DNA of 64,000 bases from Methylococcaceae bacterium (lineage in GTDB: Bacteria; Pseudomonadota; Gammaproteobacteria; Methylococcales; Methylomonadaceae): NCBI GenBank assembly GCA_030627205.1, contig DAOUSN010000001.1, positions 1 through 64,000 on the forward strand, written 5' to 3'. The notes under the pieces were generated by a model. The model did not search any database. It was given only the letters and a program-made list of their open reading frames with translations, and was not told where the DNA came from. Shown in pieces: positions 1-64,000 of the stretch; position 1 is the first letter of the stretch; every line of letters begins with the position of its first letter. Both the position numbers and the translations under genes were made by a program.

Positions 1-98
1 ATTGTTTTATGCTTGTCTTTTATTTTAAGAAATATTGGATTTTATTATAGCATAATCAATTGGTTACTTTAACTTACTGGCATTGGGGTCAGTGTTAA

Positions 99-248
99 TT
101 AAATTACCAAAACGACCCCTTTATATAGTAAATAATTTTCTGTTTTTTTACCAAACTGTTTAGCAATTGCGGTGGCATTGATAAATGCGTCTGTTTGAAA
201 CAATACAGGCATAGAGCCATATTTTGCGGTGATTATCTGAGTAGTCAT
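99..248 (-). pseudogene. KilA-N domain remnant (49 codons)
   Basis: A 49-codon reading frame starts with ATG and reads MTTQIITAKYGSMPVLFQ, then TDAFINATAIAKQFGKK, before a premature stop. This matches the opening of KilA-N domains, DNA-binding modules common in phages and accessory genes: a short strand, then an 'INAT-x-hA-x-x-FGK' helix. Full KilA-N proteins are usually above 150 residues, so I read this as the 5' stump of a decayed gene. I found no continuation of the domain in the roughly 100 bases that follow it. The match is by eye only. Confidence 0.5.
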
Positions 249-290
249 GATGAACCTTGTGTTTATTTCTTACGATAAACCTCCGAGGAG

Positions 291-363
291 GCGATTAGGA
301 GGGTAAGAACAGCCACAAAGTTACTGCGCCAAATATTCTATATTTTCTGGCACTCCTAATCGC
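291..363. repeat. Inverted repeat upstream of the KilA-N remnant
   Basis: The arms GCGATTAGGAG (291-301) and CTCCTAATCGC (353-363) are exact reverse complements of 11 bases separated by 51 bases. They lie just upstream of the KilA-N start. They could be an operator, a long hairpin, or the scar of a mobile element. No coding sequence was seen between 249 and 1001. Confidence 0.55.
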
Positions 364-528
364 AACATAATTATGTCACATTAAGTAGGATTACAGAAAC
401 TAGTCGAGAAAAAATAGCATTTAACTATTGAGTATGAAGTTCGCTTTGTGGTGGAGTTTCTTACGACTCGTAAGTAGAAGCATACGCCTTGATTAGCAAC
501 CTGTCAAAATTAATTATCGGTCTAAATC

Positions 529-696
529 GAATATAACCCAGTACTTTATTTCTCTGGAAAACCAATTTTTATTACGCTAACCTATTTATTTTAATCAATT
601 ATCCATATATGCCCAATTGATTTTAATCAAGTATCTAATACCCCCATTAATTTTATTTTTAAGCGTATTTTTGTATTTCACAAGCTCGATAAGGAC
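529..696 (+). repeat. Direct repeat, copy 1 (about 168 bases)
   Basis: This stretch recurs at 763-930 with a constant offset of 234 bases. Identity is very high in the centre (for example TTATTTCTCTGGAAAACCA) and decays towards the right end. It contains internal near-repeats of ATTGATTTTAATCAA. No protein is encoded. It looks like a duplicated intergenic element rather than a gene. Confidence 0.85.
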
Positions 697-728
697 TATT
701 TTATAAACATAACCTATTGATTTTGTTC

Positions 729-750
729 CGTTAGGCTTTTTAGCCTAACG
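729..750. other. Perfect 9-bp hairpin between the direct repeats
   Basis: CGTTAGGCT (729-737) and AGCCTAACG (742-750) pair perfectly around a TTTT loop. There is no T-tract on either side, so a rho-independent terminator is possible but not well supported. Its place in the spacer between the two 168-base repeats suggests it is part of the repeated element. Confidence 0.5.
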
Positions 751-762
751 CTATTTAGTTTA

Positions 763-930
763 GAATATAATCCAGTGCCTTATTTCTCTGGAAAACCAGT
801 TTTTATTACGCTAACCTATTGATTTTAATCAATTATCCATATATGCCCAATTGATTTTAATCAAGTATCTAATCCCCCCATTAATTTTATTTTTAAGTGG
901 ATTTCCGTATTACACACGCTTCATACGGGC
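763..930 (+). repeat. Direct repeat, copy 2 (about 168 bases)
   Basis: This is the second copy of the 529-696 element in the same orientation, separated from it by 66 bases that include a hairpin. It ends about 70 bases from the 3' end of the neighbouring lipoprotein gene. Differences from copy 1 are mostly substitutions near the right end, so the duplication is not very recent. Confidence 0.85.
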
Positions 931-1001
931 TACTTGCTGGGTTGATTTTATTTTTTAACATATAAATCTCTTTTTTGTAAAATGAATAAGAATAAGTAAT
1001 A

Positions 1002-1433
1002 TTATTTACTCCACATTTTTTTCCCTTCGTTATCAAACACTTCAAATTTCTTGACACGTTCATTTTTATCATACTTAACAACCCCTCTGTGCATATTCCC
1101 ATCAAAAAGACCTTTTTCTATTGGCCAAAAAATTAGTTCAGCTAAACCTGCTGTAAAAACATCACCCGCTAAATATAAAAGAATTCGAATTTTAGAGGCT
1201 GCATGATAGCCATCTACAAATTCAAAAAAATCTACTTTTTCATCCTCTTTATTTTCTGTTAATTTAGGAATACCAAATCGAGAAATGACAGCTGATCTAT
1301 TTAAACCGACATATATTTTTTTATATTCAACTGGCTCAGGAGCATTTAAAGCATGGCTAACTGAACAGCCATTAACAAAAACAATAAACATTAGAGCGAC
1401 TATTAGTCGAGTAAAATAATGATTTAATTTCAT
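1002..1433 (-). CDS. Small lipoprotein, unknown function
   Basis: The 143-residue product begins MKLNHYFTRLIVALMFIV and has a lipobox VNGC with the lipidated Cys at residue 23, so it should be anchored in the outer or inner membrane. I chose the ATG at 1433 because AAAGGA sits 7 bases upstream and because it puts the signal peptide at the very N-terminus; an upstream extension would add 19 unlikely residues. The mature part is 'YKKIYVGLNRSAVISRFGIP', reminiscent of the G-x-s-r-x-x-v-x-x-x-x-G-x-P opening of SmpA/BamE-like domains. A hydrophobic stretch (LLYLAGDVFTAGLAELIFWP) follows, then a charged C-terminus (KKFEVFDNEGKKMW). BamE-like fold is an inference; function unknown. Confidence 0.75.
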   Translation of the reverse strand: MKLNHYFTRLIVALMFIVFVNGCSVSHALNAPEPVEYKKIYVGLNRSAVISRFGIPKLTENKEDEKVDFFEFVDGYHAASKIRILLYLAGDVFTAGLAELIFWPIEKGLFDGNMHRGVVKYDKNERVKKFEVFDNEGKKMWSK

Positions 1434-1470
1434 TAACTTTCCTTTATAAATTATGGGAAGACATTTATTT

Positions 1471-1486
1471 ATACGGGATAGAAAAT
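1471..1486 (+). repeat. CGGGATAGAAAAT motif, left copy
   Basis: ATACGGGATAGAAAAT lies just upstream of the lipoprotein gene. The same CGGGATAGAAAAT core is at 1868-1880 and, inverted, CGGGATAGAAAA again at 1909-1920. The copy here and the inverted one bracket the NfeD-like gene. They could be terminal inverted repeats of a small insertion or a shared regulatory site. Confidence 0.6.
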
Positions 1487-1602
1487 TCACTTTTTTAAAA
1501 ATAACTTTAAATTACTTAAATTATGGATATAAAAATCTTTAACGAAACAGAAGAAACCCTTAACTTATTAAAAATATTGGTTTTAGGAAATCGCAAAATA
1601 GC

Positions 1603-1830
1603 TTAATAAATAACCCTAACACGAAACAACATTGCCTCGATAATTTCAACCACTTCAACGTGGGTATTAATATCACAGTCTTCCCCTGTTACTGCCCATA
1701 TCGTTCCATCTTTTGCACGAATTTTTCCCTCTCCCCATTCAATTTCGTGAATCACTACGCAAATCTCTCCTAAATAATAATAACTCCGTGTGGGAATAGA
1801 CTTTTTCTCTGTAAACTTAAACATTTTCAT
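1603..1830 (-). CDS. NfeD-like C-terminal-domain protein (75 aa)
   Basis: The product of 75 residues contains G-K-I-R-A-K-D-G-T-I-W-A-V-T-G-E-D-C-D-I-N-T-H-V-E-V-V-E-I-I at about residues 35-64. That is the alternation of the NfeD C-terminal OB fold: G-x-h, W-x-A, G-x-x-V-x-V-v, then L-x-V. In most bacteria this domain ends a membrane protein that partners stomatin/SPFH proteins, but here there are no membrane segments and no SPFH gene nearby. A strong AAGGAG site precedes the ATG. The gene lies between copies of the CGGGATAGAAAA motif and may be a cassette. The fold assignment is by pattern only. Confidence 0.6.
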   Translation of the reverse strand: MKMFKFTEKKSIPTRSYYYLGEICVVIHEIEWGEGKIRAKDGTIWAVTGEDCDINTHVEVVEIIEAMLFRVRVIY

Positions 1831-1863
1831 CTCCTTTCAATAAAAAACAAATGACATTAATAC

Positions 1864-1924
1864 TATTCGGGATAGAAAATAATTACCTTTAATTTTTTTA
1901 AAATCTTTTTTTCTATCCCGAATA
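1864..1924. repeat. 16-bp perfect inverted repeat between divergent genes
   Basis: TATTCGGGATAGAAAA (1864-1879) and TTTTCTATCCCGAATA (1909-1924) are exact reverse complements with a 29-base AT-rich loop. The element lies between the minus-strand NfeD-like gene and the plus-strand accessory operon that begins 21 bases later. It is well placed to be an operator controlling both, or the end of an inserted element. Confidence 0.8.
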
Positions 1925-1945
1925 CTATAGGTGAGGAGATAACTT

Positions 1946-3136
1946 ATGAAAATTACTTACAAACTTGCTCTATGCCTAAACGAAGTTTTCCAGAAATACC
2001 TTTCTAAATCCTTCGTAGACCACGAGTCTTTATGGTTAGAGATAATACTAATCGTTAATAGAAAAAAAACGTTACTTTATACAAATTATGATATTTCAAT
2101 GGCAGAGAGTATACAAAAGCTAATCACTAAAAATGGGACGATTACAATTTTAAAAGAAGCCTTTTTCTATACAACTGAAGTTTTAGGAAGACGACTTGCA
2201 TTAGCTAATAATTTAAAAAATCAGCCTACCAATATGCACGCATTAATAATTGCTTATTGTCAACGTAGTGAAAATAGTCGCTGGCATAATAGCTATATTG
2301 AACGAGGATTTTATGAAGAAAATAATGAGGACGATTTTTTTAAACCTTTAGCAAAAAACCTTAAACAACAATGCAAACTCTTAGCAGATCAATATTCTGA
2401 TGTTAGCTGTCGTCGTCGTAAGGAATTTGGACGGTATTGGTTTATAAACCAAGAGACCTGTTTAGAAGTTGCGGAAGAACTCAGTTTATTTGATATTTTA
2501 AAAATTATCCCATTACAATCAACAACCAATAAAGAACCCCCATTATTATTAGTTCGAGTCATTGAATCATTAAATAAAAAATATGGTTTATTACGTTCCT
2601 GTGGTTTATCACCTGATTTTTGGCTAGAAAGAAATATTTCCGTGTCTCATTTAACAGAATTAAAACAATTATGTATACAAGCTAGAAAATTAATCAATAA
2701 TGAGAATATGTCAAAATCAAATGCTTACCAACAAGCTTTTACCAAACTAATAGCAGGGACAAAAAAATGGGCAGGAGTTAGTAGTTTTAATGAGTTATTT
2801 CATAGTATTTTAGGTCAGAATATTATGAATAATCAATATAATACAGAACTAGAACACCAAGAACCTCAATTAGAAGCTGTTATTAATGAGGTCTTGCTTG
2901 AATTACCTGAAGACTATCCCGATGATTTTAACCCAGTTTTAAGATACGCTTTTATTACTTTAATTGTTAAAGAAACAAGCCTTTATTCACCTAATAACAA
3001 TGGCTTAATTAATGACCCTCACTTTTTAAAACTTATCAACCGGCATTCTGATTACGCCTCTTTATCAAAGACTACGTTAATTAGTACTTTACAACAACAA
3101 CTTTATTCTATTATCAAAAAACACATAGGACATTAA
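1946..3136 (+). CDS. Unknown protein, first gene of accessory operon (396 aa)
   Basis: I do not recognise this 396-residue protein. It has no signal peptide or membrane segment and looks soluble and largely helical, with a basic patch (CRRRKEFGRYWFI, about residues 154-166). A 'LSPDFWLERNISVSHLTELKQL' helix pair follows in the middle, and the C-terminal third is acidic then amphipathic. GAGGAG lies 9 bases before the ATG. It opens a plus-strand run in which the next gene starts 2 bases after its stop, so it is almost certainly co-expressed with the 215-aa protein and the Lon-fold protein that follow. A 16-bp palindrome immediately upstream may regulate it. No function is assigned. Confidence 0.7.
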   Translation: MKITYKLALCLNEVFQKYLSKSFVDHESLWLEIILIVNRKKTLLYTNYDISMAESIQKLITKNGTITILKEAFFYTTEVLGRRLALANNLKNQPTNMHALIIAYCQRSENSRWHNSYIERGFYEENNEDDFFKPLAKNLKQQCKLLADQYSDVSCRRRKEFGRYWFINQETCLEVAEELSLFDILKIIPLQSTTNKEPPLLLVRVIESLNKKYGLLRSCGLSPDFWLERNISVSHLTELKQLCIQARKLINNENMSKSNAYQQAFTKLIAGTKKWAGVSSFNELFHSILGQNIMNNQYNTELEHQEPQLEAVINEVLLELPEDYPDDFNPVLRYAFITLIVKETSLYSPNNNGLINDPHFLKLINRHSDYASLSKTTLISTLQQQLYSIIKKHIGH

Positions 3137-3138
3137 TA

Positions 3139-3786
3139 ATGATTAACGCCGCCGAAAAAAGCGTTTGGGAACACGCTTTATCTCGTTTCCAACTTATTGA
3201 CTGGGAAGAACCCATCACTGAATCTGAGGTTAATGATTTAAAAGAGGTTTTGCTTAAAAAAAACCCAACTGAAACGACTAAGGCGTGGTTAAAGCGAATT
3301 TTAACCTCTATTACCCAAGATGAACAAGAGACTTTAAGTCAGTGGATTCAACGGCTTTTTAAGCATTTAAAATCAAATTCTAAGTTATCCGCTCAAGAGT
3401 CCAGTGAATGTTTAACAACTTGGGTTAACAGTCTAAATATTAATTTTAATCCTGTGACGGAAATTGTTCGTCATGCTGCGGCACCCATTGAGGTAGAAAA
3501 ATATCCGCTTCCTGATAATGACATGCCGTTAATAACTGAGGATGCGTGTTTTCAATTTTTTATTAAATCCGAAGCAACGATGATTTCCATTGAGGCGCAA
3601 GCTTTGGGATTAGCCATTGAAGATTATGCAGACACCTTGATTAGTTTAAGTGATTATGAAACCCCCAATGAAATAGTAGCGGTGATTTCATTAAATGATT
3701 CTGCAAACGGCGAATGTATGGTTAAAAATAATCTTACTTTTCGTAAAATGTTAACCAACCCCAAAATAGGATGTTTAAGTGATTAG
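3139..3786 (+). CDS. Unknown soluble protein (215 aa)
   Basis: Unrecognised. The N-terminal half is helical and charged (AEKSVWEHALSRFQLIDWEE, then repeated Lys/Glu helices). The C-terminal half, from about residue 115, has a strand-rich pattern (ACFQFFIKSEATMISIEAQA and later EIVAVISLNDSANGECMV). No signal peptide is present. It begins 2 bases after the previous stop and overlaps the next gene by 8 bases, which implies translational coupling to the Lon-fold protein. A role as its partner or adaptor is plausible but is inference from gene order only. Confidence 0.7.
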   Translation: MINAAEKSVWEHALSRFQLIDWEEPITESEVNDLKEVLLKKNPTETTKAWLKRILTSITQDEQETLSQWIQRLFKHLKSNSKLSAQESSECLTTWVNSLNINFNPVTEIVRHAAAPIEVEKYPLPDNDMPLITEDACFQFFIKSEATMISIEAQALGLAIEDYADTLISLSDYETPNEIVAVISLNDSANGECMVKNNLTFRKMLTNPKIGCLSD

Positions 3787-4336
3787 ACAAGTGTTTATTC
3801 CTACGGTTGAATTAAATCAACAGAAGGAAGCTATTTTAGAACTGTATATTCAATCGCGTTGGTTTAAACCGCCTTCCTGTTTTTCAGGGTTGGAAGGCGC
3901 GGGGTTATCGACAGGCATTCATCTTGCAGAAACCGCCTTACATTATTTAAAACAACCCTCAGGTTCTGGAATAATTTATGCGGCAAATAGTCAGCTTACT
4001 TTAAGTAATGCGTATGGAACAGCGGCTGGGTTAGCTATGGCGTATTTAATGACGTTACGTCATTGTTATCATTCACATTTAATTGTGAGTGCCGCATTGG
4101 ATGTTTTTGAAAATAAACCCAGTACCTTACGATACACAGGATTTTGGCAACAAAAATTAGCGGCTATTTTAGCTTTAGAGTCTCCCATTAAAGCGATGCC
4201 ACTCATTTTAGCCAAAGAAACTCCCTTAACATCCGCTCAAATTGAGGTATTATTACGCCATAACATTCAACCCTACCTGCTCACAAATTTAGCAGAAGCG
4301 GTTGAGTTGTGTGTCCATAATAAGAAAATCAATTAA
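3779..4336 (+). CDS. Lon-protease-fold protein lacking the catalytic Ser (185 aa)
   Basis: The 185 residues appear to be a stand-alone Lon (S16) proteolytic domain. The segment YGTAAGLAMAYLM (79-91) aligns with the Lon motif D-G-P-S-A-G, and GFWQQKLAAIL (121-131) aligns with the block carrying the catalytic lysine. The C-terminal LILAKETPLTSAQIEVLL, then NIQPYLLTNLAEAVEL, resembles the closing 'iiPkeN...h.pV.nl.EaL' of Lon. Lys126 is present, 44 residues after Ala82, which occupies the serine position; Lon itself has about 43 residues between Ser and Lys. With Ala instead of Ser the protein should be inactive unless Thr81 substitutes. It may be a pseudoprotease or sensor. Coupled to both neighbours. 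Assignment by motif, not by search. Confidence 0.55.
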   Translation: MIRQVFIPTVELNQQKEAILELYIQSRWFKPPSCFSGLEGAGLSTGIHLAETALHYLKQPSGSGIIYAANSQLTLSNAYGTAAGLAMAYLMTLRHCYHSHLIVSAALDVFENKPSTLRYTGFWQQKLAAILALESPIKAMPLILAKETPLTSAQIEVLLRHNIQPYLLTNLAEAVELCVHNKKIN

Positions 4337-4347
4337 AAGGGATAAAA

Positions 4348-5124
4348 ATGAAACAGGTTGCATCTTTAAAATATGGGGTTATTTTTAAAAAAGCATTTTC
4401 CAGACCTGAAATTTTCACCGCTTTTGTGCGTGATATTTTAGGGGTGACGATAGAGATAGATCATGTGGACACTGAGAAATCATTTACCCCCGTTATTGGA
4501 CAAGTAAATGCTCAGTTTGATTTATTTGCCGAAGATAAAAAAAATCGGATTATCGTTGATATTCAGCATACGCGCCATGCTGACCATTATGATCGGTTTT
4601 TACATTATCATTGCATGGCTTTAATGGAGCAGATTAAGACGGCTAAAAACTATCGCCCTGAGATAACGGTTTATACAATTGTAGTGCTAACTTCAGGGGA
4701 TAAACATAAAAATGATGTCTCCATAATTGACTTTGATCCTAAAAATTTAAAAGGCGAGTCGGTAGGTGAAATAAAACATAAAGTGATTTATTTATGCCCT
4801 AAATATGTTAATAATGAAACCCCCGTCGCTTATAAAGAATGGTTAGAAGCGATTGATGATAGTTTAGATGAAGTGGTTGATGAGCAACATTATAAAAACA
4901 GGGCTATTCAATCTATTTTTAATATTATTGAAAAAGAGGATATTACTCCTGATGAACGCGCCATTATGTTTGATGAATATAATCAACGTGAACATGAAGA
5001 GACTTTAAAACAGGAGACAATGGACATTGTGGCTAAGAAAATGCTTATAAAAGGCATGGAAATTTCCTTAATTTCTGAAATAACAGGGTTAACAGTAGAT
5101 GAAATTAATCAGGTGAATTTATGA
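4348..5124 (+). CDS. Rpn family PD-(D/E)XK nuclease / putative transposase
   Basis: The 258-residue protein starts with LKYGVIFKKAFSRPEIFTAF and continues with VNAQFDLFAEDKKNRIIVDI followed by Q. This is the layout of the PD-(D/E)XK 'Rpn/PDDEXK_2 transposase' family: a K-x-x-F opening, a strand with Asp (FDLFAED), then 'hhhDIQ', where most members have 'hhEhQ'. The block HYDRFLHYHCMALMEQ matches the family helix 'R...Y.s.l...ql..G..Y'. The C-terminal tail (TPDERAIMFDEYNQREHEET, then MLIKGMEISLISEITGLTVD) is the usual Rpn helix-turn tail. Rpn proteins cut DNA and promote RecA-independent recombination, and several have been linked to phage defence. It lies between the two Lon-like genes and overlaps the next by ATGA. 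Confidence 0.85.
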   Translation: MKQVASLKYGVIFKKAFSRPEIFTAFVRDILGVTIEIDHVDTEKSFTPVIGQVNAQFDLFAEDKKNRIIVDIQHTRHADHYDRFLHYHCMALMEQIKTAKNYRPEITVYTIVVLTSGDKHKNDVSIIDFDPKNLKGESVGEIKHKVIYLCPKYVNNETPVAYKEWLEAIDDSLDEVVDEQHYKNRAIQSIFNIIEKEDITPDERAIMFDEYNQREHEETLKQETMDIVAKKMLIKGMEISLISEITGLTVDEINQVNL

Positions 5125-6500
5125 GTAAAATAGGGGCATTATTTCCTATTGTTGTTAGCGGAAGCAATAAAAATAATACGGTAGTCGAAGTTTTTAGTGA
5201 GCAAAAAATAAATCAAATAGACGATACAGAGGCGATTAATAAAGGACTTTCCCCTATTGTTAGTCAAATGATGCCTGCTGGAATTTATAGGCAATCGTAT
5301 CATGCTTTACAGCTTGTTAGAGCTTTTATTGTTTATCGAAAATCAAACCAAATAGAAGCGTGGATAACACAGCCTATTTTTAAGATGACAAAAATTCCTC
5401 AATGGGTGCTGTATGAATTTTTTAACCTTTATTTTAATTTATTTACCTATACCCATACGGATTTGCTCAAGAAAACACGAACAGATGTTAATGGTGTAAA
5501 AGCGAATGTGGCGGGTGATAGTTGTGAGTTAAGTGTTGCACTCTCTTTATTATTACCGTCTAATTCCAACGCTTTACCTGTAAACACCTGTGTGATTGCG
5601 ACGGGTGCATTAGGGGGTTTAAGTGGTCAAATTAATATTATTGAAGTCGGGCGTATTGCTGAAAAACTACAGCTTATTTTAACCCTGAAAAAAGAAAATA
5701 AGTTAACCAGCGATCATTATATTTTTTATACCCCTATTTATATGGATGCGACCCAAACAGAAAAAGTAATTAATCGTCCTGAAATTGAATTATTAAAACA
5801 ACTTAGTATTGAAGTGCGACCGCGTGGGGAATTAAAAGAAATTGTTGAAGAATTAAAATTATTACCCATGAGATTAGCGTATAAACGGCTTTGGTTATCA
5901 GGACTTATTTTAAGTTTAGCCACTGTGTCTTGGAACTACCAAGATTTGCCTATTAAGATAGATTTTCAAGCTATTAAAGAGGGGTTTAAAAAAGAACCTT
6001 TTTTGATTTGCAATAAATATGGGGGAGAATCAATACACTATTATCCTTTTGAAAAAGATGGCAGCTATCATATCGTGTATATGCCTGCAAAATCCATTGA
6101 TAACTGGTATGTTGATCTAGGGTGGTCAATTAAAATGCCTGAAGAAACAGGACTCAATGCGTATTATCCAAAATCATGGCAAGGTTATTATGTGACTTAT
6201 ATTAATGTTGCTGAAAAAACGGGAACTACAGTTTATCCTGATGGAAATAAAAAATTATATGAAAATGAAGTGGTTAAACGGCGGTGGCAATTAAAAGAAC
6301 CTGCTCAAGAAGAAGGCAGTTTATTTGCTATTTTAATTAATCATCATCCAGTAGATTTAATTAAATTAGAAAGTGATTTAAGTAAAATACCCGCTAAAAA
6401 TCATAGTAAATTAAGTAATTATTTAACCAAACAAGCGGATGGGGTGACATTTTTTCATTATCTGGTTAAATTACGACCTTCTCCCTGTACTTTTGATTAA
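5121..6500 (+). CDS. Membrane-anchored Lon-like Ser/Lys protease candidate (459 aa)
   Basis: Residues about 50-245 resemble a Lon proteolytic domain: KANVAGDSCELSVALSLLL (127-145) with Ser134, then TCVIATGALGG (156-166), then IIEVGRIAEKLQLIL (173-187) with Lys182. The Ser-to-Lys spacing is 48, close to Lon's 43, and the following strand YIFYTPIYMDATQTEKV fits the Lon C-terminal segment. A single hydrophobic stretch at about 257-271 (LWLSGLILSLATVSW) is a likely membrane anchor. The 190-residue C-terminal part is unrecognised. No AAA+ ATPase domain is present, so this is not classical Lon. The start overlaps the nuclease stop by 4 bases (ATGA). Proteolytic activity is an inference from the dyad. 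Confidence 0.6.
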   Translation: MSKIGALFPIVVSGSNKNNTVVEVFSEQKINQIDDTEAINKGLSPIVSQMMPAGIYRQSYHALQLVRAFIVYRKSNQIEAWITQPIFKMTKIPQWVLYEFFNLYFNLFTYTHTDLLKKTRTDVNGVKANVAGDSCELSVALSLLLPSNSNALPVNTCVIATGALGGLSGQINIIEVGRIAEKLQLILTLKKENKLTSDHYIFYTPIYMDATQTEKVINRPEIELLKQLSIEVRPRGELKEIVEELKLLPMRLAYKRLWLSGLILSLATVSWNYQDLPIKIDFQAIKEGFKKEPFLICNKYGGESIHYYPFEKDGSYHIVYMPAKSIDNWYVDLGWSIKMPEETGLNAYYPKSWQGYYVTYINVAEKTGTTVYPDGNKKLYENEVVKRRWQLKEPAQEEGSLFAILINHHPVDLIKLESDLSKIPAKNHSKLSNYLTKQADGVTFFHYLVKLRPSPCTFD

Positions 6501-6509
6501 AGTAATATT

Positions 6510-7181
6510 ATGATAAAACCTAAAATCCCCCGCTATTATTTTAGTAAAATCAAGGATCAGCAATTAAGGAAAATCGTCACTATTAAACAGAATTTTTCAA
6601 AAAATAAGTTTAATGAATGGTTTAATCAACAGGCCTCTATAAGCGAAGAGGATAGTAATTTTTTAACCGAATTGTTAACGAAAGAAATTGACTTTATTCG
6701 ATTGTATAAAGAAGAAGATTTAAAAGTAAAATTTATTGCGCCTATTTTAAATCGAGTGGATTTTAGAGATATAAACAAAGAAGTTCGAGACTTTTATGAA
6801 GAAAAAATCACCTATCAAACTGATACATTTATTTTAACTGGGGCGACTGATTTTTTAGTCTCTAAAGGGTTGGAGTATGCAGAAAAGCCTTATTTTTTTA
6901 TCCAAGAATTTAAAAAATCTAAAGAACATCATTATCCTGAAGCTCAGTTATTAGCCGAATTAATTGCAGGATTAGAATTGAATAATTTTAGGGTAATTAA
7001 AGGGGCTTATATTGTGGGTGCAATTTGGAATTTTGTTATTTTGGAAAAATTAGCCATAAATACCTACCATTACTTTATCTCCATTAATTTTGATAGTTCT
7101 AAAATAGCGGATTTAATTGAAATTTATAACCATTTACAAGTGATTAAACACGCTATTTTAGACTCTATTGCCCCTGTATAA
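6510..7181 (+). CDS. PD-(D/E)XK-like protein, paralogue of the 27383-28018 gene
   Basis: The 223-residue protein has a candidate nuclease core: TGATDFLV (Asp at about residue 115), then the strand YFFIQEFKKSKE, that is D...(Q)E-x-K. A helix PEAQLLAELIAGLEL and the strand GAYIVGAIWNFVIL follow. The same order and wording appear in the gene at 27383-28018 (TVDGMIA, CIHEYKRS, PDAQVLAAMLVAREL, GLFVVGLVWNFIIL). The shared D...E-x-K core suggests a restriction-endonuclease fold, but the family name is not known to me and activity is unproven. It follows the Lon-like gene by 9 bases and may belong to the same transcript. Confidence 0.65.
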   Translation: MIKPKIPRYYFSKIKDQQLRKIVTIKQNFSKNKFNEWFNQQASISEEDSNFLTELLTKEIDFIRLYKEEDLKVKFIAPILNRVDFRDINKEVRDFYEEKITYQTDTFILTGATDFLVSKGLEYAEKPYFFIQEFKKSKEHHYPEAQLLAELIAGLELNNFRVIKGAYIVGAIWNFVILEKLAINTYHYFISINFDSSKIADLIEIYNHLQVIKHAILDSIAPV

Positions 7182-7199
7182 TTATTAAGAGTTCTTATT

Positions 7200-7664
7200 A
7201 TGAAAAAATTAAGTTTTTTAGTCCTTATTTTATTATCAATGCCTGCATTGTCAGAAACTGAGTTATTAGTTGAAAAAAAAGGGCAACAAGTGCATTTTGT
7301 TTATCCTGATTTGGAAGCCGACAATGCTTATTATTATGCGATGTGGACAAATAAAAAAAATAATTGTGATTCTTTTTTTACACTTAATGCTCAGCCTTTA
7401 TTATTAAAAGATGCTAGGGATAACTTTTATAATCTCCCAAAGGAAAAAGGGCATTTATGTTTACGTCGTAGTGAGGAGCTATTAAGTTATGATTGGAATA
7501 AATATCAAATAACGCCAGATAATAAGTTTTTAATTAGAGAAACGAGTAATTCGCGTAGCATTGATATAGCTCCACCAGAAAATTTACCGCCTGAAACTAA
7601 TAATTTATTACCTTGTGAATTTAGTTTAAAAGGGGATAAATATATTTGTGAGTTACCATTATAA
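7200..7664 (+). CDS. Secreted Cys-containing protein A (154 aa), tandem paralogue
   Basis: A Sec signal peptide (MKKLSFLVLILLSMPALS, cleavage near residue 18) is followed by ETELLVEKKGQQVHFVYPDL, a segment repeated almost exactly in the next gene. Four cysteines (in KNNC, HLCLRR, LPCEF and YICEL) suggest disulfides in a periplasmic or extracellular protein. The strand-rich opening and 'AYYYAMW' pattern hint at a small beta-sandwich, but I do not recognise the family. Its sibling and a caspase-like lipoprotein lie just downstream on the same strand. Confidence 0.7.
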   Translation: MKKLSFLVLILLSMPALSETELLVEKKGQQVHFVYPDLEADNAYYYAMWTNKKNNCDSFFTLNAQPLLLKDARDNFYNLPKEKGHLCLRRSEELLSYDWNKYQITPDNKFLIRETSNSRSIDIAPPENLPPETNNLLPCEFSLKGDKYICELPL

Positions 7665-7691
7665 GCGTTAAAAAAATAAAAATAGGAGAAC

Positions 7692-8141
7692 GTGATGCGG
7701 ATTATTATTTTATTGTTATTCGGTTTTTTTTCAACAGTAGGGATTGCAGAAACTGAGTTATTAGTTGAGAAAAAAGGGCAACAAGTTCATTTTGTTTATC
7801 CTGATTTAAAGGATGATGGTGCTTATTATTATGCGATGTGGATAGAAGGAGAAAATAATTGTAATAAATTTAATATTGATGCTTATGGGTTAATCATAAG
7901 TAACTATAATAAATTTTATATAATACCTACAAATAAAGGCATATTATGTTTAGGACGTAGCAATAAGCAATTAGATGTTGATTGGGATAGATTTCAAGTT
8001 TATCTTGATAACGAAAATTTAAAAGATATTGATGAAAATATTTTTAGAGATATGGGTGCTCCACCAGAACCATTAGAAGATGAAACTAAATATTGTAAGT
8101 TTGTTAAAAATAAACTATCAATTTGTACATTAAAGTTATAA
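7692..8141 (+). CDS. Secreted Cys-containing protein B (149 aa), tandem paralogue
   Basis: This is a paralogue of the preceding gene. After its own signal peptide (MMRIIILLLFGFFSTVGIA) it repeats ETELLVEKKGQQVHFVYPDL, then AYYYAMW, N-C, G-I-L-C-L-G-R-S and DWDRFQVY in the same order, with four conserved Cys (ENNC, ILCLG, YCKF, SICTL). The near-identical DNA around 7255-7310 and 7746-7808 shows a tandem duplication that has since diverged downstream. Function unknown. The next gene (caspase-like) starts 3 bases after its stop. Confidence 0.7.
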   Translation: MMRIIILLLFGFFSTVGIAETELLVEKKGQQVHFVYPDLKDDGAYYYAMWIEGENNCNKFNIDAYGLIISNYNKFYIIPTNKGILCLGRSNKQLDVDWDRFQVYLDNENLKDIDENIFRDMGAPPEPLEDETKYCKFVKNKLSICTLKL

Positions 8142-8144
8142 ATA

Positions 8145-9430
8145 ATGATATTTATAAGATTATTTTCTCTCTTTCTTCTTATAAATTTATTATTTGGATG
8201 TACTATACTAGAAGAAAAAGATATAATCAATATTCCTATCCCTATTCCAAAAATAGGTTATGAGAAAGAACCTTTAAAAAGAATTGCTTTAATTATAAGT
8301 AATTCTAATTATATGGATGATAATATAAATGATTTAGACAATTCGACAAATGACTCATCATCATTAGCATCTCAGTTAAAAAAGATGAATTTTATAGTTA
8401 ATTATAAAAACAATATATCTAGAAAAAGGATATTAGCTGAGATTAGAATGTTTAATAAAAATATTGATAAAAATACAGTTGCCTTATTTTTTTACGCAGG
8501 ACATTCAATACAAAATAACAATAATAATTATTTAATTCCTATTGATTTTGAAAGCAGTAAAATAATGAAAATAAATTATGAAAAAGATTTTATTAATATT
8601 AAACACGCTTTTTCTAAAAATAAAAACTTCCAATTAGCAGCCATAAAAATAATTATATTAGATTCTTGTCGAAACAACCCTTTTTTAGAAAAAAAATTTA
8701 CTCCGCTGTTATCAACAGAGATATTTATCGAGACTTATTTCATAGAGGAAAGAGTGGTTTTAGTAGTTTATCAGAAGTTAATGCACCTACTGGATCAATA
8801 TTAGCTTATTCAACAGCACCAGGATCATTAGCCAAAGATGGTATCAAGAATTCTTTGCATAGCCCTTATACAGAAGGGATTTTGAAATTTATCCATGAAA
8901 AAATTAGCATAAGTGATCTTTTCAAAAAGGTTCGTAAGTATGTATTAGAAATAACAAATGAAACTCAAAGCCCATGGGAAGTTAACTCTTTAATACATAA
9001 ATTCTCATTTAATATTAAATTTGATAGAAAAATAAATACCAATAATAATAATGATAATTACCGTTTTAAAAGTCTGGATAATGAAACTATTTTAGATAAA
9101 AAACTTAATAAAACATGGAAAATATTAAATATCAATAAAATATATCTATTTGATAAAATAAAAGAGCAAATAGAGTTATTAACAAGAAAAATATATAGAC
9201 TACCGACTAAAGAAGAATTGAGTTCTTTAGTTGCTTTTCAACGTAAGTATGATTGGGGTAAAATTGATAGTAATTTTTTTCCAAAAAATGATAAAACTTG
9301 TCGTTACTGGACTTCATCAGATACAAGTATTCTATTTGGGTTTACAAAATGGCAGGTTAATTTTTGTAAATCTATTTTAGAAAAACATTTAATTAATGAT
9401 GCCGCTGCAGTAATTCTTATTAGTAAATAA
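8145..9430 (+). pseudogene. Caspase-like (peptidase C14) lipoprotein with DUF1566 C-terminus, frameshifted
   Basis: Two overlapping frames together make one protein. The first (8145-8804) has a lipobox LLFGC (Cys19), the caspase entry 'ALIISNSNY', the catalytic His120 in FFYAGHS and Cys175 in ILDSCRNNPF. After residue about 184 the homology continues in another frame, read up to 9430: GKSGFSSLSEVNAPTGSILA, then YSTAPGSLA, SPYTEGIL and TQSPWEV, all typical of bacterial metacaspase-type C14 domains. The change of frame fits a missing A in the A8 run at 8689-8696; A9 would restore 'LEKKIYSAV'. The C-terminus (YRLPTKEELSSL, FFPKND, YWTSSDTS, KWQVNFC) is a DUF1566/Lcl-type domain. It may be a true pseudogene, a sequence error, or rescued by slippage. 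Confidence 0.75.
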
Positions 9431-9434
9431 CAAA

Positions 9435-9911
9435 ATGAAAATGAAAATGAAAAACACACTAAAATTAATATTTATATTATTAATATGTTCTTTATCGGCT
9501 TGTTCTACATTTAAAAATAAGCCATATACTCATATGGGTAACTTAGTACAAAATTCTTTAGAAAGAAAAGATTATGAGGTTTTAGATAAAGTTGAAGTTT
9601 CTTCAAAAACTGAAAGGTTTTTATTTGGAATAGTAACCATTGTTGATAGTAGTAAATGGAGAGTTTTAGGCTTACCATTATTTGTAGAAGAAAAACAACC
9701 TCAATCTGGTTTCTTCAGTAGTTTTTTCACACGAAATACAGATGAACGAACTTTATATAAGTTATTAGCAAAATCTCCTGATGCAGATATTATGTTACCA
9801 TGGAAAACAACAATAGAAACATGGGGAATTCCATTAATTTGGGATATTGAAAAAATTACTTATTCTGCTAAGGGAATTAGAATTAAAACAAATAAAGAAT
9901 TAGAAAAATAA
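9435..9911 (+). CDS. Small lipoprotein, unknown function (158 aa)
   Basis: The signal peptide (LKLIFILLICSLSAC) ends in a lipobox with Cys23 when counted from the ATG at 9435. The start lies in a run 'ATGAAAATGAAAATGAAAA', so in-frame starts at codons 3 or 5 are equally possible. The body contains 'YEVLDKVEVSSKTERFLFGI' and 'YKLLAKSPDADIML', a layout seen in small lipoproteins whose names I cannot recall with certainty. It follows the caspase-like gene by 4 bases and closes the plus-strand accessory run. Confidence 0.7.
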   Translation: MKMKMKNTLKLIFILLICSLSACSTFKNKPYTHMGNLVQNSLERKDYEVLDKVEVSSKTERFLFGIVTIVDSSKWRVLGLPLFVEEKQPQSGFFSSFFTRNTDERTLYKLLAKSPDADIMLPWKTTIETWGIPLIWDIEKITYSAKGIRIKTNKELEK

Positions 9912-9944
9912 ATTTACCGTGATAAGCTGCGTTAAATTATACCT

Positions 9945-10056
9945 CGCTATTCTTTTAGTAGACATGTAAATTTTAGGGGAGTTAACCACTGCATTTGCAA
10001 TTTTATGTGACGAATAGCGCAGTAGCAATAGGTTGGAGTGAAGTACAAACTCCAAC
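9945..10056. repeat. Non-coding structured repeats after the accessory run
   Basis: In the 382 bases without a gene, CGCTATTC (9945-9952) and GAATAGCG (10012-10019) are inverted. GTTGGAGT (10032-10039) pairs with ACTCCAAC (10049-10056) in an 8-bp hairpin. The wording TAGGTTGGAGTGAAG then ACTCCAACATTTGCAAC resembles dispersed extragenic palindromes of the 'GGTTGGG...CCCAACC' kind. No reading frame is visible. Confidence 0.5.
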
Positions 10057-10090
10057 ATTTGCAACTAAACCCTAACAAAAATCAAACGGA

Positions 10091-10216
10091 GTACGACAAG
10101 TTAAACTTGTCATTTCTTGCAAGGTAAAAGTCCTTGTCGGTGAAATCAAAAGACTGGTTTTATAAAGCCACCAGTAAGTAGACCCTATGGAAATTGCGGA
10201 ATACGGGGAATTTCCA
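10091..10216 (+). mobile_element. Possible group II intron 5' fragment
   Basis: GTACGACAAG at the left end is close to the GUGCGAC start of bacterial group II introns. It is followed by a GACAAGT/ACTTGTC hairpin, then CAAGG-TAAAAGT-CCTTG, which resembles the 'aaGGTgaAAGTCCtt' element of intron domain I. ACTGG/CCAGT and GGAAATT/AATTTCC hairpins come next. No reverse transcriptase gene or domain V/VI is present, so at most this is a 5' remnant. It could equally be another structured RNA. Confidence 0.35.
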
Positions 10217-10293
10217 CGATAAATCATTATATAAACACTCTCCCGTATGAATGTTTTTAAAAAACCTCAACTTAATAAATCTGCTATATTCTA

Positions 10294-10701
10294 TTATTTA
10301 TGATATATAAGTAATTCATCTAATAAATCATCACAAATATTTACACTTTGCTTATAACCTGCACAATCAATTAGAAAATTATAACGATATTCCTCTGCAC
10401 AAACAGTAATTACTTGCAAAGCCATAAAATATTTGGTTTTATCGGTTGTAAATGAAGTATTGGCAATTAACTCTTCTAAAAGTTTTTGTAATTTATGTGT
10501 TTTACTATAAGCACCAAATTTACTTTTAATTTCTAATAAATGCTTAATTAATAACTCCATCATTTGTTGATAATGAAAACAATGAATAGAACAATCTTTA
10601 ATATTAGTTTTATTTAAAATATCTAAAGTAACAGCATGTTCCCAAGCTTTGCCACCTAAATTTTCTATATTTTCAAAACATTTTACTTTTTCTTGATACA
10701 T
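10294..10701 (-). CDS. HEPN-domain protein (135 aa)
   Basis: The 135-residue helical protein has the HEPN layout: AWEHAVTLDILNKT, then HCFHYQQMMELLIKHLLE (the 'qQa.E..lKa.l' helix), THKLQKLLEEL (the 'tHdL..L' helix) and a long helix with EEYRYNFL. HEPN proteins often pair with a small MNT nucleotidyltransferase as a toxin-antitoxin or nucleotide-binding module. I see no MNT gene beside it, and the R-x4-6-H ribonuclease motif is not clear, so a non-catalytic HEPN is possible. It stands alone, downstream of glmU on the same strand, with 88 bases between them. Confidence 0.65.
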   Translation of the reverse strand: MYQEKVKCFENIENLGGKAWEHAVTLDILNKTNIKDCSIHCFHYQQMMELLIKHLLEIKSKFGAYSKTHKLQKLLEELIANTSFTTDKTKYFMALQVITVCAEEYRYNFLIDCAGYKQSVNICDDLLDELLIYHK

Positions 10702-10755
10702 GTACTACACCTAAACCATGATTCAAAATTTAATTTTACTGTAAAATTAACAGAC

Positions 10756-10791
10756 AATAAAAATAAAAACATCAAGATTCTTATTTTTATT
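10756..10791 (-). terminator. AT-only inverted repeat at the end of glmU
   Basis: AATAAAAATAA (10756-10766) is inverted as TTATTTTTATT (10781-10791), touching the glmU stop. An 11-bp stem made only of A-T pairs could form in the glmU mRNA tail and be followed by a U-rich stretch. It is weak as a terminator and may simply reflect base composition. Confidence 0.25.
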
Positions 10792-12154
10792 AATGATTTT
10801 TTTTAATAGGACGTTGCCAACCATCTAAAGTGATCTGTTTTGCACGTGTTAATGTCAATTTATTTGCAACTGCATTTTTAGTTATTGCCGAACCTGCACC
10901 AATCGTTGCATTTTTTCCAATAGTCACAGGCGCAACTAATTGACTATTTGAACCAATAAATGCCCCATCTTTAATAATCGTTTGAAATTTATTAACCCCA
11001 TCATAATTACAGGTAATAGTCCCTGCGCCAATATTAACACAACTACCAATAATACTATCACCAATATAACTTAAATGATTGATTTTACTTCCTGCGGCAA
11101 TAGTAGATTTTTTTATTTCCACAAAATTACCAATATGAACATTATCTGCAAGCTCTGCTTGTGGTCTAAGACGAGCAAAAGGCCCGACACGACTACCTTT
11201 CCCTACAATCGCATTCTCAATAATACAATTTGCTAAAATTTCAACATCAGCTTCAATCACTGAATCTTTAATTAATGTATTTGCTCCAATAATCACATTA
11301 TCACCTAGACTATTTTTACCTTCAAAAATAACATTAATATCTATCACTATATCCTGTCCTAAATTAGAAAACTCACCACGAATATCTATTCTTGCAGGGT
11401 CGCGTAAAGTAATACCAGCATTCATTAAAATACTAGCCTGTTCTAATTGATAAATACGCTCTAAATAACTAAGTTGTTGCCGATTATTAACCCCTAAAAC
11501 TTCATCAACCGTTTCAGGTTGACTGGTTTTAATCTGTAAACCATCAGCTACTGCCATTTCAATAATATCGGTTAAATAATATTCTTGTTGAGAATTATTA
11601 TTACTCAGTTGTGATAGCCAATTTTTAAGGTGCTTACCTTCCACTGCTAGAATGCCAGTATTAGCTTCATTAATTTGTAGCTCACTTACTGTTGCATCTT
11701 TCTGCTCAACAATTTTAATAACCTTAAACTCTGAATCACGTATTATACGACCATACCCAATCGGATTTTCTAAAACAACAGTTAATAAAGCCAATGTTTT
11801 AGCGTTCACATTAGTAAGTAGTTTTTGTATAGTTGATTTTTTTAATAAAGGAACATCACCATATAAAATTAATACGGTATCATCATCATTAATTTCAGCT
11901 TTTGCCTGCTGAACTGCATGACCTGTACCTAGTTGCTGAACTTGTTCCATCCAATTAATCTTAAATGTCGATAATTGTGTTTTAACCTGTTGACCGCCAT
12001 GCCCATAAATCACAATAATATGATTATTTTTTAATTGAGAGCTGGTATTGTAAACATGCTCTAATAATGTTTTTCCTGCAATTTTATGCAGTACCTTAGG
12101 TAGCTTAGAATACATTCTGCTACCTTCACCTGCGGCTAATATAATGGTTTTCAT
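10790..12154 (-). CDS. glmU: Bifunctional GlcNAc-1-P uridyltransferase / GlcN-1-P acetyltransferase GlmU
   Basis: GlmU makes UDP-GlcNAc in the cytoplasm for peptidoglycan and LPS: it acetylates glucosamine-1-phosphate, then transfers UMP. At 454 residues it has the usual length. The N-terminal pyrophosphorylase domain begins with ILAAGEGSRMYSKLPK (residues 5-20). From about residue 250 a left-handed beta helix of hexapeptide repeats runs to the end (GANTLI, IGNFVEIKKSTI, NIGAGTITCNYDG). The acetyltransferase signature TCNYDGVNKFQT is present. It is transcribed alone or with zapD upstream. A (TAAAAA)8 tract lies 42 bases upstream of the ATG and may affect its promoter. Confidence 0.97.
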   Translation of the reverse strand: MKTIILAAGEGSRMYSKLPKVLHKIAGKTLLEHVYNTSSQLKNNHIIVIYGHGGQQVKTQLSTFKINWMEQVQQLGTGHAVQQAKAEINDDDTVLILYGDVPLLKKSTIQKLLTNVNAKTLALLTVVLENPIGYGRIIRDSEFKVIKIVEQKDATVSELQINEANTGILAVEGKHLKNWLSQLSNNNSQQEYYLTDIIEMAVADGLQIKTSQPETVDEVLGVNNRQQLSYLERIYQLEQASILMNAGITLRDPARIDIRGEFSNLGQDIVIDINVIFEGKNSLGDNVIIGANTLIKDSVIEADVEILANCIIENAIVGKGSRVGPFARLRPQAELADNVHIGNFVEIKKSTIAAGSKINHLSYIGDSIIGSCVNIGAGTITCNYDGVNKFQTIIKDGAFIGSNSQLVAPVTIGKNATIGAGSAITKNAVANKLTLTRAKQITLDGWQRPIKKNH

Positions 12155-12195
12155 AGATTTTTAACTAGCGTGTAAACTACTTTTTTAAAGTGAAA

Positions 12196-12247
12196 TAAAA
12201 ATAAAAATAAAAATAAAAATAAAAATAAAAATAAAAATAAAAATAAT
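12196..12247. repeat. Hexanucleotide microsatellite (TAAAAA)8
   Basis: Eight perfect TAAAAA units fill 12196-12243 in the short gap between zapD and glmU, inside the likely glmU promoter region. Hexamer tracts do not shift reading frames here, but changes in copy number would move promoter elements by 6 bases each. Confidence 0.9.
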
Positions 12248-12258
12248 TAGTTTACCAT

Positions 12259-13029
12259 TTATAAATAACAACAACTCAGAGAAAATGGCATATCATTTTT
12301 ACTTTGAGTAGGGCGCTCACCTTCAGTTGCCGTTCGCATAAAACGAACTGTAAAGCGATGACGACCGCCACTAATTTCAGCAAAACATCGACTTTCTTGT
12401 GGTATTTTTACCCGTAATAATTGACAAATCTCATTATTATTTAACGTTAATTGAAAGAAACCTTTTTTAGCAACTTCTTGTTGAGAAATACCACTTTCTC
12501 TAATTAAATCAAGAATTAATTCTATAGCATCGTACATATCAAGAAAAGGTTTTGTCCATTTTATTAATTCCTGAGTTTGTTTTTCTTCATCTTCTGCCAA
12601 CCAATAATGATAAGAAGGTAAATCAAATGAACATGTACCACCTGGAATCGTACTGCGTTGAGAAAAGTTTTGGAATAAATAATTATTTACCAACGAAGCC
12701 CCTATTTTTTCATTATAAGTATGCAGTATCGTTTTTGATTTACTCAACTGAGTTAACATTTCAGCTAACTTTTCCTTATCAATATCAGATTCATGAGAAG
12801 TCTTTTTTAAAAGATTAGATAATCGCTCACTCTCTTTAAGTAATTCTGATTTAATGTTATTACGACTAAAAATGATTGAAATATTAAGTAACGTCGCCAT
12901 AACAGCACGTTTATCTAAAATGGTTCTTCCTATTAAAAAATGCTTGAGTTCTATGAAAAGTTGTTCTAAACGCATAAAAACTCGAATTCGCTCATTGAGC
13001 GGAAATTCATAGCTAGTCTGAGTATCCAC
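12259..13029 (-). CDS. zapD: Cell division protein ZapD
   Basis: ZapD binds FtsZ and bundles its filaments at the division ring. The 256-residue product opens with SYEFPLNERIRVFMRLEQLF, the conserved start of the family ('fEhPLnErmRt.LRlE.L'). It keeps the C-terminal beta region with CQLLRVKIPQESRCFAEISG followed by HRFTVRF. The start appears to be GTG, since the family sequence begins immediately after it and no ATG fits. The order pilB-pilC-pilD-coaE-zapD is the classical gammaproteobacterial one; yacG, often next, is absent here. Confidence 0.9.
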   Translation of the reverse strand: MDTQTSYEFPLNERIRVFMRLEQLFIELKHFLIGRTILDKRAVMATLLNISIIFSRNNIKSELLKESERLSNLLKKTSHESDIDKEKLAEMLTQLSKSKTILHTYNEKIGASLVNNYLFQNFSQRSTIPGGTCSFDLPSYHYWLAEDEEKQTQELIKWTKPFLDMYDAIELILDLIRESGISQQEVAKKGFFQLTLNNNEICQLLRVKIPQESRCFAEISGGRHRFTVRFMRTATEGERPTQSKNDMPFSLSCCYL

Positions 13030-13042
13030 AAATAAATTTGTC

Positions 13043-13638
13043 CTAAGTTGAACTTAATAAAAGGTATAAACTGTGTAAGTTTTTAACTTGTTGTGCAAGG
13101 TATAACGTTGATTTTGAATTTTTTATAATATCATCAGCCGCCTTCAAGCGATCAATTCTTGATGCCTGTGTTGCTATAATCGCACGAACCTGCGTATCAT
13201 CTAATTTATCACGTTGTTTTATCCGTGATATTTGTATTACTACAGGGCAATCAACCACTAAAACTCTATCAACACTATCAATTTTAGCCGTTTCAACTAA
13301 TAAAGGGATACTAATAATACAATATGGAGTTTTTAACGCTAGTCGTTGTTTTTCTATTTTTGAATAAATTAATGGGTGTAAAATAGTTTCTAATTGTTTT
13401 TTTTTTGATGGTCTGAAAATATAGCTTGTCTAAGTACAGCTCTATTTAAAGAGTTATCATGATTAATAATTTCTGATCCAAAAGCTTGCGCTAAATCTTT
13501 TAAAGCAGGTTGCCCTATAGCAACAAGTTGTCGAGCAATGATGTCTGCATCTATCACTGGAATATTAAAGCTTTCAAATAAAGCACTTACAACTGATTTA
13601 CCTGACCCTATTCCGCCTGTAAGTCCAATAGACAACAT
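13043..13638 (-). pseudogene. coaE: Dephospho-CoA kinase CoaE, frameshifted in a poly-A run
   Basis: CoaE phosphorylates dephospho-CoA in the last step of CoA synthesis. The first frame (13638 to 13390) has the P-loop GLTGGIGSGKS and the DADIIAR motif, then stops after IFSDHQKKNN. The rest continues in another frame (QLETILHPLI, IISIPLLVETAKID, RVLVVDCPVVIQISR, down to 13043). The break lies in T10 on the plus strand (13397-13406), A10 in the mRNA. An eleventh A would give IFSDHQKKKQLETILHPLI, aligned residue for residue with the E. coli enzyme, and a product of about 198 residues, the normal size. CoaE is normally essential, so a sequencing error or slippage rescue is more likely than real loss. 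Confidence 0.9.
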
Positions 13639-13642
13639 AAAC

Positions 13643-14518
13643 TTATATCCCCATTGTCGTTAAATAAAATTGATTAATATCATCTCCCCAAATCAATGCT
13701 AACCAACCAGCTACCGCTAAATAAGGACCAAAAGGAATAGGACTATTATGGTTATGCCGTATAAATAAAACCATTAAAATACCCACAACAGCACCTACTA
13801 ATGAGGATAATAATACAATAATCGGTAAATATTGCCAACCTAACCACGCTCCAAATAAACCCAGCAATTTAAAATCACCATAGCCCATCCCTTCTTTACC
13901 TGTGACTAATTTAAATAATTGATAAATACTCCAAAGACTTAAATAACCTGCTATTGCACCAATGACACTAGTGCTACAATCTGTAAAGATGGAAAATGTA
14001 TTAAGAAATAATCCCAGCCATAACATAGGCAGGGTAATCGAGTCAGGTAATAATTGCGTATCTATATCAATAAAACTTAGTACAATTAAAGCCCATGTTA
14101 ATAATAAAGCAAAAATTATTTCAATTCCGTAACCAAAATGAAAAGCAACAATTGCCGAACACATACCAGTTAAGGCTTCAACTAACGGATAACGTAAAGA
14201 AATTGGATTATCACATTGAGCGCAACGCCCCTTTAATAAAAGATAACTAATAACTGGAATATTTTGATAAGGTTTTATCGCTGTTTTACAATGAGGACAA
14301 CGAGATAAAGGAAAAACTAAATTAAACGTTTTATTATCGCCGCCTTCATCATATTCAAGCTCTAAATATTCTTTACATTCTTGTCGCCATTCACGTTCCA
14401 TCATAATAGGTAGTCTATAAATAACCACATTAAGAAAACTGCCAATTAACAAACCTAAGAGGGTAATAATAAAAATAAAAACAACAGGAAATTCTAAAAA
14501 AATAGCTAAAAATTGCAT
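13643..14518 (-). CDS. pilD: Type IV prepilin peptidase / N-methyltransferase PilD
   Basis: PilD cleaves the leader of type IV prepilins (and of type II secretion pseudopilins) at the inner membrane and methylates the new N-terminus. The 291 residues include the N-terminal membrane segment GSFLNVVIYRLPIMM, two CxxC pairs (Cys74/77 and Cys99/102) that bind zinc, and about seven further membrane segments. The aspartate dyad of this peptidase family is present as Asp151 in FIDIDTQLLPD and Asp215 in GYGDFK. It sits between pilC and coaE, 4 bases from the latter. Confidence 0.96.
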   Translation of the reverse strand: MQFLAIFLEFPVVFIFIITLLGLLIGSFLNVVIYRLPIMMEREWRQECKEYLELEYDEGGDNKTFNLVFPLSRCPHCKTAIKPYQNIPVISYLLLKGRCAQCDNPISLRYPLVEALTGMCSAIVAFHFGYGIEIIFALLLTWALIVLSFIDIDTQLLPDSITLPMLWLGLFLNTFSIFTDCSTSVIGAIAGYLSLWSIYQLFKLVTGKEGMGYGDFKLLGLFGAWLGWQYLPIIVLLSSLVGAVVGILMVLFIRHNHNSPIPFGPYLAVAGWLALIWGDDINQFYLTTMGI

Positions 14519-14571
14519 AATTTTATTTTGGTTTACTTGTTATTAAATAAAGTCTTTATGAAAGCCATTAA

Positions 14572-15789
14572 CTAAACAGCAGCTCCCATAGCAAATATAG
14601 GTAGATACATAGCAACAATCAAGCCACCAACTAAAGTTCCCAGAACAACCATTATGAATGGTTCCATTAATGCACTTAAATTATCCACTAAATCATCCAC
14701 TAGTTCTTCAAAGTAATCAGCAACCTTATCCAGCATAAGATCAATTGCTCCCGATTCTTCACCAATAGCAACCATTTGGATTGCCATATGAGGAAACACA
14801 TCAGCTTGAACCATTGAAAATTGTAAAGATTGTCCTTCTGAAACAGCCTCTTGCATCCCTTTAACCGCATCGTAATATACAATGTTACCACAAGCCCCTG
14901 CGACATTATCAAGAGCTTCAATTAAAGGAACGCCTGCAGCCGACATAGTAGCTAGGGTTCTAGCAAAACGGGCAATGGCTGATTTCTCAATAATTATCCC
15001 AATAATAGGGAGTTTTAACATGGTTCTATCAACAAAATTACGGAATTCTTCGGAGCGTTTAAAAAAGAATCCGTAAGTTTTTAAAGTTCCATACACTACT
15101 GCGATGACCTTCCACCAATTTACCTGCATCCATTCTGATAGCATAACAACGAATTGAGTGAATCCAGGTAATTCTGCACCAAAACTTTGAAATACTTCAT
15201 CAAAAACAGGAACCACAAAAATTAATAAAATAGCCGAAACAATAAAGCATACCACTAAAACTGCAATAGGATAGGTTAAGGCTTTTTTAACCTTTGAGCG
15301 CATGGATTCTGATTTTTCTTTATAAGTCGCAATTTTATCTAGTAAGGATTCTAATACACCTGCTTGCTCACCTGCCTCAACTAAATTACAAAATAAATCA
15401 TCAAAATGAAGTGGCTCTTTTTTTAACGCCTCACCAAAAGTATCGCCTGCTTCAACATTATCTTTAATACCTAAGATAAGTTCTGCCATACTAGGGTTTT
15501 CATGCCCCTTACCAATAATATCAAATGATTGAACTAAAGGAACTCCTGCATTAAGCATCGTTGACATTTGACGGGCAAAAAAACAAATATCTATACTGGT
15601 AATAGCTTTCTTCTTAGGGGCAAATAAAGATGGGCTTTTTTTCTTAATACTTAAAACTCGAATCCCCATTTTCCGTAGTTCCATACGCGCAGCCGCCTCA
15701 CTATTAGCGGTAATATCGCCTTTAGTTGTACCGCCTTTTTTATCTTTGCCTTTATAGACAAAATCAATGGATTCTTCAGTTGCTGCCAT
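14572..15789 (-). CDS. pilC: Type IV pilus inner-membrane platform protein PilC
   Basis: PilC is the inner-membrane platform on which the PilB motor assembles pilin. The 405 residues have the usual length and two T2SSF repeats (about 70-195 and 270-395): SIDICFFARQMSTMLNAGVP and later SAIARFARTLATMSAAGVP, each followed by LV/LIEALD-type helices. Membrane segments lie near 172-195, 220-240 and 375-400. The start follows the pilB stop by 4 bases and has a GGAG site, so the two are coupled. Confidence 0.96.
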   Translation of the reverse strand: MAATEESIDFVYKGKDKKGGTTKGDITANSEAAARMELRKMGIRVLSIKKKSPSLFAPKKKAITSIDICFFARQMSTMLNAGVPLVQSFDIIGKGHENPSMAELILGIKDNVEAGDTFGEALKKEPLHFDDLFCNLVEAGEQAGVLESLLDKIATYKEKSESMRSKVKKALTYPIAVLVVCFIVSAILLIFVVPVFDEVFQSFGAELPGFTQFVVMLSEWMQVNWWKVIAVVYGTLKTYGFFFKRSEEFRNFVDRTMLKLPIIGIIIEKSAIARFARTLATMSAAGVPLIEALDNVAGACGNIVYYDAVKGMQEAVSEGQSLQFSMVQADVFPHMAIQMVAIGEESGAIDLMLDKVADYFEELVDDLVDNLSALMEPFIMVVLGTLVGGLIVAMYLPIFAMGAAV

Positions 15790-15793
15790 AATT

Positions 15794-17500
15794 TTACTCC
15801 TCAGTTACTCTATCAACCTCTTCTATGGTGGTAATTCCCTGTTTAATTTTTAATATTCCTGATGCTCTTAAATCATTAATCCCTTCTTTTTTAGAAAGAT
15901 CAGCAAGTTCCATTGCATTACCACCTGCAAGAATCAACTTTTTAATATTTGCAGTGATGGGCATCACTTGATACATCCCTACTCGACCTTTGTAGCCATT
16001 ATTACACATATCACAACCAACAGCTTTATAAATGGTTATTTTATCTAACTCTTCTTCACTAAAGCCATATTTAATTAATAACTCTTTTGGGTAGTCACCC
16101 GGTGCTTTACACTGACTGCATAATCGTCGAGCTAATCGCTGTGCCATCACTAAATTTACCGCAGACACAATGTTAAACGGTTCAATTCCCATTTGCATTA
16201 AACGGTTAATCGTTTGTGGCGCATCATTAGTATGCAATGTTGATAAAACCAAATGCCCAGTTTGTGCAGCTTTTACAGCAATACTGGCAGTTTCTAAATC
16301 ACGAATTTCTCCAACCATGATAATATCAGGATCTTGACGTAAAAAAGCTTTCAGAGCAACAGCAAAAGTAAGCCCTGCTTTAGGATTCATATTAACTTGA
16401 TTAATTCCTTCCACAGTGATCTCAACGGGATCTTCTGCAGTTGATATATTAGTTCCAACACGATTAATCATGTTCAAACCCGTATAAAGCGAAACAGTTT
16501 TACCACTTCCTGTTGGCCCTGTAACTAGTACCATTCCGTAGGGTCTATTAATCGCATGGGTAAATAATTCTTGCTGATCAGGTTCAAAACCTAATTTTTC
16601 AATTCCCATTTCTGCATTACTGGAGTCAAGAATCCGCATGACTATTTTTTCACCAAATAATGTTGGACAACTATTAACCCGAAAATCAATAGCTTTAGTT
16701 TTAGAAATCTTTAATTTAATCCGTCCATCTTGAGGAACACGACGTTCGGCAATATCCATTTTAGACATCACTTTAATTCTAGATACTAATCTAGTGGCAA
16801 TATTCATTGGCGGTCTAGCATATTCATAAAGAATACCATCTCCTCTAAAGCGTATCCGAAAGATTTTTTCATACGCTTCAAAATGTAAATCAGACGCGCC
16901 TTTTTTAATGCCATCTAATAATACTTTATTAACAAATTTAACAATAGGAGCATCATCAGAACCTTTACCAACAATATCATCATCTTTATTGTCAGTATCA
17001 GCGAATTCAAGATTACCTAAATCATCATCTAAATCATCCATTGAGGTATCAGAGGCTTCCAATATACTTTCAATAGCTTTCGCTAATTTATTTTCTTCAA
17101 CTAAAATAGCCTCAGTATTTAAGCGGCTATTAAATTTTATTTCACCTAAAGCAGTTGGGTCAGCAGGATCTGACATAGCAACAAAAAGTTTATTCCCACG
17201 TTTAAAAAGCGGTAAAACATGATGCTGTTCAATCAGTTTTTGACCAACTAAATCAAGTGGAATATCAGTTAAATCTATCGCGTTTAAATCTAACAGAGGA
17301 ACACCAAACTCAAGTGATGCAATAACGGCAACTGCCTCTGCCTTAACTAATTTTTTTCCAACTAAATAAACTAGAAAAGGAATATGATCCCGATGAGATT
17401 CATCCATCGCTTTTCGTATGATTTCTTCGGTTAATAGCTCATTATCAACCAGACATTTTGCCAATCCAAGGAGTGGTAATTGAAATTTTGCTGCTGCCAT
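15794..17500 (-). CDS. pilB: Type IV pilus assembly ATPase PilB
   Basis: PilB is the cytoplasmic hexameric ATPase that powers pilus extension. The 568 residues contain an N-terminal MshEN-type domain (to about 150), an acidic linker, and the GspE/PilB core with Walker A GPTGSGKT (328-335). An Asp-box/Walker B region DPDIIMVGEIRDLETA and His box TGHLVLSTLHTNDA follow. A C-terminal zinc knuckle is formed by four cysteines (CSQC and CDMC). MshEN domains can bind cyclic di-GMP, and an HD-GYP protein is encoded elsewhere in the window, but a link is only inference. Confidence 0.97.
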   Translation of the reverse strand: MAAAKFQLPLLGLAKCLVDNELLTEEIIRKAMDESHRDHIPFLVYLVGKKLVKAEAVAVIASLEFGVPLLDLNAIDLTDIPLDLVGQKLIEQHHVLPLFKRGNKLFVAMSDPADPTALGEIKFNSRLNTEAILVEENKLAKAIESILEASDTSMDDLDDDLGNLEFADTDNKDDDIVGKGSDDAPIVKFVNKVLLDGIKKGASDLHFEAYEKIFRIRFRGDGILYEYARPPMNIATRLVSRIKVMSKMDIAERRVPQDGRIKLKISKTKAIDFRVNSCPTLFGEKIVMRILDSSNAEMGIEKLGFEPDQQELFTHAINRPYGMVLVTGPTGSGKTVSLYTGLNMINRVGTNISTAEDPVEITVEGINQVNMNPKAGLTFAVALKAFLRQDPDIIMVGEIRDLETASIAVKAAQTGHLVLSTLHTNDAPQTINRLMQMGIEPFNIVSAVNLVMAQRLARRLCSQCKAPGDYPKELLIKYGFSEEELDKITIYKAVGCDMCNNGYKGRVGMYQVMPITANIKKLILAGGNAMELADLSKKEGINDLRASGILKIKQGITTIEEVDRVTEE

Positions 17501-17645
17501 AAGATATAGTGTTTAATTAGAAAAGTAATCGTTCTTAGTAAATAATAGCTAAAATTAAGTATTTATTCCATAGTTTATGTTAAATAAATCAAGTAAAAAC
17601 CTAAAAGGTTGATGAAGTTCATGTTTTATCTAACACCATTTTAGC

Positions 17646-20453
17646 TTATAGTTGTTTGATTTTTTCAAGTTGTTGCTCCAAATTTTTTAATGAACTCTCT
17701 AAAGTAAGTAATTTATTTTTTTCTTTATTAACAATGTTAGCAGGGGCTTTATCAATAAATTTAGGATTTTTAAGTTTTCCTGTAATTCTAGGTAATTCCT
17801 TCTGAATTTTTTCTATCTCTTTATTTAAACGGGCTAATTCAGCCTCTTTATCAATTAATCCTGCTAAAGGAATTAGCACCTTCATCTCATCTACTAGCGC
17901 AATTGCTGACTCAGGAATATTATCGTGTGTTGTTAACCAAGTAATTGACTTTAAGCGCCCGAGCTTTTGTAAATAAACTTGATTACGATTTAAAAAATTT
18001 TGGTCCTTAATCGAGCCATTTTCAATTAAAATAGGCAGTAGTTTTACAGGAGGAATATTCATTTCACCACGAATTTGACGAGTTCCTAAAATAAATTTCA
18101 TCACCCAATTAACCTCAGTCACTGCCGCTGAATTAATTTGTGTTTCATCTCTTTTAGGATAAGGTTGCAACATAATCGTTTCAGATTTTATCCCTAATAG
18201 TGGCGCAACACGTTGCCAAATTTCTTCGGTAATAAATGGAATTAATGGATGGGAAAGACGCAAAATAGCTTCTAAAACTGTCAATAATGTTTTGCGTGTT
18301 CCACGTTGTAAGGACTTATTATCTGACTGTAATGCCACTTTACTTAGTTCTAAATACCAATCACAATATTCATTCCAAATAAAGTCGTATAATGTCTTAG
18401 CGGCTAAATCAAAGCGATAACTCTCTATCGCTTTAGAGGTGATCTCGGTCACTTTATTTAGTCGAGAGACAATCCAGTGGTCAATATGCGTATATTCACA
18501 AGAATCAGATAAACCATCATCTTGACCTTCGGTACTCATCAACACATAACGAGCAGCATTCCATAATTTATTACAAAAATTACGATAACCTTCAGTACGC
18601 TCTAAGTCAAAGCGTATATCCCGACCTGTTGATGCCATTGAGGCAAAGGTGAAGCGCAACGCATCGGTTCCAAATGCTGGAATCCCGTTTGGAAAGTGTT
18701 TGCGAGTGGATTGCTCAATTTTTTTAGCTAAATGTGGTTGCATCATTCCTGATACTCGTTTTTTAATTAATGCTTCTAATTCAATGCCGTCAATTAAATC
18801 TAAAGGGTCTAGTACATTACCTTTACTTTTAGACATTTTTTGCCCCTCGGCATCACGCACCAGTCCATGTATATACACCTCTTTAAAAGGCACTTCTCCT
18901 TGAAATTTTAAGCCCATCATAATCATCCGTGCAACCCAGAAGAAAATAATGTCAAATCCTGTTACTAATACACTAGTTGGATAATGTTTCGCTAATTCGG
19001 GGGTTTTTTCAGGCCAACCTAGAGTTGAAAATGGCCATAAAGCCGATGAAAACCAAGTGTCCAGCACATCTTCATCTTGTTTAAGTGGATAATCAGTCGC
19101 TAAATCATGTTTTTCACGAATTTCAGCTTCGGTTTTACCGACATAAATATTGCCATTATCATCATACCAAGCAGGAATTCGATGTCCCCACCAAATTTGT
19201 CGGGAAATACACCAGTCCTTAATATTACGCATCCATTCAAAATATGTATTTTTCCAATTATCAGGAACAAATTTAATTGTCCCATTTTCAACCGCTTTAA
19301 TCGCAGGTTTCGCTAATGTATCAACTTTAACATACCATTGGTCAGTTAAAAAAGGTTCAATAACCGCTCCAGAACGGTCGCCACGCGGGACCATTAACTT
19401 ATGGTCTTCAATTTTATCCACTAAATTTAATGCTTGTAAATCACCAATAATTTGTTTACGAGCCGCAAAGCGATCCATTCCATGATAAAGCCGAGGAATT
19501 AATTCACGTTCATCCTCTTCATTATTACGAATAGCTGCATCAATTGTGAAAATATTAATTAATCCACCATGAGGTAATTCTGAAATTGCTTTACTATCAC
19601 GATGACGTAGCCAAACTTCATAATCATTAAAATCATGGGCTGGGGTAATTTTTACACAGCCCGTACCAAATTCTGGATCAACATATTCATCCGCAATAAT
19701 AGGGATGTGACGACCTGCAATTGGAATTTCAACAAATTCACCGATCAAATGCTGATAGCGTTCATCATGAGGATTAATGGCTACTGCCGCATCACCTAAC
19801 ATAGTTTCAGGGCGTGTGGTAGCAACGACCAAATACCCCTTACCGTTTGATAATGGATAACGCATATACCACATTGAGCCTTGTTCTTCTGTTGATAAAA
19901 CCTCTAAATCAGAAACTGCCGTATGTAAAACACAATCCCAATTTACCAAGCGTTTACCGCGATAAATTAAACCTTCTTGATATAACCGAATAAAAACATC
20001 TTGAACCGCCTCAGACATGCCTTCATCCATCGTAAAACGCTCACGAGACCAATCTAAAGATGAGCCCATTCGTCGTAATTGCTGCGTAATCGTATCGCCA
20101 GATTGTTGTTTCCATTCCCAAATTTTTTCAATAAATTTTTCTCGCCCTAAATCATGACGTGTTAACCCTTGAGCATTAAGAATACGCTCAACTACCATTT
20201 GAGTAGCAATGCCAGCATGATCTGTGCCAGCCTGCCATAAAGCACTACGCCCTTGCATCCGATGATAACGAGTTAGTGCATCCATAATCATATCTTGGAA
20301 CGCATGACCCATGTGTAAACTACCAGTTACATTAGGCGGTGGAATCATAATGCAATAAGATTCACCGTCTTCCTTAGCGGTAAAATAGCCTTTTTCTTCC
20401 CAAGTACTATACCAACGTTGTTCAATTAAATGAGGCGCGTATGTTTTTTCCAT
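17646..20453 (-). CDS. valS: Valyl-tRNA synthetase
   Basis: ValS charges tRNA-Val and edits threonine. The protein has the class I motifs HMGH (in [12 protein letters not shown]) and KMSKS ([20 protein letters not shown]), a large editing insert ([12 protein letters not shown]-type sequence) and the C-terminal coiled-coil arm ([20 protein letters not shown]). I prefer the ATG at 20453 ([15 protein letters not shown]) over a TTG seven codons upstream, because family alignments begin there; this gives 935 residues. It lies downstream of holC and pepA on the same strand, the usual gammaproteobacterial order. Confidence 0.97.
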
Positions 20454-20496
20454 AATCTTAATAAATATTTTCAATAAGGGTAATTTAAAATCACTG

Positions 20497-20931
20497 TTAA
20501 TAGCTTAGATGAAAAATTGTCATTTTTAACCCCTGCTGCTGATAATGGCGATAATGACTTTTTCCTATTTGTTTTCGTTGCGGATGATTATCAACAATTT
20601 CCAATAAACGTTGTGTTTTAGTTAAATCATCCAGTGGCTGTCTCGAAAAATTAATAATTAGTTTTTTCCAAGCATTAGGCGGAGACAATGACCCTATCAA
20701 AATGGTATTTTTAACTGTAGGCAATTGACCTAAATACATCTCATGAGGAATAAAGCTATTGGCTCTAAAAGTCCATAATAAACTATCTAACATACGACTT
20801 TGATTATCAGAATCAGTCAGTAAATAGCAAAAATAACCTTCTCGATAGGCTTTTTCAACTAATTTACAGCAAAAAAAACTACGTTGGCGTTCCTCAGTCG
20901 AAGATAAAATATAAAAACTAATCTTAAGCAT
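20497..20931 (-). CDS. holC: DNA polymerase III chi subunit HolC
   Basis: Chi links the clamp loader to single-strand binding protein. The 144 residues read [20 protein letters not shown], then [38 protein letters not shown] and ILIGSLSPP, all in HolC order. I chose the ATG at 20931, which overlaps the pepA stop by 8 bases, rather than a GTG two codons earlier. It lies between pepA and valS as in E. coli. Confidence 0.92.
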
Positions 20932-22411
20932 CAGCACGATTAATTAGATATTGACATAACAAAGGTACAGGTCGTCCTGTCGCACCTTTATTTACCCCTG
21001 TTCTCCAAGCTGTTCCCGCTATATCCAGATGAGCCCAGCGATAATCTTCAGCAAAACGTGATAAAAAGCAAGCCGCAGTAATTGTTCCTGCATCACGCCC
21101 TCCAATATTAGCCATATCCGCAAAATTTGATTTTAATTGATCTTGATATTCTTCCCATAATGGCAATCTCCAAACACTATCACCAGCGGTTTTACTTGCG
21201 CCAATTAAATCATCACATAATTCATCATCATTACCCAGTAAACCGCTAGGAACACGTCCTAAAGCAACCAGACAAGCTCCTGTTAACGTGGCTAAATCAA
21301 TGACAACATCAGGGTTAAATTTTTCAGCATAAGTTAAGGTATCACAGAGAATTAACCGTCCTTCTGCATCGGTATTTAAAACCTCAATGGTTTTTCCTGA
21401 CATACTGATTAATATATCACCTGGTTTATTTGCATTGGCATCAGGCATATTTTCCGAAGCTGGAATTAATCCAATGATATTTAAGGGTAGTTTCATTTGT
21501 GCGGCTGCCTGCAATGTGCCAATAACACTTGCTCCACCACACATATCATATTTCATCTCATCCATACCCCCACCAGATTTTAATGAAATACCTCCTGCAT
21601 CAAAGGTTAAACCTTTGCCAATCAAAACAATTGGCTTCTTATTGGAATTAGCCCCTTGATAATTTAGGCAAATTAATTTTGCAGGTTGATAACTGCCTCT
21701 GGAAACCGCTAAAAATGAATTCATTTTTAATAATTCTAAATCAGCTTCATCTAAGACTTCAACCTCCAAATTAGCAAAATTCTCAGCAACTTTAATCGCT
21801 TGTTCGGCTAAATAAGTAGGCGTACAAATATTTCCAGGTAAATCAGACAAATATTTTGTCAATGAAACCGCTTTTGCAATCGCTAATCCTTGCACTAATC
21901 CAGCATTAGCCTGATCTTTATTTTTCTCCGTTGCTGTAATTTGTACCGATGACAATGCAACTGGTGTAGGCTTAATGCTTTTAGTTTCAATAAATTGATA
22001 TAAATTTTGATTAAAAATCTCCACAACCTGTCGACAACGCCATTGATAGTCACAGCCATTTAATTCAATTTCAGCTAAAGTACAAGCCACCGATTTAATT
22101 TGGGTAGTTTTCAACGCTTTAACTGCGGCAGTTAAGGCTTTACGATACAATTTTAAATTAAATTTTTCCTCATCGCCTAATCCTATTAATAATACCCGTT
22201 GAATAGTGCTATCAGGAACAACGCTAATTAACAAGGTTTCATTACTTTTCCCCTTAATATCACCACGTTCAATAAGATTGCGAATAAGTTGATGGGTATT
22301 ATCATCAACTATAGTCGCAGAAGGACTTAATTGCTGATTTTTATAAACCCCTACAATAATACAATCAGTTTCTAGTTGGTCTAAAGGCTGGATTTCTATA
22401 GAATAGTCCAT
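20924..22411 (-). CDS. pepA: Leucyl aminopeptidase PepA (M17)
   Basis: PepA is a hexameric, dimetal cytosolic aminopeptidase; in E. coli it also binds DNA in site-specific recombination and in pyrimidine control. The 495-residue length is normal. The M17 signature NTDAEGRLIL and the metal site region (VLIGKGLTFDAGGISLKSG) are present. It is divergent from lptF across 204 bases, which is the usual arrangement in gammaproteobacteria, and translationally coupled to holC. Confidence 0.97.
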   Translation of the reverse strand: MDYSIEIQPLDQLETDCIIVGVYKNQQLSPSATIVDDNTHQLIRNLIERGDIKGKSNETLLISVVPDSTIQRVLLIGLGDEEKFNLKLYRKALTAAVKALKTTQIKSVACTLAEIELNGCDYQWRCRQVVEIFNQNLYQFIETKSIKPTPVALSSVQITATEKNKDQANAGLVQGLAIAKAVSLTKYLSDLPGNICTPTYLAEQAIKVAENFANLEVEVLDEADLELLKMNSFLAVSRGSYQPAKLICLNYQGANSNKKPIVLIGKGLTFDAGGISLKSGGGMDEMKYDMCGGASVIGTLQAAAQMKLPLNIIGLIPASENMPDANANKPGDILISMSGKTIEVLNTDAEGRLILCDTLTYAEKFNPDVVIDLATLTGACLVALGRVPSGLLGNDDELCDDLIGASKTAGDSVWRLPLWEEYQDQLKSNFADMANIGGRDAGTITAACFLSRFAEDYRWAHLDIAGTAWRTGVNKGATGRPVPLLCQYLINRADA

Positions 22412-22422
22412 AATTTCCTAAT

Positions 22423-22525
22423 GTTATTTTGTTATTTTGTTATTTTGTCAAGATAATCTAACCGTTTAAAATTATCCAGTGTTATATGTCACTCTGAATT
22501 TCAGTATAGATTACAGTATAGATTA
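22423..22525. repeat. Short tandem repeats between pepA and lptF
   Basis: Two tandem repeats occupy the shared control region of the divergent genes. Three GTTATTTT units lie at 22423-22446, just upstream of pepA. Two copies of CAGTATAGATTA lie at 22502-22525, on the lptF side. They are imperfectly placed for any known regulator, and may be slippage products or a repeated binding site. Confidence 0.7.
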
Positions 22526-22615
22526 CAAATAAGACCTACAGGGTCTAATCTTACATTTAAAGGATATTAACGCATTTAAAAACCGAATTATACATGAGTA
22601 TTTAAGGAGACTCGC

Positions 22616-23752
22616 ATGAAGATAACCTCAAAAAAAATTCTAAATCTTATTAACTATCGCTTCATTGGCATACTAGATAGAATGATAGCTTGGAATTTAT
22701 TGAAAACAGTTAGTTCGGTATTATCGGTTATTGTGATTATTATTGTTAGCCGTAAATTTATCAAAGTATTGGCTTTAGCAATCGAAGGGACTATTTCAGG
22801 TGGAACTGCCATTCATATACTGGGCTTAAAAATAGTGGTGGCAGTTGCAAGTTTTCTCCCTGCCTCTATTTTTATGGCAATATTAATGGTCTTAGGACGA
22901 ATGTATCAAGACCAAGAAATGGCAGCCATTGCTACCGCAGGTGGTGGCGTAGTTCGTATTTATCGTGCTGTATTTTTATTAGTGTTTCCATTAAGTATTG
23001 TCGCTTATCAACTTTCATTATATGCTGCTCCTTGGGCAGAAGAAAAAATGCTAGTGTTAACCAATAAAGATATGGAAACTGCCGATATTAGAGGAATTTC
23101 TGCTGGCCGCTTTAGTGAGTATAGTCATGGGGATTTAGTTTTTTATACCGAAGAAATTGATCAAAACCAACGAATGCATAATATTTTTATTCAAAATCGT
23201 CAACATGGAACTCCAGGAATCATTAATGCTGAATATGGCTTTTTGAAAAATTTACCTGGAGGTAAATATATCGTCCTAAGTAATGGACAACGCACCCAAG
23301 GTATTCCCGGTAAAGCAAATTTTATTTTGGAACAGTTTGACGAATATGCGGTGAGAATTGATAAAAAATCTAATGCGGTTTTTTATCATCGTGATGCAAT
23401 TAGTTCCGATAAACTGGAAGAATCAAAAAAAATTGAGGATAAAGTTGAATTACAAAAACGTTTTTCTATCCCTTTAGGAGTTATTTTCCTGAGTTTGCTG
23501 GCAGTTCCTCTTGCCAAATTATCTCCACGAGGAGGGGTTTATGGCAGTTTGTTATTTGCCTTTCTAATTTATTTTGTTTACGGTAATATTAGTCGTATTA
23601 ATTACAGTTGGTTAAAAACAGAAACTATTCCCTTATGGGTAGGACAATTCTGGGTGTATTTAACCATGCTTTGCCTTACAGTAATATTATTAGCTAGGCT
23701 TTATGGCTTAAAATGGATGATGCAAAAACTTATTTCAAGAGGTAAGTTATGA
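22616..23752 (+). CDS. lptF: LPS export permease LptF
   Basis: LptF and LptG form the inner-membrane part of the LptB2FG transporter that extracts lipopolysaccharide from the membrane. This 378-residue protein has the family layout: three membrane segments (about 25-50, 65-90, 105-130), a periplasmic beta-jellyroll domain (about 140-270), then three more membrane segments from about 285. A good AAGGAGA site precedes the ATG. The first gene of a coupled pair (ATGA overlap with lptG) divergent from pepA is normally lptF. Confidence 0.93.
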   Translation: MKITSKKILNLINYRFIGILDRMIAWNLLKTVSSVLSVIVIIIVSRKFIKVLALAIEGTISGGTAIHILGLKIVVAVASFLPASIFMAILMVLGRMYQDQEMAAIATAGGGVVRIYRAVFLLVFPLSIVAYQLSLYAAPWAEEKMLVLTNKDMETADIRGISAGRFSEYSHGDLVFYTEEIDQNQRMHNIFIQNRQHGTPGIINAEYGFLKNLPGGKYIVLSNGQRTQGIPGKANFILEQFDEYAVRIDKKSNAVFYHRDAISSDKLEESKKIEDKVELQKRFSIPLGVIFLSLLAVPLAKLSPRGGVYGSLLFAFLIYFVYGNISRINYSWLKTETIPLWVGQFWVYLTMLCLTVILLARLYGLKWMMQKLISRGKL

Positions 23753-24816
23753 ACCTATTAACACTTTATATTGTTAAAGAAGTTTTGAAAGGTTCATTTT
23801 TAGCCTTAATATTGTTATTAACCTTGTTTAACCTTTTTACTTTTAGTGATGAGCTAAAAGATATGGGGACTGGAGATTATGGGCTTAAAGAAATATTTCT
23901 ATACCTATTATTAACCTCACCTAGGGTTTTTTACGAACTTGTTCCTTCTGCGGCTTTATTAGGCAGTTTATTTGTTTTAGGAACAATGGCAAATCATAGT
24001 GAAATTGTTGCTATGCGTTCGGCAGGATTACCAGTCATGGGAATTATTCGCTCAGTGATGTTAGCGGGCGTGGTTTTAGTGATTGTTTCCATAAGTGTCG
24101 GTGAATTGATTGCACCCCAAACAGAGCGTTCAGCGCGATTATTAAAAACCAGTTCACAGCATAATAAAGTTATTATGCATACACGTTATGGAATATGGCT
24201 TCGAGAAGGCAATCAATTTGTCAATATTCGTAAAGTTCAAGGAAATTCTCAACTTAGCAACATTAGTATTTACCAACTCAACTCACAAAAAAAATTAACT
24301 GAAATCATTCATGCAGAAACGGGTAAATTTATAAATAATGAGCAATGGCGTTTAACTGATATTAAGCGAACGCAAATTACAGATAATCAAGTATTGCCAA
24401 TTCATGAAGAAGAAAAAATTTGGAAAACATCCATAGCTCCTGATTTATTAAAAATTATTGTGATAAAACCCGACAACCTATCACTGGTTGATTTAGCTCA
24501 ATACATTAATTTTTTAAACAAAAACAATCAAAAATCACAAGTATTTGAGGCAGCATTTTGGGGACGCTTAATTAATCCCCTCATTACTTTTGTGATGCTG
24601 ATGGTCGCAACCCCTTTTGTTATCGGTATAAAACGAGGAATCAGCATGGGAGGGCGATTAATGGCAGGGATTATTATTGGTATGGGCTTTAATATTTTAG
24701 ATAAAATTAGCAATCACATGGGACTAGTTTATGACTTAAATCCGATTATAGTTGCCTTACTTCCTGGTTCTTTAGTTTTTATTGTTGCTTGTTATGCGGT
24801 AAGTAAAACTAAATAG
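23749..24816 (+). CDS. lptG: LPS export permease LptG
   Basis: Second permease of the LPS transporter. The 355 residues start MNLLTLYIVKEVLKGSFLA and have the six-segment LptF/LptG pattern with a periplasmic domain in the middle (ERSARLLKTSSQHNKVIMHT through GKFINNEQW). The C-terminal membrane block includes FWGRLINPLITFVMLMVATP, a strongly conserved LptG motif. Translation is coupled to lptF. The converging queF gene ends 24 bases away and I saw only weak stem pairing between them. Confidence 0.95.
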   Translation: MNLLTLYIVKEVLKGSFLALILLLTLFNLFTFSDELKDMGTGDYGLKEIFLYLLLTSPRVFYELVPSAALLGSLFVLGTMANHSEIVAMRSAGLPVMGIIRSVMLAGVVLVIVSISVGELIAPQTERSARLLKTSSQHNKVIMHTRYGIWLREGNQFVNIRKVQGNSQLSNISIYQLNSQKKLTEIIHAETGKFINNEQWRLTDIKRTQITDNQVLPIHEEEKIWKTSIAPDLLKIIVIKPDNLSLVDLAQYINFLNKNNQKSQVFEAAFWGRLINPLITFVMLMVATPFVIGIKRGISMGGRLMAGIIIGMGFNILDKISNHMGLVYDLNPIIVALLPGSLVFIVACYAVSKTK

Positions 24817-24839
24817 AGAGTAAGAGAGTAAAAGTAACT

Positions 24840-25193
24840 CTATCTTCTATGTTCCGCTGTAACCGTTGTGTAAAGTCCACCACGTACATTAAATATTGCA
24901 CGAACCTGCATAAAGGTAGGGTCAGTAGCTTTAACTAAATCATCTAAAATCTCATTAGTCACCGCCTCATGAAATGCACCTTGATCTCTAAACGCCCAAA
25001 TATATAATTTTAATGCTTTAAGTTCAATACATAATTTATTAGGGATATATTCAATATGAATGGTTGCAAAATCAGGTTGCCCTGTTTTTGGACATAAACA
25101 TGTAAACTCAGGAACATCAATATTTATAGTGTAATCACGCCCTGAATATGGATTATCAAAGGTTTCTAAGTCTTTAGTTGGTTTTGTAGTCAT
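24840..25193 (-). CDS. queF: NADPH-dependent preQ0 reductase QueF (short type)
   Basis: QueF reduces the nitrile of 7-cyano-7-deazaguanine to preQ1 in queuosine synthesis. At 117 residues this is the short, single-domain type rather than the 280-residue E. coli type. The nucleophile Cys34 lies in [10 protein letters not shown] with the acid Asp41, the family signature is [12 protein letters not shown] (about 57-68), and the binding pair His75-Glu76 follows in QGAFHE. No other queuosine gene is near. Confidence 0.95.
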
Positions 25194-25249
25194 AATGATA
25201 AAAGCTCTTTAAAAGAGACGCGAAGAATCACGTCTCTAATTTTTTATGG

Positions 25250-25771
25250 TTAATTTAAAACGCTGTTAAGTTTTTGTAATTGATTAGTTACCGTTCCACT
25301 ACAAGGTAATACTTTATTGCGACTAGTATCTTTAGCCCAAAATGTTTTTATACCAGCTGTCCCATCAGTGTAAATTTTATATTTAATACTGCCGTTATTA
25401 AAACTTAATCCATTTGTCTCTAAATTAAAAAGGCTTTGACTGGCATTGGAGTCTTGAGGAAAGCGCATGTCAACAGAATAAGCATTTGAACCATAACGAT
25501 ATTGTAGAGAACCACTGCTGTTACTTAAATCACTAGATGCACAAACTGATACGGTTTTATCACCACTTCCTATTTGACAATTAAATAACACTATTTCATT
25601 TGCATTACATAAACTATTTGCAGGTCTTGCCACAGGTAATGGCTGTGTAGGTGTTGTAGGTATGGTTACAATAGGGACAGAGACATCTGGTGCTGGTGTT
25701 TCAATATTATCACTACAAGCAGATAAAGCTAATATTGCTAAACTAGCTGGGATTAAGATAGAGTGTTTCAT
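25250..25771 (-). CDS. Lipoprotein, unknown function (173 aa)
   Basis: The signal peptide MKHSILIPASLAILALSAC carries a lipobox with Cys19. A Pro/Thr/Val-rich linker (about 25-52) comes next, then a strand-rich domain with cysteines (NSLCNANEIVLFNCQIGSGD, then TVSVCAS) and near the end LPCSG. The word pattern 'CN..EIVLFNCQIG.KTVSVCAS' and 'LQYRYG' is typical of small secreted proteins often annotated only as hypothetical. I do not assign a function. It is a single gene between queF and the ygfX-sdhE pair. Confidence 0.75.
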   Translation of the reverse strand: MKHSILIPASLAILALSACSDNIETPAPDVSVPIVTIPTTPTQPLPVARPANSLCNANEIVLFNCQIGSGDKTVSVCASSDLSNSSGSLQYRYGSNAYSVDMRFPQDSNASQSLFNLETNGLSFNNGSIKYKIYTDGTAGIKTFWAKDTSRNKVLPCSGTVTNQLQKLNSVLN

Positions 25772-25874
25772 AAATGATTCCTAGTGGGGTTTATAATATA
25801 AAAATCACCCAGTTATTAGATGATTTGTTGATAATTCCAACGCAAAAAGCATGGGAATGATTAAAATAATAAAT

Positions 25875-26330
25875 TCAGTCAGTCTTATTTTCAGATAACC
25901 CTGAAATTTTTAAACCAACTAATAAATATTGGTAATCTTTAAAGTCTAAAGCATCATTCATAATCACTAAACTCTGTTTCCGTCCTGTTTGTAACTGAAA
26001 ATGTAACACGATAAATTGAGCAGTTAAGATTGTTGTCGGTAAAACTTGTAGCTCTTGATAGTCATCATTTTTCATTTTGGCTAACTGCCAACCCATCGCT
26101 TGATTATAACGAATAACAAATGGTTGAAATTTTTTATAATCTCGACCATAAAACATAGCACTAATTATCACCAAAAATAGCGCGAAAAACTGGTAAAACC
26201 AAGGTAATCCATTGTTAAAACAGGCAACCACGGCAATACTGTGAATAATTATCAATAAATATAATAATAACCGCGACTGCCTAATCGTAAATAATAGCGG
26301 GGTTACAAATTTTTGCGATGAGTTTGACAA
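25875..26330 (-). CDS. ygfX: YgfX-family membrane protein
   Basis: YgfX is a small inner-membrane protein always found with sdhE; it has been proposed to be a toxin (CptA) acting on cytoskeletal proteins, though this is disputed. The 151 residues have two adjacent membrane segments (about 20-38 and 43-60) followed by a soluble beta-rich tail (WQLAKMKNDDYQELQVLPTT). The start seems to be TTG at 26330, which makes a 50-base overlap with sdhE; no ATG is available. Gene order supports the call. Confidence 0.8.
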   Translation of the reverse strand: MSNSSQKFVTPLLFTIRQSRLLLYLLIIIHSIAVVACFNNGLPWFYQFFALFLVIISAMFYGRDYKKFQPFVIRYNQAMGWQLAKMKNDDYQELQVLPTTILTAQFIVLHFQLQTGRKQSLVIMNDALDFKDYQYLLVGLKISGLSENKTD

Positions 26331-26529
26331 ATTTTAATTCTTTCGGAGAATAAAGGTCTAATAAAAAAGCTAATAAATCACTATCTTCAAGTTTTAAGAA
26401 CTGTTCAAAAAGTTGTTGCTCCTCATTATTAGCAGTTATATAGTTTGTGTGTAAATAGCCTAATAATAAACGGTCTAACTCTTGAGTCCCTCGACGGCAT
26501 TGCCAGTTTAATTTTGCTAATGAAGACAT
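26281..26529 (-). CDS. sdhE: FAD assembly factor SdhE
   Basis: SdhE promotes covalent flavinylation of succinate dehydrogenase and fumarate reductase. The 82 residues contain the invariant RGxxE motif (CRRGTQELDRLLLGYL, about 11-26) and the 'F..lL...D..L..wl' helical pattern (QLFEQFLKLEDSDLLAFLLD). It overlaps ygfX downstream, the common gammaproteobacterial arrangement. Confidence 0.93.
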   Translation of the reverse strand: MSSLAKLNWQCRRGTQELDRLLLGYLHTNYITANNEEQQLFEQFLKLEDSDLLAFLLDLYSPKELKFVKLIAKICNPAIIYD

Positions 26530-26555
26530 AGTTTTACTATCAATAATAATTAATT

Positions 26556-27356
26556 TTATTTAATGAAAATTTGTAAGTTATAAGTTGAATTCCCCTGATT
26601 TGTATTAATTACAATAAGATATTGCCCTGAAATAGGCAACTCACCTAACCAATTCTGCATTTTATAAGCGGATTTTTTTCCATTTAGAATTTCACCCTTT
26701 ACGTCAATAACACCATCTGTTTCTGTTAAAAGATAAAAGGGTTTATAAATGGAAAAATTAGCATTATTTTCTTGTGAAGACAAATCAAGGTTTAACGTTT
26801 GCCCTGCTCTGGCAGTAAAATAATAGTAATGATTTTTCCCTTGATACATCGTTTTTTTATAAGCTGCTGAACTTGCTCCTTTAGCAAAGCTTATCATCTC
26901 ACTGGTACTATCTAGCACACCATTTACGTTAGGACTATTAACAGAGGTAACTGGTGTTCCTTTCCAGTCTTTTGTCAATGCTTGTTCACAATAACCCCAT
27001 TTTGCCAGCCAACTAGAAGGAAAACCTTTATCTATAAAGCGAACCTGAAAATATCCCCAATAAGCTGTAGTTCTGCCGTTAATACCATCACGTTTAGTTT
27101 CGCACTTGACATCTGATCTATCTTGCGCCCAATAACCTTCATAAGAACCACGATTACTATAAACACCGGCTAAATTCTCAATATAAATAATACCATTATC
27201 TAGACCACTATCATTATATTGCCAAAGCGCAGTTGTACCAGTGTCCTCCGAATAAATAACTTTGCCATGATTACTATTCCAAACTTCATCAGCAAAACTA
27301 TTAAAACTAACTATTAAGATGAGAGAAAATAATAGCCGTATCATTATTTTTTTCAT
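26556..27356 (-). CDS. Secreted protein with PliG-like C-terminal domain (266 aa)
   Basis: A Sec signal peptide (to about residue 22, ...NSFA) leads into a Trp/Tyr-rich unknown domain (about 23-140). The C-terminal 115 residues read ISFAKGASSAAYKKTMYQG, then YYFTARAGQTLNLDLSSQEN, then LGELPISGQYLIVINTNQGN and Y-N-L-Q-I. This is the wording of periplasmic inhibitors of g-type lysozyme (PliG), a small beta-sandwich of about 110 residues. The N-terminal extension is unusual for PliG. Inhibition is not proven; related PPC-like sandwiches have other roles. Confidence 0.6.
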   Translation of the reverse strand: MKKIMIRLLFSLILIVSFNSFADEVWNSNHGKVIYSEDTGTTALWQYNDSGLDNGIIYIENLAGVYSNRGSYEGYWAQDRSDVKCETKRDGINGRTTAYWGYFQVRFIDKGFPSSWLAKWGYCEQALTKDWKGTPVTSVNSPNVNGVLDSTSEMISFAKGASSAAYKKTMYQGKNHYYYFTARAGQTLNLDLSSQENNANFSIYKPFYLLTETDGVIDVKGEILNGKKSAYKMQNWLGELPISGQYLIVINTNQGNSTYNLQIFIK

Positions 27357-27382
27357 AAAATATCTCTGTACATTGGTTAAGT

Positions 27383-28018
27383 TTATAAATGTAATTCAGT
27401 TTCTATGATGTGTTTTAGGGTTTTTAATAATTTAAAAATAGCAAAGACATCCTTGTTATTTGCATTATAATTTTGACTAATACAATATTTATTACCTTTT
27501 AAAATAATAAAATTCCATACTAAACCAACAACAAACAAGCCATAAATAGGATGTTTTTTTTGATTGAGTTCTCTTGCCACTAGCATTGCTGCTAAGACTT
27601 GTGCATCAGGTGAACCTTGATTCTCAACGCTGCGTTTATATTCGTGAATACAAAACATGGGAATATCAGGTTCACGAAAACCTGTTGCAATCATACCATC
27701 AACAGTTCCAGATAATTGATAATCACCAATGACTGCAGATAAATTACGTTCTAAAAAATAACCCATTTTTTCATCATCAATATCAGCCTGCATTATTAGT
27801 GGACTGATAAATTTATTTTCTAACTCGGTTTCATTCCAAGCTCTGCCGCCTCTAATAAGAGATTTTTGTAGGTGTTCAATAATTTGTTTATCAATTTTTG
27901 TTATTTTTGCTTCTGCTTGTTGCCAGTTATCCATTAAATCAGCCTGCCAAACTTCTTGTAATCCAAAGGTTTTATCCAAAATTGTCAAAGTACAGCTTTT
28001 AAATGACATTTGCTTCAT
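27383..28018 (-). CDS. PD-(D/E)XK-like protein, paralogue of the 6510-7181 gene
   Basis: The 211-residue protein shares an ordered core with the gene in the accessory run: a Trp/Asn start (ETELENKFISPLIMQADID), then TVDGMIATG, the strand FCIHEYKRSVE, PDAQVLAAMLVARELN and LFVVGLVWNFIILKG. The conserved D...E-x-K set suggests a restriction-endonuclease-like fold; catalysis is untested. It sits 17 bases downstream of guaA on the same strand and may be read through from it. The two paralogues lie about 20 kb apart, on opposite strands. Confidence 0.65.
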   Translation of the reverse strand: MKQMSFKSCTLTILDKTFGLQEVWQADLMDNWQQAEAKITKIDKQIIEHLQKSLIRGGRAWNETELENKFISPLIMQADIDDEKMGYFLERNLSAVIGDYQLSGTVDGMIATGFREPDIPMFCIHEYKRSVENQGSPDAQVLAAMLVARELNQKKHPIYGLFVVGLVWNFIILKGNKYCISQNYNANNKDVFAIFKLLKTLKHIIETELHL

Positions 28019-28035
28019 AATGAATTCATATTATT

Positions 28036-29619
28036 TTATTCCCACTCAATAGTGGCAGGTGGTTTTCCTGAAATATCATAAGTAACCCGTGAAATTCCAG
28101 CCACTTCATTAATAATTCTCTGGGAAATTATATCTAAAAAATCATAGGGTAAATGCGCCCAACGAGCGGTCATAAAATCAACAGTTTCTACAGCACGAAT
28201 AGCAATAACATAATCATAACGACGACCATCTCCCATTACCCCAACTGATTTTATTGGTAAAAAAACCGCAAAAGCCTGACTAACCTTATCATATAAATCA
28301 TGTTTATAAAGTTCTTCGATAAAAATAGCATCTGCTTGACGTAATAAATCTGCATAACTTTTTTTCACTTCACCTAAAATACGCACCCCTAAACCAGGCC
28401 CTGGAAAAGGATGACGAAAAACCATATTACTAGGCAGCCCTAATTCTAGTCCTAATTGCCGTACTTCGTCTTTAAATAATTCCCTTAAAGGTTCAACCAA
28501 TTTTAATTTCATATTTTTAGGTAATCCACCAACATTATGATGCGATTTGATTAAATGTGCTTTACCTGTTGCTGCACCTGCTGATTCAATAACATCAGGA
28601 TATATTGTACCTTGAGCCAGCCATTTTGCTGAGGTTAATTTATTAGCTTCTTCATCAAAAATCTCAATAAATAAATTACCAATGATTTTACGTTTTTTCT
28701 CAGGATCAGTAATACCCACCAATGCATCTAAATAACGCTGTTCGGCATTAACTCGAATTACCTTAATACCTAAATGTTCGGCAAAAGCAGCCATCACTTG
28801 GTCGCCTTCGTGTAAGCGTAATAAACCTGTATCAACAAAAACACAAATCAATTGTTTACCAATTGCTTTATCCAGTAAAGCGGCAACAACGGAGGAATCA
28901 ACCCCACCTGATAAGCCTAAAATAACTTGCTCATCACCTACTTGTTCACGGACAATTTTAATACTTTCTTTAATGATATTATCGGCTGTCCAGAGTGAAT
29001 CACAACCACAAATATCATTAACAAACCGTGATAGAATTTGTTGACCTTGCTTGGTATGAGTCACTTCAGGGTGAAATTGTAAACCATATAATTGTTTATC
29101 TTCATTGGCTATTCCTGCTATAGGTGCGCCATCTGAACTAGCAATTAAATTAAAGCCTTGCGGTAATTCAACCACTCGATCACCATGACTCATCCACACA
29201 TCAAGTAAACCATAACCTTCAGCAGTAGAAGCATCTTCTATATTTCTCAATAAGCTCGAATGTCCTCGCGCTCTAATTTGTGCAAAACCAAATTCCCTTT
29301 GATTAGAACTTGCAACTTTACCCCCTAATTGCTCGGTCATAGTTTGCATTCCATAACAAATACCTAAAACAGGAATGCCTAACTCAAAAACAACTTGATT
29401 AGCCCTAGGTGTATTTTCATTAGTGACCGTTTCAGGTCCACCTGATAAAACAATGCCTTTCGGTGAAAATCGTTTAATCGCATCACTTGAAACTTCCCAA
29501 GAATAAATTTCACAATACACCCCACACTCACGAATTCTACGTGCTATTAATTGGGTATATTGAGAGCCAAAGTCAAGGATTAGTATTTTATGAGAATGAA
29601 TGTTTGTTATTGAGTTCAC
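28036..29619 (-). CDS. guaA: GMP synthase (glutamine-hydrolysing) GuaA
   Basis: GuaA converts XMP to GMP using glutamine. The 527 residues contain the class I amidotransferase domain with Cys88 in GICYGMQ and the HPEV site, the PP-loop ATP site [11 protein letters not shown] (about 233-243), and the C-terminal dimerisation domain ending in [15 protein letters not shown]. The start appears to be GTG at 29619, because the conserved [15 protein letters not shown] follows shortly after. guaB is not adjacent. Confidence 0.97.
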
Positions 29620-29674
29620 AATGGTTTTATTACTTTTTTATGGAAAAATATATCCTGTTAGGATAATTATGACT

Positions 29675-32600
29675 TTATATGCTCAATTGATTTAATAAAC
29701 TGGTTATTGTCATTTGAGAAATCTGCTCTAGTTCTACTATTAAGTTATCGCTAATAATTAGTTTATTTTTAATCTGTGTTTCAATAGTTTTTAAATGTTT
29801 AACTAATTGCTCTGCTCCAAATGCGCCTGATGATCCTTTTAGTTTATGACAATAAGCTTTTAATTGTTCTAAATCATTTTTAGTGAATGAGTGTTTAATT
29901 TCGTCGATAGAGTCAGGCAACAACCCTATATATTTTTGTACAATACCCTCAAAATTTTTACCAATGGCTTTTTTTTGCGCCTGATAAAACTCTTGATTAA
30001 TCAGAGGTGCTAATATTTCTGGATTTTCAACGGCGAGTGAAGTAGTTGCTGGTCTTTGTTCATCACTAAGTAATGCCAATATAATTTTTGAGAGGTCTTT
30101 ACTTTTAAATGGTTTAGGAATATAAGAATTCATCCCTATTTTTAGACATTTTTGCTGATCTTCTTTCATCGCATCCGCTGTTACCGCAATAATAGGGATG
30201 TTTGCATCTTTAGTAGCACGCGCACGAATCGCAATAGTAGCTTGAAAGCCATCCATTTTAGGCATGTGACAATCCATTAAAATTATGTCATAGTTTTCTT
30301 TATCCAGTGCATTTAAAACTTGAAGTCCATTATCAACACATTTAATGGTCGCGCCTAAATTTTCTAGCATATTAACAATTACCATTTGATTAATTTCTTG
30401 ATCTTCGGCAACTAATATATTAATCTCACTTAAAGGTTTATCACTCACTATTTTTATAACAGGATCTTTTATTGTTTTTATATCCAAAGTTTGTGAGAAT
30501 ATACGTTGGCATAAACCAAATAACACCGATTGTTTAACAGGTTTTGCCAATACTTTAATAATATTTGCTAAATTAGCTTGTTGAATTTCGCTACTATCGT
30601 ACCAAGATGAAAGAATAATAATCGGAATATCTTTTAATAGCTCATCATTTGCCATTGCTTTTGCAACCTCTATTCCGTCCATTTCAGGCATCATATAATC
30701 AAGTATCACCAGTTCAATCGGGTTATCAGTCTGTTGAGCCTGTCTTAATCGTTGCAAACCTTTTTTACCACTACTTACCGCATCACTAATAACCTGTTGA
30801 TATTTCAACTGTTCAACAATAATCTGTTGATTAATAGTATTATCATCTATTACTAAGACGTGTCTTCCAGTAATGAATTCAAGTAATTCAGACTCATTAA
30901 TCGTAGTAGAAGTATTTTGTTGCAAGCTCTGTTTGGCTAATTTTAATTCAAACCAAAAAGTAGATCCTTTTCCGTAATCACTATCAACCCCACTTTTTCC
31001 CTTCATTAACGCAACTAAACGTTGGACAATGGATAATCCTAAACCACTACCTCCATATTTTCGGGTAGTAGAGCCGTCTGCTTGAACAAAAGGTTGAAAT
31101 AAGGATTCAAGATTCTCTGCCTTTATTCCAATTCCCGTATCAATAACCTCAACACGCAAACTCACATAATGATCATCTTCATTAGAACAAATAATTTTGG
31201 TTTCAACATAACCATTTTCAGTAAATTTAATCGCGTTTCCAATTAAATTAACCAGTATTTGGCGTAATTTTACTGGGTCGCCTCTTAAATTAAAAGGCTG
31301 GCTAGGAGGAATAAAATGTACAATTAATTCTATAGATTTTTGATGCGCTAAAGGTGAAAAAGCATCAATAGTTTCATGTAAAATTTCTTCGAGACTAAAA
31401 TCAATAGTTTCTAAGGTTACTTTTCCTGCTTCAATTTTAGATAAATCAAGAATATCATTTAAAATATTTAATAAAGCTTCACCTGAACGATAGATAGTAT
31501 TTGCATAGTTTCCTTGTGCTTTATCTAATTTAGTTTGTAATAATAATTCAGTCATCCCTAATACCCCATTCATGGGAGTACGAATTTCATGACTCATCGT
31601 GGCTAAAAATTCAGTTTTATAACGACTAGCACGCTCTAACTCATTAGCTTTATTTTCTATTTGTTGTTGACTTTTTTCTAGCGAGATATTTTTTTCTTCA
31701 ATTTCTTTATTGCTACGTTGTAATGCTTGTTGCTGGAATTTCAACTCTTTAGCTTGTTGCTGAGTTTGTTGTAATAATCTTTGCACACCTTCTCGTGCTT
31801 GTGAAGATAATAAAATAATCGCAACAGAAGTGGCAACGGTACGCAAATAACTTTGCTTAATTGCTGAAATTTCAGTAAATGCGCCTAATTCAATTACCGC
31901 AACAATCTCATCCAAATTCATCATCGGGACAGCAATAATTGAACTTGGTGAGCATTTACCTAAGCCTGAAGTGATTTTAATATAATCATCAGGTAGTTGG
32001 TTAAGATAAATAATTTTCTTTTCTAAAGCCGCTTGACCAATAAGACCTTCGCCTAATTTAAAGTGCTGAGATGCTGATTTATTTTTTTCGAAAGCATAAC
32101 TTGCAATTAAATTAAGTTTATTTTTTTGATCATACAGATAAAGCGCGCCGATCGGACTATCCAAATATTTACACAGAAAACTAATCGTCTTTTCAGCGAT
32201 AACCTCTACGTTTAAATCTCCTTGAATATATTCACTCAGTGCCGCCTGCCCTTGTTGAAACCACTCTTTTTCATTCGTTTGTTTAGTAGCATAACGTAAA
32301 GAACAGGTCATTTTTGTAAGTGCTTGTCTTAATTCACTGTTCGTAGATTGTAATACCGTAGTTTTAGAATAATCGCCATTGGCAATTGCAGTTGCATAAG
32401 CAATAGTTGCTACCATATTAACTTTTAATGCTTCAACTGAAGATACAATTTCACTAACTTCATCATCGGAAAAATAGTTAATTTTTTCAGTTATGGAAAC
32501 CCCTTGAGAAAGTTGTTTGAGTTGCCAAGAAACAGTTGATAGTGTCGAGGTAATTTGATTAATAAATTGTTGCGCAACTCGCCAAACAATTAATAAGGTT

Positions 32601-33595
32601 ATAAAAATAACACCAATAAATAGAATGGTGAAATTATACAACGGAGATAATGTCGTTGCTTTGTTGCTAACAACCTGTAAATTCCAAGTCTGTTGTTTAT
32701 TAGAATACAATATTTCTATTTTTTTAAAGGTTATAATTTCATCATCCGTCGTATAAACCCCCTTAATTTTTCGTTGAGTTTCCTTAAATAAAGTTTGATT
32801 ATCTATTGACAAGGAAAATTTTTTATTTAACAATGCGGCAAAAATTTTATCTTTGTTAGGATGAAATAAATACTGACCTTGTTCATCTGTTAATATAGCT
32901 TTAATATCTTTATTACTCTTCGTTAAATTATGAATATCTTCTAATAATATATCTCCAAAAAGAGTGGATACTAAAATACCATGGATTAGTCCATCGTTAT
33001 CTATCACAGGGGTTGCAATTCGAATGACAGGAATAATCGGTTGACTGAATTGGCCGTATTCTTTATTTAAATCTAACGGCGAAAAATAAATTTCACCTTT
33101 TTTAAGTAAACTTGTTTTCTCAAAATACTCACGTTTTGATTTATCTTGTAATTGATTAACTTCTGTTATCGTTACTTTCCCTAAATCATTATTAACCCGA
33201 ATAATTTCTTTACCCTTCATATTTATAAAACGTATTTTTTTATACTCCTTATTAGCCTTAAGAAAAGAGATAAAGGTATCTTCAACTTGGTGTTGCCATA
33301 GTGATATTTTATGAGTGTCATTAATTTCATCCCATTGTAAAGAATGATTCATGGTATAAAAATCAGATAAAAACTGCAGGTTTTTTTGCGCATTTTCTAG
33401 TTTAGTCAAAATACTTGCTGATAAATCCTCTAATTTATCATTTTGTTTTTGTAGGGCTATATCATATAAACTTTCTGCGGCAGTACTATAACCATAATAA
33501 CCAACCACTGTTAAAGGGATAACAATAGAAAACAAAAGTATTAAGTTAAATTTAAACTGTAAAGTATTTCTTTTAATTCCAAGTAAATTTTTCAT
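29675..33595 (-). CDS. Hybrid sensor histidine kinase with Cache, GAF, two REC and HPt domains
   Basis: A 1306-residue complex kinase. In order: membrane segment (about 15-38), large periplasmic Cache-type sensor (40-318), second membrane segment (321-340), HAMP linker, GAF domain (about 450-595) and coiled coil (600-655). Next come the dimerisation domain with His669 in [19 protein letters not shown] and the ATPase domain with NAIKF, DTGIGI and GGSGLGLSI. Two receiver domains follow ([12 protein letters not shown]..., [10 protein letters not shown]; and [12 protein letters not shown]..., [11 protein letters not shown]), then a C-terminal HPt ([14 protein letters not shown]). It resembles BarA-type kinases but carries an extra receiver and a GAF. 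No dedicated output regulator is adjacent. Confidence 0.93.
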
Positions 33596-33653
33596 GGGTT
33601 TTTTATAGCAAATTTATCCATTACTATCTTTATTTTAAATAAAATATTCCAAA

Positions 33654-34172
33654 CTATTTTAAACGCCTTAATTCTGCCATTTTTTTACCTGCCTGCTGTT
33701 TTTCTATTGATGATAATAATAATTCTATTTTAGGTAAAAAATCTTCTTCTTCGCGCTGTAAATGTTTGCGTTGCCGTTGTTCAAATTGAATTGCAAATTT
33801 TTCCAATTGTTCAATGTCTTTTATGTATTCTGGATTAGCTAGTATTGGAGCTAATAATTGCCAATCGCATTCTATTTCTTCATGATCTTGTGTCAATAAA
33901 TCAACCATACCTTTATAAAGTTCTGACTGATTTACCAATAATGAAAATATCGCCTGTTCCTCGTCTAAATGATGTAGCCGATTAGCATGAAAATAAAAAC
34001 AATGTAAATCAATGCACCGGTTTGCTAAGGTTTCATTCATTCCTTCTTGTTTAATTTCATCTATTAACAGTAACAGTTTATCACCTCTTTGCAAAAGACT
34101 TTGATGATAATCTTTAATTACCGTTAGACCATTGGAAAAATCTGTTGCAGGGTCATTAAATTTAAATTTCAT
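33654..34172 (-). CDS. Hemerythrin-type (HHE) domain protein (172 aa)
   Basis: The protein fits the four-helix HHE fold with spaced histidines: DYHQSLLQRGDKLL near residue 22, FHANRLHHLDEEQAIF near 60, DHEEIECDW near 95 and RKHLQREEEDFLP near 135. Such proteins bind a di-iron centre and sense oxygen or NO or handle iron. It lies just upstream of the hybrid kinase gene (58 bases between them, same strand) and might feed a signal to it; that is inference from position. Confidence 0.85.
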   Translation of the reverse strand: MKFKFNDPATDFSNGLTVIKDYHQSLLQRGDKLLLLIDEIKQEGMNETLANRCIDLHCFYFHANRLHHLDEEQAIFSLLVNQSELYKGMVDLLTQDHEEIECDWQLLAPILANPEYIKDIEQLEKFAIQFEQRQRKHLQREEEDFLPKIELLLSSIEKQQAGKKMAELRRLK

Positions 34173-34244
34173 ATAATATTAACTAGATTGATATAATTAT
34201 AAGTTATCAAATAGGATAAATTCAAAAGTTACTGATTTTTATAA

Positions 34245-35006
34245 TCATTCTTGTTTATAATCATCAGTCATGACTTCTGATTCTGAGGCGACCGTTTCAT
34301 TAGCATTATCATTACTTATATTCGTAGCCCCATTTGCTCTAAGCTTTGCTTCTGCTTTAGATTTTTTTCTTTCAGCCGCAGCTTTTTCTTCTTCCTCTTT
34401 TTCAGAGTTAATAGTCTCCATAAATTCAATAAACCAAGGTGTTTTGATAACATTTTTCATATCAGGGTCATTTAAAATGTCAGTATCATCTGGTAAATGT
34501 GCAAAGCTTTTTGCTTCTTTCAACGCGGCAAGACAAGATTCATGGTTGTTTTCAACACTATAGAGGCACGCTAAATTAAAAGATCCACTACCTTTTTGAA
34601 TCTCACCAGCTCGCTCAAAACATTTTTTTGCACGTGCATATAAATCATCATCAGCAGCAACACCCTTAATACGAGCAATATCCATATAGGCAACTCCTCC
34701 CTCAACAGCAGCTCCTAAGTAAAAAGGTTCAATCGTTAAGCAAAAACTATATTTATTAATTGCGTTCTCATAAAGTGTAATCGCTTGTTGATCTTGTTTG
34801 CTTTTTGCTTGATTTAATAAGCCAAAACCCCAATTGTATAATGCATCTGCCAGCATTAAATTATCGCTAAGAACAAACTCAAAGCCTTCATAGGCAGTTT
34901 TATAAAACTGTTCGGCTTTGCCATCTTGTGCTTTACGTGCTTTAGAAACTTTACTGATAGCAGCTCTTAGAGTGGCTTTTTTCTTAATGGTAGTAAAAAG
35001 TGACAT
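34245..35006 (-). CDS. TPR-type protein (253 aa)
   Basis: The first 190 residues are alpha-helical repeats with TPR-like spacing (ALYNWGFGLLNQAKS, AAVEGGVAYMDIARI, GSFNLACLYSVENNHESCLA). DPDMKNVIKTPWFIEFM follows, a 'TPR end-of-group' style close. The tail (from about 200) is Lys/Glu/Ala-rich and then acidic and disordered. No signal peptide, so probably cytoplasmic. Likely a protein-interaction scaffold; the partner is unknown. Placed between the hemerythrin gene and argG on the same strand. Confidence 0.75.
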   Translation of the reverse strand: MSLFTTIKKKATLRAAISKVSKARKAQDGKAEQFYKTAYEGFEFVLSDNLMLADALYNWGFGLLNQAKSKQDQQAITLYENAINKYSFCLTIEPFYLGAAVEGGVAYMDIARIKGVAADDDLYARAKKCFERAGEIQKGSGSFNLACLYSVENNHESCLAALKEAKSFAHLPDDTDILNDPDMKNVIKTPWFIEFMETINSEKEEEEKAAAERKKSKAEAKLRANGATNISNDNANETVASESEVMTDDYKQE

Positions 35007-35162
35007 AACTATTTTTCTCTTATTTTAGTAATTAATGTTTTTGTTGCTTTTGTTGCTTTTGCTCTAATGGGTCTGAATATTTGTGCAAAATTTTTATATC
35101 ACTACGAATATCTTGGAGTGTTTGTAAAGAACAGTTGATATCTTTATTAGAAAAAAAGCATT

Positions 35163-36371
35163 TTATTTCTTTTTTGCAGCAATCCGCATTCTTAATGCGT
35201 TAAGTTTAATAAACCCCTCAGCATCTTTTTGATTATAAGCCCCCTCATCATCTTCAAAAGTTGCAATTGCCTCATCAAATAAACTATCAGTTTCAGACAT
35301 TCTACCAACTACACTAACACTACCTTTATATAACTTAAGCCTAACGTTACCATTAACATTAACTTGTGACGCATCAATCATGGTTTGTAACATTTCACGC
35401 TCAGGTGACCACCAATAACCATTATAAATAAGTGAAGCGTAACGCGGCATTAATTCATCTTTTAAGTGGGCAACCTCACGATCCAAGGTCAACGACTCAA
35501 TAGCACGATGGGCTTTTAACATGATTGTCCCAGCAGGGGTTTCATAACACCCTCGTGACTTCATACCTACATAGCGATTTTCAACAATATCTAATCGACC
35601 TACACCATTATCACCACCCAATTTATTGAGCTTTTCCATGACTTCATTAGGACTCTGTATTTTGCCGTCAATAGCAATAATATCACCTTGACGATAAGTC
35701 AATTCAACATAGGTTGCATGGTTAGGTGCATTTTCAGGAGAAACTGACCAGCGCCACATATCATCTTCAGCTTCATCCCAAGGGTCTTCTAAAATTCCAC
35801 CTTCATAAGAAATATGTAATGAATTAGCATCCATAGAATATGGTGAGGCTTTACCTTTTTTCATCTCAACCGCAATACCATGCTTTTCTGCATAGGCTAA
35901 TAACGCTTGACGTGAATTTAAATCCCATTCACGCCAAGGAGCAATAACTTTAATATCAGGACGTAATGCATAAGCACCAAGCTCAAAGCGTACTTGATCG
36001 TTTCCTTTTCCTGTTGCTCCATGTGAGATAGCCTCTGCACCAGTTTCATTAGCAATATCAATTAAACGCTTCGCAATCAAAGGACGTGCAATGGCTGTAC
36101 CTAATAAATATTCACCTTCATAAATAGTATTAGCTCTAAACATAGGAAAAACATAATCACGGGCAAACTCTTCCCGTAAATCCTCAACATAAATTTCTTT
36201 AATGCCTAATGCCTCTGCCTTTAAACGCGCAGGCTCTACTTCTTCACCCTGACCAATATCAGCAGTAAACGTGACTACTTCGGCAGAATATTCATCTTGT
36301 AACCATTTTAAAATAACGGAAGTATCCAACCCCCCCGAATAAGCTAACACTATTTTTTTTATTTCTGACAT
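35163..36371 (-). CDS. argG: Argininosuccinate synthase
   Basis: ArgG joins citrulline and aspartate with ATP in arginine synthesis. The 402 residues begin [20 protein letters not shown] (PP-loop, about 5-24), then [24 protein letters not shown] and the aspartate/citrulline-binding [16 protein letters not shown]. Length is normal for the short bacterial type. It stands alone as a transcription unit; ribA is upstream by 67 bases. Confidence 0.97.
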
Positions 36372-36438
36372 AAACCTTAACTATTGAGCTGAAATTTTTT
36401 CGATTATACCTGAAAATAGACCAAAGATGAGTGAAATT

Positions 36439-37056
36439 TTAATTATTTTTGGTATTTTTTACACGAGGTAATATATGACGCATCTTTTCAACTTTCGTCT
36501 TTAAATAACTTTGGTTATCGGTATTAACATCAGTTTCTATAGGAATACGATGCCGCACTTTAATTTTTAGTTTAGTCAGTTCTTCAATTTTTTTAGGGTT
36601 ATTAGTCATTAAATCTATAGAAGCTACATCCAACGTTTGTAACATTAATGCAGCAATATCATAAACTCTTTCATCGGCTAAATGCCCTAGATGTAAATTA
36701 GCATCGACCGTATCTAAGCCTTGATCTTGTAAATTATAAGCTTGTAATTTTTTTAATAAACCAATACCCCGCCCTTCTTGACGCAGATACAACAAAATTC
36801 CACAATCAGCCTCCGAAATCATTTGTAAAGCCATATCAAGTTGTTCACCGCAATCACAACGACTAGATCCTAAAACATCGCCAGTAAAACATTCTGAATG
36901 AATACGCACCAATACATTTTCTTCATACTCAACATTCCCTTTAACAAAGGCAATATGTTCTTTATTATCAATGGGGTTATTATAATAATGTAACGTAAAC
37001 TCACCATATTGAGTTGGAATTCGCGTTTTAACTAAAGTCTTTAATTTTTCTTTCAC
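36439..37056 (-). CDS. ribA: GTP cyclohydrolase II RibA
   Basis: RibA opens the GTP ring in the first step of riboflavin synthesis. The 205 residues have the zinc ligands Cys56, Cys67 and Cys69 in CFTGDVLGSSRCDCGEQL and the catalytic block RQEGRGIGLLKKLQAYNLQ. LMTNNPKK follows near 150. It is a stand-alone RibA rather than a RibBA fusion. Confidence 0.95.
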   Translation of the reverse strand: MKEKLKTLVKTRIPTQYGEFTLHYYNNPIDNKEHIAFVKGNVEYEENVLVRIHSECFTGDVLGSSRCDCGEQLDMALQMISEADCGILLYLRQEGRGIGLLKKLQAYNLQDQGLDTVDANLHLGHLADERVYDIAALMLQTLDVASIDLMTNNPKKIEELTKLKIKVRHRIPIETDVNTDNQSYLKTKVEKMRHILPRVKNTKNN

Positions 37057-37127
37057 AAGCCTAATACATTAAAAAAGAGAAGCCTATTTTACTACTGTTA
37101 AGTTTAAAAATGGGTAATTTAAGTTAA

Positions 37128-37886
37128 TTAACGGCTAAATACCCATTCATTAGCGTTGGATAATAGTGGATTAAATTGATAATTTTCAAGATTAAAGTCC
37201 TTAAATGATTCGGGATTAACCAGCCGGTTTTCAATAATGAAATTCGCCATTAATCCACGTGCGCGTTTAGCATGAATGGCCACCACCTTATAAACACCTT
37301 GTTTATTTTCTTTAAACGACAGTGTTAAAATGTTAGCCTTCAAATTATTTGTTTTAATGGCCTTGAAATATTCATTTGAAGCTAAATTAATCATTAATGG
37401 CTGGTTATTATCTAAATCTTGATTAAGTAAGTCTGTTATTTGATTATCCCAAAATGCGTATAAATTACTACCATTCATATTATTAAGTCGAGTTCCCATT
37501 TCCAAACGATAAGGCTGAATTAAATCCAGAGGTCTTAACACACCATATAAACCTGATAATATCCGTAAATGCTGCTGTGCAAAATCAAAGTCCTCCGTCG
37601 TATACATCTCTGAGCTAATACCATTATAAACATCACCTTTAAACGCTAATAAAGCTTGCTTTGAATTTTCAAGTGAAAAAGGCAGAGTGAAGTCTTGAAA
37701 TCGTTGCCAATTAAGCATGCTTAATTTCTTACTAACTTTCATTAGCTTTGCTAATCTTTCTGGGTTTAATTTAATCAGTATTTTTATAAGTTGCTGACTT
37801 TGTTGTAATTGTCGTGGATAAGTAAATTCTGAATTAGCACTGAATAAAAAATCCTGAGTTTTAGATGGAGAAATAACAATAATCAT
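37128..37886 (-). CDS. yaaA: Peroxide stress protein YaaA (DUF328)
   Basis: YaaA lowers free iron during peroxide stress in E. coli. The 252 residues start MIIVISPSKTQDF and contain LMKVSKKLSMLNWQRFQDF, then ALLAFKGDVYNGI, LRILSGLYGVLRPLDLIQPYR and NLASNEYFKAI, all family hallmarks. No peroxide regulator is nearby. Confidence 0.95.
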   Translation of the reverse strand: MIIVISPSKTQDFLFSANSEFTYPRQLQQSQQLIKILIKLNPERLAKLMKVSKKLSMLNWQRFQDFTLPFSLENSKQALLAFKGDVYNGISSEMYTTEDFDFAQQHLRILSGLYGVLRPLDLIQPYRLEMGTRLNNMNGSNLYAFWDNQITDLLNQDLDNNQPLMINLASNEYFKAIKTNNLKANILTLSFKENKQGVYKVVAIHAKRARGLMANFIIENRLVNPESFKDFNLENYQFNPLLSNANEWVFSR

Positions 37887-38006
37887 TAGAAACCGATACC
37901 AAATTTAGTTAAATAGGATTATTTTAGTTAAAAAATAATAATTTTACATTTTTAAAAATTAAACTAGCTAAGTTTAATAAACTCAGGTATTATATTCGGT
38001 CTTTAC

Positions 38007-38096
38007 GGAGAGGTGGCTGAGTGGCCGAAAGCGGCGGTCTTGAAAACCGTTGAGGGTTTATCCCCTCCCAGGGTTCGAATCCCTGCCTCTCCGCCA
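38007..38096 (+). tRNA. tRNA-Ser (anticodon UGA)
   Basis: The 90-base sequence folds as a class II tRNA. The acceptor GGAGAGG pairs with CCTCTCC, followed by G-CCA. The anticodon stem GCGGT/ACCGT carries the loop CTTGAAA, giving anticodon TGA. A long variable arm (GAGGGTTTATCCCCTC) marks a serine tRNA, and GGTTCGAATCC is the T arm. CCA is encoded. Confidence 0.97.
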
Positions 38097-38121
38097 TTTA
38101 CTTAATATCCTATAGCCTACA

Positions 38122-38148
38122 AATCTTAATAGACAATTGATTAAGATT
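38122..38148 (+). terminator. Stem-loop after tRNA-Ser
   Basis: AATCTTAAT (38122-38130) and ATTAAGATT (38140-38148) form a 9-bp stem with a 9-base loop, 25 bases after the tRNA. It could end tRNA transcription, but there is no clear T-tract after it. The rest of the space before ispD shows nothing I can name. Confidence 0.3.
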
Positions 38149-38326
38149 AACTAAAGTATATCCGCTTCAATCCTTTAACACAAAATCTTTATAATCCTAC
38201 GGCTTTTCCTGTTGGAATAATACCTTCTTCCCAGTTTCTGTGCTAATTCTAATTTATTCTTTGAAAATAAACTAAAAGTATTGTTCTAAACTGCATAGTT
38301 TTTTACTAACAATTGGAATAATATTT

Positions 38327-39022
38327 ATGATGCACAATATAAACTACTACGCAGTCGTCCCCGCCGCAGGGGTTGGTAAACGAATGCAAACGAATAAACC
38401 TAAACAGTATCTACCTTTAATCGGTAAAACTGTTATTGAACAAACCCTATCACGTCTTTTAAATACCACTGTTTTTTCAGCTATTGCAGTTGCCATCTCA
38501 AAAGATGATCCTTATTGGGAAGCCTTAGAAATCAGCAGCCATTCAAAAATTATTCGTGCAAAAGGCGGTAAAGAACGGGCTGATTCCGTATTATCAGCTC
38601 TATGTGCTTTAGAAAATCAAGCCCATGATAATGATTGGGTTTTAGTCCACGATGCCGCCCGTCCTTGTATAACTTCTAAAGAAATACATCACTTAATTGA
38701 CTCGTTAAAAAATGAACCTTATGGGGGAATTTTAGCCTTAGCTTCACAGGATACGTTAAAACAAGTCACGGGTAATATAATTCAATCCACGATAGATAGA
38801 TCCAGCATTTGGCGTGCATTAACTCCACAAATGTTTCGTTATCGAATTTTGAAAAGTGCCTTAGAACAAACCGCAGGAAACCCTGAAATAACCGATGAAG
38901 CCAGTGCGGTTGAATTAATGGGCGGAATGGTTAAAATAGTTGAGGGAAATGCGGAAAATATTAAAATAACCCGCCCTGAAGATTTAGCTTTAGCTCAATT
39001 TTATTTGGAGAATCAAACATGA
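38327..39022 (+). CDS. ispD: 2-C-methyl-D-erythritol 4-phosphate cytidylyltransferase IspD
   Basis: IspD adds CMP to methylerythritol phosphate in the MEP isoprenoid pathway. The 231 residues carry [20 protein letters not shown] (about 9-28), then [11 protein letters not shown] (near 105) and [13 protein letters not shown] near 184. The stop overlaps the ispF start by 4 bases, the usual ispDF pairing. Confidence 0.97.
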
Positions 39023-39504
39023 TTAGAGTCGGTCAAGGCTATGATGTACACCGTTTTAAAGCGGGACGTGAGATTATTTTAGGCGGGGTTACAATTCCTT
39101 ATGAAAAAAGTTTAGAAGCCCATTCTGATGGTGATGTGGTTTTACACGCCCTTAGCGATGCCTTATTAGGCGCAGCATCATTAGGTGACATAGGCAAACA
39201 TTTTCCTGATACTGATCCTGAATTTAAAGGCGCAGATAGTCGAGTTTTGTTACGATATGTTTATAATATTGTTAAAGAAAAAGGTTATAAATTAGGGAAT
39301 GCTGATATAACAATCATCGCCCAATCCCCAAAAATGTTCCCTTATATTGTCAAAATGTGTGAAAACATCGCGGTTGATTTAGAAACCCCCGTTGATAATA
39401 TCAATGTTAAAGCTACCACCACAGAGAAACTAGGCTTTGAAGGACGAAAAGAAGGTATTGCTGTACAGGCTGTGGTTTTAATTGAGTCATTATCTCTTGT
39501 CTGA
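39019..39504 (+). CDS. ispF: 2-C-methyl-D-erythritol 2,4-cyclodiphosphate synthase IspF
   Basis: IspF cyclises the MEP-pathway intermediate with loss of CMP. The 161 residues have the zinc ligands Asp9 and His11 (GYDVHRF) and His43 in [18 protein letters not shown], plus the C-terminal [17 protein letters not shown]. It overlaps both ispD and truD, so all three are likely co-translated. Confidence 0.97.
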
Positions 39505-40504
39505 ATTAATTACTCTCCCTCAATGGGCCTGGGCTTATGGTTCACCCAGCGCAACAGGAAATATAAAAACCCAAGCTAATGATTTTATTGTTGAAGAACA
39601 ATTACCTTTTCAAGCTGATGGTTTAGGGGAACATGTTTTTATACAAATTCAAAAACAAGGGGAAAATACCGATTACGTTGCCAGAGCTTTAGCGCGTATT
39701 GCTCAGGTTAGGCAGCGTGATATAGGCATCGCAGGACTCAAAGATCGTCATGCCCTCACAACACAATGGTTTAGTGTTTGGCTTCCTGGAAAAGTCGATC
39801 CTGATTGGTCTGAAATTGAAACAGAGGCGATTAAAGTCTTACAAAGTATCCGTCATAGTCGAAAACTTAAACGGGGCGTTTTAGTAGGTAATCAATTTCA
39901 TTTATTAATCCGTGATTTTTCAGGGGATCAAGTAAAGTGTGAACACCAACTTGAACAAATAAAAACTCAAGGATTCCCTAATTATTTTGGTGAACAACGG
40001 TTTGGGGTACAAGGACAAAATATTAATACTGCTTTAGCTTTATTTACAGGCACTCGAAAAATTAAACGTCCCCAACGAGGTATTTATTTATCGGCTGCCC
40101 GTGCTTATTTATTTAATCATATTCTCAGTCATCGTATTAAACAAATGACATGGAATCAAGTAATTGAGAATGATATTTTAATGTTTTCCGATTCAAAAAG
40201 TTTTTTTAAAGCAGAAAAAATTGATGATGAATTATTACAGCGTGTCAATAATGGCATTCTTCATCCAACGGGGTGTTTATATGGTCAAGGTGAAATTCTA
40301 ACTGATGAAAGGGTTATTATAGAAAAATATAATGACCTAATGACAGGTTTAATTAAGTTTGACCTAAAAAGTGATCGTCGAGTTTTACGGGTTATTCCTC
40401 AAAATTTACAGTGGCAATTTTCAAAGCAACAGTTACACTTAAGTTTCTTTTTACCCTCAGGAAGTTATGCAACTGCTTTGTTAAGGGAAATTATTAATTT
40501 TTAA
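39482..40504 (+). CDS. truD: tRNA pseudouridine(13) synthase TruD
   Basis: TruD makes pseudouridine 13 in tRNA-Glu. The 340 residues contain [18 protein letters not shown] with catalytic Asp88, the [11 protein letters not shown] motif and [12 protein letters not shown]. No ATG is available; the start is taken as TTG at 39482, overlapping ispF by 23 bases, though a TTG five codons later is possible. ispD-ispF-truD is a standard gammaproteobacterial cluster. Confidence 0.95.
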
Positions 40505-40515
40505 GTGAGACTTCT

Positions 40516-41331
40516 ATGGATATTATACAAGCAATTGCTTTAGCAATTTTACAAGGATTGACTGAATTCTTACCCATTTCAAGTTCCGCCCATTTAATGT
40601 TATTACCCATATTAATGGGCTGGGAAGATCAAGGACTTGCCTTTGATGTTGCGGTACATATTGGTACATTAACCGCAGTCGTTGTTTTTTATCGTCATGA
40701 TTTATTACAAATAACCAAAGCATGGGGCGGCTCTCTTATGGGTCAAGGTCTAAATGATGATGCCAGAGTTGCATGGTATGTGTTATTAGGAACAATTCCC
40801 GTGGGGTTAGTTGGAATATCTTTATCAGATAACGCAGAAACAATGTTGCGCTCCCCCATTGTTGTTGCCATAGCAACGATTGTATTTGCGATATTACTCT
40901 GGATTGCAGAAAAAAAAGCGACGGAAAAACGGGATACGATTACCTTATTAGATGCTATTTTAATAGGATTATTTCAGGCAGTCGCGCTTATTCCAGGAAC
41001 ATCACGCTCAGGAATCACTATTACCGCAGGTTTATTAACGGGATTAAAACGCGAACAAGCAGCACGATTTTCATTTTTACTTTCTATTCCAGTTATTTCA
41101 TTAGCAGGAATGCTTAAATCATGGGAATTATATCAAACTACAGAGCCTGTTAACTGGGGATTTATGGCACTGGGTGCAGCTTTATCTGGCTTAGTTGCTT
41201 ATTTTAGTATTGGTTGGTTTTTGAAGTTTTTAAATAAGGTTGGGATGTTACCTTTTGTCTATTATCGTTTTGCATTGGGTATTTTTTTATTATGGTTATG
41301 TAAGGATTTAATCCCTTTTCCTGTCATTTAA
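40516..41331 (+). CDS. uppP: Undecaprenyl-diphosphatase UppP (BacA)
   Basis: UppP dephosphorylates undecaprenyl diphosphate so the lipid carrier can be reused for cell-wall synthesis. The 271-residue membrane protein has the conserved LQGLTEFLPISSSAHL (about 12-27, with Glu17) and ALIPGTSRSGITI (near 157-169), and about eight membrane segments. It follows truD by 11 bases and may share its transcript. Confidence 0.96.
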   Translation: MDIIQAIALAILQGLTEFLPISSSAHLMLLPILMGWEDQGLAFDVAVHIGTLTAVVVFYRHDLLQITKAWGGSLMGQGLNDDARVAWYVLLGTIPVGLVGISLSDNAETMLRSPIVVAIATIVFAILLWIAEKKATEKRDTITLLDAILIGLFQAVALIPGTSRSGITITAGLLTGLKREQAARFSFLLSIPVISLAGMLKSWELYQTTEPVNWGFMALGAALSGLVAYFSIGWFLKFLNKVGMLPFVYYRFALGIFLLWLCKDLIPFPVI

Positions 41332-41388
41332 CGACACTATAAATGATAGTATGTATGGAATACATAATTAACATTCAGCAGGTAATTC

Positions 41389-43023
41389 ATGAGTAATACC
41401 AAATTCAGGGGTATTCCCGAAAATAATAATTTTGAAATCCCCTTCAAACTCGAAAAAAAACCATTACTTGACTGGTTAAATACACTATCAAGAGCTGATA
41501 GTAAAGTTGCCTGCCTACAGCTTTTACGGCTATTACAAACGCTAAATGAAGCCAATATCAGTTCTAAAAAACGAATTATTTTTTTAACCCTTATTGCAGA
41601 GTACTTAAAAAGCTATATTAACCATCTTGAAGGGGTTTGTTGGGACGTAGGATTCCCTTTGACAATAGATGAAAGAGTTTACGCAGAAGCCGTGACTTGG
41701 AATTATTTATTGTTAAGCCAAGGTTTTTTTATTGCCGCAGAAGATACCATTGCAAAACAAGATGCCGCCTTTGCATTAGCCATTGCATTACAGGCAAAAA
41801 GACAAGCACAGTTACATATTGCAGCGGTTTATTCACTCCCTACCGATGGTTTTTGGAAAGAAATCTATCAAATATTTATGGTCGCAGAAAAGAGAAGTCT
41901 CTTAGATATTAAAGTAAAAAAGCTTAAAGATATTACTATTGCCACTATTTTTAAAAAAATATTTATATTTCATACTTGTGATACCAATCAATTTCGCGCC
42001 AGAGATATGCAGACTATTTTTTATTTTTTAGATAATGTTTGTGAGAATGTATTAATTCAGCAAAAGGATGATAAGGAGCTTACTTTATTTTCATTTGATT
42101 TAGAAAGTGATATTCCTCCTATTCAACAAAATAATAAAATCATTACATCAACTAGTCTTCGTTATTTTTCTCCTGTTATTGTTGCTCATGAAATTTACAA
42201 TATCCTTAAACAGGGAGACGCTTGGAATGGCACAATAAAGTCAATTAATACCACGTTATTTTTACGTGTTATAAAAACTTTAGGTTTAGGACAAAAAAGA
42301 AAATATACCCGTATAGATGATGGGCATCAAGTATTAGGGGTAATTGGTTTTGATGATATTGTTAGTTTTTTACGTAAAAATAAAGCACCATCTCCTAATC
42401 TTACTCAAGAAAAAAATGAAAATCAAAAGATAACAAGAGGTTCAGAAAAATTAAAACTTTATATTAAAAATAAGAGTTCAACTGAACATGATGATAAAGA
42501 ACCAATTGAAAATACATTAACAGATACTCTTTGGCAAGTCCCAACATTAATTGATACGAGTGATAAAGAAATTAATGTTAAAGAAATACATATTTTTGAT
42601 AGTTCTGCTAAAGGTTATTCTGTTTATTGGAATGATTCTAATACCAAAATAAAAGCAAAAATAGGTGATGTATTTGGTATTATTTCTAGGGATGAAAAAC
42701 GTTTAGAAATCGCACTTATTAGGAGAATTTCAATGAGTGGCGGTGATAACTTTAGATTTGGAGCAGAGGTTATTGGCTTTGAATCAGAAGTGGTTTATAT
42801 TTGTCATCCTGAGGATAAAGAACGTTATATTTGGGCTATTTTTATTCCAGGAATTAAAGCATTAGGTCAGGCTGATACGCTTATTTTTTCAATTGGAAGT
42901 TTCAAAGCAGGTGATCAAATTTATATTTATAAAGGTAAGCAGGAAACCCAAGGGTTAGTTGTCAAAGAATTACATTCAACCTCAGGCATCATTTTGGTCG
43001 AGCTTGCTTACCCTTTTAAATAA
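41389..43023 (+). CDS. Conserved protein with possible PilZ-like C-terminus (544 aa)
   Basis: The N-terminal 300 residues are helical (PLLDWLNTLSRADSKVACLQ, then LLRLLQTLNEANISS and HLEGVCWDVGFPLT), with no signal peptide. From about 395 a strand-rich region follows: SSAKGYSVYW, IKAKIGDVFGIISRDEKRLE, then IALIRRISMSGGDNFRFGAE and VIGFESEVV. This reads like a PilZ-type beta barrel ('G..v.w.....v..Gdl..i......w..g.iRwi......f..Gve..'), though the arginine-rich entry (RxxxR) of c-di-GMP-binding PilZ domains is not clear. The 3' end overlaps the convergent TRAP gene by 42 bases. An HD-GYP gene lies just beyond. Function is unassigned. Confidence 0.6.
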   Translation: MSNTKFRGIPENNNFEIPFKLEKKPLLDWLNTLSRADSKVACLQLLRLLQTLNEANISSKKRIIFLTLIAEYLKSYINHLEGVCWDVGFPLTIDERVYAEAVTWNYLLLSQGFFIAAEDTIAKQDAAFALAIALQAKRQAQLHIAAVYSLPTDGFWKEIYQIFMVAEKRSLLDIKVKKLKDITIATIFKKIFIFHTCDTNQFRARDMQTIFYFLDNVCENVLIQQKDDKELTLFSFDLESDIPPIQQNNKIITSTSLRYFSPVIVAHEIYNILKQGDAWNGTIKSINTTLFLRVIKTLGLGQKRKYTRIDDGHQVLGVIGFDDIVSFLRKNKAPSPNLTQEKNENQKITRGSEKLKLYIKNKSSTEHDDKEPIENTLTDTLWQVPTLIDTSDKEINVKEIHIFDSSAKGYSVYWNDSNTKIKAKIGDVFGIISRDEKRLEIALIRRISMSGGDNFRFGAEVIGFESEVVYICHPEDKERYIWAIFIPGIKALGQADTLIFSIGSFKAGDQIYIYKGKQETQGLVVKELHSTSGIILVELAYPFK

Positions 43024-43494
43024 TGAATCAATAGCGGTTAATAAGTAGCGACAACCGATAAGCATAAAAGCAACAGGAATAATTATTTCGCATAACCAAC
43101 TGGGAATTATTGCAAAAGCGATGCTCCCTTGCTGATACTCAGAATAAATAAATAAGCTACTATGATAACTAATAATAAAACAAATAATTGAACTGAACAA
43201 ATTATTAAAACATTTTAACCGGTGTTGCATTGGTTTTGATAGTCTATTTATTAGCGCGTCAATTGCTAAATGCTTATGATCGCGGCTGGCTAACATTGCT
43301 CCTAATAAGGCTAACCATAAAACGGTAATACGAATATAAGACTCCGCCCATAAAAGTCCTGAATCGAATAAGTTTCGCATAATAATTTGTATCGTAGCAA
43401 TCACTATCATTGACAGTAAAAGTCCGATAGTAATTCCCACTTCGGTTTTTAACAAAATTTGGTGTACTTTAAATGACCAGTTAAATAATTGCAT
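42982..43494 (-). CDS. TRAP transporter small permease (DctQ type), orphan
   Basis: The 170-residue protein has four membrane segments (about 17-38, 52-72, 92-114, 130-152) and the DctQ wording IQIIMRNLFDSGLLWAESYI, then RITVLWLALLGAMLASRDHK and H-L-A-I-D. TRAP systems import carboxylates using a periplasmic receptor (DctP) and a large permease (DctM). Neither lies next to this gene, which converges on and overlaps the preceding plus-strand gene by 42 bases. It may work with distant partners or be a leftover of a lost operon. Confidence 0.85.
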   Translation of the reverse strand: MQLFNWSFKVHQILLKTEVGITIGLLLSMIVIATIQIIMRNLFDSGLLWAESYIRITVLWLALLGAMLASRDHKHLAIDALINRLSKPMQHRLKCFNNLFSSIICFIISYHSSLFIYSEYQQGSIAFAIIPSWLCEIIIPVAFMLIGCRYLLTAIDSLFKRVSKLDQNDA

Positions 43495-43730
43495 AGTTTA
43501 GATAAAATTAAGTTACTTATTTCCTACTTCACTGTTATCCTAACATTTTTTACTTTTAAATGTTTTTTTTGACCACTCTTTAAAATTTCAATTATTATTG
43601 AAATTTAGGGTTAACTAAATTATCAAAGCAGTTTCAAATACGGTTTTCGGAATTATGAACACCAAGCTGTCAAATATCTGATCTACCATTATCTAATATA
43701 ATATTCTTTTTATAGAAATAAGGTTTAACA

Positions 43731-45026
43731 ATGAGTAAGTCTAACTACGATATAAGCGTTCAGGTTTCAACGTTAATTATAGGGATGTATATTGCTAGAC
43801 TTGATAAAGACTGGCAAGAATCTTCATTTTCATTTCAGGGTTTTTTAATTGAAAATAAAGCACAAATTAAAACCTTACAGAAAGAATGTGATTATATTTA
43901 TGTTGATATTAATAAAAGTTCAGCAACAGTACAACGTCAATTAAAGCCGAAATCAACGCCTAAACCCACATCTTTTTTTAATAAATTAAAAAATAAAATA
44001 ATAAATACTCAAACCACACATGCTTATGAAAAAACCAATAAGCTCAAGGATATTATTGAGCTTAGAGTTTCGACTAAAACGATTACTCCTCCTAAAAGAG
44101 AATTATCTTTTGATAAGGAAATTAATAATGCAAAAAAGGTAGTTTCTATTAATAGGCATTTAATTCAAGACTTTATGTCTCATGTAAAAAAAGGCGGAAC
44201 AATTGATCTTTTAGTAGCTGAGGATGGAGTTCAGCAATGTATTAATAGTGTATTACGTTCACCAGATACTGTTTTATTAATGTCACAGTTACAAAGTAAA
44301 CATCAATCTATTTGGCAGCATAGTATGAATGTTTCTGTACTCGCTATTAATCTTGGACGTTATCTTAACTTAGAAGAAAAAGAGTTAATAACTCTAGGTT
44401 TGTGTGGAATGCTGCATGATATAGGTAAACTAATGATTTCTAAAGATTTAATTTCTATAGCAGAAAATAAGCAAGATTTTATTAATTCACATACTGTTTT
44501 AGGACGGGATATTCTACAAAGGTGTTCTGGGAGTTTAGCAAAAATCGTAGCAGAAGTCGCCTACACTCACCATGAACGCTTAGATGGAAAAGGGTTTCCA
44601 CAAAGACTTACCGCTGAACAAATATCTCCTTATGCAAAAATGATTGCCATAATCGCACTATATGATAGCTTAACAATTGACACAAATAAGACAAAAGGTT
44701 TAACCCATTATGAGGCAATTTCACAAATATTATCTAAAGTAGAAACACACTTTGATAGAACACTTGTTGATAGTTTTAACCAATGTATTGGTACTTATCC
44801 TGTAGGTTGTATCGTAGAAATGAATACAGGTGAAGTTGCAATGGTAGTTGAATCACATGATGAGCATAGGCTAAGACCTAAAATTATATTATTAACAACG
44901 GTTGATAAAAAACCTCGACCTAAAAAAATAATAAATTTAGCAGAGTCTAATAATATTTTAAGTGAGGCTAGTCACTATACAATTCGTAGTATTATTCGTA
45001 AAGATCTTTACCCAATTAATATTTAA
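43731..45026 (+). CDS. HD-GYP domain protein, probable c-di-GMP phosphodiesterase
   Basis: The 431 residues start with a DUF3391-type N-terminal domain (VQVSTLIIGMYIARLDKDWQ, then CDYIYVDINKS) that ends around 120. The HD-GYP domain follows: HSMNVSVLAINLGRYLN, the metal pair His229-Asp230 in GMLHDIGKLM, then YTHHERLDGKGFPQRL (279-294, the GYP loop reading GFP). AKMIAIIALYDSLT comes next. HD-GYP enzymes hydrolyse cyclic di-GMP and lower biofilm signals. It is a single gene with its own promoter region. Confidence 0.92.
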   Translation: MSKSNYDISVQVSTLIIGMYIARLDKDWQESSFSFQGFLIENKAQIKTLQKECDYIYVDINKSSATVQRQLKPKSTPKPTSFFNKLKNKIINTQTTHAYEKTNKLKDIIELRVSTKTITPPKRELSFDKEINNAKKVVSINRHLIQDFMSHVKKGGTIDLLVAEDGVQQCINSVLRSPDTVLLMSQLQSKHQSIWQHSMNVSVLAINLGRYLNLEEKELITLGLCGMLHDIGKLMISKDLISIAENKQDFINSHTVLGRDILQRCSGSLAKIVAEVAYTHHERLDGKGFPQRLTAEQISPYAKMIAIIALYDSLTIDTNKTKGLTHYEAISQILSKVETHFDRTLVDSFNQCIGTYPVGCIVEMNTGEVAMVVESHDEHRLRPKIILLTTVDKKPRPKKIINLAESNNILSEASHYTIRSIIRKDLYPINI

Positions 45027-45187
45027 TCATGTTATCAACTTAATTAACAAATGTACTCATAATTGATTTTATAGATTTCCAGTCCTAAAGTAGCTACCAA
45101 TTATTTAACCCTATTTCTTAACTTTGGCTAAGAAGGGATAAGTTTAAAGAAACAGAATCGCATGTTAAGACCATTTGTTTTATCCCT

Positions 45188-46843
45188 CTAATGCTCTAAT
45201 GCTCGATATTTTTCACGTAAATTATTACGAATATTAATCGCAAACATATTTAACCCAATAATCACAACCACTAATAATAACGAGGTCGCATAAACTAAAG
45301 GACGGGCGGCTTCAACATTTGGGCTTTGAAAACCTACATCATAAATATGAAATCCTAAGTGCATAAATTTACGTTCTAAATGCAAATAAGGAAAATTACC
45401 ATCTAAGGGTAAGGTTGGGGCTAATTTTACTACGCCGACTAACATTAAGGGGGCAACTTCACCTGCCGCTCGTGCGACTGCTAAAATTAATCCTGTCATC
45501 ATTGCTGGACTTGCCATCGGTAAAATTGTTCGCCATAAAGTTTCAGCTTTAGTCGCTCCTAGAGCTAAACTACCTTCTCGAATAGATTTAGGAATGCGTG
45601 ATAAGCCTTCTTCCGTAGAAACAATAACGACCGGCAAAGTGAGTAAGGCAAGCGTTAATGAAGCCCACATTAACCCTGGTGTTCCAAATACAGGGGCTGG
45701 TGCTGATTCTGGATAAAATAATTCATCAATATTTCCCCCTAAAATATAAACAAAAAAACCAAGTCCAAAAATTCCATAAACAATAGAGGGAACGCCAGAT
45801 AAATTATTAACTGCAATCCGAATTAAACGGGTGGTAAACCCTTGTTTAGCATATTCGCGTAAATAGACTGCGGCAATAACACCAAAGGGCGTTACGATAA
45901 CCGCCATTAACATCACCATCATTATCGTGCCAAAAATAGCAGGAAAAATACCGCCTTCGGTATTAGCTTCTCGGGGTTCTTCAACGATAAACTCAATAAA
46001 CTTTTCCCCATAATGCCAGATTTTAGCCACCATGCTCATTGCATTAGGTTGATAAATACGAACGCATTTTTCTAAAGAAATTTCAAGTTCTTGTCCATTG
46101 GCAGATTTAACAATTAAGCTATCCATTTCGATTTGATGGTAAAGTTTAGCTAGTTGTTGCTGTAATACTTTATAATCGGCATCATACTGTTTTTTTTGTT
46201 CAAGAATTTCTTCCTCAGCCGCTTTATCCCATTGTTTATCTATTTCTAATCGCCGCTGTTTTAATCGTAATCTTTCTAAGCCATAATTTATTTTTCCCAC
46301 TTCCCCATTTTGTAAGTCTTTAATAGTTTCAAAAATTTCTAAGACTTTTTCTAATCGTGGCTGTAGTGCAGACCATGCTTTTTCTTCGGTTGCAATAACT
46401 TTACCTTCTGACTTTAGCGCAACTAAATAACCGTAAAAATTCCCCCATTCACGTCGTTCAATGACAATGGCGTGTGCAGGAGATTGCTCCGCTTTTATCT
46501 TATGGGCATCTATCCAACGAAAATCTATGCCTGTTAAATCACGATTCCCCACTTTTAATAGATGCTGAACTAAATGATCAGCTTTTGGATCTAATTTATA
46601 ATTAGAGGCTCGTGCTTGTCGTGCAGACATGACGGTACTATCAACCAACTCACCCATAATTTTTGCGGTTTTACCTGAGTCTTGATACTCATATTCAATC
46701 ACTTCCGCAGGCCAATAATGCCCTAATCCTCTAACCGCAACGAGGAGCAATAAACCGACGACTAAAATCAGTGAAATACTGACAGCGGCGGCATTCATCC
46801 AAATCCACGGTGAACCACTTTTAAACCATTGTTTTATTATCAT
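45188..46843 (-). CDS. pstA: Phosphate ABC transporter permease PstA (long form)
   Basis: PstA with PstC forms the membrane channel of the high-affinity phosphate importer. The 551 residues are about twice the E. coli length, because a large extracytoplasmic and coiled-coil region (about 60-290, with repeated Glu/Lys helices) precedes the permease core. The core has the conserved EEGLSRIPKSIREGSLALGA and TKAETLWRTILPMASPA (the EAA loop). The start overlaps the pstC stop by ATGA. The ATPase gene pstB is not next but near 60 kb. Confidence 0.95.
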   Translation of the reverse strand: MIIKQWFKSGSPWIWMNAAAVSISLILVVGLLLLVAVRGLGHYWPAEVIEYEYQDSGKTAKIMGELVDSTVMSARQARASNYKLDPKADHLVQHLLKVGNRDLTGIDFRWIDAHKIKAEQSPAHAIVIERREWGNFYGYLVALKSEGKVIATEEKAWSALQPRLEKVLEIFETIKDLQNGEVGKINYGLERLRLKQRRLEIDKQWDKAAEEEILEQKKQYDADYKVLQQQLAKLYHQIEMDSLIVKSANGQELEISLEKCVRIYQPNAMSMVAKIWHYGEKFIEFIVEEPREANTEGGIFPAIFGTIMMVMLMAVIVTPFGVIAAVYLREYAKQGFTTRLIRIAVNNLSGVPSIVYGIFGLGFFVYILGGNIDELFYPESAPAPVFGTPGLMWASLTLALLTLPVVIVSTEEGLSRIPKSIREGSLALGATKAETLWRTILPMASPAMMTGLILAVARAAGEVAPLMLVGVVKLAPTLPLDGNFPYLHLERKFMHLGFHIYDVGFQSPNVEAARPLVYATSLLLVVVIIGLNMFAINIRNNLREKYRALEH

Positions 46844-49092
46844 AGGGAACTATATTTTTCACGTAATCGTTGACGAATCACTTCAGCAAGCGTATTAAAG
46901 ACAAAGGTAAATAAAAATAATACCAGTGCGGCTAAAAATAGCACGCGATAATGGGTACTATCTACTTCGGCTTCTGGCATTTCTACTGCAATATTAGCGG
47001 ATAAGGTTCTCATGCCTTCAAAGACACTAAAGTCCATGACGGGGGTGTTTCCTGTTGCCATTAATACAATCATGGTTTCCCCGACTGCTCGACCAAATCC
47101 AATCATAATGGCTGAAAATATACCAGGGCTTGCGGTTAATAACACGACTTTAATCATCGTTTGCCAAGGAGTTGCACCTAATGCTAACGAGCCAATAGTT
47201 AAGTGTTTAGGAACACTAAAAATAGCATCCTCAGTAATGGAAAAAATAGTAGGAATAACGGCTACTCCCATCGCTATTCCTACGACTAATGAGTTACGTT
47301 GATCATAACTAATCCCAAATTCATTACTTAACCAGCCTTGTAAATTGCCTTGAAAAAATAAATTCTCTACTGGAGTATTTAAGGCGAAGGCCAACCATGA
47401 GGCTAATAAAATCACAGGAATTAAAATGATCGCATCCCATCCTTCTGGAATTTTTTGAGATATTTTTTTCGGTAAATATTGCCAACTATAGGCAAATAAC
47501 ATCACCGAAATAGGGATAACAATGAGTAAGCTTAAAACCCCCACTAAATAACTTTCTATAAAAGGGGCTAACCATAAGCCTGCTAAGAATCCCAAAATCA
47601 CGGTGGGTAACGCGCCCATCATTTCTATACTCGGTTTAACGTATCCTCGTAATGAAGCTGACATAAAATAAGCGGTATAGATTGCCCCCATTAATGATAA
47701 GGGGATCGCAACTAGCATGGTATAAAATGAGGCTTTTAAAGTCCCAAAAACTAGGGGCGTTAAACTCATTTTAGGTTCAAAATCATTACTAGCGGATGAA
47801 GACTGCCAAATATAATCCGCTTTAGGATAACTTTCATACCAAACTTCTTGCCAAAGTGATTGGAATGAAATTTCAGGATGTTCATTATCAATATGCCAAA
47901 CATGAAGCTGTTCGTCCGTTGTTTCTAACATAAAATTGTTAGCACGAGGGGATAAGCTAAGGGCTATCGCTAATTGGCTAGCAACTTGTTTTTGTATTAA
48001 TTCACGCTCAGAAGTTGAATGATAAATCCCGATTTTACCCGTACTATCAACGGTGATAAAGCCTTTACGTCGTTGTTCCGCTTTAATCTGTATAATGGGA
48101 TTATCAGAGGCTTTAAAATGGCGAATGTTTTTTAAGGCTGGGCGATTTTGTTCATTACGCACCATACTCCATTGAGATACCGTACCCCCTGAATCTCCAA
48201 TTAATAAGGATAAATCGCCATTTAAAAACGTTATGCTAGACAGTTTCAATCCTGCTTCGACCACGTTAAGATGTTGTAGAATAATCGGCTTGTTCTTTTT
48301 ACTAATATCAAAAAAACTTAAACGTCCACTGCTAGATGCTAAATATAAATTACGATGTTCTTTATCTAATAATATTTTGCTAATTTCTATGCCTGAAATC
48401 TCTAATGGCGTTGATATTCTTTTAAGTTCTGTTTCTTCATCAAATAAGGATTCTTGTTTTTTAAAATTTGTTAAAACAAGATGGTTTGCTGCGGTTTTAA
48501 CAACGATGGTTGTTTGTTCTTCATCTATTTTAACTGCTAATTGAGTAATCGCTTGCCCTGTATCCGTTACTATTAAGGGAGATTCTCCTAAAGGATAACT
48601 AATAAAGGGGGTAATTAACCGTACATCATTGGGATAAGTTATTTTATACTCATGCTTTGCGATAACAACTTGTCCATTATCTAGTCCGTAAGCAACAACG
48701 CCTGTAGTAGGACTTCCTTCCGTAAAACTAGTGATTTTAGTTTCTTCAGGAATAACTATTTTTTGTAGCTTAATAGTTTTACCCGTTGCCATTGAAAAGA
48801 AAACAACTACTCCCTGGTCGGTAAAACGTACTCCTACTTCATTTTGCTCTTCATTAGCCAGTAAAAGTGTTTTTCCAGAGTGTACTTCAGGAATTTGGAA
48901 ACTTGTAATCGGTTGAATTTCCGCACTTAAAAATAACGGAAACACAACATAAAGCAAATAGAAAAAGATAAGAACAATAGCACCGATAACTCCTAAACCA
49001 CCTGCTATTACACCATAGCGTGCAAATCCGTCCTTTATTTGTCGCCATTGTTGATAATAAGCAGAGGGCTGTTGTAAGTTGGTTTCAGACAT
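46840..49092 (-). CDS. pstC: Phosphate ABC transporter permease PstC (long form)
   Basis: The 750-residue subunit has an N-terminal membrane helix (about 25-55), a large periplasmic beta-propeller-like insert (about 60-420) and then the permease core with five to six membrane segments. The EAA loop reads ITEDAIFSVPKHLTIGSLAL, then GATPWQTMIKVVLLTASPG. The long form is known from marine and other gammaproteobacteria. It lies between pstS and pstA; a stem-loop separates it from pstS. Confidence 0.95.
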   Translation of the reverse strand: MSETNLQQPSAYYQQWRQIKDGFARYGVIAGGLGVIGAIVLIFFYLLYVVFPLFLSAEIQPITSFQIPEVHSGKTLLLANEEQNEVGVRFTDQGVVVFFSMATGKTIKLQKIVIPEETKITSFTEGSPTTGVVAYGLDNGQVVIAKHEYKITYPNDVRLITPFISYPLGESPLIVTDTGQAITQLAVKIDEEQTTIVVKTAANHLVLTNFKKQESLFDEETELKRISTPLEISGIEISKILLDKEHRNLYLASSSGRLSFFDISKKNKPIILQHLNVVEAGLKLSSITFLNGDLSLLIGDSGGTVSQWSMVRNEQNRPALKNIRHFKASDNPIIQIKAEQRRKGFITVDSTGKIGIYHSTSERELIQKQVASQLAIALSLSPRANNFMLETTDEQLHVWHIDNEHPEISFQSLWQEVWYESYPKADYIWQSSSASNDFEPKMSLTPLVFGTLKASFYTMLVAIPLSLMGAIYTAYFMSASLRGYVKPSIEMMGALPTVILGFLAGLWLAPFIESYLVGVLSLLIVIPISVMLFAYSWQYLPKKISQKIPEGWDAIILIPVILLASWLAFALNTPVENLFFQGNLQGWLSNEFGISYDQRNSLVVGIAMGVAVIPTIFSITEDAIFSVPKHLTIGSLALGATPWQTMIKVVLLTASPGIFSAIMIGFGRAVGETMIVLMATGNTPVMDFSVFEGMRTLSANIAVEMPEAEVDSTHYRVLFLAALVLFLFTFVFNTLAEVIRQRLREKYSSL

Positions 49093-49117
49093 AAGGTGAA
49101 TATGAGTTAGTGGGGTT

Positions 49118-49140
49118 AGAGTTGTTTGTAAGACAACTCT
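49118..49140 (-). other. Stem-loop between pstS and pstC
   Basis: On the transcribed strand AGAGTTGT-CTTACAA-ACAACTCT makes an 8-bp perfect stem with a 7-base loop. No U-tract follows, so it is more like a processing or attenuation hairpin that leaves more PstS than PstC message, a layout known for binding-protein operons. Confidence 0.6.
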
Positions 49141-49160
49141 TTAAGTTTATAAAAGATATA

Positions 49161-50144
49161 TTATTGAATATTTAGAAGTGCTTTTTTCACAACAGCAGCA
49201 GGAAGCGGTATATAACCATCTTTAATCACCACTTGTTGACCTGATTGTGAAAGGACTAATTTAATAAACTCTTGCTCTAAAGGGGCAAGCGGTTTATTAG
49301 GGGCTTTATTAACATAAACATACAAAAAACGGGCTAATGGATATTTTCCTGCTACTGCATTCGCAGGCGTTGCCGCAATAAATTCTTGCCCTGCTTCTTT
49401 AGCTAAAGGAACGGCTTTAACGCTTGAGGTTTTATAACCAATGCCTGAATAACCAATCCCATTTAATGATGAGCTAATTGATTGAACTACAGAAGCAGAG
49501 CCGGGTTGTTCATTGACATTATTTTTGAAATCACCTTTACACAAGGCTTTCTTTTTAAAATAACCATAAGTTCCTGAAACCGAGTTACGACCATATAATT
49601 GAATCGGTTTTTTCAGCCAGTCGCCTGTTAATCCTGCGTCTCCCCATGTTGCAATATCTGTCGCATGACCACATTTACGCGTAGATGACATGATGGCATC
49701 TACCTGCGGAATGGTTAAACCTTTAAGGGGGTTGTCTTTATGAACGAATACCGCTAACGCATCAATAGCAACTGGAATCGCAACTGGTTTATAGCCATAT
49801 TTTTTCTCAAACGCATCTAATTCTTTATCCTTCATTTTACGGCTCATAGGCCCTAAATTAGAAGTTGCTTCAGTCAGTGCTGGTGGTGCGGTTGAAGAAC
49901 CTGCGGCTTGAATTTGAATATTAACATTAGGATAAACACGTTTAAATTCTTCTGCCCAAAGGGTCATTAAATTAGCTAGCGTATCTGAACCGACACTGGA
50001 TAAATTTCCTGAAACCCCACTGGACTTTACATAAGTTGGAATTTCAGCATCAACGGTTTGAACAGCGGACGCTACTCCACTGATTAATGATGTTGAAACT
50101 AACCCTAGTGCAAGAACTAAGGACTTTATTTTAAACGTTTTCAT
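49161..50144 (-). CDS. pstS: Periplasmic phosphate-binding protein PstS
   Basis: PstS delivers phosphate to PstCA. I start at the ATG at 50144 ([20 protein letters not shown]) because GAGG lies 6 bases upstream and it gives a clean signal peptide; an earlier start would add 11 residues. The mature protein has [40 protein letters not shown] and later [15 protein letters not shown], all phosphate-binding loops of the PstS family. It heads the pstSCA operon behind a strong Pho box. Confidence 0.95.
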
Positions 50145-50191
50145 ATTAACCTCTGTTAAGATAATGATAGGATACATTGTCTGAATTTAGA

Positions 50192-50231
50192 GTGACAATA
50201 CTATGACGTTAACATGACAATTTTATGACAA
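50192..50231 (-). promoter_or_regulatory. Pho box (four 11-bp spaced repeats) upstream of pstS
   Basis: Reading the minus strand, TTGTCAT-AAAA-TTGTCAT-GTTA-ACGTCAT-AGTA-TTGTCAC gives four heptamers starting every 11 bases. Two adjacent ones make a nearly perfect PhoB site (TTGTCATAAAATTGTCAT). The site ends about 48 bases before the pstS start and AT-rich -10-like hexamers follow. It abuts the sufD stop. PhoB itself is encoded in the window. Confidence 0.92.
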
Positions 50232-50232
50232 A

Positions 50233-51528
50233 TTAAGCTTGAATAGGCATAAATTTAGTTAGCTGGATTAGTAATAATTTCTTTAACGATTTTAAACTTA
50301 CTTTATCAACCATTTCATTAGCGAATGCGACAGTTAATATATTTTTAGCAGTTGCTACATTAATCCCACGTGATTGCAAGTAGAAAATTGACTTCTCATC
50401 CAATTGACCAATAGTAACCCCATGAGCACATTTAACATCATCCGCATAAATTTCTAATTGTGGCTTAGTATCAACTTCGGCATTATTTGATAACAACAAA
50501 TTACGATTATTCATTTCTGAATCAGTCTGTTGAGCATCTTCAACAACTACAATCCGTCCTTGAAAAACCCCACGAGCGCGATTATCTAAAATACCCTTAT
50601 AAAATTCACGACTGATTCCCCGTGGTTTATTATGATTAATACGGGTATGGTTATCTATATGTTGACGTTTTGCGCCTAAATATAAACCGTTCAATAAGCA
50701 TTCAGAGGCTGTATCTAAATCCGTATGAATATCATTTCTTGCTAATAATGCCCCAAATGAAAAATTATGATGTTTAAAGTGACTATAAGGCTGTTGTTTA
50801 ACGTATGTTCCACCAAAATGATATGCCTTTTCTGATTCAGCTTGAAGTTTATAAACACTTAATTCTGAATTTTCAGCCATAAATATTTCATTAACACTCG
50901 TCGTTAAATACGTTTTTTCACCGATATAAGTTTCAACTACTTGTGCCTGTGAATTTTCACCTGCCACCATAATATGGCGTGTTGTCACTAAACAATCAAC
51001 GCTAGAAACAAAGTGTAATAGTTGTATCGGTTTACTTAAAACCTGTTTATCAGCAACCTTTAAAAAAAGTCCATCATGAAACCAAGCGGTATTAAAGGCA
51101 ATAAAATTATGCTCATCTTTGCTTACTGCATGACCTAAATAAGGTTTTAATTTTTCAGCTTGGGTCTTTAACAGCGTGGCAATACTGAATAATTCTAAGC
51201 CTTCATCTAAATCCTCAAGTCGGGAATATTTAGATGAAAAATGTCCATCAATAAAAACAACAACCCAAGCATCATTAAGATAATAGGGAGCTAATAAATC
51301 AGCATCAATGGTTTGATTGTTAGCGACAGGCTTAAAATTCTTGTTTTCTAGGGCGGAAACATTGGTATAACGCCATTCTTCTTCAGTTAATTTTGGAAAA
51401 CCTGTAGCAGAGAAAGTCGCTAGAGATTGCTCACGTAATGACTTTAACCACATAACCCCTTGTCCTGATAAGTCAGCGGTATAATTTAAATAATCATCAC
51501 TATAATGACTGCTAAGTTGCGTATTCAT
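50233..51528 (-). CDS. sufD: Fe-S cluster assembly protein SufD
   Basis: SufD joins SufB and SufC in the SufBC2D scaffold. The 431 residues contain the beta-helix wording: LDTASECLLNGLYLGAKRQH, HTRINHNKPRGISREFYKGI, RGVFQGRIVVVEDAQQTDSE and ADDVKCAHGVTIGQLDEKSI, which includes the conserved His (CAHG). The ATG overlaps the sufC stop by one base. sufS does not follow; pstS does. Confidence 0.95.
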   Translation of the reverse strand: MNTQLSSHYSDDYLNYTADLSGQGVMWLKSLREQSLATFSATGFPKLTEEEWRYTNVSALENKNFKPVANNQTIDADLLAPYYLNDAWVVVFIDGHFSSKYSRLEDLDEGLELFSIATLLKTQAEKLKPYLGHAVSKDEHNFIAFNTAWFHDGLFLKVADKQVLSKPIQLLHFVSSVDCLVTTRHIMVAGENSQAQVVETYIGEKTYLTTSVNEIFMAENSELSVYKLQAESEKAYHFGGTYVKQQPYSHFKHHNFSFGALLARNDIHTDLDTASECLLNGLYLGAKRQHIDNHTRINHNKPRGISREFYKGILDNRARGVFQGRIVVVEDAQQTDSEMNNRNLLLSNNAEVDTKPQLEIYADDVKCAHGVTIGQLDEKSIFYLQSRGINVATAKNILTVAFANEMVDKVSLKSLKKLLLIQLTKFMPIQA

Positions 51529-52280
51529 TAAGTAATAACCTCTTTATCTAACCAACTATACCCTTTCTCTTCTAGCTCTAAGGCTAAATCACTACCTCCA
51601 GATTTAACAATTCTTCCATCAGCTAATACATGAACAAAATCAGGTTTAATATAATCTAATAAGCGTTGATAATGAGTAATCATCACAAAAGCGCGTTGTT
51701 CTGAACGTAAAGAATTAACGCCATCAGCGACAATTTTTAAAGCATCAATATCAAGCCCTGAATCAGTTTCATCTAAAATACAAAGTTTAGGCTCCATAAC
51801 TGCCATTTGTAAAATTTCATTACGTTTTTTCTCTCCCCCTGAAAAACCTTCATTAACAGCACGGTATAAAAATTTTTCATCCATATCCAGAAGACGAATT
51901 TTTTCTTTTACCCAAACTAAAAAATCCATCGCATCAATTTCATCTTGACCACGATGTTTACGAACTGCATTTAACGCCGCTTTCAGTAAATAAATATTAC
52001 TTACACCAGGGATTTCTATTGGATACTGAAATGCTAAAAACACCCCTTCACGCGCTCTAATTTCAGGGGCAAGTTCGAGTAAGTTTTTATTTTCATAACT
52101 AACAGAACCCGCTGTAATAGTATAACCAGATTTACCTGAGAGAATATGAGACAAGGTACTTTTACCTGCCCCATTAGGCCCCATAATGGCATGAACTTCA
52201 CCTGCCTTGACATCAAGATTAAGACCTTTGAGAATTTCTTTATCGCCAACATTGACGGTTAAATTTTTAATACTAAGCAT
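51528..52280 (-). CDS. sufC: Fe-S assembly ATPase SufC
   Basis: SufC is the ABC-type ATPase of the SufBC2D complex. The 250 residues have Walker A GPNGAGKST (34-42), the family signature NEGFSGGEKKRNEILQ and Walker B ILDETDSGLDIDALKIV. sufB, which normally precedes sufC, is not in the window; instead a divergent secreted protein gene lies upstream after 151 bases. Confidence 0.97.
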   Translation of the reverse strand: MLSIKNLTVNVGDKEILKGLNLDVKAGEVHAIMGPNGAGKSTLSHILSGKSGYTITAGSVSYENKNLLELAPEIRAREGVFLAFQYPIEIPGVSNIYLLKAALNAVRKHRGQDEIDAMDFLVWVKEKIRLLDMDEKFLYRAVNEGFSGGEKKRNEILQMAVMEPKLCILDETDSGLDIDALKIVADGVNSLRSEQRAFVMITHYQRLLDYIKPDFVHVLADGRIVKSGGSDLALELEEKGYSWLDKEVIT

Positions 52281-52431
52281 ATAGTTTCCAGAGTTTTTTT
52301 AACTAACTAAAATTTAAAATTTAAAAATTGCGCCAATTATCACATATTTAATAAGAAAAAAAATCAACATCTTTATTATGGTTTAGACTAATATTATATG
52401 TAAGTCTATTTATTTTTAGGAAATTCAAACT

Positions 52432-54042
52432 ATGAAAAAAATTACAATAGGGATTTTTACCTATCTCTGTCTGTTTTCAGGTAATGCACTCACAGCAACA
52501 GATTGTAATAATCAACAAATTTTAAGCCTTGATTCTTGTATAGGTGATAACGTTGATTCAGAAGAAACGACATTATACAACTTAGTTAATGAATATCGTG
52601 CAGAAAAAGGATTGCCAGTTATTTCTTTATCACCTGCTCTTTCTCTGGTTGCTAATCGTCATGTCAGGGATTTACAAGAAAATGCAGGAACATTAACCCA
52701 TAGCTGGTCAAATTGTGTTTATGATAGCAGTGACAGCTCAACTTATCCTTGTATGTGGGAAGCTCCACAACGTCTAGGTACATCCTATACAGGAAATGGT
52801 TATGAGAACGCTTATAGTTCCAGTAGCTCTGTTACCGCTGTAGGAGCTTTAGAAGATTGGAAACAAAGTAATCTTCACAATGAAGTTATTCTCAATCAAT
52901 CCACTTGGAAAGATATTACTTGGAATGCACTCGGCATTGGAATTTATAAAAATTATGCGGTGATATGGTTTGGTGAAAAAAATGATAATAGTTCAGAACC
53001 ATCCGCTCAAATTAACATTCAAAATGATAGGATTCTAGAATTATATTCGGCTTATTTTAACCGTGCTGCTGATGCAGGTGGTTTTAGTTTTTGGAAAAAT
53101 TCATTCAATAGTTATTATGCTACGGAATTAACAACAGCAACAGAAGCTGAAAAAGAAGAAGGGGCTTTACAAAAGATTACCTCGGACATGACCAATTCAG
53201 ACGAATATATCGCGCTTTACCCATCAACATTATCATCTGTTGGTTTTATTAGTACGATTTATACTAATCTTTTAGGACGTTCTTCTGATTCTGAGGGATT
53301 AAACTTTTGGTCAGGACATCTTGATGCAGGTACGATGTCAAAAGAACAAGCCATCTTAAATATGATTGCAGGGGCTAAGGAAAATACCAGTTCTGGTGGA
53401 ATAACTGATAGCGCTTTAATTGCCAATAAAACCAGTATTTCTAAATATTTCGCAGAAACTTTAGGATCAAATAGTTTAGAGTTAGCACAAATAGCTTTTT
53501 CAACGATTACGAATAACCCAGAATCTATTGAAACAACAAAAGTTATATTAGATTCTGCATTAAAAACAACTGATCCAGTACCCGCAGACCCAACAACCAT
53601 TGACCCAGCACCTCCTAGTTCTACCCTGAGTGCTGATGAACAAGCTGTCTTAGATTATCATAATAAAGTAAGAAATGACGTAGGTGTTCAAGCTTTTACT
53701 TGGTCTACAACCGTTGCTCAAGAAGCACAAGCATGGGTTGATAACTTGGCAGCAACTAGTTGTAACCTTCAACACAGCAACTCAAATTATGGCGAAAACT
53801 TATATATAGGATCAGGAAGCCGTGATATGGTGAGTGCGGCTCAATCATGGGAAACTGAAAAAGTGAATTATACTGGTTATATTTTAGATGCTTCTAATTG
53901 GCAGCAGGCGGGACATTATACTCAAATGGTTTGGAGTAATTCTACCGAATTAGGTTGTGCCACCGCTACTTGTGATAACAACTTAATCGTTGCCTGTAAT
54001 TATAGCCCCGCAGGTAATTTTTTAGGAGAAAAACCTTATTAA
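52432..54042 (+). CDS. Secreted CAP - DUF4214 - CAP protein (536 aa)
   Basis: A Sec signal peptide (to about residue 22, ...NALTA) is followed by a CAP/SCP domain (about 45-180): LYNLVNEYRAEKGLPVISLS, VANRHVRDLQENAGTLTHSW and AVIWFGEK. The middle (about 200-330) is a DUF4214 module with the 'lY.ayFnRaaDa.Gf.fW' pattern twice (LYSAYFNRAADAGGFSFW; IYTNLLGRSSDSEGLNFWS). After a Pro/Thr linker (DPVPADPTTIDPAPPSS) comes a second CAP domain of the PR-1 type with DYHNKVRNDVG, HSNSNYGENLY, AGHYTQMVWSNSTELGC and IVACNYSPAGNF. CAP domains bind sterols or lipids or act as proteases in places. Alone, facing away from sufC. Confidence 0.85.
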   Translation: MKKITIGIFTYLCLFSGNALTATDCNNQQILSLDSCIGDNVDSEETTLYNLVNEYRAEKGLPVISLSPALSLVANRHVRDLQENAGTLTHSWSNCVYDSSDSSTYPCMWEAPQRLGTSYTGNGYENAYSSSSSVTAVGALEDWKQSNLHNEVILNQSTWKDITWNALGIGIYKNYAVIWFGEKNDNSSEPSAQINIQNDRILELYSAYFNRAADAGGFSFWKNSFNSYYATELTTATEAEKEEGALQKITSDMTNSDEYIALYPSTLSSVGFISTIYTNLLGRSSDSEGLNFWSGHLDAGTMSKEQAILNMIAGAKENTSSGGITDSALIANKTSISKYFAETLGSNSLELAQIAFSTITNNPESIETTKVILDSALKTTDPVPADPTTIDPAPPSSTLSADEQAVLDYHNKVRNDVGVQAFTWSTTVAQEAQAWVDNLAATSCNLQHSNSNYGENLYIGSGSRDMVSAAQSWETEKVNYTGYILDASNWQQAGHYTQMVWSNSTELGCATATCDNNLIVACNYSPAGNFLGEKPY

Positions 54043-54091
54043 AAAATAACCTAATGGCAATGATGCTCTACGTGGGAACTGTTAATTAACT

Positions 54092-55210
54092 TTATTTTTT
54101 ATTAAATAACACTTTGGTATAAAAATCAGTATAACTTTTCCCCATTTTTTGACCTGTAAATAAACGTTCATAACGTAATCGTGCTGCTTTTCCAAAAGTT
54201 GATGCTAACTGTGAATCACTTGCTAGTTTTTCCATTGCTTGTCGAAATTTTTTAGGGTTATCAGGTGAAATAACCAACCCAGTTTCTTTGTCCTTATTCA
54301 CATAACTTGTTCCTGTCCCTAATTCACAAGAAATCATTGGTTTACCCTGCATAGCTCCTTCTAATAAAGTAACTCCAAAGGCTTCTGAACGTAAATGTGA
54401 CGGGAAAACAATAGCTAGTGATAAGCTAATTAACGCAGCCTTTTCTTGATTACTAACACGTCCTAGGAATTGTACATTTTTTAAACCCAATTCTTTAGCT
54501 TGAGCTATTAACGCTTTTTCCTCCGATCCAGATCCCACAATAACTACAGGTAAATCCGTATTTTCAACCGCATTCAGCAACGTATGCAATCCTTTGTAAT
54601 AACGCAATACACCGATAAATAAAAAAAATGCTTCTCCAACACGTTGACGCATAAATTCTATTTCCTCATCTGTCGCTACAGGATAACTAGCTTCACTAAT
54701 TCCAATCGGAATAATCTTAACTTTATCTTTATAGCGTTGTAAAACAACACTGGTTCGCGCATAATTCGGAGAGGTTGCCACTAAAGCATCCATTTGACCT
54801 AAAAATAAATGCTTTAACGGTCGATAAATTTTTAAAAAACCTTGTTGACGAACGATGTCTGACTGGTAGGTTAATACCGATGGTTTTTTTACCCGCCCTA
54901 AAAGATGCAACACATCAGCAAAAGGCCAAGGAAATTGATAATGAATCAAATCCGCCCAATCAACCAGTTCTTTAAATAATGACAATGCTGAAAAAGAAAT
55001 ACTACATGAAGCTATTTCTAAATGGCTTTTAGCCCGATAAACCTTAATATCATCATACTCAATTATCATCGGGTTAGGATTAGGACTTAAACAAAACACC
55101 CGGTTTTCAACCCCTTCAAGTTTGGTATTTTTACAAATTTGACGAATGACTTCTTCAAGTCCCCCTTGAGTATCTGGGAAAAAAGTACGGTAAACATGCA
55201 GAACACGCAT
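54092..55210 (-). CDS. GT4-family glycosyltransferase
   Basis: The 372 residues begin MRVLHVYRTFFPDTQGGLEE with the Gly-rich loop of retaining GT-B enzymes. They continue with HYQFPWPFADVLHLL, IGVLRYYKGLHTLL and the nucleotide-sugar site SEAFGVTLLEGAMQGKPMIS (E-x7-E). The acceptor sugar cannot be told from sequence; a role in LPS or exopolysaccharide is likely. A phosphohexomutase gene lies 16 bases upstream on the same strand, so the two may be co-expressed. Confidence 0.9.
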   Translation of the reverse strand: MRVLHVYRTFFPDTQGGLEEVIRQICKNTKLEGVENRVFCLSPNPNPMIIEYDDIKVYRAKSHLEIASCSISFSALSLFKELVDWADLIHYQFPWPFADVLHLLGRVKKPSVLTYQSDIVRQQGFLKIYRPLKHLFLGQMDALVATSPNYARTSVVLQRYKDKVKIIPIGISEASYPVATDEEIEFMRQRVGEAFFLFIGVLRYYKGLHTLLNAVENTDLPVVIVGSGSEEKALIAQAKELGLKNVQFLGRVSNQEKAALISLSLAIVFPSHLRSEAFGVTLLEGAMQGKPMISCELGTGTSYVNKDKETGLVISPDNPKKFRQAMEKLASDSQLASTFGKAARLRYERLFTGQKMGKSYTDFYTKVLFNKK

Positions 55211-55226
55211 TAGTAAAAACCCTAAG

Positions 55227-56726
55227 TTAATTTGCTGAAGATTGCCAACTACGCATAAGCTGCATACAATCGTTATTTAATTGTTGGGCTAAAACTACAT
55301 TATCAGCTTCAGTATAGCAACGTAATTCAGGTGCATTACCAGAAGCTCTAAAATGAATAATATTATCATTGGCAAAGGTAATTCTAACCCCATCTATGTT
55401 ATTAACGGCTAGAGGTTTTCCTGCAATTTTGCCTAATTTTGCTTCAATGTTAGTTAAATTAGTTTCATTATCAGCAGCAAGCATCTCCGTTAAAATTCTT
55501 TTGCTCAATTCAGTTGGAAAGTTTTTTAAACGATCACTAACAGTGAACCTAGATGGTAATGAGGCTAATAAACCTGAAATGGTGATTTGCTTTTCTAACG
55601 TTAACATCAAAATGGCTAAAGGTACAATCGCAGCATCACGAGTTGGCAATGCCGCTAATATTTGACCGTGTTTATGAATATCACTGCCCTGTAAAACCCC
55701 ACCATTTGCTTCATAACCTATAACAATTTTCGAGTCTTTTGCCAATTTTTGCATGGCTTCAATAACAAAAGGTGAACCAATACGAGTTCTTAATGTTTGG
55801 GTGAAATAATCGCTATGCTCTAAAGCTGAATTACTACTAACAGGAGTAACAACTGCATCCGCATTAAAATACTTAGCGCATAATAAACCTGCAATATCAC
55901 CGCGTAACCACACTCCATTCTCATCACTAACTAAAGGACGATCACCATCACCATCAGTGGAAATTAAACAATCAAATTGATACTCTTCTACCCATTGTTT
56001 AGCTAGAATAATATCTTCCATCCTAATCGCTTCGGTATCTACTGCAACAAAAACATCAGAACGGGCTAATGATGTCACTTCCGCACCTAAAGTGGTTAAG
56101 ATTATTTTTAAACAATCACGAGCAACGGATGAATGCTCATACAAACCAATTCGTTTTCCTTGTAAGCAATTTTCAGGGAAAAAATTAATAAACCGCTGAA
56201 TATAATGTTGTTCAGCAGTGTTATCCAAGGCAGTTAAGATTGCAGTTGCTAATAAACAGCCGTCACTAGAAAATTTATTAACTGGAATTTCCACCACTTG
56301 AGATCTAATTTTTTCTTCATCAGCTTTTAGTATTTCACCGTTTGCAGTATTAAATTTAATCCCATTACGGTCATCAGGAATATGACTGCCAGTCACCATT
56401 ATAGTTGGACAATGTTGATATAACCCATACAATGCAATCGCTGGCGATGGGATCATCCCATAATTAATCGCTTTAAATCCTTTGTCAGTAATCGCTTGAG
56501 CAACCACTGCCATAATATGTTCACTACTATTGCGTAAATCCCCTGCAATACCGATTTCATCACCAGCTCTTAATTGAGTTAATGTTTGTAGAAAAGCAGT
56601 GGTATATACCCAGCAAACCTCATCGCTCATATCGACAACAAGACCTCTAACACCACTAGTACCGAATGAAACTCCGCTTACCTCCATTAAACTGGAAACA
56701 GAAGTTGATTTAGTTTTTAAAGTCAT
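55227..56726 (-). CDS. Phosphohexomutase (phosphomannomutase / phosphoglucomutase family)
   Basis: The 499-residue protein shows the four signatures of the alpha-D-phosphohexomutase superfamily: the entry GVSFGTSGVRG, the phosphoserine loop VTGSHIPDDRNGIKF (Ser114), the metal loop STDGDGDRPL, and the sugar loop GYEANGGV. The phosphate loop is FRASGNAPELRCY. TGSHIP instead of TASHNP and EANGG instead of EASGG or EMSGG suggest a phosphomannomutase-like subgroup. The sugar specificity is not decided. The gene sits between the glycosyltransferase and a TPR gene. Confidence 0.9.
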   Translation of the reverse strand: MTLKTKSTSVSSLMEVSGVSFGTSGVRGLVVDMSDEVCWVYTTAFLQTLTQLRAGDEIGIAGDLRNSSEHIMAVVAQAITDKGFKAINYGMIPSPAIALYGLYQHCPTIMVTGSHIPDDRNGIKFNTANGEILKADEEKIRSQVVEIPVNKFSSDGCLLATAILTALDNTAEQHYIQRFINFFPENCLQGKRIGLYEHSSVARDCLKIILTTLGAEVTSLARSDVFVAVDTEAIRMEDIILAKQWVEEYQFDCLISTDGDGDRPLVSDENGVWLRGDIAGLLCAKYFNADAVVTPVSSNSALEHSDYFTQTLRTRIGSPFVIEAMQKLAKDSKIVIGYEANGGVLQGSDIHKHGQILAALPTRDAAIVPLAILMLTLEKQITISGLLASLPSRFTVSDRLKNFPTELSKRILTEMLAADNETNLTNIEAKLGKIAGKPLAVNNIDGVRITFANDNIIHFRASGNAPELRCYTEADNVVLAQQLNNDCMQLMRSWQSSAN

Positions 56727-56735
56727 AAGTTATTT

Positions 56736-57365
56736 TTAATCATTGTTTAATCTTTCCTGTAATGCTGAAAAACTCATCTCATTGCTAAAATAGCGAATAA
56801 AACTTTCTGCAATTTTTTGTTGAGATTTACGAAGTCGATGTATAACAGGTTTTAGCACATCAAAGTCCCAATTAAAATGATCCTCAAGGTCTCGTTTTTT
56901 TATAGCGGTTAATATCGGCTGATAATTTTCTTCATTGGTTGTTAACCATATTAAAAAAGGTGTAATCGCAAACTCGTCACTTTTATCACCTACTAAACTC
57001 AAGTTTTTCTTGATATAGTGCCGGCAAAGAGTGTAATTATTTTGTATTAATGCGAGTTCTGCAGCATTAGTAAGTGCGTAGAGATAAGCAGGTTCAATAT
57101 CCAGTGCTTTATTAAAGGCGACTTTTGCTTCTTCATACGCACCTTGCTCAGATAAAATTGAACCAATATTATTCCAAGCTTTTTCATGTAAAGGATTAAT
57201 TTCTAACTGTCTATTGTAAGCTGACATTGCTTCTTTCAACCGACCTAAGCTTTTTAAAGCAACACCCAGATTATAATTAGCAGTTTGATGACGACGGTTG
57301 TCTATCAATGTTTGTTGATAATATTTAACTGTTTCTTGTAAGTTATTTTGTTGATACAACTCCAT
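56736..57365 (-). CDS. TPR protein (209 aa)
   Basis: Residues about 1-130 form three to four tetratricopeptide repeats (TANYNLGVALKSLGRLKEAM, KAWNNIGSILSEQGAYEEAK and YALTNAAELALIQNNYTLCR). The remainder is helical. It has no signal peptide. It lies between phoR and the phosphohexomutase, all on one strand, and may be the end of the pho cluster or the start of the sugar genes. Function is not evident. Confidence 0.8.
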   Translation of the reverse strand: MELYQQNNLQETVKYYQQTLIDNRRHQTANYNLGVALKSLGRLKEAMSAYNRQLEINPLHEKAWNNIGSILSEQGAYEEAKVAFNKALDIEPAYLYALTNAAELALIQNNYTLCRHYIKKNLSLVGDKSDEFAITPFLIWLTTNEENYQPILTAIKKRDLEDHFNWDFDVLKPVIHRLRKSQQKIAESFIRYFSNEMSFSALQERLNND

Positions 57366-57394
57366 TATTATTTTTCCTCAACGTTTTTTGCATG

Positions 57395-58660
57395 TTAGTT
57401 TTGATTAAAAATACAACGAAAATGACTTCCTATACCTACTTGACTGTTAATTTCTAATTTAGCTTGATGGCGTATTAACACATGCTTGACAATCGCCAAC
57501 CCTAAGCCCGTACCCTCTAGCTTACGACTACGATTTATATCAACCCTATAAAAACGCTCTGTTATTCGTGGAATATGGTTACTAGCAATACCCTCACCTT
57601 TGTCAATAACATCAAAATAAAGCTCATTTTCTTGTTTTGACCAGATGACCTCTATTTTTGAATCAGTCGGTGAGTATTTTAAAGCATTAGCAATTAAATT
57701 ACTAAAAGCACTACGTAATTCTTCTTTATCACCCTTGAAAAATACATTAGTTTTTAACTGTAAATTAATTCGTGAGCTAAAATCTGGCTGGTGGTTTTCT
57801 GTACAAATTGTTTTTATTAATTGAGAAACATCAACATAATCTGTTTTTTGCTGTTGTGTTTCTAAACGGGCAAGTAACAGCAAATCATCAACTAAATATT
57901 GCATCCTCTCCGTTTGATTTAGCATTTGCACTAAAGAATAAATTAACAGTTTAGACCCACAGTCATGATCCATATTCCCTAACGTTTCTAAATATCCTTT
58001 TAAAACGGTTAGCGGGGTTCTTAATTCATGGGAAACATTAGCGACAAAATTTTTTCGCATAACCTCCATTTTTTTTTGCTGAGTTACATCTTGAGCAATT
58101 AATAAACGTTTCCCTAACCCATATCGAACTAAACGTAACTGCAAAATTAATTGTGCATCAATAGGGGAATGAATAATAATAGATATGTCGTCTTGATTAC
58201 CTATAAGATAATCATTAAACTCAGGTTGACGAATAAGATTGTGAATACGTTGATTTTTATCAGATTTCTTTAAGCCTAATAATTTTTTAGCAAGTTTATT
58301 TGACCATTGAATTTCATTATCTCGTCCTAGAACAATAGCGGCATCAGGTAAAACATCTGTTGATTGACGAAATTGTTTTATCATCTTACTAAGTTGTTTT
58401 TTACGCTTTTTCTTAGCGGCTCTGATACGATAAAAATGATAATAAATATCTTCCCAAATCCCTAAACCCCTAGGAATTTCACCGCCAGCACCTCTACTTA
58501 ACCAAGACTCTAACTGGGTAATTAAAACCGCCTGCTGAATCAATACAACTAATAAGATAACAATTAACATTTGAGAAAAATGCCCAATAAAAGCACTTAA
58601 AATAACTGCAAAAATAATAAGTAAACATTGTTTAAAAATTTCTTTTCGCCAAGCCCACAT
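57395..58660 (-). CDS. phoR: Phosphate regulon sensor kinase PhoR
   Basis: PhoR phosphorylates PhoB when phosphate is scarce, through the Pst-PhoU complex. The 421 residues have two membrane helices (about 8-48), a basic linker, a PAS domain (about 100-195), the His box ANVSHELRTPLTVLKG with His211, and the ATPase domain with NALKYSP, DKGEGI and GTGLGLAIVKHV. It directly follows phoB by 4 bases and is encoded in the usual order pstB-phoU-phoB-phoR. Confidence 0.95.
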   Translation of the reverse strand: MWAWRKEIFKQCLLIIFAVILSAFIGHFSQMLIVILLVVLIQQAVLITQLESWLSRGAGGEIPRGLGIWEDIYYHFYRIRAAKKKRKKQLSKMIKQFRQSTDVLPDAAIVLGRDNEIQWSNKLAKKLLGLKKSDKNQRIHNLIRQPEFNDYLIGNQDDISIIIHSPIDAQLILQLRLVRYGLGKRLLIAQDVTQQKKMEVMRKNFVANVSHELRTPLTVLKGYLETLGNMDHDCGSKLLIYSLVQMLNQTERMQYLVDDLLLLARLETQQQKTDYVDVSQLIKTICTENHQPDFSSRINLQLKTNVFFKGDKEELRSAFSNLIANALKYSPTDSKIEVIWSKQENELYFDVIDKGEGIASNHIPRITERFYRVDINRSRKLEGTGLGLAIVKHVLIRHQAKLEINSQVGIGSHFRCIFNQN

Positions 58661-58664
58661 TAAG

Positions 58665-59357
58665 TTAACCCATTAGAGAAAAACGATAACCAAAACCTCG
58701 AACGGTTTGAATGAGAGTATCACATTTATGCTGGGATAAAATCTTTCTTAAACGCCTTATATGAACATCGACTGTGCGTTCTTCAACATAAGAATTACGC
58801 CCCCAAACATAATCTAATAATTGAGTGCGACTATAAACTTTATCTTGATGGGTCATAAAAAATTGCATCAATCTAAATTCAGTCGGACTAACATCTAAAT
58901 TTTGATTATCAATGCTTAAACGATGTTGTTCCTGGTCTAGATTAATTTTACCAGCAGAAATAATCGTCTCTTTTCCTTGGTAACCATTTCTACGAATGAC
59001 CGCTTTAATTCGCGCAATCAATTCTTTAGGTGAAAAAGGTTTAGTCATGTAATCATCAGCACCACAATTTAATCCTTTAATTTTATCTTCCTCTTCACCT
59101 CTCGCGGTTAATAAAATAATGGGTAATTGCTGATAAAATTCATCTTTTTTTAAACGTTGGGTTAATTTTATCCCACTAATTCCTGGTAACATCCAATCTA
59201 AAATTAATAAATCAGGCGGTACATTATCCGCTAAAAATTGCAATGCATCTTCCGCATTGGCAACGGCAAAGGTTTTTAAGCCTGATTGTTCAAGAACCAT
59301 AACGAGCATTTCTCTAATTGCATCTTCATCCTCAATAATAAGAATCGTTATTTGCAT
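58665..59357 (-). CDS. phoB: Phosphate regulon response regulator PhoB
   Basis: PhoB activates the Pho regulon. The 230 residues have a receiver domain with the acidic pair Glu9-Asp10 and the phospho-acceptor Asp54 (LLILDWMLPG). Lys lies in MTKPFSPKELIARIKAVIRR. The winged-helix DNA-binding tail reads VSPTEFRLMQFFMTHQDKVY, RTQLLDYVWG, then EERTVDVHIRRLRKIL. It overlaps phoU by 10 bases. Its likely target box is upstream of pstS. Confidence 0.96.
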   Translation of the reverse strand: MQITILIIEDEDAIREMLVMVLEQSGLKTFAVANAEDALQFLADNVPPDLLILDWMLPGISGIKLTQRLKKDEFYQQLPIILLTARGEEEDKIKGLNCGADDYMTKPFSPKELIARIKAVIRRNGYQGKETIISAGKINLDQEQHRLSIDNQNLDVSPTEFRLMQFFMTHQDKVYSRTQLLDYVWGRNSYVEERTVDVHIRRLRKILSQHKCDTLIQTVRGFGYRFSLMG

Positions 59358-60091
59358 TCGCTATCTAATTTAGAGGAGGATTGTGACTGAACTTTTTCGG
59401 TTAATTCCTCAGGACTAAGGTGACGAACATCTTCGCCTTTGACCATATAAATAATATATTCACTTATATTACAAGCATGATCTCCTACGCGTTCTAAAGC
59501 TCTTGCTGTCCACAATAAATCTAATGACCGACTAATATTTCTAGGGTCTTCCATCATTTTAGTGATTAATTGACGAACAATACTTTTGTATTCTCGGTTT
59601 ACATTTTTAACTTGTTTACTAATATTGACAACTTCATTAATGTCCATCCTTGCAAATGCATCTAACGCATCATGAAGCATGGCACTAACCATATCAACGA
59701 TATGTTTCAATTCATAATACTGAGTGTGACTATCTGTATCGGCTAGATGAAGGGTCATTTGTGCAATCCGTTTAGCTTGATCGCCTACCCGTTCAATTTC
59801 AGTAATAGTTTTAATTACCGAAATGAGTAATCGTAAATCGAAGGCTGCTGGCTGACGCAATGCAATAATTTCAATACATTCACGGTCAATTTCTAATTCT
59901 AAATCATTAACTCGGTCATCTTGTTTAATCACTGATTCTGCTAAATCTAAATCACCTGATGAAAATGCTTGTGTTGCTAAAGTTATTTGTTGTTCTACTA
60001 AACCGCCCATTGCTAACACTTTATGACGTATATCTTCAAGCTCACGATTAAATTTGGCAGAAATGTGATGACCTATTTTATTACTTTCCAT
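59348..60091 (-). CDS. phoU: Phosphate transport regulator PhoU
   Basis: PhoU passes the phosphate state from the Pst transporter to PhoR. The 247-residue helical protein shows the two three-helix PhoU repeats: DDRVNDLELEIDRECIEIIA, RQPAAFDLRLLISVIKTITE, IERVGDQAKRIAQM and later ALERVGDHACNISEYIIYMV. The E-R-x-G-D metal motifs appear twice. It lies between pstB (9 bases upstream) and phoB (overlapping). Confidence 0.96.
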   Translation of the reverse strand: MESNKIGHHISAKFNRELEDIRHKVLAMGGLVEQQITLATQAFSSGDLDLAESVIKQDDRVNDLELEIDRECIEIIALRQPAAFDLRLLISVIKTITEIERVGDQAKRIAQMTLHLADTDSHTQYYELKHIVDMVSAMLHDALDAFARMDINEVVNISKQVKNVNREYKSIVRQLITKMMEDPRNISRSLDLLWTARALERVGDHACNISEYIIYMVKGEDVRHLSPEELTEKVQSQSSSKLDSECK

Positions 60092-60100
60092 ATTTTTTCC

Positions 60101-60937
60101 TTAACCGTAACGACCTGTAATATAATCTTCTGTTTGTTTTTTAGAAGGGTTAGTAAATAGTTGATTAGTTTGTCCAAACTCAATTAATTCGCCCATATAC
60201 ATAAAGGCGGTATAATCAGAAACCCGTGCTGCCTGCTGCATATTATGGGTTACAATAACAATTGTATAGGTTTCTTTTAATTCGTTAATCAGTTCTTCAA
60301 TTTTTAACGTTGAAATGGGATCAAGTGCCGAGGCAGGTTCATCTAATAACATCACCTCTGGTTTTATAGCAATTGCTCTAGCAATAACTAAACGTTGCTG
60401 CTGTCCACCTGAAAGACCTAAAGCATTATCATTAAGACGATCTTTTGCCTCATCCCATAATGCCGCTCCACGTAAAGATTTTTCTACAGTTTCATCTAAG
60501 GTTTGTCTATCATTAATTCCCTGAATCCTTAATCCATAAGCAACATTTTCATAAATTGATTTAGGGAAAGGATTGGGTTTTTGAAAAACCATTCCAACAC
60601 GGCGACGTAAATTAGCGACATTCACTGATTTATCATAAATATTTTTGCCGTCTAATAAAATTTCACCCTCAACTCTAGCACTATCAACTAAATCATTCAT
60701 CCTATTAATGCTACGCAATAAGGTTGATTTACCACAACCACTTGGACCAATATAAGCAGTTACCTTCTTTTGAGGCATTTTCATATTAACATTAAATAAA
60801 GCTTGTTTTTCTCCATAAAAAAAATCTAAATCTTTAACTTCTATACAAACAGTTTCATTTTCAGGTGATAGATTCTTTTGTTCTATCCCTAACGAGTTAA
60901 TATCAATTGCGTGAGTACGAGTTTGTTTTACTGTCAT
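60101..60937 (-). CDS. pstB: Phosphate ABC transporter ATPase PstB
   Basis: PstB energises phosphate import by PstCA. The 278 residues contain Walker [10 protein letters not shown] (64-72), the PstB-specific [20 protein letters not shown], the signature [14 protein letters not shown] and Walker [14 protein letters not shown]. It is the first gene of a pstB-phoU-phoB-phoR run; its permease genes are about 11 kb away. A weak Pho-box-like site is upstream. Confidence 0.97.
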
Positions 60938-61085
60938 AATTAAATAATACGTAGACTGAGCATTAGGTGAAGGTGTGTAACGATGTTTTAAATCGTTATC
61001 AATTTTAGGATACAGAGTTTGCGATATTTTTATAGGGTAATTAAGTCGTTATTGCAAACCTATTTACCTAAAATAACATTGCTAA

Positions 61086-61103
61086 GTTACAGTTAGATGA
61101 CGA
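61086..61103 (-). promoter_or_regulatory. Weak Pho-box-like site upstream of pstB
   Basis: On the minus strand TCGTCAT-CTAA-CTGTAAC matches the CTGTCAT-n4-CTGTCAT pattern imperfectly, about 150 bases before pstB. Only one pair is present. The 257-base gap between prmB and pstB shows no gene. Confidence 0.35.
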
Positions 61104-61194
61104 TATAATTATCAGATATTTCAGTATTATTTATAAACCGTTATCAGTATAAACTGATAGATAAAGGGTGTCCATATTTTACTAAATCTTATAG

Positions 61195-62136
61195 TTAAGA
61201 AAATAATTTTATTGAGTCGCTAAATAAAGCATTATGCTCTTTCAGTTGCGCTGCAGTTAGTAAAAAAACCCCATCACCGCCACGTTTAAAGTCTAACCAG
61301 TAAAAAGGCACACTAGGGAAACTATTTTGCAAAATTTCCGCACTACTACCAACTTCAACCACTAAAATCCCTTGCTCTGATAAATAGTCAGGCGCGTTTA
61401 TTAGAATTTTTAATACCAGTTCAAGCCCCGATTCACCAGCAACAAAACCTAACTTTGGTTCTGCATGATATTCAGCAGGAAGTTGTTGCCATTCATTCAT
61501 ACTCACATAAGGAGGGTTACTCACAATAATATCATAAGGATTTTGCTCTAACCCGTTAAATAAATCAGCTTGATGAAATGTAAGTTGTTGCTCTAAATAA
61601 TGTTGTTTACGATTAATTTCTGCCACTTGCAAGGCATCTGCCGATAAATCTATCGCATCAATCATAGCATTAGGAAACGCATAAGCACAAGCAATGGCAA
61701 TACAACCACTCCCAGTACATAAGTCTAAAATACCAATAACGTCAGATTCATTAATCCATGGCTGAAATAATTCTTCTATAAGCTCGGCAATAGGTGAACG
61801 AGGAATTAAAACCCGCTCATCAACATAAAAAGATAATCCTGCAAAAATAGCTTCGTGAGTTAAATAAGCAGCAGGTTTTCGTTCATTAATACGTTGGTTA
61901 ATTAAGGTAATAATTTGCAGACGTTCCTCTAATGTAAGTACAGCATCAAAATAACTTTCAGCCAAATTGTAGGGTTGATGCAAAGTATGTAATACAATAG
62001 CCGCCGCTTCGTCTAAAGATGAAGCCGTTCCTTGTCCCAAAAATATATCATTTTCTGTAAAACGACTAGAAGCCCAGCGAATATAATCTTTTATTGTGGT
62101 TAAAGTCTCACTGACACCAGTATTATTACTATTCAT
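61195..62136 (-). CDS. prmB: Ribosomal protein uL3 glutamine methyltransferase PrmB
   Basis: PrmB methylates a glutamine of ribosomal protein uL3. The 313 residues begin with a helical domain (LTTIKDYIRWASSRFTENDI, then FLGQGT and AYLTHEAIFAGLSFYVDERV). A SAM fold follows: ILDLCTGSGCIAIACAYAFP, then VSNPPYVSMNEWQQLPAEY with the NPPY motif, then VEVG and LDFKRGGDGVFLLT. The N-terminal wording matches PrmB rather than PrmC. Single gene. Confidence 0.93.
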   Translation of the reverse strand: MNSNNTGVSETLTTIKDYIRWASSRFTENDIFLGQGTASSLDEAAAIVLHTLHQPYNLAESYFDAVLTLEERLQIITLINQRINERKPAAYLTHEAIFAGLSFYVDERVLIPRSPIAELIEELFQPWINESDVIGILDLCTGSGCIAIACAYAFPNAMIDAIDLSADALQVAEINRKQHYLEQQLTFHQADLFNGLEQNPYDIIVSNPPYVSMNEWQQLPAEYHAEPKLGFVAGESGLELVLKILINAPDYLSEQGILVVEVGSSAEILQNSFPSVPFYWLDFKRGGDGVFLLTAAQLKEHNALFSDSIKLFS

Positions 62137-62193
62137 AATTTAAACACTTAAATAAAAAAGCTAATTCTAAACTAAATTCATTAAAACAATTCA

Positions 62194-62736
62194 TTAATCT
62201 AAGCTTATTGCTTTTAATTGTGCCGCTTTCGCACCTTCATAGTTTTGTTGCAATAGCCGTGCCTCAGCAATTAACAGCCAGCTTTGTTTTTTTAAAGCTT
62301 TATCACCAGCGGCTAATAGTGCTGATTTTCTGGCAATATTTTCAGCTAAACTAGGCTTATGCTGCTTTAGTAGTAACTGTGCAAGTTTATAGGTTAAGGC
62401 TGCATTTCTTGGCTCAATTCTTAAAGCACGTTCAATATTCACCACTGCAGCTTCTAAATTCCCCGCGTTAACATGTTTATCTGCCATAGAAATAAGGGCA
62501 GCAGCCGCAGAAGATAATGGTTTGGGTCTAAGTCTAACAACCACAGGTTTAGCAATAGGAATTTTTTTCTCAATCACAACTGATTGAGGAGGGTTAAACT
62601 GGTAGGTTTTAGTAGTAACAACTGCAGGGGGTTTAGGTGAAGGCTTAGTAAAAATAGGATTAGGCGGTGAACTTCGTGTACAACTTATTTGCAACAGTAC
62701 TAAAATCATTACTACAGCTAATTTTTTATTCAGCAT
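62194..62736 (-). CDS. TPR-containing lipoprotein (180 aa)
   Basis: A lipobox ISC (Cys19) ends the signal peptide MLNKKLAVVMILVLLQISC. A Pro/Lys-rich linker (about 20-75) follows, then a helical region with TPR spacing (NLEAAVVNIERALRIEPRNA, TYKLAQLLLKQHKPSLAENI and LIAEARLLQQNYEGAKAAQL). It probably works as an anchored protein-binding factor in the periplasm. Function unknown. It lies upstream of prmB on the same strand, 57 bases away. Confidence 0.85.
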   Translation of the reverse strand: MLNKKLAVVMILVLLQISCTRSSPPNPIFTKPSPKPPAVVTTKTYQFNPPQSVVIEKKIPIAKPVVVRLRPKPLSSAAAALISMADKHVNAGNLEAAVVNIERALRIEPRNAALTYKLAQLLLKQHKPSLAENIARKSALLAAGDKALKKQSWLLIAEARLLQQNYEGAKAAQLKAISLD

Positions 62737-62995
62737 TGTCTAAACCTTAATCTTGAAAGTAGTGGTCTAAAATTATTTTTAGTAGCATTAAAGTCAAAAG
62801 GATAAAAAATGCTTAAAAATCTGAACCCTAGTATTACAGAAAAACTTTATTTTTCAATACAATAATATGACTAATTCGATAAATCTTGATGAAATTCACA
62901 TTATTTGATTACTCATTTAGGTGAATTTTTATGTTAAAATAATCACTCCTCCTCCCTTGATTCTATAACATAGAAAAGTTTAGGAAATAAACATA

Positions 62996-64000
62996 ATGTC
63001 TCACCAATCTGAACTAATCAGTACTGATATAAACGCCTATTTAGCCGAACATGAGCATAAAGAATTATTACGCTTTTTAACCTGTGGTAATGTTGATGAT
63101 GGCAAAAGCACCCTCATTGGACGGCTATTATACGATTCAAAAATGATTTACGAAGATCAATTAGCATCTGTAAAAGCCGATAGCGTAAAATCAGGAACAA
63201 CTGGTGCAGGTAAAGTTGATTTAGCCTTATTGGTTGATGGTTTACAAGCTGAACGCGAACAAGGTATTACTATTGATGTAGCCTATCGTTATTTCTCAAC
63301 TAAACGCCGTAAATTTATTATTGCCGATACTCCAGGACATGAACAATATACTCGCAATATGGCAACAGGTGCTTCAACTTGTGATTTAGCGATTATTTTA
63401 ATTGATGCACGTTATGGGGTACAAACCCAAACTAAACGCCATAGTTTTATTGCCTCATTACTCGGCATTAAACATATTATTGTGGCAATTAATAAAATGG
63501 ATTTAGTGGATTATCGTGAGTCTATTTACCTAAAAATTCAACAAGATTATCAAGATTTTATTGGTTTACTTGATGTAGATGATGTTCATTTTATTCCCCT
63601 ATCAGCTTTAGATGGCGATAATGTGGTCAATAAAAGTGACAACATGCCGTGGTATAAAGGGATTCCAATGATGGAATCTTTAGAAACTATTAAAATTTCC
63701 AATGACTATAATTTTACTGATGCTCGATTTCCAGTGCAATATGTTAATCGACCTAATCTTGATTTTAGAGGTTTTTGTGGCACTATGGCATCTGGTGTTT
63801 TTCACAAAGGTGATAAAATCACCGTATTACCTTCGGGGCAAACCAGTTCAATTAAATCTATTGTCACCTATGACGGTGAATTGGAACAAGCTTTTCCCCC
63901 TATGACTGTCACCCTAACCTTAAATGATGAAATAGATGTTAGTCGTGGTGACACCATTATTAGTAGTGATAATTTACCTATTGTTGCTGATAGTTTTAAA
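62996..64000 (+). CDS. cysN: Sulfate adenylyltransferase GTPase subunit CysN (5' part, cut by window end)
   Basis: CysN is the GTPase subunit that drives APS synthesis by CysD in sulfate activation. The first 335 residues are present, open at the window end. GTPase motifs are G1 [10 protein letters not shown] (30-39), a switch region [16 protein letters not shown]3 DTPGHEQY and G4 [20 protein letters not shown] begins the second domain. An AGGA lies 12 bases before the ATG. No cysD is immediately upstream, although that is its usual place. A CysN-CysC fusion cannot be excluded without the 3' end. Confidence 0.93.

Follow-up and report, generated by a model that had tools for sequence, protein, structure and literature searches.

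The window, a 64,000-nt stretch of DNA, carries a compact run of plus-strand genes, here named p1 to p8.

1946-3136, plus strand: p1, 396 aa, ATG start; family-less marker gene of the system
3139-3786, plus strand: p2, 215 aa, ATG start; family-less
3779-4336, plus strand: p3, 185 aa, GTG start; Lon-like, putative pseudoprotease
4348-5124, plus strand: p4, 258 aa, ATG start; predicted Rpn-type PD-(D/E)XK nuclease, accessory
5121-6500, plus strand: p5, 459 aa, ATG start; predicted N-terminal Lon-family Ser-Lys domain
6510-7181, plus strand: p6, 223 aa; PD-(D/E)XK-like, accessory insertion between p5 and p7
7200-7664, plus strand: p7, 154 aa; predicted small secreted protein
7692-8141, plus strand: p8, tandem paralogue of p7

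The original prediction described a packed cassette of five plus-strand ORFs, and p1 to p5 were all recovered at the positions it gave. They are separated by gaps of 2 and 11 bases and joined by overlaps of 8 and 4 bases, and both overlaps are also present in the sister species (locus L020). The dN/dS values of p1-p5 against the sister species range from 0.12 to 0.29, so the genes are not chance ORFs. However, the unit does not end at position 6500 as had been proposed, since the secreted-protein gene at 7200-7664 also belongs to it, with the PD-(D/E)XK gene at 6510-7181 lying in between. Judged by comparison of the loci, the core set is p1, p2, p3, and p5 together with the small secreted p7, and p4 falls outside it. 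The flanking genes, assigned by eye, are glmU, valS, guaA, argG, and other housekeeping genes, and do not make up a defence island.

Distribution and co-inheritance of the gene set

The marker gene p1 was found in 14 of 311 Methylococcales genomes. At E<1e-50, p3 was detected in 11 genomes, all of them among the 14 and each time adjacent to the p1 set. The gene order p1-p2-(p3)-p5 is kept across many genera; in almost every complete locus p2 comes after p1, relatives of p7 come next after p5 in most loci, and p3 is absent from two (L029 and L052). In one genome (G051), a Lon-FHA-trypsin gene lies some 5 kb from p3, with an RHS-type gene between them. No p1 relatives were detected in 369 genomes of the class and 249 of the phylum (overlapping samples), and a narrower scan with degenerate patterns from the p1 alignment returned only Methylococcales records, none of them new. 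The searches also found no relatives in phages, plasmids, or viral contigs. The earlier proposal of an undescribed cassette inherited together is thus upheld by the occurrence of p1 in the order and of strong p3 matches in p1 genomes only. Conservation of the neighbourhood, as then envisaged, holds for p1, p2, p3, and p5, which travel together, but not for the Rpn gene. At the sequence level, the gene set, its co-inheritance, and purifying selection on it are demonstrated, and the cassette is real and undescribed, known so far from Methylococcales methanotrophs only. Comparison of the loci further shows that it is mobile and exchanged horizontally: the version carried by a third genome of this genus groups with those of two other genera (support 100/99), and the genomic neighbours of the locus differ between the sister species.

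Searches of Pfam, NCBIfam, PADLOC, and PHROGs gave no reliable family for p1 or p2, which leaves both as family-less as first described. These family searches revealed no recognisable DNA-binding domain and no sigma or anti-sigma family match in either protein, although remote relatives of sigma and anti-sigma factors could escape them, and PADLOC gave no credible match for any of p1-p5. By inspection, the N-terminal part of p2 is helical and the C-terminal part likely beta-rich. Weak matches of p1, p2, and p7 to DUF1835 (0.0025), designed beta-trefoils (0.003), GajB (0.011), PDC-M05A (0.018), and an HNH phrog (0.008) were discarded as single-member or composition-like. AlphaFold2 models built from 4-sequence alignments reached a pLDDT of 51 for p1 and 39 for p5, too low to interpret, and a Foldseek search with the low-confidence p1 model returned no match at E below 1.

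Lon-family domains of p5 and p3

The Lon-family domain of p5 spans residues ~1-245 and contains a Ser134-Lys182 dyad; a putative membrane helix (~252-271) and a C-terminal domain follow. In the PDB, the p5 profile matched archaeal Lon protease domains best (E=0.0039, or 2.2e-4 with the domain alone), and the catalytic Ser and Lys line up in the alignment. In profile-profile comparisons, p5 matched the LonB-like protein (E 1.6e-5) and the canonical Lon (E 8.9e-5) of the order and gave no match to RadA. Lon-fold domains are not always proteases, RadA being an example; RadA was rejected as the closest relative of p5 because the profile matches Lon and LonB-like proteins instead. The Pfam Lon models matched no p5 member. 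A scan of 212 other genomes with the Lon-domain profile gave a single match (in G384), an ordinary LonB-like AAA+ protease. The dyad is kept in all 14 p5 proteins, and its Ser and Lys occupy two of only five invariant columns across 16 divergent p5-type domains. No AAA+ domain was found on the p5 chain, and an nSTAND1 module occurs in one relative only. By its profiles and catalytic residues, p5 is a Lon-family protein that lacks an AAA+ domain and retains the dyad, and it is apparently an active protease.

A hydrophobic segment follows the Lon domain in 10 of the 14 p5 members; in the other four, including the p5 of the window, it stays under the hydrophobicity threshold. Fusions among p5 relatives carry cytosolic-type modules (FHA, nSTAND1) N-terminal to the segment and export-type modules (trypsin, substrate-binding) C-terminal to it, and genes for a PP2C and a Ser/Thr kinase adjoin the Lon-FHA-trypsin forms. 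The Lon domain of p5 is probably cytoplasmic, followed by an anchor and a periplasmic C-terminal domain.

Profile-profile comparison of p3 with p5 gave E values of 1e-13 to 1e-16. The dyad is intact in 2 of 11 p3 proteins and lost in the other nine, the p3 of the window has Gly in the catalytic Ser column, and neither dyad residue is constant across the family. The dN/dS of p3 is ~0.18. We regard p3 as the same domain as that of p5, mostly catalytically dead and hence a putative pseudoprotease. Of the two Lon-family proteins announced by the original prediction, both keep their family membership on profiles and catalytic residues, but they are not two proteases, p3 being apparently dead.

Accessory nucleases and the inverted repeat

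The Rpn-type assignment of p4 stands on its match to PF12784 (E=1.3e-8, 35.3 bits, cut-off 27.4); its match to NCBIfam TIGR01784 fell under that model's cut-off. As a candidate start for an internally translated C-terminal antitoxin (RpnS), p4 has an in-frame ATG at window position 5020, with AGGAG ahead of it, but the sister species has no start codon there; the two homologues have a common in-frame ATG further upstream. Only two sister species have the Rpn gene at this locus; all other relatives lack it, the third genome of the genus among them, and Rpn-type genes number 10 in this genome and 16 in the sister species. Found in two loci only and drawn from a 10- to 16-copy family, the nuclease was rejected as the cassette-defining member, and its placing at the centre of the system is not supported; on its distribution p4 is an accessory, an optional extra. 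The second nuclease-like gene, p6, matched PADLOC PD_DExK (E=3e-9) and is absent from the locus of the sister species, where no such gene lies between p5 and p7 (L020). Like the Rpn toxin-antitoxin nucleases, p4 is a predicted PF12784 PD-(D/E)XK protein that ends in a helical tail; it differs from them in being accessory here, 1 of 10 in the genome (PMC10327210). Nuclease-protease pairs and the caspase-nuclease (canu) systems likewise place a protease gene beside a nuclease gene, but their nucleases are of the metallo-beta-lactamase type, whereas the one here is of the PD-(D/E)XK type and confined to two species (PMC12799240).

The palindrome reported just before the first gene is present, with exact 16-nt arms (TATTCGGGATAGAAAA and TTTTCTATCCCGAATA) that begin 82 and 37 nt ahead of the p1 start codon and lengthen to 23 nt at 91%. 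Its core motif, CGGGATAGAAAA, has 4 copies in the window at <=1 mismatch, with 0.34 expected. The associated features are:

1909-1926, plus strand: right inverted-repeat arm, TTTTCTATCCCGAATACT, lying 20-37 nt ahead of p1
1864-1879, minus strand: left arm of the inverted repeat, preceding a divergent 75-aa ORF on the minus strand
1603-1830, minus strand: divergent 75-aa ORF, NfeD/OB-like by eye, 63% identity in the sister species
1474-1485, minus strand: third motif copy, followed after ~40 nt by a divergent lipoprotein-like gene

The lipoprotein-like gene has its ATG at ~1433. The sister species has a diverged right-arm copy, TTTCCTATCCCGAATAC, at the equivalent position, a left arm at the equivalent place (L020 2741-2752), and a motif copy preceding a small lipoprotein ORF (L020 2231-2242). 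Apart from these sites, each of the two genomes holds one further copy. A genome-wide regulon was dropped because these extra copies are single and lie beside unrelated genes. On comparison of the two species, the inverted repeat is an operator-like element, conserved in both and nearly unique in each genome. The divergent 75-aa ORF is a possible co-regulated partner of the operon.

A candidate transmembrane protease switch and its alternatives

We consider it about an even bet (probability roughly 0.5) that the locus encodes a membrane-spanning, signal-regulated Lon protease switch, a model for which we infer the topology, the proteolysis, the sensed cue, p1-p2 as targets, and p3 as regulator. 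In this model, p5 would span the inner membrane so that its Lon-type Ser-Lys domain faces the cytoplasm; the C-terminal domain would lie in the periplasm together with secreted p7, the likely partner or ligand of p5. A stimulus sensed in the periplasm, whether damage to the envelope, adsorption of a phage, or some other outside cue, would turn on the p5 protease, which would be regulated by p3, its active site mostly lost. Active p5 would then act on the cytosolic p1-p2 pair, so that a regulator or effector is freed or destroyed. The inverted-repeat element would govern the operon and its divergent neighbours, and both nuclease-type genes, p4 and p6, would be optional payloads of this lineage.

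In YlbL and SepM of Firmicutes, the Lon domain is extracellular and accompanied by a PDZ domain. By contrast, the p5 Lon domain is predicted to be cytosolic, and the searches detected no PDZ domain; the likeness lies in a membrane-anchored Lon-type domain without AAA+ (see also PMC6051672, PMC11197336). The p5 motifs, GDSA at the catalytic Ser and VxxVxxK at the Lys, align with those of archaeal Lon (MEROPS S16; 1z0e, 1xhk), from which p5 differs in lacking AAA+ and in placing the protease domain N-terminally, before the membrane segment and another domain; the p5 type also differs from the Lon family in escaping Pfam Lon_C detection. The resemblance to CalpL noted at the outset holds in logic. 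CalpL-CalpT-CalpS (PMC11417357) is a Lon protease cascade of type III CRISPR, and p5 likewise combines an AAA+-less Lon domain and a further sensor-like domain on one chain, with candidate partner genes encoded alongside and regulated limited proteolysis likely. However, p5 lacks a SAVED domain (no match in 11 p5 members), no ECF sigma or anti-sigma factor is recognisable at this locus, the sensor side is apparently periplasmic behind the membrane segment, and there is an extra pseudo-Lon subunit, p3. No CalpL chains were among the PDB matches of the p5 profiles.

A narrower form of the switch explanation, which we think doubtful, is a non-immune regulator of envelope stress or surface sensing, in which p5 proteolysis would alter expression through p1 or p2 at the inverted repeat. 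The presumed periplasmic domain, secreted p7, the conserved element common to the divergent lipoprotein and 75-aa genes, and the housekeeping neighbours are consistent with it, but the distribution is patchier and more mobile than is usual for a basic stress circuit, and p1 and p2 offer no recognisable DNA-binding domain for such a role.

Unlikely, in our estimate, is a role in phage defence or another conflict, where infection would be sensed by p1/p2 or p5 and the Lon-type protease would activate or release the Rpn nuclease to cause growth arrest or death. Its appeal comes from the patchy, horizontally exchanged distribution, the changed genomic neighbours, the nuclease genes added at this locus, and the nSTAND1, FHA-trypsin-kinase, and caspase genes inside or close to relatives' loci; phage protection by Rpn proteins (PMC10327210) and protease-activated nucleases in immunity (PMC12799240) are also known. 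Against this stand the restriction of the nuclease to two loci, the housekeeping flanks, the absence from PADLOC of any credible hit for p1 or for the Lon domains, and the failure to find phage, plasmid, or viral-contig relatives.

More improbable again is a scaffold role without catalysis, like that of RadA, in which the Lon-like domains would form a ring or filament for p1/p2 with Ser and Lys serving folding. The loss of the dyad from p3, which yet remains under selection, and the absence of an attached AAA+ unfoldase would suit such a role, but the invariance of Ser and Lys in the p5-type domains, set against their inconstancy in p3, argues against it. That unrelated ORFs fell together by chance or that an island is decaying here, for which the frameshift that splits a neighbouring caspase gene might speak, is barely credible and is refuted by conservation, with gene order kept over many genera and dN/dS far under 1.

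Lon domains are chiefly familiar as the proteolytic half of AAA+ machines. With CalpL, a Lon domain was shown to be able to serve as a signal-gated switch inside immunity. We tentatively raise the possibility, which goes beyond the switch itself, of a new bacterial transmembrane signalling class in which an AAA+-free Lon protease and a pseudo-Lon form a cytosolic proteolytic switch with swappable sensors (substrate-binding-like, FHA-trypsin, or nSTAND1) and an immune or cell-fate role at the envelope of methanotrophs. If true, a family in which the Lon domain is linked across the membrane to interchangeable sensors and a mostly dead Lon copy is retained next to it would make Lon switches a broader signalling principle. 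The locus also contributes p1, p2, and p7 as three testable orphan families in methanotrophs.

Gene set and its conservation

The five ORFs of the original prediction match the sequence exactly, with gaps of 2 and 11 nt and overlaps of 8 and 4 nt. A palindrome claimed before p1 is likewise present as described. The genes of the locus are as follows.

p1, 1946-3136, plus strand: ORF, no family
p2, 3139-3786, plus strand: ORF, no family
p3, 3779-4336, plus strand: ORF, no family, Lon-like
p4, 4348-5124, plus strand: ORF, Rpn-type nuclease, PF12784
p5, 5121-6500, plus strand: ORF, no family, Lon-like
p6, 6510-7181, plus strand: PD-(D/E)XK-like gene
p7, 7200-7664, plus strand: small secreted protein downstream of p5, with p8 as its tandem copy

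Among p1-p5, only p4 has a Pfam family (35.3 bits against PF12784, cut-off 27.4). Searches of Pfam, NCBIfam and PADLOC returned no family for p1, p2, p3 and p5, in line with the description of p1 and p2 as proteins of no known family.

Searching with p1 identified relatives in 14 of 311 genomes of the host's order, which was taken as Methylococcales from the titles of matching records; in overlapping samples of the class (369 genomes) and phylum (249 genomes), the host alone matched. Conservation of the gene neighbourhood, the check proposed earlier, was confirmed for p1, p2, p3 and p5, whose relatives adjoin one another in a fixed order wherever the contig is long enough, p3 being absent from two loci. 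Strong p3 matches occur in 11 genomes, every one of which also carries p1. A p7/p8-type gene lies directly downstream of p5 in most loci, and the encoded secreted proteins share a common core and a conserved Cys close to the C-terminus; it is the fifth constant gene of the system. These comparisons demonstrate the gene set at the level of sequence. They also demonstrate selection on it: against G201, the sister species of the host, dN/dS is below 1 for all compared genes (p1 0.29, p2 0.22, p3 0.18, p4 0.12, p5 0.23, p7 0.54), although these figures are rough, with dS near 1. In larger forms of p1 (L026, L027, L028, L029), a C-terminal module of ~65 residues is doubled, weakly in L028 and L029.

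Searches of phage records, plasmids and viral contigs turned up no relatives. The non-subscription literature, searched on Lon domains with such partners, gave no description of the system.

Lon domains of p5 and p3

Among PDB entries, profiles of p5 matched the protease domains of archaeal Lon (E=0.0039 for whole proteins, 2.2e-4 for the domain alone), and in these alignments its GDSA and VxxVxxK motifs fall on the catalytic Ser and Lys. Profile-profile comparison with Lon of the same order aligned p5 to LonB-like (79%, E=1.6e-5) and canonical (60%, 8.9e-5) proteins, and comparison with RadA gave nothing. Over 212 other genomes, the p5 Lon-domain profile had one match, an ordinary LonB-like AAA+ protease. 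All of p3 aligns to the Lon domain of p5 (98%, E 1e-13 to 1e-16).

Ser134 and Lys182 are retained in 14/14 p5 proteins and invariant across 16/16 Lon domains, two stray fusions included. The dyad is intact in 2 of the 11 p3 proteins, and the p3 of the window lacks the Ser. Because the dyad is kept in p5 and mostly lost in p3, p5 is likely an active protease and p3 likely a pseudoprotease. The claim of two Lon-fold proteins thus holds as homology by profile, with p3 probably inactive. AlphaFold models from 4-row alignments (pLDDT 39 for p5, 51 for p1) were too low in confidence to show a Lon fold; the profile alignments demonstrate Lon homology and the dyad pattern.

Nucleases, mobility and an upstream element

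The Rpn nuclease had been placed at the centre of the cassette. p4 is found at this locus in the window and G201 only. The third genome of the genus to carry the system, G675 (L050), has p1-p2-p3-p5 together with the secreted gene but lacks p4, which is absent from every other locus too. p6 lies between p5 and the secreted genes in the window and is not there in G201. The nucleases have therefore been added to the operon and do not define it; p4 is not core. The host genome has 10 PF12784 genes and G201 has 16. A tandem array at a contig end (G163:C2:2962322-2969825) consists of some eight Rpn-type nuclease genes that resemble one another, with a spacing of ~1 kb. The minus-strand gene at 27383-28018, adjoining guaA, resembles p6 by eye, possibly as part of a multi-copy family.

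The G675 proteins cluster with the versions from two other genera (support 100/99 in the p1 tree, identity 52-57%) and do not group with the window and G201, to which identity is about 32% despite the shared genus. The host locus is flanked by housekeeping genes, identified by eye and including glmU, valS and guaA, and does not lie in a defence island on that view, whereas sugar-transferase, epimerase and ribosomal-protein genes surround it in G201. Judged from tree and neighbours, the system is therefore mobile.

The element TTTTCTATCCCG[A/T]ATA occurs upstream of p1, of a divergent 75-aa ORF (63% identity to its G201 counterpart) and of a divergent lipoprotein-like gene. In the window its distance to the start codons is ~20-50 nt, and its copies in G201 are at corresponding positions, which demonstrates its conservation in sequence. 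The exact CGGGATAGAAAA has just one further copy in each of the two genomes, at unrelated genes, and the element was not found in more distant loci. It resembles a dedicated promoter or operator. A 173-nt direct repeat (529-701 and 763-935, 90% identical) lies in the stretch before the locus.

Membrane topology and the proposed switch

A clear hydrophobic segment immediately follows the Lon domain in 10 of 14 p5 relatives; that of the window's p5 falls below threshold. In L024 and L107, FHA domains follow the Lon domain, and a trypsin domain lies beyond a membrane segment; in L106, a membrane segment comes after Lon and leads to a substrate-binding-like domain. Cytosolic-type modules before the segment and export-type modules after it argue for a cytoplasmic Lon domain and a periplasmic tail in p5-type proteins. 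The L107 (1936-7696, G096) and L024 (2015-6534, G051) operons also encode a PP2C phosphatase and a Ser/Thr kinase with Sel1 repeats, and are Lon-headed phospho-signalling systems. In L025, one protein (6161-9517) continues from its Lon domain into an nSTAND1 NTPase and, past a membrane segment, a substrate-binding-like domain.

The interpretation with the most support is a Lon protease switch that spans the membrane and is regulated by a signal, of which we infer the membrane topology, proteolysis, target and stimulus. The p5-type protease would span the membrane and respond to a signal, p3 would be its regulatory partner, and p1-p2 its likely targets. In outline this resembles CalpL, a sensor with a Lon domain and no AAA+ (PMC11417357). 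However, the system has neither a SAVED domain nor a recognisable sigma or anti-sigma partner, and is not a member of the CalpL systems. A possible role in phage defence is a fair rival to the protease switch, in view of the mobility of the system and the module company of its relatives; Rpn proteins are able to protect against phage (PMC10327210).

In L028 the core is followed by genes for secreted OmpA-type and caspase-FGE proteins, and in the window by one for a caspase-like lipoprotein. The latter gene (8145-9430) is divided between two overlapping frames where eight A stand in a row (~8689-8696), and its relatives elsewhere are single ORFs; the split reflects a pseudogene, a slippage site or an assembly error.
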